Below are positions 1 through 27,480 of a DNA stretch of 27,480 bases, one piece after another (within the stretch, counting starts at the first letter, position 1; the number at the start of each line of letters is the position of its first letter). Below the pieces are notes generated by a model, which was not told the origin of the DNA, did not search any database, and saw only the letters and a list, made by a program, of their open reading frames with translations. The stretch is from a virus: IMG/VR virus record IMGVR_UViG_3300025327_000994, positions 1 through 27,480 of that record. One strand, given 5' to 3'. A program made the translations under genes and the position numbers.

Positions 1-651
1 ACTGGTGCGTAGAGTCCCATCAAGTACACGACGTACTCTGGCGAGGTCTGCTGCAAGCGCCGGGATTGTTTTGTAGCCTGTGCGTAGGACAGCAGCAGGG
101 TGAAGTGTCGGTAAGATGTATTCAAGCGACGACGGGAGCGGAATCGCCTCCACGAGTTTGTGTTTGACAACTTTTGGGTCTCCCTTTTTGTGAAGCTTTG
201 TAGTAGTCTTGTATTGCTCGTGCCGTACTACTTTACGCGTATGCGGGTGGCAATCAGCAGGGCGAACGAGATAGCCCCGCCAAGACTCAATGCCAGAACG
301 ACGCTTGGCGAGCCTCTCAGCAGAGATAATGTTAGTGAGCCGATCAAAAGCAATCCCCCCAAGACAAACAGCAACACGAGCAGAACTTCGAATAAGCGCA
401 TCATTAAATGTATCCCAATACCTTTCGAGTTGCTCTTGGGATGGATTACCGTCTGCCTTGGCAGGCCATTCGCCAATCACGTTAAGGATGTAGCAATCGT
501 TTCTTGTCCAACCGCCACGCTTGGCTAGTGACCAAAGCAGGCGGCCGGAGCCGCCAATGAAAGGGCGGTCTTGAGCTAGTTCTTCACGCCCTGGAGCCAT
601 GCCAACTACTAGAATTGGCGCTTCAGGGCGGCCGTCAATCATGCAACTCAC
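1..651 (-). CDS. Uracil-DNA glycosylase superfamily protein (partial, C-terminus beyond window)
   Basis: The minus-strand frame stays open to the window edge. Near the N-terminus it reads VVGMAPGREELAQDRPFIGG, the motif A pattern of family 4/5 and SPO1-type uracil-DNA glycosylases (GxAPG...D...PFxG.SG). Further on it has TLHPAAVLR, matching the HPxxxLR motif B. The family removes uracil from DNA; phage versions are often linked to replication. The start is taken as GTG at 651, because AAGGAGG sits 6 bases upstream (658-664); the in-frame ATG at 642 is the alternative. Its start overlaps the end of the preceding small gene, so it looks translationally coupled as the last visible gene of the replication block. 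About 216 codons are visible and the end is missing. Enzyme activity is inferred from motifs only. Confidence 0.8.
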   Translation of the reverse strand, partial: MSCMIDGRPEAPILVVGMAPGREELAQDRPFIGGSGRLLWSLAKRGGWTRNDCYILNVIGEWPAKADGNPSQEQLERYWDTFNDALIRSSARVAVCLGGIAFDRLTNIISAERLAKRRSGIESWRGYLVRPADCHPHTRKVVRHEQYKTTTKLHKKGDPKVVKHKLVEAIPLPSSLEYILPTLHPAAVLRTGYKTIPALAADLARVRRVLDGTLRTS

Positions 652-802
652 GTGCAGCCTCCTTAAACACACAGCCTGTAGTATGTTCGTGGTCTGTTTC
701 ACTACAAATAGTGCATGTTATCCTACCATAATCAGGCCCGACAATTGATGACGGCACAACGAAATAGTCATATATCTCTTTTAGTATCCTTCTTGTGCTC
801 AA
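635..802 (-). CDS. Small protein with CxxC...H...C zinc-like motif
   Basis: This is a 55-residue protein of no recognised family. It has a possible metal-binding cluster, CTICSETDHEHTTGC, in its second half. I chose the TTG start at 802 because GCGGAGG lies 5 bases upstream and the TTG overlaps the stop of the preceding small ORF (TTGA). A longer reading from GTG at 844 is open but would overlap that ORF by 46 bases. Its stop overlaps the start of the uracil-DNA-glycosylase gene. The tight couplings on both sides support a real gene; function is unknown. Confidence 0.6.
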   Translation of the reverse strand: MSTRRILKEIYDYFVVPSSIVGPDYGRITCTICSETDHEHTTGCVFKEAARELHD

Positions 803-939
803 TCGTGCCTCCGCTTTTCTCGGCGGCGCGGCCACTTCCCCCACGCCTTCGGTTTGGTTTCTCTGCGATAGCGCTTGGCTAGCTCCCTTCGACTAACCCA
901 ATTACGGAATTCATCGAATAAGAAGCCAATGTCGAGCAC
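799..939 (-). CDS. Small basic hypothetical protein
   Basis: A 46-codon ORF begins with GTG one base after the stop of the HNH-like gene. It ends overlapping the TTG start of the next small gene. The product begins LDIGFLFDEFRNWVSRREL and turns strongly basic (WPRRREKRRHD at the end). No family is recognised. It fills what would otherwise be a gap in a gapless operon, and its stop sets up the coupling to the next gene. The absence of a clear ribosome binding site keeps confidence moderate. A TTG start upstream in the same frame is possible. Confidence 0.4.
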   Translation of the reverse strand: MLDIGFLFDEFRNWVSRRELAKRYRRETKPKAWGKWPRRREKRRHD

Positions 940-940
940 G

Positions 941-1531
941 TCAGTCTTGATGGGTGGCGCCGGGGACAAGGCTTAGCCTATCGTCTTTGACTTGAGCGAG
1001 TTTGGTGAGTAGAAGGTGGACGGCGCGTTGGGGGACGCTCTGCCCTGCACCCTTGGCGCTGTTCAAGTCCAAGGCCATCAGTTGCATATTGCCGTCCACA
1101 TAGCCACGCGTGCTATCCTGACGATCCACTGATAGTCGCTGGCCAACTTTGCGTAGTGCCAAGAGTGATCGGCCCGTCACCTGACATCTGGCTTGCGGGT
1201 CGCAACTCAGTGTCATAAGGAGCGCATGCGCTTCTAAGTCGTGCTCCAGATGGGGTAAGGTACGCTCCCTCAAGTATGACATGCAACGCGCGCAGTGCCT
1301 CGTCTGCGGCAAGCTGTCCCTCGCGCCACACCGATAGCACAGCCCAGGCGAGCGGGACTTTCGCGCTTGCGCCTGCTGGGTTCTCTTCGTTTCTCTGCAC
1401 TTCAAACATAATCTACCGTTATCCTCCCGCTCACGGTTGCACCGTGAGCATTTATTCACATGGGGTTCCCATGTCATCATAGCCGCAGATGGACTGGGTA
1501 GTTGTCGGCTTGGCTTGTGGTCCATAGGCAT
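941..1531 (-). CDS. Zinc-ribbon protein with HNH-like endonuclease core
   Basis: The N-terminal half carries two double-knuckle zinc modules, KCSRC...LCLKC and LCYRC...HCARC. The C-terminal part, CQVTGRSLL...RLSVDRQDSTRGYVDGN, then MQLMALDLNSAKG, resembles the degenerate HNH-type proteins of phages (pattern xSxDRxDxxxGYxxGNxQ). Such proteins often act as free-standing homing or nicking nucleases, but the family is loosely defined and activity here is not shown. ATG at 1531 overlaps the upstream gene by 80 bases; ATG at 1480 or 1477 would reduce this to under 30. Neither has a strong ribosome binding site. The gene sits between the SSB-like gene and the glycosylase gene in the replication operon. 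Confidence 0.7.
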   Translation of the reverse strand: MPMDHKPSRQLPSPSAAMMTWEPHVNKCSRCNREREDNGRLCLKCRETKRTQQAQARKSRSPGLCYRCGARDSLPQTRHCARCMSYLRERTLPHLEHDLEAHALLMTLSCDPQARCQVTGRSLLALRKVGQRLSVDRQDSTRGYVDGNMQLMALDLNSAKGAGQSVPQRAVHLLLTKLAQVKDDRLSLVPGATHQD

Positions 1532-1664
1532 CCGGTCGCATTTGGGGTGGGCGCGGAACCTCTACAAGCGTTCTTCCGTCTGGCGGTGAGTCAGCTAGTG
1601 GCTTAGGCGCGTGGACGAGCCTGAGGGGCGCTCCACACGCCGGGCAGTTAGTGCTTGTGTGCAT
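1452..1664 (-). CDS. Small zinc-knuckle hypothetical protein
   Basis: This 70-residue protein has one CPACGAPL knuckle near the N-terminus, followed by a proline-rich, probably disordered stretch. Its ATG overlaps the TAA of the upstream SSB-like gene (TAATG), with CAGGAGA about 9 bases upstream, so it is very likely translated with that gene. The C-terminal end overlaps the HNH-like frame. No family is recognised. A single CxxC pair plus the C-terminal cysteines (ICGYDD..PCE) might bind one zinc ion. Confidence 0.6.
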   Translation of the reverse strand: MHTSTNCPACGAPLRLVHAPKPLADSPPDGRTLVEVPRPPQMRPDAYGPQAKPTTTQSICGYDDMGTPCE

Positions 1665-2209
1665 TATACGGCTTCTCCTGCGCTAAGATCATCGTACTGG
1701 CTGATGTCTTGGCGCTTCACGCCATCCTTGTCTGTGTAGTGCTTGATTATGCCATAGACCTTGGCGCCACGAACGGGCGGGTCTTCACCAAAGAAGAACT
1801 CCTTAAGGTCTAGGCTGTTAGCGCTAGTGGATTCGTCAATCAGGCCGGTCGCCCGGAGGAAGTTACCTAGGCGTCCGAGACTCATGAGGCTCATGGTGCG
1901 CTCTTTGTGGTTCTTCTCACGGAGTTTCGAGGGATTGATTAGGTAGCTGGCGGTGAAGGGCTTTCCAACGTTCGTAGGATCGACGCTCTCTGCCGCGACC
2001 CGAAGCTGAATTCGAATGAAGATGCGTTCGGGGTTGTTTTCTACCACTCCCATGTTCGCGCCTGTCACATCGAATAGCTCCGTCCAGAAGGTTGCCTTAC
2101 CGCCCTTTCGTGCTCCCTCGGGCACCTTGAGCAGCCAAGAGGTAGCCTCGTTGGCTTCCTCCATGATTTGTGGATCAATCACCAATGAGGGGACTTCAAA
2201 CTCAACCAT
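1664..2209 (-). CDS. Phage SSB-like / DUF669-like protein
   Basis: A 181-residue protein follows the Sak4-like ATPase directly (its ATG overlaps the ATPase stop region). In many phages that position is held by a single-strand DNA binding or DUF669-type protein. The C-terminal part (AKVYGIIKHYTDKDGVKRQD) resembles the last beta strands of such OB-like proteins, and the body has alternating beta-strand-like segments (ERIFIRIQLRV). The assignment rests mainly on position and overall character, not on a diagnostic motif. The likely role is protecting single-stranded DNA or mediating recombination in the cytoplasm. Confidence 0.6.
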   Translation of the reverse strand: MVEFEVPSLVIDPQIMEEANEATSWLLKVPEGARKGGKATFWTELFDVTGANMGVVENNPERIFIRIQLRVAAESVDPTNVGKPFTASYLINPSKLREKNHKERTMSLMSLGRLGNFLRATGLIDESTSANSLDLKEFFFGEDPPVRGAKVYGIIKHYTDKDGVKRQDISQYDDLSAGEAV

Positions 2210-3096
2210 TACTTAGCTCCCTTGTATTCGCCCCGTAGGACTTGGATTAGTGTCTGCCAGAATTCAACTGGGTTCTCGCTTAGCTCATTCTCGGGGATGG
2301 GGTTCTTGGGATATGGGCTGCGGAGCCCCCCGAGATAAAGCCCTTTCTTGTCTGTGTACAGCAAGCGCTTTGTAGTACGAGTTGGTGGGTTGCCCCGAAC
2401 TAAGCGCTCTTGAACGTCGAGGGTAAACAGGTTGTCGAATAGCGAGGCTACCGGTTTAATCGCCGCCTTCCCAATAGTCGCTGGACCGAAAGTAACCTGT
2501 CCCGCACCCTCCGGCTCCATAAAGTCTGTGTGAAATAGAACGATGACGTTGACGGGTTGCTTGAGTAGGAACTTGAGGATATGAAGTACTGCACGCTGAG
2601 CGATTGCATAGTCCCCCATCATTGGTTGTGCCATGTAATATGGCGTTCCGAAATCACCTACTGCAACATGCTTGTCGCCTTTCTCGCCACTGAAGACCCC
2701 ACTGTCCGCATATGCTGAGAGCAGATCACGCGCGGTAGCGGTCATGGTGTCCCAGATCAGTGTTTGGACCGGTGGAATTTCAACCTCTCCATCCTTGAAC
2801 CCCTCTGCCCAAGGCTTCGTAGCGATAGTAATTGCTTCCCTATGCGGATCGAATACCACCTTGGTCCCCACGGTCTTAGATGATGGCTCCACCACCAGAA
2901 TGTGCGCCCGGTTCTCAGGCAACACAGGGTCCAGCGACGCACTTCCTGGGTCCCAAGCCACATAGGCCGCGAGGTCCCCCAGTTCTTCCCAGGGTAGGCT
3001 CGTTGCCAGCCGCGTTTTTCCATATTTAGGTTCTCCGACTATCGCTGCCTTAATCAGTCTCTTCGGAGTTTCTACTGCTTTGACTTGGATGAGCAC
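2209..3096 (-). CDS. Sak4-like RecA-fold ATPase (recombinase)
   Basis: This 295-residue ATPase has a Walker A motif GEPKYGKT at residues 21-28 and a Walker B-like TLIWDT with the aspartate near residue 116. That arrangement fits the short phage AAA/RecA-like proteins of the Sak4 group, which assist single-strand annealing or recombination together with an SSB. The downstream neighbour is SSB-like, which supports this. The start is GTG at 3096 with GGGAGGGG a few bases upstream. Its 5' end overlaps the small membrane protein gene by 47 bases. RecA-fold helicase-loader or other ATPase roles remain possible. Confidence 0.75.
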   Translation of the reverse strand: MLIQVKAVETPKRLIKAAIVGEPKYGKTRLATSLPWEELGDLAAYVAWDPGSASLDPVLPENRAHILVVEPSSKTVGTKVVFDPHREAITIATKPWAEGFKDGEVEIPPVQTLIWDTMTATARDLLSAYADSGVFSGEKGDKHVAVGDFGTPYYMAQPMMGDYAIAQRAVLHILKFLLKQPVNVIVLFHTDFMEPEGAGQVTFGPATIGKAAIKPVASLFDNLFTLDVQERLVRGNPPTRTTKRLLYTDKKGLYLGGLRSPYPKNPIPENELSENPVEFWQTLIQVLRGEYKGAK

Positions 3097-3292
3097 TGCC
3101 CCTCCCTACTACAATCTGGTTGTTTGACAGGAAGTTAGCTAGGCATGCGAAGTACACGATGCTAACTCCTGCGCCCCACGATGGTCGCGGCCATTTCAAT
3201 GCTAGTGCTATTTGATCCCAGGCGAAGAACGAGAGGGTTCCAAGCACTAAAATAAGCACAATCATTTGAAGCAGCCCAACTGTATTGAACAT
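3050..3292 (-). CDS. Small membrane protein, two predicted TM segments
   Basis: An 80-residue protein has an N-terminal hydrophobic helix (MIVLILVLGTLSFFAWD) and a second one (GVSIVYFACLANFL), then a polar serine-rich tail. AAGGAG overlaps the primase stop and lies just upstream of ATG, so it is coupled to the primase gene. The topology resembles small phage holins or inner-membrane accessory proteins, but its place among replication genes gives no lysis context. No family is recognised. Confidence 0.55.
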   Translation of the reverse strand: MFNTVGLLQMIVLILVLGTLSFFAWDQIALALKWPRPSWGAGVSIVYFACLANFLSNNQIVVGRGSAHPSQSSRNSEETD

Positions 3293-3293
3293 A

Positions 3294-4310
3294 TCACTCC
3301 TTCAGTGCCGTTTTGACACAATGTAGAGCGTCTCGTTTAGAAAGACGAGGACGGCAACGACTAGCCCCACGAAGAATCCAATAACGTATGCTAGTGCTGC
3401 CCATACCGACATCTGCAAGGCTCTTCGCAGCAGCATACGCAGCGTGGTGACGATCCCCTTCTTCGACGCCATTGTGTAGAAACTCCCTTGCGAGTCCATT
3501 TAGATGCGCGGACACGGTGATTAGGTTCGAGATATTTTTCGGCCGCTCAATCGCTTGGCTCGGTGGGTCGGTGTAGAATTTGTTTATGAAGGCTTCGGAG
3601 GCCAGGCGAGCGGCGGCGGGCCGGAGGAACGTAGCCATGAGGCCTGAGCGGGTGTTTCGGGTTCCGGGGCAACGAACGATCCGCCCGAGATCATAGCAGA
3701 CTGAATCAATTCGGTATCCCGCGTTGTTGTCCCAGGCGGCTTTGAGTTGTTTGAGGAAGTTGGCTGTGGCACGTTCGGCTCTTTCCGGTGTATGTGGTTC
3801 GAATTCGACCCAGGCGTGCGCCCCGCGTCCAGTAAGTAGCGTGTGCGCTGCCATGTACGTTCCAGGTTGGATGGCATCAGCGACAGCTAGAATACTGAGG
3901 ATTCCTTCGCTTGGATCGCACGCCGGGTCAACAGGGTCGAGGTCAATCAGGATGCGGTGAAAGGCCGTCACCTGCCGCGACGTGGCTTTGAGCCCGTTCC
4001 CAATCGACGGGTTTAGGTGCAGGTACACGTCGTACCCTAGGCTTTCGAGGTTTCGTGCGGCTCGTTCGAGGGCTTCCGGCGACTTCACTCTTCCCCCTAC
4101 GGCCGATCCGTCGCTCCTTTTGGCGAAGTACCTCACGTTTCCGTCGTTCAGAATTTGCCAGGCCTGCCTTATGTTGCTTCTTCGGATGTTTTCGTCGCTC
4201 TGATTTGTCAGCATGGGCGAGGTCTCTGGCTGATTGTTCGCAGGCGGGGCAGGTTCGATTGCTCCAATCTTCATGTTCTCTGATTTCAAATTGCTTTCCA
4301 CAGAAGTCAC
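3294..4310 (-). CDS. DNA primase, archaeo-eukaryotic primase (AEP) superfamily
   Basis: The 338-residue product has the AEP signature in order: a DxD pair in HRILIDLDPVD (residues about 123-125), TGRGAHAWVEFE (about 160-171), then YDLGRIVRCPGTRN (about 206-219). These correspond to the metal-binding aspartates, the catalytic histidine region and the basic nucleotide-binding motif of prim-pol type primases. The C-terminal 70 residues look like a helical primase C-terminal domain. It would make primers for phage DNA synthesis. The start is uncertain: GTG 4310, a second GTG, and ATG codons at residues 13 and 33 are in frame, none with a strong ribosome binding site. The first part overlaps a zinc-ribbon ORF in another frame. 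Confidence 0.8.
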   Translation of the reverse strand: MTSVESNLKSENMKIGAIEPAPPANNQPETSPMLTNQSDENIRRSNIRQAWQILNDGNVRYFAKRSDGSAVGGRVKSPEALERAARNLESLGYDVYLHLNPSIGNGLKATSRQVTAFHRILIDLDPVDPACDPSEGILSILAVADAIQPGTYMAAHTLLTGRGAHAWVEFEPHTPERAERATANFLKQLKAAWDNNAGYRIDSVCYDLGRIVRCPGTRNTRSGLMATFLRPAAARLASEAFINKFYTDPPSQAIERPKNISNLITVSAHLNGLAREFLHNGVEEGDRHHAAYAAAKSLADVGMGSTSIRYWILRGASRCRPRLSKRDALHCVKTALKE

Positions 4311-4338
4311 AGTGTACTACGAAACGGGTATCAAACAT
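3943..4338 (-). CDS. Zinc-ribbon plus basic-tail ORF overlapping the primase 5' end
   Basis: A 131-codon frame starts at ATG 4338, overlapping the nuclease stop by 8 bases. It encodes a neat zinc ribbon (HCDFCGKQFEIREHEDW, then CPAC) and then a very basic tail rich in arginine, lysine and proline. The last ~370 bases run inside the primase gene in a different frame. The zinc ribbon part precedes and slightly overlaps the first possible primase start and is convincingly protein-like. The tail may be only a shadow of primase coding. The ribbon could be a separate protein, or the N-terminal domain of the primase joined by a frameshift. Confidence 0.45.
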   Translation of the reverse strand: MFDTRFVVHCDFCGKQFEIREHEDWSNRTCPACEQSARDLAHADKSERRKHPKKQHKAGLANSERRKREVLRQKERRIGRRGKSEVAGSPRTSRTKPRKPRVRRVPAPKPVDWERAQSHVAAGDGLSPHPD

Positions 4339-5149
4339 TGGTATATCTGGGCTCCAAATCCACAAAATGCTCGGACTCAATGCTAAGCTCTCTATCGCAG
4401 ACTTGTTTATAAGGACAGAGCGAGTTCCGATATGGACCAGCGCATGCACTGCGCTGTTTATAGATTCTTCGCGTCCCATTGCTTCCAGCTTCGATGTCGT
4501 CAATAAGCTGCGACAGGTCTTTGAGAGCTTCAGATACCAGAGCATCTGTTCGTGGGAGATATTGGGGAGGGATGAGGGCGTCATGTGGTGACTCCGTTAG
4601 TCGCTTGGAGGACAGCTTTCGTATAATATTAAGAACTGTGCCTCCAACGATTTCGGTGGGCATAGCCTCCCTAAGCATAGCGTGATAAGCGATCTCATGC
4701 CAATCTGTTCGCTGCTGCTCACAAAACGTTGCCACTGGAACTCCTGCGGCGAGGGTTTTGTGTTGCAGATGCCAGAGAAGATCATTCCATCGAATTGGAG
4801 CGTCAAGTCGTCCGACGATGGTGTGGCGTCCACAGGGGATTTCAAGCTCTACCTCCGTCCCAAGTATTTCCCAGTCTTCAGGTGGTGTCCAAAGCGCAAC
4901 CGATGGGGAAATCGTTCCCCATGCTTCTCCAACCTCGACTGCGGCCTCAGGCGGAAGTGTTGATAGGTAATCATCCACTGCCGCATAAGATTCTCGCCCT
5001 CGTAGCTTCGCTTCCAACGCCAGGTGGGCAAGTGCGCCAACATCAAGCGCCAATGGCCTGGATGGAACTCCACGTAGGAGCGTGTATTCATAGTGCGCCT
5101 TCATTGGGCACTCAACGTGCCGTTTAATTTGGCTTACGCTTATCTTCAT
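4331..5149 (-). CDS. PD-(D/E)XK nuclease with Fe-S cluster, Cas4/RecB-like
   Basis: This 272-residue protein has four cysteines placed as in Cas4, AddB and related exonucleases: C14 (HVECPMKAHY) and C236, C245, C251 near the end (SLCPYKQVC). Together they would hold a 4Fe-4S cluster. Between them are VGALAHLALEA (motif I type), GRLDAP with D116, and LQHKT, the position of the (D/E)xK strand. The family resects DNA ends in recombination. Here it lies between the helicase-like ATPase and the primase, with no CRISPR genes in view, so a phage recombination/replication role is more likely than adaptation. The QHK in place of a typical DxK/ExK motif is slightly unusual. Confidence 0.75.
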   Translation of the reverse strand: MKISVSQIKRHVECPMKAHYEYTLLRGVPSRPLALDVGALAHLALEAKLRGRESYAAVDDYLSTLPPEAAVEVGEAWGTISPSVALWTPPEDWEILGTEVELEIPCGRHTIVGRLDAPIRWNDLLWHLQHKTLAAGVPVATFCEQQRTDWHEIAYHAMLREAMPTEIVGGTVLNIIRKLSSKRLTESPHDALIPPQYLPRTDALVSEALKDLSQLIDDIEAGSNGTRRIYKQRSACAGPYRNSLCPYKQVCDRELSIESEHFVDLEPRYTNV

Positions 5150-5213
5150 CGCAACTCAGCAAGACTAGAACTATGATTGCTGCAAGTAGTATAACTACTC
5201 CTGTTACGAACAT
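5124..5213 (-). CDS. Tiny single-pass membrane peptide (29 aa)
   Basis: This ORF starts with ATG 5213, inside the last codons of the helicase-like gene, and ends 26 bases inside the nuclease gene. It encodes one hydrophobic helix (MFVTGVVILLAAIIVLVLLS) followed by a short charged tail. It fills the only gap between two coupled genes. A second peptide of the same design (hydrophobic helix plus acidic tail ending in PNK/KPN) is found at 14808-14891, which raises the chance that both are real. The ribosome binding site is weak (GGAAG). Confidence 0.4.
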   Translation of the reverse strand: MFVTGVVILLAAIIVLVLLSCDEDKRKPN

Positions 5214-6223
5214 AGCTTCCAATGGCCTCTCTTTTCTTGTGTTGCTTTCCCCTCTGTCTTTAGGGCCTGAAGTGCGTTGTCTACCCACTTCGCTGCCCTC
5301 TGTACTCCTAGTCCTGGTTCTTCCTTCAGTATAGCAGCGATCGCGAGAGCACGAGTAGTTCCTTCGCCCAACGCCCCCTGTAGGACCGCCATTCGATCAA
5401 TCTCGGTCGGAGCATCCAGACGTATGGCCGGTAGCCCGTCCACCAAAAACTCATTGATCGTGAACCCGGTTGGAGGCTCCATTCCCGAAGCACCCCGCCC
5501 TTTAGGCCAAAGCATGTCCACATGCTTCTTGCCTTGGCGTAGCTGAAAGTGAAAGTCTGAGCTTCCGGGGATGACAGTGGCCCCCCGAGATAGGTAGTTC
5601 GCACTACGCACATCCCCCAGCATGGGCTTTGCGGTATGATGGCTGAAGAGAATTGCACAGTTGAAGGTGTCCCGCAAAGTCTTCAGCAGCTTCATAACAA
5701 CCCTCATCTGGGAGTTCGAATTCTCGTCCGCAGTGTGGACATCTAACAGTGTGTCCAACATCAGGACCTCGAACTTCGTCGCTTTGTACCATTCGTTAAG
5801 CCAGTCTAAGAACGTGGCATCGGTGATTACGATACCCTCGTTGAGTATTAAGTCTACCTCATAATGCTTGAGGTCTTCGGGTTTGATTCCATAGCCTCGG
5901 GCTAGCTTCATGGCTTGGCCAGCGTAGTCCCAGGTGGGTGCGTCCTGGCCAATAAACAAAACCCTCCTAAGTTCTTTTGGGGTGTAAGAACCTAGGAGGG
6001 GCTTTCCCGTTGCGAGTGCAAGTGCGGCTGCGAGAAGGAACAGAGTCTTTCCAGTATAGGGCTCTCCGCTGACCATTGTGAGAGTTTCATGTAGTAGCAG
6101 TCCTGGGAACAGTGGGTCAGGTGGTACGATTGAGCCATCTGCAAGTTTGGATAGCTGAAGCGCGCCACGCTTGGCGCGCAGCCATTCCTCATGCGCCGCA
6201 ATTTCGATGGGTTCATGGTTCAT
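5204..6223 (-). CDS. RepA/DnaB-like AAA_25 ATPase (probable replicative helicase)
   Basis: This 339-residue protein has Walker A GEPYTGKT at residues 53-60, Walker B FEVLMLDTL with D157, and a histidine motif ILFSHHT at about 192-197. That order is typical of RecA-fold hexameric helicase/RepA-type ATPases (AAA_25). The C-terminal 60 residues look like a small winged helix. With the primase, nuclease and Sak4-like ATPase it forms a compact replication and recombination operon. The likely role is unwinding or loading at the replication fork. Whether it is a helicase or a recombination ATPase cannot be decided from motifs alone. Confidence 0.75.
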   Translation of the reverse strand: MNHEPIEIAAHEEWLRAKRGALQLSKLADGSIVPPDPLFPGLLLHETLTMVSGEPYTGKTLFLLAAALALATGKPLLGSYTPKELRRVLFIGQDAPTWDYAGQAMKLARGYGIKPEDLKHYEVDLILNEGIVITDATFLDWLNEWYKATKFEVLMLDTLLDVHTADENSNSQMRVVMKLLKTLRDTFNCAILFSHHTAKPMLGDVRSANYLSRGATVIPGSSDFHFQLRQGKKHVDMLWPKGRGASGMEPPTGFTINEFLVDGLPAIRLDAPTEIDRMAVLQGALGEGTTRALAIAAILKEEPGLGVQRAAKWVDNALQALKTEGKATQEKRGHWKLCS

Positions 6224-6245
6224 TGCTCTTTAGATGCGCGCGGCG

Positions 6246-6437
6246 TCATTTGGATTCACAAATTCCGGTTGCGATAAGCCATGCCAAAAAGACCACGAGT
6301 GGAGCAATGGCTGCGCCTACGCCAACCGCTTGCCTATCAAAGAACCACACACAGAAGTCTATCCACTTGGAATAAAGCCAGATGATTCCAGCACACGCCC
6401 CTAGGACTCCTGCTAGTGCCCAATACAACAACGGCAT
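6246..6437 (-). CDS. Small membrane protein, two TM segments
   Basis: A 63-residue, strongly hydrophobic protein has two likely transmembrane helices (YWALAGVLGACAGIIWLY and AAIAPLVVFLAWLIATG) joined by a short loop with charged residues. AGGAGG lies about 5 bases before ATG 6437, a strong start. It sits between the first tRNA gene and the helicase-like gene. Holin-like size and shape are seen, but there is no lysin nearby. No family is recognised. Confidence 0.6.
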   Translation of the reverse strand: MPLLYWALAGVLGACAGIIWLYSKWIDFCVWFFDRQAVGVGAAIAPLVVFLAWLIATGICESK

Positions 6438-6451
6438 TTTTGCCTCCTAAA

Positions 6452-6527
6452 TGGCGGGGACCACGGGACTTGCGCCCGCAACCTTCTGCTTGACAGACAG
6501 GTGTTCGCCTATTCGAACTCCGTCCCC
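6452..6527 (-). tRNA. tRNA-Asp (GTC)
   Basis: A cloverleaf folds with acceptor GGGGAC.../...GTCCCC, anticodon loop CTGTCAA and encoded CCA. The T loop is CGCAAGT instead of TTC-type, and the 7:66 pair is G-G. The stop codon of the neighbouring gene at 6509 lies inside its 5' half. Confidence 0.85.
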
Positions 6528-6727
6528 AAAAGTCTTGCGGTACTAAACTCTGTTTTTCCTTCTACTTCCTTAGGTACGTATATGACACGCCATCCAACAC
6601 GAGAACGCCCGAATTGGACTCTCTCACAGGTGGTACACCAACGATAAGTTATCTTATAGTTTAATGTCGCCCAATCCGTCCAAGTGTGTCGCTCGTCTTT
6701 ATACTCAGATTTTACGCAGTTATTCAC
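6509..6727 (-). CDS. Small hypothetical protein with CxxC motif
   Basis: This 72-residue protein contains HTWTDW and WCTTCERVQF, a pattern seen in small phage proteins with a single zinc-like knuckle, but I cannot name a family. The start is GTG 6727 with AGGGGG 4 bases upstream. That leader is part of a 19-base sequence repeated exactly before the membrane-protein gene at 7514. The ORF ends inside the 5' half of tRNA-Asp, so tRNA and coding sequence overlap by 19 bases. Confidence 0.6.
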   Translation of the reverse strand: MNNCVKSEYKDERHTWTDWATLNYKITYRWCTTCERVQFGRSRVGWRVIYVPKEVEGKTEFSTARLLGTEFE

Positions 6728-6743
6728 TCTGCCCCCTAAATGG
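6725..6743. repeat. 19-base direct repeat, copy 1
   Basis: Exact match to 7512-7530. It links the CCA end of tRNA-Thr(TGT) with the leader and GTG of the gene at 6509-6727. Confidence 0.8.
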
Positions 6744-6814
6744 AGCCCACACGAGGATTCGAACCCCGGATGCGCGGGTACAGGCCGCGTGCATTTCCCC
6801 TTTGCTATGCGGGC
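6741..6814 (-). tRNA. tRNA-Thr (TGT)
   Basis: Acceptor GCCCGCA pairs with TGTGGGC, and the anticodon stem is CGCGG/CCGCG. The loop is CCTGTAC, T loop TTCGAAT, and CCA is encoded. Position 33 is C instead of the near-universal T. Confidence 0.88.
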
Positions 6815-6818
6815 AAAA

Positions 6819-6893
6819 TGGAGCCGCGCTAAGGATTTGCACCTTAGACCCCGCTTTACGAGAGCGGTGCGTTGCTCCCTACGCTAGCGCGGC
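6819..6893 (-). tRNA. tRNA-Thr (CGT)
   Basis: Acceptor GCCGCGC pairs perfectly with GCGCGGC, the anticodon loop is CTCGTAA, and CCA is encoded. The T loop is TGCAAAT (atypical). The stop codon of the zinc-ribbon ORF ends one base before its 5' end. Confidence 0.88.
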
Positions 6894-6894
6894 T

Positions 6895-7200
6895 TTATAA
6901 TTCAGGCGGCCTGCACTCAGGGCAGACCGCATGTGGAAACATGGCTGCTCCCGGCCTCTGCCACTGTCGATCACAGTATGGGCACCTAGCCCATTCCTTA
7001 ATGGAGCCCTTGGTGGGATTCGAACCCACGGCCTCTCCCGTACCGGGGGAGTGCTCTGCCGACTGAGCTTCGAGGGCTTTGGTCAGTCTATCTATGGCTG
7101 CGATAAGCTCTTTGTATTCAGAGCCCCTAGGCTTTCTGCAAGAACATTCTTCATCTATGACAGATAGCTTAGCACCGCATAGATAACAATAGATTTTCAA
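6895..7200 (-). CDS. Double zinc-ribbon protein with a tRNA gene inside its frame
   Basis: The 101-codon ORF starts at TTG 7200 with GGAGG about 4 bases upstream. The first part has a zinc knuckle pattern (IYCYLCGAKL, then CSCRK) followed by a helix. The last part has CPYCDRQW and CPECRPPEL. The middle section, residues about 42-66, is the translation of the complete tRNA-Thr(GGT) gene at 7002-7077, read without a stop or frame change. The start and both zinc modules look real. Whether the tRNA part is translated, or separates what were two proteins, cannot be seen. No family is recognised. Confidence 0.55.
   Translation of the reverse strand: MKIYCYLCGAKLSVIDEECSCRKPRGSEYKELIAAIDRLTKALEAQSAEHSPGTGEAVGSNPTKGSIKEWARCPYCDRQWQRPGAAMFPHAVCPECRPPEL
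7002..7077 (-). tRNA. tRNA-Thr (GGT), nested inside an ORF
   Basis: Acceptor GCCCTCG pairs with CAAGGGC (one C-A mismatch), the anticodon stem is CTCCC/GGGAG, the loop CCGGTAC, the T loop TTCGAAT, and CCA is encoded. Position 33 is C. It lies wholly inside the coding frame of 6895-7200. Confidence 0.88.
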
Positions 7201-7213
7201 CGTGCCTCCAAAC

Positions 7214-7289
7214 TGGAAGCGTCAACGGGACTCGAACCCGCTAGGTTCAGGGTGAAGGCCTGATCGCTCGACTCTTTGCATTTGACGCT
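7214..7289 (-). tRNA. tRNA-Glu (TTC)
   Basis: Acceptor AGCGTCA pairs with TGACGCT, the anticodon arm is TCAGG/CCTGA with loop CCTTCAC (C33), the T loop TTCGAGT, and CCA is encoded. The stop codon of the upstream membrane-protein gene ends immediately before its 5' end. Confidence 0.88.
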
Positions 7290-7514
7290 TTAAAAGAATA
7301 CACTAAGCAGTTTTGCAAATCCCCACACTCCCACAGAACCAACAACCACCCATGCAAATATGCCCGTGGCTGCCGCCAAAATGAAGCTATGGTGCTCCAG
7401 CCGATCAAAAATTGAATCAGCGCACATGTAACAAGTAAGCAATGTAGCAAAGAATTCAAGAGCACACACTGCGCCCTTAAAAACATTAGTTACTGTGAAG
7501 TGTCCTGGTTCCAC
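7290..7514 (-). CDS. Small membrane protein between tRNA genes
   Basis: A 74-residue protein has two hydrophobic segments (VCALEFFATLLTCYMCAD and FILAAATGIFAWVVVGSV...). It starts at GTG 7514 behind AGGGGG, in the same repeated 19-base leader as the gene at 6727. It stops directly at the 5' end of tRNA-Glu with no spacer. No family is recognised. The alternative frame at 7247-7486 overlaps the tRNA and lacks a ribosome binding site. Confidence 0.55.
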   Translation of the reverse strand: MEPGHFTVTNVFKGAVCALEFFATLLTCYMCADSIFDRLEHHSFILAAATGIFAWVVVGSVGVWGFAKLLSVFF

Positions 7515-7530
7515 TCTGCCCCCTAAATGG
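7512..7530. repeat. 19-base direct repeat, copy 2 (tRNA 3' end plus gene leader)
   Basis: The sequence CACTCTGCCCCCTAAATGG occurs here and identically at 6725-6743. On the minus strand it joins the encoded CCA of a tRNA to the ribosome binding site and GTG start of a small gene. Confidence 0.8.
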
Positions 7531-7630
7531 TAGCCCAGGTGGGGATCGAACCCACATTCGCCACGGTTTGAGCGTGGTGCGTTAACGATGGTTTAAGCAT
7601 CGCGCGTTTGCCTAGTTACGCCACTGGGCC
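7528..7630 (-). tRNA. tRNA-Leu (TAA) with a second anticodon-like arm (CAA)
   Basis: Acceptor GGCCCAG pairs with CTGGGCT (G1-T72), the D arm is Leu-like, and the anticodon arm CGATG-CTTAAAC-CATCG gives TAA. The T arm is GTGGG-TTCGATC-CCCAC and CCA is encoded. The variable region is about 30 nt instead of the usual 10-20. It contains CCACG-CTCAAAC-CGTGG, a perfect 5-bp stem with a 7-nt anticodon-like loop reading CAA, also leucine. Removing about 25 nt would leave a normal class I tRNA with that second arm. Confidence 0.8.
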
Positions 7631-7635
7631 AAAGA

Positions 7636-7710
7636 TGGTCCGCTCGGCAGGACTCGCACCTGCACTACTCAGGCTCTCGACCTGACGACTCTGCATTGGT
7701 CTACGAGCGG
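7636..7710 (-). tRNA. tRNA-Leu (GAG), short variable loop
   Basis: Acceptor CCGCTCG pairs with CGAGCGG, the anticodon arm is TCAGG/CCTGA with loop TCGAGAG (C33), the T loop TGCGAGT, and CCA is encoded. The variable loop is only 5 nt, whereas bacterial leucine tRNAs have a long arm. The isotype follows the anticodon and the charged amino acid is not certain. Confidence 0.75.
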
Positions 7711-7711
7711 A

Positions 7712-7783
7712 TGGTAGCAGGGATGGGAGTTGCGCCCATCGGGCTGAGGTTATGAGCCTCTGCTGCACACTGGTGCCCCTGCA
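7712..7783 (-). tRNA. tRNA-Met (CAT)
   Basis: The anticodon loop CTCATAA gives CAT. Acceptor pairs 2-7 are GCAGGG/CCCTGC with a T1-T72 mismatch, which recalls the unpaired 1-72 position of initiator tRNAs. The T loop is CGCAACT and CCA is encoded. Initiator, elongator or Ile(CAT) identity is open. Confidence 0.78.
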
Positions 7784-7785
7784 AT

Positions 7786-7864
7786 TGGTACGCCCTGTAG
7801 GACTCGAACCTACAAGCAGCACGTTCTAAGCGTGCTAGGTATTCCTGATTCCCGTCAAGGGCGC
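7786..7864 (-). tRNA. tRNA-Leu (TAG), short variable loop
   Basis: Acceptor GCGCCCT pairs with AGGGCGT (G1-T72), the anticodon stem is GCACG/CGTGC with loop CTTAGAA, the T arm GTAGG-TTCGAGT-CCTAC, and CCA is encoded. The variable loop is 5 nt. Its 5' end abuts the stop codon of the Asp-box gene. Confidence 0.82.
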
Positions 7865-10084
7865 TTATCTCGGGGTGATGGGCCAGCGGTAGAGCATAAA
7901 CCCTTGGCCCACCACATTTAAGTAAAGCTCTCGCCTATCAACTGGATTCACGACCACTCTTCCAACCCCTTTGAGTGGGAAGCTCGCCATGAGTGCCTTC
8001 CAGTTAGTGCCTCCGTCCGTTGTGTAAAGCACGCCTTCAGACTTTGTATTATCTCCCCCACCTTTGATAAGTTCTGACGAAGCGATATATATAATGTTTG
8101 AGTTTATTGAGTCCACAGCGACGTGACGCCAACGATCTCCAGTTCGAATCTTAGTCCAGTCGGTCCCTGTATTCGTGCTCTTCCACACGCCTCGAAGTCC
8201 TGCACCACCAAAAGCGGCTACATAAACTGCATTCGCAAGCGTCGGATGTGTAATAATTGTGTGAACTCCATTCCAGACCTCGCCTTGGACCGATCCACTA
8301 GCTGCCCCTGCCATGTTCGTGGCACTGATGTTTGACCAAGCAGTTCCTCCATTAGTCGAGCGCCAAACCCCGGCGATTCCGCCAGCATACATCAAGTTTG
8401 CGTCAGCAGGATCAATTGCGGTGGTGTAAAGCGCACCACCTGCTGTAGCCTGTGTAAGCGTCACTGCCCAAGTCACACCGTCGTCAGTGCTTTTATATAC
8501 GTCCCCACCGGCTGTCACTAACATCACACGGCTTCCGGCTGAGGAAGAGCGTGCTAATGAGATGCCTCGAACGAAGCCGTCTGTCATCCCTGTGGCTTTG
8601 GTCCAGTTCGCTCCGTCATTAGTGCTGTAGTAGACGTTAAGCCCCGTTCCACTTGGAGAACCGATACAAGCCCAGAGTTTTCCATCCGTGGTAGGGTCGC
8701 ATACTATTGAATTGCAATTCCCCCCATGCGTCCCGTTGTCCCACTCGGTTGTGGTTCCGGCGTTTCGCATCACGCTGCTTTGACCTTTGTCAGTTGTGAC
8801 CCAGAGCCCCAAGTCCCAATAACCTAGATAGACTTTACCGCTTGTGGTCTCGCTGGCTGCTAGACCGCCTCCCACTACGTTATCTAAGCCACGCCCCCGC
8901 CATGCGCTTCCTACTGCGTCTGTCCCAATCGTATCTACGATGGTCCCACCCGCACGACAGGTGTATGCGAATTGGGCGCCAATTAAAAAGAATGAATCTG
9001 GGTCGTTGTAGTTAGGGGCGGTGGACTTGGCGAATCCGTAGATGTTCTTGCCATGTGCGGCTGAGAGGTCGATGTCGGCTGTTCCTTGCCAATGACCACT
9101 GAAGGACATTCCTGAGAGCTTCTTGGTCCAAGTGCTCGCGGTCGAGTCATACTCCCAGACCCCTGATTTATGTGTGCCTCCTGAGGCTGGGAAGCGCTCT
9201 ATGTCAATCGTGCGAATGATATTTGGTTGGTCCTCACGAATGAATAACGTTCCGGTGTGTACAGCGGAAGGAGTAACTCGGCTCCAGTTATCACCACCAT
9301 CTGTAGTATGGCATAGCTCGCCGGTCCAGAAGCTTGGATTCCCTGGGTTTGCCGGATCGTCTTCACGAATAGTGATGTACGCTCTGCTTGTATCGGCGGG
9401 GTGGAAGGCGCAGTCCCAAATAAGGTCGCCTGCGTCACCAACTAACGATGCGGCCTGCTGTGCCCAAGAAGTTCCACCGTTTGTCGAGAGCCAGAGTGAA
9501 GAGTCTGTGACTGACACAAACCCGTCGTCTCCGTGAAGCGTCATGACGCGATTAGCGTCGAGGGGATGCACAATCACCTTCAGTAAGCGGAGACTGGCCG
9601 CTGGTGCCCCCATGCTACTGAAGGTGAGCCCCCCATCTGTGCTTTTGTAGATTGCGCCATCTAGTGTGGTGTTACTGGTGTGTACACAGGCATAAACTAT
9701 TGTGGGGTTTGCCTTTGCGACAGCGATTGCAGTAGTGTAGTTATTCGTTACGTTGGTGATAATGAAGTTGTCACCGCCGTCGTTGCTACGGTAGATTGCG
9801 CGCTCGGTTCCTACGAACACAACATTTGAGTTTGTGGGATCGCAGGCCACCGCCGAGAAATGGGTGCGCGCCCCGAGACCGGCGTTGGCGGTCCCTAGGA
9901 CTTCCCAGGTACGGCCTCGGTCCTTTGAGCGTGAAAGCCCTCCAAGGTCCCCGGTAATAAACCAAGTTCCAATAGGCGAGGCGGCGGCCGAAGTCCACGC
10001 ACCTCCCTCGCCAGGGTTCATGTTGAATAGCCCGGAACGAGTTGCTGGAGTTAGAATAGTGATAGCAGGCGGCTTGACGGTCAC
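7865..10084 (-). CDS. Asp-box / BNR-repeat beta-propeller protein (GH74- or sialidase-like)
   Basis: The 739-residue protein carries about eleven Asp-box repeats spread over its length, such as SKDRGRTW, SNDGGDNF, STDGGLTF, STNGGTSW, TTDGGDNW, STDDGVTW and TTDGGTNW. They alternate with segments of the type VVFVGT or IYIAS. This is the pattern of seven-bladed propellers found in GH74 xyloglucanases, sortilin-like proteins and sialidases. No signal peptide is seen. In a phage it could be a tail-associated glycan-binding or depolymerising protein, but catalytic residues cannot be assigned. The GTG start overlaps the stop of the small upstream gene (GTGA). The gene splits the tRNA array into two parts, which is an odd site for a structural gene. 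Confidence 0.8.
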   Translation of the reverse strand: MTVKPPAITILTPATRSGLFNMNPGEGGAWTSAAASPIGTWFITGDLGGLSRSKDRGRTWEVLGTANAGLGARTHFSAVACDPTNSNVVFVGTERAIYRSNDGGDNFIITNVTNNYTTAIAVAKANPTIVYACVHTSNTTLDGAIYKSTDGGLTFSSMGAPAASLRLLKVIVHPLDANRVMTLHGDDGFVSVTDSSLWLSTNGGTSWAQQAASLVGDAGDLIWDCAFHPADTSRAYITIREDDPANPGNPSFWTGELCHTTDGGDNWSRVTPSAVHTGTLFIREDQPNIIRTIDIERFPASGGTHKSGVWEYDSTASTWTKKLSGMSFSGHWQGTADIDLSAAHGKNIYGFAKSTAPNYNDPDSFFLIGAQFAYTCRAGGTIVDTIGTDAVGSAWRGRGLDNVVGGGLAASETTSGKVYLGYWDLGLWVTTDKGQSSVMRNAGTTTEWDNGTHGGNCNSIVCDPTTDGKLWACIGSPSGTGLNVYYSTNDGANWTKATGMTDGFVRGISLARSSSAGSRVMLVTAGGDVYKSTDDGVTWAVTLTQATAGGALYTTAIDPADANLMYAGGIAGVWRSTNGGTAWSNISATNMAGAASGSVQGEVWNGVHTIITHPTLANAVYVAAFGGAGLRGVWKSTNTGTDWTKIRTGDRWRHVAVDSINSNIIYIASSELIKGGGDNTKSEGVLYTTDGGTNWKALMASFPLKGVGRVVVNPVDRRELYLNVVGQGFMLYRWPITPR

Positions 10085-10209
10085 TTCTTCTTTTTTCTTT
10101 CGACCTTGTTCATGGTCCCATATACGTAAGCATCCTTACGCTCTTGGGACCAGTTCGGATGTTCTTTCTCGACTTCGCGTTTTAGCTTGTCGTGGAGTTT
10201 TTTCGGCAC
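10081..10209 (-). CDS. Small basic phage protein (MPKKLHDKL type)
   Basis: This 42-residue protein begins MPKKLHDKLKREVEKEHPNW and continues with SQERKDAYVYGTMNKVERK. The pattern PKKLHDKL...ERxDAYVYGTxxK recurs in short phage proteins of unknown function. The start is GTG 10209 with GGAAGGAA 7 bases upstream. Its stop overlaps the start of the Asp-box gene and its start overlaps the end of the previous gene. Confidence 0.65.
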   Translation of the reverse strand: MPKKLHDKLKREVEKEHPNWSQERKDAYVYGTMNKVERKKKK

Positions 10210-10463
10210 TTTATTGTTCCTTCCCTCACCTTCGCGCACCACTCTCGTTCTTCCATGCGTACCTGCTCAACGTATTGCCCACTGACTTCAAGTTGTTCCA
10301 GTGACCCACGCTTGTACGCTTCAGCGGCGACGACGGCGAGCAGGCCGGCGAGCAAGGCCACATCTTCCTCGTTGGGTTGGGCTTGCATACCGGGATGTGG
10401 CCACGGTTCTATCCGCGCTCTCAGCCACTCCCGCGCGAGGGCGGCGTAGCGGTCGTCAGGCAT
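10182..10463 (-). CDS. Hypothetical helical protein
   Basis: A 93-residue protein with an N-terminal helix (ALAREWLRARIEPWP), an alanine/leucine-rich middle (EEDVALLAGLLAVVAAEAYK) and a charged C-terminus. It overlaps genes on both sides by a few to 28 bases, so it belongs to the short operon that feeds into the Asp-box gene. The hydrophobic middle could be a membrane helix but is interrupted by charges. No family is recognised. Confidence 0.6.
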   Translation of the reverse strand: MPDDRYAALAREWLRARIEPWPHPGMQAQPNEEDVALLAGLLAVVAAEAYKRGSLEQLEVSGQYVEQVRMEEREWCAKVREGTIKCRKNSTTS

Positions 10464-10647
10464 GGAGAGCCTTGTTACACTGATGCGCTAGCGCCCACCT
10501 GCGCGCTTGAAAGCGATTCCAGGTGATTGGGCTCTCCCACTCACACTCCTGACACTCAGCTAGGTAGTGTTCACTGTCCTCTGACCACCACACCACCAGC
10601 GGATACTTCACTTGCTGGTGGGGCGACCAGCCGCACGCGGTTCTCAC
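10456..10647 (-). CDS. Small protein with CxxC zinc-like motif
   Basis: A 63-residue protein reading HYLAECQECEWESPITW and ending in HQCNKALHA, a plausible one-zinc fold using CxxC and the later His/Cys. GTG 10647 overlaps the stop of the upstream gene (GTGA) and follows GAGAGGA. It overlaps the next gene by 8 bases. Function unknown. Confidence 0.6.
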   Translation of the reverse strand: MRTACGWSPHQQVKYPLVVWWSEDSEHYLAECQECEWESPITWNRFQARRWALAHQCNKALHA

Positions 10648-10895
10648 GTCGTCCTCTCTGGCGTCCCTGGCCTCCCCGCGCGCAGAGCGTCCACGAGCGC
10701 GGCGCCTGCGATGTTCTGAATCTCACGCAAGCTCGCCATCGGGTCATGGCCGTCAAGCTGGCCGTTGTATCCCTCCCCATTGCAATCTCTCAGCGCCGCC
10801 CGCAGCCGCTCGCAGCACTCGGCCAGGGCGTCGCGCTCGGCCACAAGGCGTCTGATTGTATCCTCTGCGTCTTGCATTACGAACTCGTACTTCAC
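10644..10895 (-). CDS. Hypothetical coiled-coil protein
   Basis: This 83-residue protein starts with a strong heptad-like helix (AEDTIRRLVAERDALAECCE) and a second helix after a short glycine-rich loop. Start GTG 10895 has AGGAGG 5 bases upstream, the strongest start in this small operon. It is the first of five coupled genes ending with the Asp-box protein. No family is recognised. Confidence 0.65.
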   Translation of the reverse strand: MKYEFVMQDAEDTIRRLVAERDALAECCERLRAALRDCNGEGYNGQLDGHDPMASLREIQNIAGAALVDALRAGRPGTPERTT

Positions 10896-10907
10896 TCAGC
10901 CTCCTAG

Positions 10908-10993
10908 TGGTGCGTGATGCAGGGATCGAACCTGCCGTGAGCGTTGCTCGGAAGGGTTACAGCCTTCTGCACCGCCGTTGGTGCGTCTCACGC
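10908..10993 (-). tRNA. tRNA-Tyr (GTA)
   Basis: Class II tRNA with a long variable arm (CGAGC...GCTC). The anticodon arm is GAAGG/CCTTC with loop CTGTAAC, the T arm GCAGG-TTCGATC-CCTGC, and CCA is encoded. Acceptor pair 7:66 is mismatched. Confidence 0.9.
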
Positions 10994-10997
10994 AAGT

Positions 10998-11071
10998 TGG
11001 TAGGTCAGTCGGGGATTGAACCCGAATCTCGCTGGTTAAGAGCCAGTGGCTCTGCTTTGAGCTACTGACCT
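10998..11071 (-). tRNA. tRNA-Lys (CTT)
   Basis: Acceptor AGGTCAG pairs perfectly with CTGACCT. The anticodon loop is CTCTTAA, the T loop TTCAATC-type, and CCA is encoded. Only one base separates it from the preceding tRNA-Arg. Confidence 0.9.
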
Positions 11072-11072
11072 G

Positions 11073-11145
11073 TCCCCCTAGTAGGACTCGAACCCACATG
11101 GGCCGGGTTAGAACTCCGGTGAGCGTCCATTCGCTCATTAGGGGG
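11073..11145 (-). tRNA. tRNA-Arg (TCT), no encoded CCA
   Basis: Acceptor CCCCCTA pairs with TAGGGGG, the D stem is GAGCG/CGCTC, the anticodon loop GTTCTAA, and the T arm GTGGG-TTCGAGT-CCTAC. The discriminator A is followed by C and then directly by the tRNA-Lys start, so CCA is not encoded, unlike every other tRNA here. Confidence 0.88.
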
Positions 11146-11150
11146 GAAAA

Positions 11151-11224
11151 TGGATGCAGAGGTAGGATTCGAACCTACACCAGCGTGGTTCAGAGCCACG
11201 ATGACTGCCGTTATCTACTCTGCA
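11151..11224 (-). tRNA. tRNA-Gln (CTG)
   Basis: Acceptor TGCAGAG pairs with CTCTGCA, the anticodon arm is CGTGG-CTCTGAA-CCACG, the T loop TTCGAAT, and CCA is encoded. Confidence 0.92.
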
Positions 11225-11226
11225 AA

Positions 11227-11312
11227 TGGCGGAAGTGTCAGGAGTCGAACCTGAGCGTGCATGCACGGCCTCAGTTTAGCAAACTGGCCGATTACCACTC
11301 TCGCACACTTCC
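11227..11312 (-). tRNA. tRNA-Ser (GCT)
   Basis: Class II tRNA: acceptor GGAAGTG/CACTTCC, anticodon loop TTGCTAA, long variable arm with GTGC/GCAC stem, T arm TCAGG-TTCGACT-CCTGA, discriminator G and encoded CCA. Confidence 0.9.
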
Positions 11313-11317
11313 AAAGA

Positions 11318-11392
11318 TGGATGCAGGAGTAGGACTCAAACCTACATTGGCCTCGTTCAAAGCGAGGGGACCTATCATTAGTCGATCCTGCA
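11318..11392 (-). tRNA. tRNA-Gln (TTG)
   Basis: Acceptor TGCAGGA pairs with TCCTGCA, the anticodon arm is CCTCG-CTTTGAA-CGAGG, the T loop TTTGAGT, and CCA is encoded. Confidence 0.9.
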
Positions 11393-11393
11393 A

Positions 11394-11469
11394 TGGAGAC
11401 TGCGGCTGGATTCGAACCAGCGATACGAAGGTTGCAGCTTCGGGCCTTCGCCAACTTGGCTACGCAGTC
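11394..11469 (-). tRNA. tRNA-Cys (GCA)
   Basis: Acceptor GACTGCG pairs with CGCAGTC, the anticodon arm is CGAAG-CTGCAAC-CTTCG, the T arm GCTGG-TTCGAAT-CCAGC, and CCA is encoded. Confidence 0.92.
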
Positions 11470-11472
11470 AAA

Positions 11473-11548
11473 TGGTGGACCCTGTGGGACTCGAACCCAC
11501 ATCAGCTTGCTTGCAAGGCAAGTGTGTTCCCATTAGCACCAAAGGCCC
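11473..11548 (-). tRNA. tRNA-Ala (TGC)
   Basis: Acceptor GGGCCTT pairs with AGGGTCC through G-T pairs, the anticodon arm is CTTGC-CTTGCAA-GCAAG, the T arm GTGGG-TTCGAGT-CCCAC, and CCA is encoded. Confidence 0.9.
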
Positions 11549-11551
11549 AAA

Positions 11552-11627
11552 TGGTAGGGCATGGAAGATTCGAACTTCCGACCAGTCGCTTCCAAGGCGA
11601 CTACGCTGTCCGCTGCGCTAATGCCCT
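11552..11627 (-). tRNA. tRNA-Pro (TGG)
   Basis: Acceptor AGGGCAT pairs with ATGCCCT, the anticodon arm is GTCGC-CTTGGAA-GCGAC, the T arm GGAAG-TTCGAAT-CTTCC, and CCA is encoded. Confidence 0.92.
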
Positions 11628-11650
11628 ATGTTTCTTCCTCATATGTGAAG

Positions 11651-11728
11651 TGGTTGACGCTCTCGGAATCGAACCGAGTTCTCATGCTCTTCAGGCACGC
11701 GCTGAATCACCAGACTAGCTCAGCGTCA
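11651..11728 (-). tRNA. tRNA-Phe (GAA)
   Basis: Acceptor TGACGCT pairs with AGCGTCA, the anticodon arm is CGTGC-CTGAAGA-GCATG (G37), the T arm CTCGG-TTCGATT-CCGAG, and CCA is encoded. Confidence 0.9.
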
Positions 11729-11847
11729 ATGTGCTTGTCTCGGCGGCCCGCTTCCAGTTGTGCGAAGCTGAGCGCACTCAGCAAGGCTGCTGACGGCCAC
11801 CAGACGGAGGGGAACGCGCTCCCTGGTCCATCTGGGAATAAATGCAC
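11707..11847 (-). CDS. Possible small protein in the tRNA array (46 aa)
   Basis: In the 225-base gap between tRNA-Phe and tRNA-Ile a GTG-initiated frame begins MHLFPDGPGSAFPSVWWPSA and continues AALLSALSFAQLEAGRRDKH. It ends inside the 5' half of tRNA-Phe, as does the gene at 6509 with tRNA-Asp. The composition is protein-like, but the ribosome binding site is weak and no family is known. The rest of this gap (11848-11955) shows nothing else convincing. Confidence 0.35.
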   Translation of the reverse strand: MHLFPDGPGSAFPSVWWPSAALLSALSFAQLEAGRRDKHIDAELVW

Positions 11848-11955
11848 CTCTAACCTAGGACTGCGAGGTGGCGCACATACGCCTGCGCTGGCGTTTGAAG
11901 CGTCGGCCGCGACACGAGCGTACCGCCGACTCTAGAGGGAGCTACCCTCCAGCTT

Positions 11956-12047
11956 TGGTAGGCCCACCGGGACTCGAACCCGGATCACGCCCTAATCTAG
12001 GGCTCCCAGGGTATAAGCCTGGCGTTCTCCCATTGAACTATGGGCCG
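11956..12047 (-). tRNA. tRNA-Ile (TAT) with hairpin insertion in the variable region
   Basis: The D stem is GTTC/GAAC, the anticodon arm CCAGG-CTTATAC-CCTGG, the T arm CCGGG-TTCGAGT-CCCGG, acceptor pairs 2-7 GGCCCA/TGGGCC, and CCA is encoded. Positions 1 and 72 (C and T) do not pair. The variable region is 22 nt instead of 5. It holds GCCCTAGATTAGGGC (11989-12003), a perfect hairpin whose loop can be read as TAGATTA, showing GAT, another isoleucine anticodon. Confidence 0.82.
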
Positions 12048-12048
12048 A

Positions 12049-12291
12049 TTATCGCTTCTTTCCATGGCGCTTTAGATAAACACTATCAAGCACGCTTTTA
12101 TCAGGACTCGCCCCCCCAGTCCATTCATTGCGTGGCTCGTCCCATAAATCCCCCCACATGCGCTTCATAGCCGCGCTATGATGAATTCCATTCCAATAAT
12201 AATCGGGGGTGATGTTAGGAACACCATTACCAACACCACACCATCGACAGTTTGTACCTGGCCCTGCTGCTCCACCACCACACATGCACAT
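12049..12291 (-). CDS. Small zinc-knuckle protein between tRNA genes
   Basis: The 80-residue protein begins MCMCGGGAAGPGTNCRWCG, a four-cysteine knuckle at the very N-terminus. It continues with a WNG/WGDLWDEP aromatic-rich region and a basic end. ATG 12291 follows GTGGAGACAAA; an upstream extension to 12330 would just translate tRNA-Ser sequence. The stop ends one base before the 5' end of tRNA-Ile(TAT). No family is recognised. Confidence 0.6.
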   Translation of the reverse strand: MCMCGGGAAGPGTNCRWCGVGNGVPNITPDYYWNGIHHSAAMKRMWGDLWDEPRNEWTGGASPDKSVLDSVYLKRHGKKR

Positions 12292-12302
12292 TTTGTCTCC
12301 AC

Positions 12303-12387
12303 TGGAGGAAGGTGTAGGATTCGAACCCACGTGTCCGAAGACTCACTAGTTTTCAAGACTAGCGCCTTACCACTCGGCCAACCTTCC
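12303..12387 (-). tRNA. tRNA-Ser (TGA)
   Basis: Class II tRNA: acceptor GGAAGGT/ACCTTCC, anticodon arm CTAGT-CTTGAAA-ACTAG, variable arm GAGTCTTCGGAC, T loop TTCGAAT, encoded CCA. The 83 bases between it and tRNA-Val hold only unconvincing short frames. Confidence 0.92.
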
Positions 12388-12470
12388 AAAATCGAGGGTC
12401 TTTTGATGAGAGACCGGCAGAACTCAGCATGGTGTTTATCCCTAGGGCTAGGTGGTTCATGCTCACCCAC

Positions 12471-12546
12471 TGGTGCCCAGCCTTGGCTATGCTCCAAGTA
12501 CCTTTAGTTTGTAAGACTAACGCTCTTCTGATTGAGCTAGCCGGGC
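12471..12546 (-). tRNA. tRNA-Val (TAC) with degenerate T loop
   Basis: Acceptor GCCCGGC pairs with GCTGGGC, the D arm is GCTC...GAGC, and the anticodon arm is TTAGT-CTTACAA-ACTAA. The T stem CTTGG/CCAAG closes a loop AGCATAG that has none of the usual TTCRA bases. CCA is encoded. Confidence 0.8.
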
Positions 12547-12549
12547 AAT

Positions 12550-12627
12550 TGGTAGGTCACGCTGGGTTGACTACCAGCATCTCATCGGTTAAAAGCCGAG
12601 GGCTTTGCTTCGTTAAGCTAGTGACCT
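12550..12627 (-). tRNA. tRNA-Lys (TTT) with degenerate T loop
   Basis: Acceptor AGGTCAC pairs with GTGACCT and the anticodon loop is CTTTTAA. The T stem GCTGG/CCAGC closes an 8-nt loop TAGTCAAC, both longer and different from the norm. CCA is encoded. Confidence 0.82.
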
Positions 12628-12631
12628 GAAA

Positions 12632-12707
12632 TGGACTCCCCGACAGGATTCGAACCCGCATTATCCGGCGTTCGTAGCGCCGTGCATTTCCGTTTTGCTA
12701 CGGGGAG
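12632..12707 (-). tRNA. tRNA-Arg (ACG)
   Basis: Acceptor CTCCCCG pairs with CGGGGAG, the anticodon arm is CGGCG-CTACGAA-CGCCG, the T loop TTCGAAT, and CCA is encoded. Confidence 0.92.
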
Positions 12708-12708
12708 A

Positions 12709-12785
12709 TGGCACACGCACAGGGAATCGAACCCTACTCTTTGCAGTTTTGGAGACTGTCTCGGATGCCCAGCCCGCCTGCGTGC
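12709..12785 (-). tRNA. tRNA-Trp (CCA)
   Basis: Acceptor GCACGCA pairs with TGCGTGT (G1-T72), the anticodon arm is ACAGT-CTCCAAA-ACTGC, the T arm AGGG-TTCGATT-CCCT, discriminator G, and CCA is encoded. Confidence 0.88.
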
Positions 12786-12806
12786 ACAAGTCTATGTCAT
12801 GCTGTA

Positions 12807-13529
12807 TTACACCAAGCCTGCGGTTAACATTCTGTCTTTGGTAGTAGAGAAGTACCCACCTGGCACAACTGATGCAGCGTGTGTGAAGTAGTAACAAAGC
12901 TCTTCATTGAGTGGTATTTGGAAAGCTGGATCGGTAGGGTCTAGTGTACGCACCAAGTGCCAAGGAAGGTGCCGTGCTGTGTATGGACGCCCCGCGCTCA
13001 TGCCATCTATCTTAGGCAATACCCCCGGACGATACAATGCAAAGGTGGTATCTGTGTTATGACCAAAGTACGAACATTTGCTACCTTCGAACTCTATTTC
13101 TGTCCTCCATCTATCAGGATGTCCGTTGGGATAATAGATAAAGCCGTCTGCCTTGGATGCAGGGTTTGCTGACGGAATCCCCGTATCATCTAAGGATAGT
13201 GCACACTTGGTATGCGTAGTCCATCTATCTAAGCCCTCTTTCAACACCGATGGCCAATCAACTGGGACCAAAGAGATGTCTAAGTCCGGGTCCGTTACTA
13301 CATAGGGCTCAGTTAGGTGTTGAATGGATCGAAGGGTCCACGGTGCATACGCACCTATATTGCTCACTAACCTCCATACATAGAGGCCACACTTGTTATA
13401 CCATTCTAGCAACGGGGGATAGCTGCTTGCGTTGTCTACAAATACAACCTCGTGTCCCTCATTTGCTAGCTTTGTTGCCATTTCTCTTGGCCACGTCAGC
13501 AGGTCACGGTTGTTTATGTAAATCTTCAT
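12807..13529 (-). CDS. Glycosyltransferase, GT-A fold
   Basis: The 240-residue protein opens with a nucleotide-sugar-binding type N-terminus (NRDLLTWPREMATKLANEGH, then EVVFVDNASS). It has a DxD-type metal site in YVVTDPDLDIS (residues about 77-86). These are features of GT2-like transferases. Possible acceptors are host surface glycans, phage proteins or modified DNA bases; the sequence does not decide. It is an insertion of ~0.7 kb in the tRNA array. ATG 13529 has no clear ribosome binding site but follows a strongly structured ~160-base leader. Confidence 0.75.
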   Translation of the reverse strand: MKIYINNRDLLTWPREMATKLANEGHEVVFVDNASSYPPLLEWYNKCGLYVWRLVSNIGAYAPWTLRSIQHLTEPYVVTDPDLDISLVPVDWPSVLKEGLDRWTTHTKCALSLDDTGIPSANPASKADGFIYYPNGHPDRWRTEIEFEGSKCSYFGHNTDTTFALYRPGVLPKIDGMSAGRPYTARHLPWHLVRTLDPTDPAFQIPLNEELCYYFTHAASVVPGGYFSTTKDRMLTAGLV

Positions 13530-13577
13530 GCGCGAGCGCCGGGCTGTATCCTAGCTGTTAGACGAGTGAGTAGAGTT

Positions 13578-13682
13578 GGGGCGTATCGTGCCCCCTATCT
13601 ATACGATTTTCGGCAACCCGAAGGCCCTTTCGATTCGTATAGATGTACGGCTTAGCGTGACTACCCTTTTGCCCGCGCTAAG
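13578..13682 (-). promoter_or_regulatory. Structured leader of the glycosyltransferase gene
   Basis: Three inverted repeats lie in the gap between tRNA-Ile(GAT) and the glycosyltransferase start. They are 13651-13657 with 13676-13682 (CTTAGCG/CGCTAAG); 13597-13606 with 13635-13644 (ATCTATACGA/TCGTATAGAT, enclosing a TTCGG/CCGAA hairpin); and 13578-13582 with 13590-13594 (GGGGC/GCCCC). No T-run follows, so these look like RNA structures, not simple terminators. Confidence 0.45.
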
Positions 13683-13694
13683 TTCGAGCGAAAA

Positions 13695-13768
13695 TGGTCC
13701 GCCACCAAGGATTCGCACCCTGATACCCCGCTAATCGGGCGGGGGTCCTGCTATTGGACGAGCGGCGG
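13695..13768 (-). tRNA. tRNA-Ile (GAT)
   Basis: Acceptor CCGCCGC pairs with GTGGCGG, the D stem is GTCC/GGAC, and the anticodon stem is CCCGC/GCGGG. The loop CCGATTA has C33 and T37, both atypical. The T loop is TGCGAAT and CCA is encoded. Confidence 0.78.
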
Positions 13769-13769
13769 A

Positions 13770-13845
13770 TGGCTGCACAGGCGGGATTCGGACCCGCATC
13801 TCCCGACTTAACAGGTCGATGTTTTGCCAATTAAACTACCGGGCA
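13770..13845 (-). tRNA. tRNA-Asn (GTT)
   Basis: The anticodon arm is TCGAC-CTGTTAA-GTCGG, the T arm GCGGG-TCCGAAT-CCCGC, and CCA is encoded. Acceptor TGCCCGG/CTGTGCA contains one C-T mismatch. Confidence 0.85.
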
Positions 13846-13850
13846 GCATG

Positions 13851-13925
13851 TGGGGTGACAGGCTGGACTTCCACCAGCTTGGGGAGGGTCACAACCTCCA
13901 GGTTCGAGTCTTCACCATCTGCCAC
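13851..13925 (-). tRNA. tRNA-His (GTG)
   Basis: Acceptor GTGGCAG pairs with CTGTCAC, the D stem is GGT/ACC, the anticodon arm GGAGG-TTGTGAC-CCTCC, the T arm GCTGG-TGGAAGT-CCAGC, discriminator C, and CCA is encoded. The base before position 1 is T, not the G-1 that histidine tRNAs normally need. Confidence 0.78.
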
Positions 13926-13953
13926 ACTTGGAAGTGCTTGTCGCACTTGAACT

Positions 13954-14027
13954 TGGAGCGGATACAGGGACTCCAACCCTGACCTTCAGTTTGGAAGACT
14001 GAGGCGCTAGCATTACGCCATACCCGC
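13954..14027 (-). tRNA. tRNA-Gly (TCC)
   Basis: Acceptor GCGGGTA pairs with TATCCGC, the anticodon arm is TCAGT-CTTCCAA-ACTGA, the T arm CAGGG-TTGGAGT-CCCTG, and CCA is encoded. It is the first tRNA in transcription order. Confidence 0.88.
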
Positions 14028-14071
14028 GTCGAACCTTTAGATGCGGCTAGCGCCCCTGAGATTCAAACTTT

Positions 14072-14464
14072 CTACACTCCCCAGTCAGGATCGGGTGGGG
14101 CGAAGGTGTCGATTAGCAGCTTGTGCTCGCCTGCCTTGGCCGCGAGGGCCGCAAGCTCAGCCCGGAGATCATAGAGCCCGCACCTTGAATCAGCCATCAG
14201 GTGAACGAGTTCCCGAAGGATTGAAGGGCTCTTGGTGCGCCCGGACAACTGGAGCATCCCATTACGGAGGTCTTCCTTGGTGGCCTTGGACCAGTGCTCT
14301 GAGAGGTAGTACAGAGCCGTAGTCTTGTCCTGGCCCTTGAGCTTGAGGGCCTTCCTGAACAGGGTGTCGAGGCGGCAGGATTTGCTCTTGACGTGCTTAT
14401 CCCAGAGCCGGACGCCCTCGGCGCAATGGGCGCGTGCGACTGCTTTGCGGGTGATGATTCGCAT
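14072..14464 (-). CDS. Hypothetical basic protein
   Basis: The 130-residue protein begins MRIITRKAVARAHCAEGVRL and is lysine/arginine-rich in its first two thirds, with helix-like segments (RELVHLMADSRCGLYDLRAE). The ATG at 14464 is preferred because AAAGGAGG lies 8 bases upstream; a GTG at 14473 would overlap that site. It stands alone between the tRNA array and the TTCACTA repeat region, so its promoter probably lies in that region. No family is recognised. Confidence 0.65.
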   Translation of the reverse strand: MRIITRKAVARAHCAEGVRLWDKHVKSKSCRLDTLFRKALKLKGQDKTTALYYLSEHWSKATKEDLRNGMLQLSGRTKSPSILRELVHLMADSRCGLYDLRAELAALAAKAGEHKLLIDTFAPPDPDWGV

Positions 14465-14473
14465 GGTTTTCAC

Positions 14474-14807
14474 CTCCTTTCACTAACTTCACTTTTCACT
14501 TCACTATTTTTCGAATAGTGAAGTGGCCGCTAAGTTGTTGCGAATAGCGGACTTGGACTTCACTAGTGACGAACTTCACTAATCGTATTCTAATCGTTGC
14601 GGCACAACGACTTACGCCGTTCACTATTTCCCCTATATACATAGCACGCTAGTGAAGCGTTCGCTTTCACTACCGCGCCGCGCTCCGCTGAGGCTTCGCG
14701 CTTGCTGCGTGCTTGAGTATATAGCGCGCGAGGTAGTGCTTGTCTCGGGGGGATGGTGTTAAGGGATGGGCTTCGAAGGCTTAATAACGCCGGAGGCTAT
14801 TAAGACT
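14474..14807 (-). promoter_or_regulatory. Gene-free control region with TTCACTA repeats
   Basis: This 330-base stretch has no convincing gene. It holds about ten copies of TTCACT(A) in both orientations (14479-14670), an AT-rich CTATATACATAG segment near 14631-14643 and several inverted repeats. It precedes the gene at 14464 and could carry its promoter and repressor or initiator binding sites. The part from about 14680 to 14807 shows nothing specific beyond GC-rich short inverted repeats. Confidence 0.5.
14497..14525. repeat. 12-bp perfect inverted repeat
   Basis: CACTTCACTATT (14497-14508) and AATAGTGAAGTG (14514-14525) are separated by five bases. The arms contain the TTCACTA unit that recurs through the region, so this may be a strong dimer binding site, or a hairpin in the leader RNA. 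Confidence 0.75.
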
Positions 14808-14891
14808 TCATTTATTGGGGTCATCCTCGGCAGAGCGGCCTATGATGAGGACTAGGAGTAGGATTAGTAGGATAGCGCCTAGGGCGCTCAC
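14808..14891 (-). CDS. Tiny single-pass membrane peptide (27 aa)
   Basis: The GTG at 14891 overlaps the stop of the upstream gene (GTGA). The product MSALGAILLILLLVLIIGRS plus the acidic tail AEDDPNK is one hydrophobic helix with a short charged end. It resembles in design the peptide at 5124-5213. GAGG lies about 10 bases upstream. It would be the last gene of the small-protein operon. Confidence 0.45.
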   Translation of the reverse strand: MSALGAILLILLLVLIIGRSAEDDPNK

Positions 14892-15187
14892 TCGATTTTC
14901 ACCTCGTTATTCTCATCCCTGAGCTTGGTTAGGGCGTCGATGCACATGTCGATGACCGCCCGCTGTTGGACGGCATCGTTCTTGGCCTTGGCCATGAGGT
15001 GCTCGCAGGCAAAGGCCGCACCCACCCATCTCGTTTGATTGCGGGGACTTAGGGCCTCGATGGGCGGGACTTTGCCCTTGCCCCCGTCAAGCCGCCAGCC
15101 CGTTCCATAGAGGGCTTGGGCGATTTGGAGGATGGAAGCCCGCCGTTCGGCCGGCAGGGCCTCCCAGGCTGCGGTGAAGGATTTCAT
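14888..15187 (-). CDS. Hypothetical protein (99 aa)
   Basis: A small, probably helical protein starting MKSFTAAWEALPAERRASIL, with a tryptophan-containing middle (NQTRWVGAAFACEHLMAKAK). Its ATG overlaps the end of the metallopeptidase-like gene by four bases, so translation is probably coupled. No family is recognised. Confidence 0.65.
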   Translation of the reverse strand: MKSFTAAWEALPAERRASILQIAQALYGTGWRLDGGKGKVPPIEALSPRNQTRWVGAAFACEHLMAKAKNDAVQQRAVIDMCIDALTKLRDENNEVKIE

Positions 15188-15597
15188 GCATGCCTCGGGA
15201 TGATCTTCGTCCAGCCGGCGCGCTGGAGGGCTTTAGCGACGTTTTTGGCGTGGTGCTCGACGTACTTCTGGAAGGGCGCAACGGTGTGGCGGTAGCGCAG
15301 TCGGGATTGGAGGGCGAGCAGGGACGAGTTTTCGAGCAGGGCCGCGACGTGATCGGCGATGTCTTCCTCGATTCGCTCGCAGGAGCGGGACAACATGTAG
15401 CGCCGGCCGAGCTTGGGGTTTTTCATGTAGCGCCAAGCGTGGCAGAGTTCGTGGGCGAGGATGGCCCGGCGCTCGGCGATGGTCCGATTGAAAAACCCTT
15501 GGCAGAGGAAGATTTTGCCCTTCCCTGCCCCGGTGTGGTAGGCTATGAAGGGCGTGGTCCGGTCGAGCACCTCAACGGGCGGGGGGTCTATGGCCAT
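15184..15597 (-). CDS. Zinc-metallopeptidase-like protein (HExxH)
   Basis: The 137-residue protein has the motif AHELCHAWRY (H49, E50, H53), with an acidic stretch RIEEDIADHVA about 25-30 residues later that could supply the third zinc ligand. This fits small zincin-type proteases seen in phages, though the exact family is unclear. ATG 15597 follows GGGAGG by 7 bases; longer readings extend into the previous genes and are not supported. It may cleave a host or phage protein, but the substrate cannot be inferred. Confidence 0.7.
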   Translation of the reverse strand: MAIDPPPVEVLDRTTPFIAYHTGAGKGKIFLCQGFFNRTIAERRAILAHELCHAWRYMKNPKLGRRYMLSRSCERIEEDIADHVAALLENSSLLALQSRLRYRHTVAPFQKYVEHHAKNVAKALQRAGWTKIIPRHA

Positions 15598-15788
15598 ACG
15601 GTGTCCTCCCACACAGCGGCTTTGACATGGCGTTCCGCGTCCCCGAGCCGGGCGAGTTCGCGGATTGAGATGGGGATGTGGTGCCAGAGACGCGCGAGGT
15701 CGTAGGCGATTTTGTGGTGGTCGATGATAACCACACCACTGATCCCTGAGTATGTCTCGCCGTCGTTCAGCACAACGAGTTCGGGCAT
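15588..15788 (-). CDS. Hypothetical protein (66 aa)
   Basis: This protein begins MPELVVLNDGETYSGISGVV, has beta-strand character at the N-terminus (GVVIIDHH) and a helical second half. ATG 15788 overlaps the stop of the upstream gene (TAATG) with GGGAGG upstream. Its end overlaps the metallopeptidase-like gene by 10 bases, so the two are coupled. No family is recognised. Confidence 0.65.
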   Translation of the reverse strand: MPELVVLNDGETYSGISGVVIIDHHKIAYDLARLWHHIPISIRELARLGDAERHVKAAVWEDTVWP

Positions 15789-16015
15789 TAGACCTCCCGG
15801 TTCCGCCCGTGCGATAGGATTTTTGCGGCGCCGGCCTGGGCCTTGAGGGGCCACAGGGCACAGAGGGCACGGGCTTCCGCGACTGTGGGCGCCGAGACAA
15901 GCCACCACTCACGGCAGGCGGTGACGGCATCGGGGATTTTGGCTTTGGGAATGCGGATTGCGAGCCGCCTGCGCGCGAACAGGGCCATGAAGTATTCCCT
16001 ATTCGGCTTCGTCAT
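15788..16015 (-). CDS. Hypothetical basic protein (75 aa)
   Basis: The protein starts MTKPNREYFMALFARRRLAI, followed by an alternating strand/helix pattern with REWWLVSAPTVAEARAL. ATG 16015 has GGAGGAAG upstream and overlaps the end of the acidic protein gene. Part of a run of tightly coupled small genes. No family is recognised. Confidence 0.65.
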   Translation of the reverse strand: MTKPNREYFMALFARRRLAIRIPKAKIPDAVTACREWWLVSAPTVAEARALCALWPLKAQAGAAKILSHGRNREV

Positions 16016-16184
16016 CGTCTTCCTCCAAGTCGGAGGGGTCGGGCTCTTGCTCGTCTTCGAGCACTATGAGTTCGAGATCGAGTTGTTCGAGGTCATCGAG
16101 CAGCTTATCGGCGGCCTCGACGGTGGACGAGATGCTTGTGCGAACGTCTTCGATGGATTCATGGAGACGGAGATTCGGGGGCAA
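15999..16184 (-). CDS. Small acidic coiled-coil protein
   Basis: The 61-residue product has a heptad-like helix (VEAADKLLDDLEQLDLELIV) and an extremely acidic C-terminus (EDEQEPDPSDLEEDDDEAE). I take TTG 16184 as the start because AAGGAGG is 9 bases upstream. Very acidic small phage proteins sometimes mimic DNA or bind host nucleoid proteins, but that is only a possibility here. Confidence 0.55.
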   Translation of the reverse strand: MPPNLRLHESIEDVRTSISSTVEAADKLLDDLEQLDLELIVLEDEQEPDPSDLEEDDDEAE

Positions 16185-16629
16185 TGATATTCACCTCCTT
16201 GAGATGGGCTAGGAGCTTTCTGAGGCGTTCTAGCGTGAGATCGGGAATGAAGCGGAAGGAAAAGCCCTTCGTGCTGTGTGGGGGGACGATGGGCGTGTTG
16301 ATGCCCCACGCACTCCAAGACCCACCTGCCTCAGTGAGTTCGATTACGCCTGGGTAGAAGTGCTTTCCACCTTTGGGGTCGGTGACTTCGAGCACGAATA
16401 AGGGAAGGGCTGTGGGTGGGATGCTAGCGAGCACCTTGAGCATGCTGATGGCGAGTTGGGCAGCGGTGGTGTGGTGTAGAAACCCACGCTGGCAGCCCGC
16501 CTCGACGAAGAGATCATGGGGTGCCCAGGTGGAGTTCTCGATTGTGATGGCTGCGTCGTCTGCGCCGGGGCGAGTGCCGCCCACGCCTCGGGAGGCGGGT
16601 GCCCAGGGGCCGCGAAACTGGATTCTCAT
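16159..16629 (-). CDS. Hypothetical protein (156 aa)
   Basis: The protein starts MRIQFRGPWAPASRGVGGTR and has beta-rich central segments (LFVLEVTDPKGGKHFYPGVI) ending in a helix. ATG 16629 overlaps the stop of the upstream gene (ATGA). The 3' end overlaps the TTG-initiated acidic gene by 26 bases. No family is recognised. Confidence 0.65.
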   Translation of the reverse strand: MRIQFRGPWAPASRGVGGTRPGADDAAITIENSTWAPHDLFVEAGCQRGFLHHTTAAQLAISMLKVLASIPPTALPLFVLEVTDPKGGKHFYPGVIELTEAGGSWSAWGINTPIVPPHSTKGFSFRFIPDLTLERLRKLLAHLKEVNIIAPESPSP

Positions 16630-17021
16630 GGTGTGGCCTCGAAGAACGGCTCGATGCGCCAGTCGAGTGCGGGTAGAGCTTCGGAGATTGCGTCGCCGTC
16701 CGGGTTCTGGACTACGAAGCTATCGCCTAGGAGGACTACCTTACCCTCGACCTTGCGGGATTCGCCGGTTGTGGTGTTGATGAGCCGCCAGCCTTGGGGC
16801 TTGAAACGCTCGGAGTTGTAGGCGGTCCATTCGAGGATGAATGCAGCGAGACGCTTGGCGGCATTGAGTTCGAGGTTGATCCAGTAGTCGTTGGGGGTGT
16901 AGAGAAGCAGGCCGGAGTCTGAGGCGTGAGGACGGATGTGGAAGTTGACTTGGGACCGCTTCGTGGTGCTCGAACTGTTCACATCTCCCGTGATGGTGAT
17001 ATGCTCTGCGGGCTTGTCCAT
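16626..17021 (-). CDS. Hypothetical protein (131 aa)
   Basis: The product begins MDKPAEHITITGDVNSSSTT and contains beta strands (RSQVNFHIRPHASDSGLLLY) and an amphipathic helix. ATG 17021 follows AAAGGAGGTGAAAGC, the same leader as at 14464 and 17423; the longer reading to 17087 is rejected. The gap upstream is a structured element. No family is recognised. Confidence 0.65.
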   Translation of the reverse strand: MDKPAEHITITGDVNSSSTTKRSQVNFHIRPHASDSGLLLYTPNDYWINLELNAAKRLAAFILEWTAYNSERFKPQGWRLINTTTGESRKVEGKVVLLGDSFVVQNPDGDAISEALPALDWRIEPFFEATP

Positions 17022-17041
17022 GCTTTCACCTCCTTTCGAGT

Positions 17042-17109
17042 GGAGTAGGCAGGTTCCAGTGGACCTGGAGCTTACGGTGCTTAGCACCAGCCTGCCTTGG
17101 GACTACTCC
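17042..17109 (-). other. Cloverleaf-like intergenic structure
   Basis: On the minus strand GGAGTAG (17109-17103) pairs with CTACTCC (17048-17042). A 7-base bulge and then GCAGG/CCTGC follow, enclosing two hairpins: GGTGC-TAA-GCACC (17088-17076) and CCAG-GTCCA-CTGG (17068-17056). The shape recalls a tRNA, but no anticodon or T loop is recognisable. It fills the whole gap between two genes. Confidence 0.5.
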
Positions 17110-17423
17110 GCTACGAATCGGGGCTCGTAGTTGAACTGGGCCTGGACCACGCCCAGATGGTCACAGAGGGCCATGCCGTCCGTGTTCTCCTTGATGTACC
17201 ACCCGGCAGGAACAGAGAAGGTGGCAGGAGACTCGGAGCGCGGGGCAAAGCCCGCAGCGCCGAGGATGGCCTGGCCGAGTGCGACGGCTGAGGCGGCGTC
17301 GATGACGCCCTCGGTACGGGGAAGAGCAAGAAACACATTGGGGCCGTCTGAGTCAACGATGGCCGACTGAGACGAGAAGGGCGCTTGCCCTCTCGCCTGA
17401 GCAGCGCGAAGTGTGATGTTCAT
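17103..17423 (-). CDS. Hypothetical protein (106 aa)
   Basis: The protein starts MNITLRAAQARGQAPFSSQS and has alternating strands and a helix (ASAVALGQAILGAAGF), ending with YIKENTDGMALCDHLGVVQ and a short tail. Strand content and size resemble the neighbour at 16626. ATG 17423 follows GGGAGGTGAAAA; longer frames are not supported. No family is recognised. Confidence 0.65.
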   Translation of the reverse strand: MNITLRAAQARGQAPFSSQSAIVDSDGPNVFLALPRTEGVIDAASAVALGQAILGAAGFAPRSESPATFSVPAGWYIKENTDGMALCDHLGVVQAQFNYEPRFVAE

Positions 17424-17511
17424 TGGGTTTTCACCTCCCTTCGAGGGGATTTTTGAGGCGTGGATGATGCAATCTCCCGTGGGTAGTGACGTGGCCCTCA
17501 ACGCCTACCCT

Positions 17512-18167
17512 GTCGGCATGCCCTTGCCTATGCGCTAAGTCAGGGTGCTGACCAGTGTGCCCCTGGGAGACTATGCCCGTGCGCCTAGCACAGCCCTTTT
17601 GTGCCCGTGCCCACCCTTCTATCCTGAGCGCTCGGAATCCTCGGGCGGGCTGGCCTTCACTGATGGGATGAGGCTAGACCGTTGCGAGTCTCAGATGGGT
17701 GCGGAGTTCACATATTCGCGTGTGCCGTTCGCGGGGACGCCCGTGCGTGTCGGGGTGCGGTGCTATGGGACACCGCGCGTCACGTATGGCGCGCTGGCCC
17801 CGTCGCCCTCGTCTCATATCCTCGCCCATTTGGCCCGATGCGCCGACTCTACGGTACGCATTGGCGTTTGGGGGGCGGACCCCGGCTCAGTTACCTGAGC
17901 ACCGGGCGTGTGTTCCCGGCCCCTTCTGCTAGGCGTTCACTCGCTTCCCGAGCTAAGCCATCGCTTGGGTAGCGGCAGGTTTCGCGCTGCCGCCTTGCGC
18001 CGCGTTAGATGCGCCGAAGCGCTACGCGGATTTGTTAAGTTACTGTCACGGCGCCCCGAGGCTGGCCGGTCGCCAGATGGAACGGTCGCCGGTACGGAGT
18101 GAGTCTGCCGGACTCATCGGGCAGGGGGCTCACCCTGCGACGTGCGCCACGCGGCGCACGTTTCGTC
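17512..18167 (-). ncRNA. Candidate large structured non-coding RNA
   Basis: About 650 bases carry no convincing gene on either strand but many strong inverted repeats. On the minus strand these include a hairpin with a GTAA (GNRA) loop at 17881-17906, a GCGC-TTCG-GCGC hairpin (UUCG loop) at 18011-18022 closed by CCGCGT/ACGCGG, and GCGGCAG/CTGCCGC at 17972-17993. Others are CCGATGCG/CGCATTGG at 17835-17864, TGAGTC/GACTCA at 18100-18116, GCAGGG/CCCTGC at 18121-18138 and a 9-bp hairpin at 18140-18161. The stable tetraloops form on the strand being transcribed here. Size, phage context and nearby tRNAs recall ROOL or GOLLD RNAs, but no family match could be tested. Confidence 0.5.
18140..18161 (-). 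terminator. 9-bp GC-rich hairpin after a small gene
   Basis: ACGTGCGCC and GGCGCACGT form a perfect 9-bp stem with a 4-base loop, 6 bases beyond the stop of the gene at 18168. There is no T-run on the minus strand, so it may be the 5' edge of the structured RNA and not a terminator. Confidence 0.35.
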
Positions 18168-18371
18168 CTAGGCGGATTCGTAGGCGTTGAAGCCCACGAC
18201 GATGGCTGCCATTCCTGGTAGCCGCTTGTTGCCCTCGGTGGATGCCACGCGGATGGTCTTGCCGGACTTGGAACGCCCGCCCCGATGCTTGAGGTCGATT
18301 CGGAGCGTAAGCGTGTCTTCGGAGACCTCGGCCGTGACGTTCTCGCCGATGGGCACTCCCTTGAGTGCCAT
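18168..18371 (-). CDS. Small conserved-looking phage protein (67 aa)
   Basis: The protein begins MALKGVPIGENVTAEVSEDT and contains LTLRIDLKHRGGRSKSGKTI and RVASTEGNKRLPG. The arrangement (GVxIGEN...LxLxIDL..RxGRSKSGKTIxVASTxGN) recurs in short phage and prophage proteins of unknown function. ATG 18371 follows GGGAGGG by 7 bases. It is flanked on both sides by structured gaps. Confidence 0.7.
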   Translation of the reverse strand: MALKGVPIGENVTAEVSEDTLTLRIDLKHRGGRSKSGKTIRVASTEGNKRLPGMAAIVVGFNAYESA

Positions 18372-18424
18372 GTGTGTGCCCTCCCGACTGCGATGCACGG
18401 ATGCGCCGTGCGCGCTTGCAAAGA

Positions 18425-18481
18425 TGGGGGCAGGGCCGCTGGCCTTCGTGGGGCGGACTGCCCTTGGGACATTGGCCCCCA
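18425..18481 (-). other. Nested-stem intergenic structure
   Basis: TGGGGGC (18425-18431) pairs with GCCCCCA (18475-18481), and inside it AGGGC (18432-18436) pairs with GCCCT (18460-18464), with a short GGCC...GGCC pair within. The element lies in the 262-base gap upstream of the gene at 18371. A second hairpin, GTGCTAG/CTAGCAC (18605-18625), lies just beyond the stop of the gene at 18634. Nothing coding is seen in this gap. Confidence 0.45.
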
Positions 18482-18633
18482 CAGTCACATGGGTACTTGC
18501 TTGGCCTCGTGGCAGCTTGCAGCCAGCCCGTAGGTGCTGCGTGACCGGTACACTGTGTTGCCCCCGAAGCGTGCCCCGGATTTATCGGCCGCTCTCGGGT
18601 TGCCGTGCTAGTGCGCGTCTAGCACACGGGGCG

Positions 18634-18942
18634 TTAGTTCTGCTCACCTGACGCGTGGGGCCGCTGGAGCATGGTCTTGAGCTTGTCCACGATGCTGCCC
18701 GGCTCTTTGGCCAGAGCTTCGGAGATGATGAGGCGCTGAAGCCCTCGAAGTTCTCCAAGCTCCGTCATGTAGTGGCCGAGAAGGTTCGTGAGCGTGTCTC
18801 GGGCGTTGCGAAAGGCGCTGATGTCTGCCGACGTGGAGCAGTCGGAGACTGCCGCTACCGCTTCGCCGAGAGCTTCGGACAGTTCCTCGCCCACTTGCGT
18901 CAGGTGAGACAGCGTGTATCTGTGAAGTGCTCGCAGTTCCAT
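18634..18942 (-). CDS. Hypothetical helical protein (102 aa)
   Basis: The product starts MELRALHRYTLSHLTQVGEE and is helical almost throughout (LSEALGEAVAAVSDCSTSAD, TLTNLLGHYMTELGELRGLQ), suggesting a helical bundle or coiled coil. ATG 18942 follows GGGAGGCAGC. The long frame extending to 19248 is rejected because it runs into the upstream gene and the structured gap. No family is recognised. Confidence 0.65.
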   Translation of the reverse strand: MELRALHRYTLSHLTQVGEELSEALGEAVAAVSDCSTSADISAFRNARDTLTNLLGHYMTELGELRGLQRLIISEALAKEPGSIVDKLKTMLQRPHASGEQN

Positions 18943-18976
18943 GCTGCCTCCCTTGTACCGTGGGACCATTCCCACG

Positions 18977-19056
18977 AAGCCGGGCACCGTGGCATCATGC
19001 CGGTAGGGTGGGAGCAGGGAGCGAAGACCGATTGCCTGCTCCGTGGTGCCCGGCTT
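18977..19056 (-). other. Multibranch intergenic RNA structure with 12-bp closing stem
   Basis: AAGCCGGGCACC (18977-18988) pairs perfectly with GGTGCCCGGCTT (19045-19056). Inside are GGAGCAGG/CCTGCTCC (19011-19018 with 19035-19042) and a small GGCA/TGCC hairpin (18991-19001). A further hairpin GTGGG/CCCAC lies next to it at 18960-18975. It fills the gap between two leftward genes. Confidence 0.55.
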
Positions 19057-19075
19057 TGTGAGAACGCGCCCCCTT

Positions 19076-19402
19076 TCAATCTGCGAACGAGAGCAGTCCC
19101 GCTCGTGCGAGTCGTTCGCGCTGCTCGCGGAGCACTTGCGCTTCAGCATGCTCGCGTGATAGCCTGTCGGCCATGCGCGAGATATGCGTTGGCGCGGAGT
19201 CTTGCGCCCGTGCCTTGCGGCTCTTGCGACGGCGGCGGAGATGTTCAAACGTTAGCACGTCGCGCGGCCCGTCCTGACCTTGGATGGTAACAAGGCGGGC
19301 GGGAGCGCTCGAACCTACGCCAACGGCGCGCACGAATATGTGCGGCGCTGCGACCGCGAGTAAGAGCGCATCGGCTTGGGCGCGCATCTCGCTGCGCGTC
19401 AT
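19076..19402 (-). CDS. Hypothetical basic protein, first gene of leftward operon
   Basis: The 108-residue protein begins MTRSEMRAQADALLLAVAAP, has a central beta-like part (ARLVTIQGQDGPRDVLTFEH) and a long arginine-rich helical tail. The basic helix suggests nucleic acid binding, but no fold is recognised. ATG 19402 follows GGAGGGCCACAAC. It is the first visible gene after the divergent control region. Confidence 0.6.
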   Translation of the reverse strand: MTRSEMRAQADALLLAVAAPHIFVRAVGVGSSAPARLVTIQGQDGPRDVLTFEHLRRRRKSRKARAQDSAPTHISRMADRLSREHAEAQVLREQRERLARAGLLSFAD

Positions 19403-19468
19403 GTTGTGGCCCTCCAGGCCGGTCGCACCATGCGACGCGGCGCGACGGCCTAGTGCGAATCGCGTGCC

Positions 19469-19499
19469 AAAAAGCTAACTCGTTTGAGCGCAACGAGTT
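19469..19499 (-). terminator. Hairpin with T-run (leftward terminator or attenuator)
   Basis: On the minus strand AACTCGTT pairs with AACGAGTT across a 7-base loop, and AGCTTTTT follows. It precedes the first leftward gene by about 70 bases, so it would act as an attenuator on any transcript started farther right. Confidence 0.5.
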
Positions 19500-19623
19500 G
19501 ACATTTGCTTGACTGCTGACTTCCGCAAAGTGTGCGGAAATAAGATGCGGAAAGCGTGTAAGGCGTTGGCGCGCAGCATGTTGTGCGATCGGAAGAAGGA
19601 TTCGCACGGGCGCGCGGCGCGTT

Positions 19624-19785
19624 GCAAGGGCCGTGCCAGTGAAGAATCCCCCCTCGCGCGAGCGAGCGTAGCAAGGCCGATGCCAAGCCGGGATTGGCAT
19701 GGAACTTGCACTCCGCACCCGATGCAAGAAGTGTGCCAGCGGCGCGGCACAGAGCGTGCTACGCGTAGCAAGAGGCGTGCCAGTG
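19624..19785. repeat. Four imperfect direct repeats spaced about 50 bp
   Basis: Copies of GCAAGRRSYGTGCCAGYG begin at 19624, 19671 (weaker), 19724 and 19768, spaced 47, 53 and 44 bases. They lie between the divergent operons, a place where iterons or operators would be expected. Confidence 0.45.
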
Positions 19786-19899
19786 CGCTACCCCTTTGCG
19801 GCGCAAAGCACTCTGCCGCATAAAGTAAGGCCCCCGGAGCCCCCCCTTGACCGCGCCGAGACGCACCTAGGAGCGCCCCAAAATTTTTGTAAAAATCCC

Positions 19900-19929
19900 T
19901 TGACAATCCCCATAGCTGTGTGCTACACT
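19900..19929 (+). promoter_or_regulatory. Sigma70-like promoter for the packaging operon
   Basis: TTGACA (19900-19905), an 18-base spacer ending in TGC (extended -10), and TACACT (19924-19929). It sits about 29 bases before the first rightward gene and an upstream A/T tract precedes it. Confidence 0.75.
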
Positions 19930-19957
19930 TCCAACATCGGAGGTTCATCCACCCCTT

Positions 19958-20560
19958 ATGGCTTATAAATCTATACGTACCTTAATCTTAGAGAATGCGG
20001 TATGTGAAAAGCCGCTCAGCGCCCGCGATCTCGCAAATTTACATAGAATTAAGCCCTCAACGGTTCATCGCCAAATGACGCGGCTCCGAGCCCAGGGACT
20101 AATACCCAAGAGCAACTTCCAGCGTAAGCGTGGGGGAGAGTATTCTACAGCCTCAGGCTATGATAACGTACCTCCACCACCGCCCCCACCACAGCACCCA
20201 ATTTGGAAGCAGCAAGATGTAGACGCGATTGTAAATAGCGAGGTCATGCCAGAGCTTGAACGGCTCCAAAAGCTCTCGCACATGGCCCGAAATGGCCCCG
20301 ATGCCATCTCAATAGCCGCAATCAAGGCCATCGAAGACCTCTCACGCGCTCGTGGCTCCACGGTCGGTCCCCAAAAGCCACTCACGGAGGAAGAAGCGGT
20401 CGCACGTCTCGTGCGCTTATGCATGGCCCTCGGCCGCGAGCTAAGCGAGAAGGCACTTTCAGTAGCGTTCCCAACCCAGGAGGCGGGTTCAGATGAACTT
20501 TCGACGCAAACCGGTGAAAAACACCAAGGACCTCCCTCTAGTTCTAGTCTCGTGGATTGA
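19958..20560 (+). CDS. Probable small terminase subunit with winged-helix N-terminus
   Basis: The 200-residue protein begins with a helix-turn-helix-like segment (LSARDLANLHRIKPSTVHRQ, MTRLRAQGLI), then a polyproline linker (seven prolines near residue 75) and a helical C-terminal half. It is the first gene of the packaging operon and lies three genes before the large terminase, the usual location of the DNA-recognition subunit. The linker separates DNA-binding and oligomerisation parts as in other small terminases. A regulatory protein is an alternative. Its 3' end overlaps the next gene by 68 bases. Confidence 0.65.
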   Translation: MAYKSIRTLILENAVCEKPLSARDLANLHRIKPSTVHRQMTRLRAQGLIPKSNFQRKRGGEYSTASGYDNVPPPPPPPQHPIWKQQDVDAIVNSEVMPELERLQKLSHMARNGPDAISIAAIKAIEDLSRARGSTVGPQKPLTEEEAVARLVRLCMALGRELSEKALSVAFPTQEAGSDELSTQTGEKHQGPPSSSSLVD

Positions 20561-20822
20561 TTCAGTCCTCGAATCCAGCCACGAAGTAGCCCTCGAAGAC
20601 GATATTTCAGGCTTTGGGAAGCTCTTAGAACGTGAAGACATCGGTTATTTGGTCCGAATCGACCGAAAAGAGGTCGTTTTGGCCATTTCTCGCTGCCACG
20701 GAGACAACACTGTTTCATATTCGAACACCATCCCGCGTGGATGGGTCAAAAAAATCACTTTTCTAGTCGAAAAACTGGAGGAAACCGATGGAGAACCAGG
20801 AAACCCAAGTAAAGCAGCCTGA
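20493..20822 (+). CDS. Hypothetical protein (109 aa)
   Basis: The product begins MNFRRKPVKNTKDLPLVLVS and has alternating strands and helices (DIGYLVRIDRKEVVLAISRC). ATG 20493 follows AGGAGG by 9 bases, inside the end of the small terminase gene. It overlaps the next gene by 35 bases. No family is recognised. Confidence 0.65.
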   Translation: MNFRRKPVKNTKDLPLVLVSWIDSVLESSHEVALEDDISGFGKLLEREDIGYLVRIDRKEVVLAISRCHGDNTVSYSNTIPRGWVKKITFLVEKLEETDGEPGNPSKAA

Positions 20823-20991
20823 CACAACCGAAACTTATACAGGTTTCGGCCCAATAACACACTTTCCAATTAACCAAGGCGCTTGCCCTAATTGCGGCTA
20901 CTGCCCCCATTGTGGACGCGGTGGATTCCACACTTATCCCTGGTGGCCACAACAGCCTTGGATCACTTATACCGCTGGAACGCAACTTTAA
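20788..20991 (+). CDS. Small protein with cysteine-rich knuckle
   Basis: The 67-residue protein contains CPNCGYCPHCGRGGFHTYPW, a compact four- or five-cysteine zinc site, followed by an aromatic and proline-rich end (WWPQQPWITY). The start follows GGAGGAAACCG. It lies three bases before the large terminase gene. Function unknown. Confidence 0.65.
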   Translation: MENQETQVKQPDTTETYTGFGPITHFPINQGACPNCGYCPHCGRGGFHTYPWWPQQPWITYTAGTQL

Positions 20992-20994
20992 TGC

Positions 20995-22680
20995 ATGAAC
21001 TGGGACCTCGATGCTGAACGCGAACTCTGGGCACACATCTGCACACAATCATTCTGGTGGTTCTTTCGCACCGCCTGGGGAATCGACTTCAATCCCAAGG
21101 CCCGCTCCTTCACTCCGCGCATCCACAAACCCGTTTGTGACTGGCTGGACCAAAAAGGCCGAGAATGGATTGCTAGCCGCCGAGAAAAGCGCCCTTCAAG
21201 CAAGTACCTTGCCCTCCTTGTTCCACGCGAGTTCTGGAAAACCACAATCGTCGGCGCATGGCTCGCATGGCTCCACATCCAAGACCCGGACCTCTCCACA
21301 TACATCGGCTCCGAAACACTCACCCAAGCCGAAATGTGGTTCCTCCCCGTCAAAGAAACCGTCAAAGGAGCCAACCCCTATGCCTGGTTCCCGTGGCTCT
21401 ATGGAAACTGGGAATCCAAAGACCGGAAGTTCACGGCCTCCGAAGTCATTACCGCCGCCCGTCGCGACGCCTCGATCAAAGAGCCGTCTTTCGGGACCTG
21501 GGGCGTTGTTACTGGCCTTACTGGTTGCCATCCTGACGTACTTGATTTTGACGACCCGATAAGCTACGACAGGCTCGAAAAAGACTCAGGTTGGTTCGAC
21601 ACCGTAAACGCACACGTCGATTCCCTAATCCCCGTGCTCAAGGCCGATGGCCTTATGATCTGGCCAGGAACCCGCTACGGCGATGGCGACCATTATGGTA
21701 AAGGATTCGAAAAGCATGGTGTAAAAAGCGTCTCGGGGATGCCTTTTCCAGACCACGCAACAGACTGCATTCGTCCAGACGGCAAATTCGAGGTCTACTT
21801 CCTTCAAGGGCGCACAGTCGATAGAGTTCCGGTCTTCCCAGAGCAGTGGCCGGAATCACGCCTGATTGAACAGGAAGCCGCCAGTTCCCTCAAGTACGCC
21901 GCCCAAATCATGAACGATCCTTCCAGCAGCGTCTACAACCCCCTCACCATGAAGCAAATCAGGGACCTATGGATCGACAAACAGTTCGTACCACTTGCCG
22001 CACTCCGCTACACTATCCACTGCGATACGGCATTCTGGTTTCAGGAACGTCAGGCAAGAGGGGACGAATCTGTTATTGTCGTATTCGGCCACTTGCCGGG
22101 TACTGGCGACGTTTACTATATCGAGGGGCACGGCTCGCGCCTTTGGCGCGCTGAGCACTTCGTCGAGAAGCTAGTCCAGATCGTCCAGCGTCTTCGTGGC
22201 CGACGCCATCGCGTCTCACTCATCACTGACGAGCGTGAGATGTTCGGCAAATCCGGCGCCTGGGAGACCCTGCTTCGAAATGGCTTTCACGATGCCAATA
22301 TGCCGATGCCGCCCTTCCTCCAAATCCAGCGCAGCGGCCAGGCAAAAATCGCGCGTATTACCAACGCAGCCGGTTATTGGACAGACGGCCACGTGAAGCT
22401 AATCACGGACGCCCCAGGTGTCAATGAGCTAGTTAAGCAGATGACCACCATCGGTACTGGCGCCCACGACGACTGGGCAGACGCAGCCGCCGATGTGTTC
22501 CACAAAGATGTTTACGTCGGGATGCGGCGAATTGGCCGCGCCCCCGAGACAAGCGCTCCTGTGTATCCGGGGGATGAATGGCTCAAGACGGGCCAGATCA
22601 CAGGCGGCGAGTTACTAAAGCTGTACGATAAACAGGTAGCGCAAGAGCAGGACCAGTCGCCATACGAAGCAATCGAGTAG
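20995..22680 (+). CDS. terL: Terminase large subunit
   Basis: The 561-residue protein has an ATPase part with a Walker A-like PREFWKTT (residues about 77-84) and Walker B VLDFDD (about 182-187). It also has a nuclease part with HCDTAF (D344), a DE pair near 412 and HDDWADAAAD (about 491-500). That order matches phage packaging motors, which translocate DNA into the prohead and cut it. Walker A has FW where GxGK is usual. The gene position before the portal is typical. Confidence 0.9.
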   Translation: MNWDLDAERELWAHICTQSFWWFFRTAWGIDFNPKARSFTPRIHKPVCDWLDQKGREWIASRREKRPSSKYLALLVPREFWKTTIVGAWLAWLHIQDPDLSTYIGSETLTQAEMWFLPVKETVKGANPYAWFPWLYGNWESKDRKFTASEVITAARRDASIKEPSFGTWGVVTGLTGCHPDVLDFDDPISYDRLEKDSGWFDTVNAHVDSLIPVLKADGLMIWPGTRYGDGDHYGKGFEKHGVKSVSGMPFPDHATDCIRPDGKFEVYFLQGRTVDRVPVFPEQWPESRLIEQEAASSLKYAAQIMNDPSSSVYNPLTMKQIRDLWIDKQFVPLAALRYTIHCDTAFWFQERQARGDESVIVVFGHLPGTGDVYYIEGHGSRLWRAEHFVEKLVQIVQRLRGRRHRVSLITDEREMFGKSGAWETLLRNGFHDANMPMPPFLQIQRSGQAKIARITNAAGYWTDGHVKLITDAPGVNELVKQMTTIGTGAHDDWADAAADVFHKDVYVGMRRIGRAPETSAPVYPGDEWLKTGQITGGELLKLYDKQVAQEQDQSPYEAIE

Positions 22681-22740
22681 GGGCGCGCTTGGTGCCTCCC
22701 CAAGCCGACTAACCGGGTGGGTCGCGCTCACCGCGTCCCT
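22681..22740 (+). other. Structured gap before the exonuclease gene
   Basis: GGGCGCG pairs with CGCG-T-CCC (22681-22687 with 22732-22739, one bulged T). Inside are the hairpin CTTGG/CCAAG and a weaker GAC/GTC stem, giving a branched structure that occupies nearly the whole gap upstream of GGAGG and ATG 22755. Confidence 0.35.
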
Positions 22741-22754
22741 ATTACTGGAGGCAT

Positions 22755-23300
22755 ATGTCAATCATCATTTACGATTTAGAAATCGCAACTCCTATTAAGG
22801 ACGATGACTGGGGTGCAGCAAAGCGGGGAGAAAATGGTATCTCTAGTTTGGTTTTGTACGATAGTTCTAGTGAGCGTTATCATCTATATGATCCTCACAC
22901 TATTGAACGTGCCGTTGACCACCTTAACACGGCCGATCTACTCGTTAGCTTCAACGGTGTGGAATTCGATACGCCATGCCTTCAAGGCTACACTGGGATG
23001 GTTGTCGAGCCTGCACAATTCGATATTCTCCAAGCTATTTGGCAAGCGCTAGGAAAGCGCTCAAAGGGCTGGAAGCTAGGCGCAGTTTGCGAACGCACGC
23101 TCAAGCTCAATAAATCTGGAACAGGCGAATCCGCACCAAAGCTCTACGCTGAGGGCCGGTTCGGAGAACTATTCGACTACAATCTCAATGATGTGTACCT
23201 CACACGCAAGCTTTACAACCATATCGTTGACTTTGGAACAGTCATCGGCCCAGATAGCAAGGCTATCCAACTAATCGAGTACCCTGATGCTCGGGCGTAG
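22755..23300 (+). CDS. DEDDy-type 3'-5' exonuclease (RNase H-like)
   Basis: The 181-residue protein starts MSIIIYDLEIATPIKDDDWG, with the DxE of motif I (D7, E9). It continues with LLVSFNGVEFDTPCL (motif II, D72) and FDYNLNDVYLTRKLY, the YxxxD of motif III (Y142, D146). This is the DEDDy exonuclease arrangement in a single-domain protein. It could trim DNA or RNA ends. It is unusual to find it between the terminase and the portal. GGAGG lies upstream of the ATG. Confidence 0.75.
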   Translation: MSIIIYDLEIATPIKDDDWGAAKRGENGISSLVLYDSSSERYHLYDPHTIERAVDHLNTADLLVSFNGVEFDTPCLQGYTGMVVEPAQFDILQAIWQALGKRSKGWKLGAVCERTLKLNKSGTGESAPKLYAEGRFGELFDYNLNDVYLTRKLYNHIVDFGTVIGPDSKAIQLIEYPDARA

Positions 23301-23364
23301 AATATATACTGGTGGAACATTTGATATATTTCACTACGGACACGCAAGGTTCCTTAGAGGATAA
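23287..23364 (+). pseudogene. Truncated cytidylyltransferase fragment
   Basis: A 25-codon frame overlapping the exonuclease end reads RRIYTGGTFDIFHYGHARFL and then stops. GTFDxxHxGH is the nucleotide-binding signature at the start of cytidylyltransferases such as TagD, which are normally over 120 residues. The rest is absent downstream in any frame. A second frame from GTG 23312 to 23440 overlaps it and is also protein-like. It is best read as the remnant of a nucleotide-sugar gene. Confidence 0.5.
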
Positions 23365-23427
23365 GCACCTGCTCGAAAACTGGATGAACTCAAATTATCA
23401 TATAGATCGAGCTAAGCTTAGACAAAA

Positions 23428-23922
23428 ATGCCAAAGCTAATCCCAGTTCCAATCGAAACCTCAGATCAAGTAGAAGAAATGCGCTGCATCTTTGCAGAAT
23501 GTATTGACGATATGAAAACCAAACCTATGGAAGTCCCTTCCGCAGACGAGCAGCAAGCTTGGTGGGCAAAAATGCGTGGCCAAAAGGGATTTTTATACTA
23601 CACCCCTCAATTTAGTAAGGTGGCAGTTGCTTTCTCACTACTCAAGGATCGTGGCGACCACATGACCCCCATGTTTGCAATCCGCCGGGGCTGGTGGGGA
23701 AATCGCTTCGCAAGCCAGATCATCGCTCACTATCTCAAATCCGCCTATCCCAAACCCCTCAAGGGTAGTGATCTAGTGAAAAATACCGTAATCTGCAAAC
23801 TCAATGATGAATTCGGCTGGCAGGTCGTAGAAGAAGACGAAGTTGCACGACAGCTTTATCACCCTAATGAAGCAAGGCAGCAAGAAATTTACGACGAGAT
23901 TCTTCGTTATCATGACAACTAA
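23428..23922 (+). CDS. GNAT-like acetyltransferase (tentative)
   Basis: The 164-residue protein has an order of elements like GNAT enzymes: an N-terminal strand/helix, a strand pair (KVAVAFSLLKDRG), then MFAIRRGWWGNRFASQIIAH in the place of the RxxGxG/A CoA loop and following helix, and a late strand plus helix. The CoA loop is imperfect (RRGWWGNRFAS). It ends overlapping the glycosyltransferase start. It may add an acyl group to a sugar or amine, if active. The ribosome binding site is weak. Confidence 0.5.
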   Translation: MPKLIPVPIETSDQVEEMRCIFAECIDDMKTKPMEVPSADEQQAWWAKMRGQKGFLYYTPQFSKVAVAFSLLKDRGDHMTPMFAIRRGWWGNRFASQIIAHYLKSAYPKPLKGSDLVKNTVICKLNDEFGWQVVEEDEVARQLYHPNEARQQEIYDEILRYHDN

Positions 23923-24496
23923 GCTCTCGTGTATCTGCCCAACAATCGGTCGCATATCACTCGAAAAGGTATTGGAAATCATCGTCCCACAGCTTAAAGA
24001 CGGTGATGAATTCATCGTAGTTGGCGACGGCTCCTACCCCGAGACACGCGAATTGGTGGCGAAGTACCCACCGGCACAATATATTGAACTTGAAACTGGT
24101 CCACATGGAGACTATGGTTGTACCGCACTCGACTTCGCCATGCCACAAGCCAAAGGCGATTTCATCTTCTTTATAGGCGATGATGACATCCCCACCTTTG
24201 GGGCCTTCGAGACTATTCGAGACGCAGTAGAAGGGACAGCAGAACCACACCTGTTTGCAGTACTGCATACTGGAAGAATGCTTCTTGGAGAATTTTCAGC
24301 AGGGGGAGTAACCGGACAGCAGATCGTATTCCCAAATATACCCTCCAAAATACCTAAAATGGCCATTGAAGAGAAACGCGACTGGCAGGTTTCAGATTGG
24401 GTATTCGTTAACGCCGTTAATACTGCTTGGGACTATAAAACTCACGTTCATAACGACTTGATTGCTACAATACCCATACAAAGGTATGGCTCTTAA
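23912..24496 (+). CDS. Glycosyltransferase family 2-like (GT-A)
   Basis: The 194-residue protein starts MTTKLSCICPTIGRISLEKV and continues FIVVGDGSYPETRELVAKYP, then GDFIFFIGDDDIPTFGAFET. The opening PTxxR, the V-x-D-G region and the GDDD motif are those of GT2 enzymes, which bind a nucleotide sugar and metal. The ATG at 23912 overlaps the preceding stop; a start 69 bases farther upstream is less likely. With the GNAT-like gene and the cytidylyltransferase remnant it suggests a glycan decoration cassette. Substrate unknown. Confidence 0.75.
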   Translation: MTTKLSCICPTIGRISLEKVLEIIVPQLKDGDEFIVVGDGSYPETRELVAKYPPAQYIELETGPHGDYGCTALDFAMPQAKGDFIFFIGDDDIPTFGAFETIRDAVEGTAEPHLFAVLHTGRMLLGEFSAGGVTGQQIVFPNIPSKIPKMAIEEKRDWQVSDWVFVNAVNTAWDYKTHVHNDLIATIPIQRYGS

Positions 24497-26337
24497 TGCC
24501 TGAACTACCTACTGGTGCGGCGCCTCGTCTTGGCCTAGCCTCAGACGAAAGCATAATCGACCTTGTGGTTTCGCGCTACAAAGGCAGCGCGAACCATCAT
24601 CAGGCATTTTACGAAAAAATCAAGCGTTATTATGATCTCTTTCGCGGCGTGACTTCAACTCGACACCAAGACCATCGTAACAATATCCACGTCCCATTCG
24701 CGCTCTCTGTCCTTGAATCTGATGTCTCTCGCAAGGTCCAGGCCCTTTTCGGTGCCTGGCCGCCAGTTATATTCGCAGGCTATTCAAAAGACGATGCCGG
24801 CCACGCTAAGCGTAATACCACACTCATCGCTGCACAAATGCGAGACGCTCGGTTCTTCGAGAAGTTCACAGACTTCTTCACTAACGCAGACATCTATGGC
24901 ACGGCCTTTGCTCGGGTGGGATGGACTACGAAGGTAGAGCTTGAACGCTACCGTGAACCAAATGAGGTCCTCGGCCTAGAAGAAATCAAAACCCGTGATC
25001 TAATCACCTTCGATGGTCCAGACCTCGAAGTGCTAGACATACTTGATTGCTTCCCACAGCCAAACGCAAAGACAATCGAAGACTCAGCTTATTTTATCTT
25101 CCGTTACCATCTCGATCTTGATGAACTAGAACGTCGTGCAATGCTCGGCATCTACGACATGCGTGGAATTCGTGATCTTCGTGCGAACTTTGGCACAGAT
25201 GCACAACAGCAGATCATTAGTGGGCGTGAGCCGCTCTATCGCTCTATGCGTGATTACGAGGCACGGCAGTCTGAACGCTTCGCCAAGCCGGTCGAGGTTA
25301 TCGAATATTGGGGCGTTGTTCCGAATGAATTCGCCAGTGATAAAATCGTAAATCGCGTAATAAGCGTCGCTAATGGTAGAATTCTACTTCGCAATCGCCC
25401 CTTCCCCTTCTGGATCAAAGACAAGCCGTTCTTCGCATACAGCCCAATCCGCGATCCGCACTACCTATTCGGCATTGGAAAAATCGAGCCCATCGCTAAG
25501 CTGAACATGACTGCAAACAAGCTCGCGTCACAGAAGCTTGATGCGCTCGAAATCTTTATTGACCCAGTATTCCTCGCAACCGCTGACTCAGGACTCGACA
25601 AGCAGAACCTCTTCATGCGTGCAGGCCGCGTATTCACAGCGGATAGCATTAGTGTAGGCGAAGATAAGGTTCGCGCTCTCTTCCCTGACCTCCGAGGAAT
25701 CCAAGGAAGCTACACTGAAATTGAGCAGCTTTGGCGCTGGTCACAGCAGGCCACAGGGATCATCGAAGACACCATCATGGGTGGCAAGGGCCAGAGCCGC
25801 GAGACCGCAACCAGTGTCCAGGCGCGTCTCGAAGGCGTAGCAAACAGGCTGATTCTCGAAATCATGCTTGCAGAACGTACAGTAGTCGAGCCGGTCGCAG
25901 ACTACATGCGCGCGTTGAACCGCCAGTTCCTCAAACTCCCGAAACTTGTCCGTATGCTCGGAAGCGATGCTGAAGTTGATCCGCTCTCCGGCTTCAAACT
26001 CCCACAAGAGCCAACGGAAATCAGCCACGAAGACGTTAACATGGACTATCGTGCGCGCGCGACCGGCGCCACGAACCTGCTTAGCAAGGCTATGCGCCGC
26101 CAGGATGTACTTGCGCTCTCTGGTCTCGTGGGACAGATTCCGGGGGCAATCCAGGCAATTAACTGGGTCGGCTATCTCAACTGGGTGCTTGATGTCTTCG
26201 ACGCCCCGGCCGCACAGTTGCTCAACGAGCAACCAACCGCTCTAGGCATGATGGCAGCCCAGGCCGGCGAGACAGGCGGAATCTCACCGACTGCAACACC
26301 AATGCTCACTCCGCAAATGCTCAGTCTAGGAGGCTAA
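24496..26337 (+). CDS. Portal protein
   Basis: The 613-residue protein has the typical portal opening (YKGSANHHQAFYEKIKRYYD), a central stem region and the glycine-proline-rich end (GGISPTATPMLTPQML). The ETATSVQARLEGVANRLILE segment matches the helical clip/stem part of large portals. It lies downstream of the terminase and before a scaffold-like protein, as expected. It forms the dodecameric DNA gate of the head. ATG overlaps the glycosyltransferase stop (TAATG). Confidence 0.85.
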   Translation: MPELPTGAAPRLGLASDESIIDLVVSRYKGSANHHQAFYEKIKRYYDLFRGVTSTRHQDHRNNIHVPFALSVLESDVSRKVQALFGAWPPVIFAGYSKDDAGHAKRNTTLIAAQMRDARFFEKFTDFFTNADIYGTAFARVGWTTKVELERYREPNEVLGLEEIKTRDLITFDGPDLEVLDILDCFPQPNAKTIEDSAYFIFRYHLDLDELERRAMLGIYDMRGIRDLRANFGTDAQQQIISGREPLYRSMRDYEARQSERFAKPVEVIEYWGVVPNEFASDKIVNRVISVANGRILLRNRPFPFWIKDKPFFAYSPIRDPHYLFGIGKIEPIAKLNMTANKLASQKLDALEIFIDPVFLATADSGLDKQNLFMRAGRVFTADSISVGEDKVRALFPDLRGIQGSYTEIEQLWRWSQQATGIIEDTIMGGKGQSRETATSVQARLEGVANRLILEIMLAERTVVEPVADYMRALNRQFLKLPKLVRMLGSDAEVDPLSGFKLPQEPTEISHEDVNMDYRARATGATNLLSKAMRRQDVLALSGLVGQIPGAIQAINWVGYLNWVLDVFDAPAAQLLNEQPTALGMMAAQAGETGGISPTATPMLTPQMLSLGG

Positions 26338-26628
26338 ATGCAGCACCTAGGTTCACTACACGAAACACTCACTTCTGACGGCTGGCAACTCGCAGTCAAG
26401 CCATTAGTGAAGCAGCGCATGGACGCAGCAATGCTACAACTTGCGTCCGTAGACCGGCCAAAGGATGTTTCAGATGACATTCTTCGCGGCCATATTTCAG
26501 CCCTCAGTTGGGTACTCGAACTAGAAACGCGCGTCAACCGCGAGATAGCCGAGAAACTAACAGAGCAGGAGACGCCAACCGAATCCCCTGCTGTTGGTAG
26601 CCCACTTGAGCCAGAATCCACCGAGTAA
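26338..26628 (+). CDS. Hypothetical protein after portal (96 aa)
   Basis: A small helical protein (WQLAVKPLVKQRMDAAMLQL, ILRGHISALSWVLELETRVN) with an acidic proline-rich end. It starts directly after the portal stop with AGGAGG upstream. Small helical proteins at this position occur in many phages, sometimes as head accessory proteins. No family can be named. Confidence 0.65.
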   Translation: MQHLGSLHETLTSDGWQLAVKPLVKQRMDAAMLQLASVDRPKDVSDDILRGHISALSWVLELETRVNREIAEKLTEQETPTESPAVGSPLEPESTE

Positions 26629-26652
26629 TTGGGACAACCCCAGGAGCTTCAA

Positions 26653-27480
26653 ATGACAGACATAATTGATGCGGGAATCAACTTCACCCATCCAGACGTG
26701 CTTGCGAAGATGCAAGCGGAACAGGCAGCGCATGCTGCACAGCCGGTCAAGCCGGCAACGGAACCTTCACCAGCGACAACCGCTGCTCAGCCGGAGAAAG
26801 TCTACGCAGGGAAGTACAAGAGCGTAGAAGAACTCGAAAAGGGATACTGGAATAGCGCACAGGAAGCAAAGCGCATCGCAGACGAGAACAAGCAACTGAA
26901 GGAAATCCTTACTGCACATCAGCGTGTCAACCCCGCTGAACGTGCAGATGCTCGCCCGGATTTCGCTAAAGAGCTTGAAGACGCTGCAATCCCGGTCGAA
27001 CCACTCATGAACCTCATCCGCGAGACTGCTCGACAGATCGTGAAGACCGAGGTGCTTGAACCTATCGTTCGGGGCAGTGAAGCGCGTGCTGCGGTGATGA
27101 GAGAGTTTCCAGACTTCACACAACGTGAAGCGTCGCTACAAGCATTTTTGTCAGCTAATCCAGCAGTCGATGAGAAGTACCAGAGGATGTTGAAAGCGGG
27201 CCTGGAGCAAGAAGCTCTGGAGTTCGTGTTTATGACATCTGAGAGATTATCTACTAAGCCTGTTGCTGACGCAAGTGGTCAGGAACAAGCAGTCGCACGA
27301 GCAACCGCTGCCCTGAGTGGTACACAGGTCGGTGGTCGTGGGACAGAGGATACATTCTCTCAGCGTCTTAAGGTTGCGAATGAAGCCTTCCTCCGTGGAG
27401 AGCTCGCTGGGGTAGGCGCGCGCCTCGGAGTCCGTGTAACAATGGATGCAGCGCAGGTTGCAGGTGCGGGTGATGTTCCA
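26653..27480 (+). CDS. Scaffold-like protein (partial, C-terminus beyond window)
   Basis: The open frame has 276 codons to the window edge. It begins MTDIIDAGINFTHPDVLAKM, has an alanine/proline-rich linker, then VYAGKYKSVEELEKGYWNSA and a coiled-coil-like AQEAKRIADENKQLKEIL. The motif (A/V)GK(Y/F)KSVEELEKGY is common in phage scaffold proteins next to the portal. The role would be guiding prohead assembly. The start follows CAGGAG. Confidence 0.75.
   Translation, partial: MTDIIDAGINFTHPDVLAKMQAEQAAHAAQPVKPATEPSPATTAAQPEKVYAGKYKSVEELEKGYWNSAQEAKRIADENKQLKEILTAHQRVNPAERADARPDFAKELEDAAIPVEPLMNLIRETARQIVKTEVLEPIVRGSEARAAVMREFPDFTQREASLQAFLSANPAVDEKYQRMLKAGLEQEALEFVFMTSERLSTKPVADASGQEQAVARATAALSGTQVGGRGTEDTFSQRLKVANEAFLRGELAGVGARLGVRVTMDAAQVAGAGDVP

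Follow-up and report, generated by a model that had tools for sequence, protein, structure and literature searches.

Few large, ornate RNAs are known from phages, and what they do is unsolved. Two of these RNAs build cages that consist of RNA only: the ROOL cage is an octamer and the GOLLD cage a 14-mer. Both cages assemble via kissing loops and A-minor contacts, and the two families are highly variable in sequence (PMC12286853). Besides these, phage K and ICP1 have long noncoding RNAs in gene-free stretches that are known from RNA-seq and belong to no family, and those of phage K adjoin tRNA genes (PMC9241854, PMC7567579). Given these unclassified examples, orphan long RNAs do occur in phages.

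Here we analyze a gene-free region in a 27,480-base IMG/VR virus record of a phage (the window, i.e., the whole stretch of DNA that was analyzed), which also carries large terminase, portal, primase/helicase-like, and Sak4-like genes. The original prediction for this region was an ornate large RNA, possibly of a new class. A length of ~670 nt, compensatory changes, a GNRA loop whose stem covaries, and an array of 23 tRNA genes on the same strand speak for that prediction, and we consider it close to certain that the region specifies a real, structured, and previously unclassified phage RNA.

The phage and its relatives

We found no close relative of this phage in the annotated phage collection and no homologue of its terminase among bacterial genomes. 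A further contig (3300025313_000642) is nearly identical in sequence to the window and, hence, was not counted as independent. The useful distant relative is L008 (contig 3300027985_000704), which shares 74% identity with the window in the terminase. The tRNA genes in this 27-kb fragment amount to close to one per amino acid; only two of them (Asn and Gly) are comparable with L008, because the L008 contig ends there. Within the array lies a gene (7865-10084) for a 739-aa beta-propeller (BNR/sortilin-like) protein that has no relative in the annotated phage collection.

Two other stretches of the window deserve mention. At 14479-14672 (L008 1412-1591), nine copies of TAGTGAA, distributed over both strands, adjoin an AT-rich TATATATATA-like stretch. 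This cluster is kept in L008, has an alignment folding z score of -5.0 on the minus strand, and gave an empty Rfam search; it is a candidate for an iteron-type replication origin or, alternatively, a second structured leader. The other stretch (18372-18633) is a second gene-free one, directly upstream of the small gene that precedes the RNA, and its alignment folding z score of -4.1 comes from an alignment that is unreliable because the identity is only 45%.

A gene-free gap with tetraloop hairpins

On the minus strand, ~744 nt separate the stop of the gene at 18168-18371 from the start of the gene at 17103-17423. All minus-strand frames of this gap carry stops in both the window and L008, and a tblastn search with all open reading frames of the window found no frame spanning it. 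The gene-free character ascribed to 17512-18167 is thus borne out. A conserved protein-coding frame, one of the two outcomes named beforehand as counting against an RNA, is not shared with L008, and a coding region was rejected on this ground. The gap itself is real, and the extent of the element needs widening, with the 3' helix reaching to ~17472 and a possible hammerhead extending back to ~18176.

The two tetraloops first noticed on the minus strand are both present: a GNRA hairpin, GCTCAG-GTAA-CTGAGC, with the GTAA at 17891-17894, and a UNCG hairpin, GCGC-TTCG-GCGC, with the TTCG at 18015-18018. A third hairpin of the UNCG type (GGGG-TCCG-CCCC) accompanies them, and the plus strand has no GNRA or UNCG tetraloop hairpins. 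The view that such loops would not be expected by chance was too strong, as at least two GNRA/UNCG hairpins occur in 9% of shuffled sequences and at least three in 1.1%. Nor does hairpin strength carry weight, the single-sequence folding energy being ordinary for the GC content (z of -0.31 in the window and -0.91 in L008). For these two reasons, the tetraloop hairpins are weak as evidence. The TTCG loop is not conserved in L008; the GTAA loop becomes GTGA there, on a covarying stem.

Comparative evidence for a conserved structure

The region holds the same position in L008, flanked by the same pair of genes. Across the core (17805-18012), DNA identity with L008 is 76%, compared with 34-47% identity for the neighboring proteins, which are mostly unalignable as DNA; that is, nucleotide-level conservation of the region exceeds that of the flanking genes. 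Folding of the alignment between the window and L008 gave a z score of -6.6 against column shuffles, a null that preserves conservation, gaps, and local composition. Treated in the same way, a terminase segment scored +1.35 and +0.56 (one value per strand), the portal +1.65, and a tRNA segment -3.5, and the neighboring genes on the minus strand ranged from -0.7 to -2.4.

A second null kept all substituted positions and dealt the derived letters anew (100 draws). Here, conserved pairing reached 41.9 against 17.8 ± 5.3, and pairing of two substituted positions reached 8.05 against 1.63 ± 0.9, with 0 of the 100 draws as high. In a third null, based on RNAalifold, 47 double changes were observed against 30.7 ± 3.4 (maximum of 40 in 200 shuffled alignments), and long helices with a double change numbered 10 against 3.4 ± 1.6 in the shuffled alignments. 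Covariation, originally put forward as one of the checks on the prediction, is present in the comparison with L008 (one distant homologue), and all three nulls are exceeded; it is this comparison that decides in favor of the RNA.

The consensus structure comprises 115 pairs in 22 helices, none of them broken, with 30 double compensatory changes and 3 single changes; sliding the partners by 1 to 3 columns leaves between 0 and 4 double changes. This structure was chosen by hand with knowledge of the alignment, and the unbiased figures are therefore the z score of -6.6 and those from the redealt-letter and RNAalifold nulls. When the whole RNA is folded globally to minimum energy, the two phages agree poorly (31 pairs in common, 8 of these being double changes), which is why local and alignment folding were used.

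Anatomy and distribution of the RNA

The part of the RNA that is conserved in L008, with compensatory pairing, spans ~17472-18091, and the 5' end would lie at 18138 if the hammerhead cleaves (Table 1). Since there are only two independent sequences, the individual helices and any pseudoknots are uncertain; ROOL is marked by pseudoknots and covarying kissing loops, and a search for covarying pseudoknots with these two sequences gave no additional covarying helix. The apical loop GAGCGCUC of P_L is a candidate self-kissing loop and might have a role in self-assembly. Palindromes of 8 nt are not rare in 700 nt (~3 are expected by simple counting); the position of this one in an apical loop and its conservation are suggestive.

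Table 1. Features of the RNA and its surroundings, by position in the window
Feature	Position	Strand	Remarks
Four tandem sigma54-type (-24/-12) promoter sites, predicted	19623..19782	-	Facing the operon; TGGCAY-N5-TTGC, fixed spacing
Upstream neighbor gene	18168..18371	-	67 aa, family unassigned; also in L008, L003, L004, and L037
Type II hammerhead ribozyme, candidate	18103..18176	-	Descriptor match; minimum-energy and centroid fold
Large structured noncoding RNA, ~670 nt	17472..18138	-	Alignment folding z of -6.6 and two further nulls
P_B stem CGGCG/CGCCG	18049..18091	-	Pairing in both phages
P_C	18000..18029	-	Capped by TTCG loop (18015-18018) in the window, different loop in L008
P_D hairpin	17972..17993	-	GGCAG/CUGCC (window) vs GGCCACA/UGUGGCC (L008); register shifted by one column
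P_E, four nested short stems	17921..17969	-	Holds the longest invariant run, AGTGAACGCCTAGCAGAAGGGGCCGGG
P_F hairpin GCCGGG/CCCGGT	17901..17920	-	Pairs invariant
P_G hairpin, GNRA tetraloop	17886..17899	-	CUCAG-GUAA-CUGAG (window) vs CUCCC-GUGA-GGGAG (L008)
P_H, multi-layer arm	17819..17879	-	Invariant loop UAGAGU; four double changes within one 5-bp stem
Poorly conserved internal stretch	17767..17809	-	8-nt length difference vs L008
P_I hairpin	17740..17754	-	One base pair lost from both sides vs L008 (compensatory deletion)
P_J domain, stacked helices enclosing P_K and P_L	17588..17725	-	Consensus helices 12-17; stem GCACA/UGUGC vs GCGUG/CACGC
P_K, inside P_J	17642-17686	-	
P_L hairpin, inside P_J	17622..17636	-	Invariant palindromic loop GAGCGCUC (17626-17633)
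3' domain, five stacked helices	17472..17571	-	Consensus helices 18-22; nine double changes in total
Downstream neighbor gene	17103..17423	-	106 aa, family unassigned; 47% identical in L008; ribosome-binding site near 17433
tRNA array	6741..14027	-	23 genes, same strand as the RNA and downstream of it; closest tRNA ~3.4 kb off

A BLASTN search of phages and plasmids with the element returned nothing, as did nhmmer over all collected loci. When viral contigs were scanned with four DNA patterns, of which two let the helices vary freely, only this phage and L008 were recovered; a pattern scan of genome contigs gave no structural match among the matches listed; and a covariance model of the core, run over 11 phage records, found only its two parents. 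In the more distant L003, L004, and L037, the small upstream gene is present, other genes follow it, and the RNA is absent. As far as can be seen from these sequences, the RNA appears to be a rare, clade-restricted element.

Transcription of the operon

A consensus scan found neither a sigma70-type promoter nor a minus-strand terminator near the RNA; hence, the RNA probably lies within the operon transcript and, for the same reason, may remain part of an mRNA. The motif TGGCAY-N5-TTGC, which we take to be the sigma54 consensus, has 6 exact matches on the two strands of the window against 0.11 expected. At the corresponding place, two such sites each are found in two relatives, L007 (549-609) and L008 (6864-6947). 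Judging from the motif, these sites are predicted to act as sigma54 promoters. Five of them fall within 160 bp (minus strand, 19623-19782; plus strand, 19695-19709) in the gap from which the leftward operon and the rightward packaging genes diverge. To our knowledge, tandem sigma54 sites in a phage appear unusual.

A candidate hammerhead at the 5' edge

A descriptor search picked out a candidate type II hammerhead ribozyme at the 5' edge of the RNA, the only site in the whole window; in shuffled windows, any match occurred in 17 of 600 and an equally strong one in 1 of 600. It comprises stem II (GGAC/GUCC), GAAA at 18164-18161, a 9-bp stem III, an unpaired C, and a 6-bp stem I, and it follows the order II-GAAA-III-H17-I-core-II with stem II open. 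Cleavage would be expected after C18139, just upstream of the conserved RNA. Both the minimum-energy and the centroid structure of 18176-18103 form the three-way junction of a type II hammerhead (z of -3.1).

Like type II hammerheads (RF02276; PMC3088659), the candidate has closed stems I and III, an open stem II, the GAAA, an A-U closing pair, and a cleavable C. Unlike them, it has the core CCGAUGA (CCGATGA at 18120-18114) instead of CUGANGA, the one deviation being a C at U4; it is not kept in L008, where the descriptor scan found no hammerhead; and it lies below Rfam detection, with no match to RF02276 at an E value of ≤10. Further, type II hammerheads mostly have a pseudoknot of at least 4 bp between loop I and the tail, whereas in the candidate the GCC of loop I (UGAGCC) could pair with the GGC directly after stem II, giving ~3 bp by inspection. 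Natural variants of the hammerhead core, when tested, have often been of low or no activity (PMC3088659). After cleavage, GAGUC-CGGCA-GACUC, directly past the core, could fold into a hairpin; the L008 hairpin at this place differs in sequence. We regard activity of the candidate as doubtful.

Proposed function and alternative explanations

An RNA with several domains, a conserved position, compensatory base pairing, no conserved reading frame, and no known family, situated in a tRNA-rich operon, is, by analogy, most plausibly a trans-acting structural RNA like ROOL and GOLLD. We propose, with a probability of roughly 0.55, that it represents a new family, namely, a large, trans-acting, and probably self-assembling phage RNA that is an analogue of ROOL and GOLLD without sequence kinship to them. 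Taken by itself, action in trans is quite likely; self-assembly is a more tentative suggestion, as the hints pointing to it are just two, the palindromic loop and the GNRA loop. With only two members known, the fine structure, oligomerization, and function given here are proposals.

In the mechanism that we envisage, the RNA would be transcribed leftward as part of the operon, probably from the tandem sigma54-type promoters 1.5 kb upstream, and released from the transcript possibly by the type II hammerhead cut after 18139 in this phage and by host RNases elsewhere. It would then adopt a fold of several multi-layer arms, in which some loops are invariant, one is the conserved GNRA loop, and one, at an apex, is palindromic. 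In this form it would act in trans, as an RNA machine or an RNA particle, instead of serving as the leader of an mRNA, with GNRA contacts and the palindromic loop driving self-assembly as in ROOL and GOLLD. Its most likely role would be that of an abundant structural RNA in infection, helping the phage to take over the cell or to use the tRNAs that it encodes itself. A more far-reaching version, which we consider improbable as a whole, is a self-released and self-assembling class, in which the hammerhead trims the 5' end and the 670-nt RNA oligomerizes through the palindromic and GNRA loops into an RNA-only particle unrelated to ROOL and GOLLD, under a sigma54 switch in infection.

The strongest rival, unlikely in our estimate and still deserving serious weight, is a giant cis-acting leader that stays on the mRNA of the gene at 17103-17423 and controls its translation or stability. 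The conserved RNA stops ~48 nt ahead of the start codon and is directly followed by the ribosome-binding site, the consensus scan found no terminator between them, and L008 has the same gene downstream. However, an RNA of 670 nt and several independent domains goes well past what is usual for leaders, and the part with the best conservation is central, at a distance of 400 nt from the gene, and not beside the ribosome-binding site.

Considerably less probable is an element acting at the DNA level, for instance in packaging or replication, with inverted repeats that merely resemble those of an RNA. The packaging and replication sites of this phage have not been located, and the reverse complement of the region folds about as well (alignment folding z of -7.0). 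Yet the minus strand has more locally folded pairing in common between the phages than the plus strand (41.9 versus 27.9), the GNRA loop is kept though its stem changes, the multi-branched, nested covariation fits an RNA, and the separate TAGTGAA cluster at 14479-14672 is a better candidate for an origin.

Rfam searches of the window and the element, at gathering and relaxed E-value thresholds, returned only tRNAs and chance-level fragments, and a search of L008 at gathering level gave only tRNAs. A phi29-type packaging RNA was rejected, as an Rfam match is absent and the size is wrong; group I and II introns were likewise rejected on the absence of an Rfam match. A large ribozyme or self-splicing element resembling such introns and lying between two genes is marginally less probable than a DNA element. 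It would accord with the size, the multi-domain fold, the invariant unpaired stretches, and the small ribozyme candidate at the edge; however, among Rfam intron and ribozyme families searched to an E value of 10, only a weak, partial type I hammerhead match appeared, the region has no intron-type reading frame inside, and no gene is interrupted.

A strongly diverged ROOL or GOLLD RNA has a lower probability again; membership in either family had been entertained in the original prediction. A tRNA-rich phage neighborhood, the length, and the elaborate fold are alike, and the known variability of both families would leave room for divergence (PMC12286853). Against this, the ROOL model (RF03087) has no match at an E value of ≤10 in the window or L008, even though the same search finds real members elsewhere (full-length ROOL in 4 of 151 genomes from the family of a Lactobacillus relative), and the RNA has no sequence likeness to those ROOL loci. 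The GOLLD model (RF02032) has no match at an E value of ≤10 in the window, in a search whose positive control was weak, and GOLLD was not reported at an E value of ≤10 when the element was scanned against the whole of Rfam under relaxed settings, L008 being scanned at gathering level. By these tests, membership in either family is not supported.

A chance gene-free spacer with ordinary hairpins, to which the chance-level hairpin energy and the two tetraloop hairpins in 9% of shuffles might be taken to point, is the least probable explanation by some distance, as all comparative tests are against it and the compensatory changes refute it unless the L008 alignment is wrong.

Comparison with known large phage RNAs

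We return to the proposed trans-acting family and its parallels. As a comparative handle on the function of ornate RNAs, the RNA described here offers a compact construct for synthesis and imaging, and the hammerhead candidate makes it easy to test how the 5' end of such an RNA could arise. Long RNAs of phage K and ICP1 differ from it in how they came to light, as the present RNA is predicted from compensatory evolution; a BLASTN comparison of its sequence with the phage collection gave no match. GOLLD, like this RNA, is large, ornate, and phage-borne, often lies near tRNA genes, and has a conserved 3' domain, and self-kissing loops are known from it; the RNA differs in that the GOLLD model does not match the window (with the weak positive control mentioned above) and in being ~150 nt shorter than many GOLLD RNAs. 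The likeness to ROOL extends to size (~550-660 nt for ROOL versus ~670 nt here), carriage by phages, an elaborate multi-helix fold, a tRNA-rich neighborhood, and an internal variable linker, which ROOL likewise has; unlike ROOL, the RNA matches the ROOL model in neither phage and is dissimilar in sequence to ROOL loci. An unrelated family in the same setting, a tRNA-rich phage operon, would suggest that large ornate RNAs have arisen on at least two occasions to serve a common purpose.
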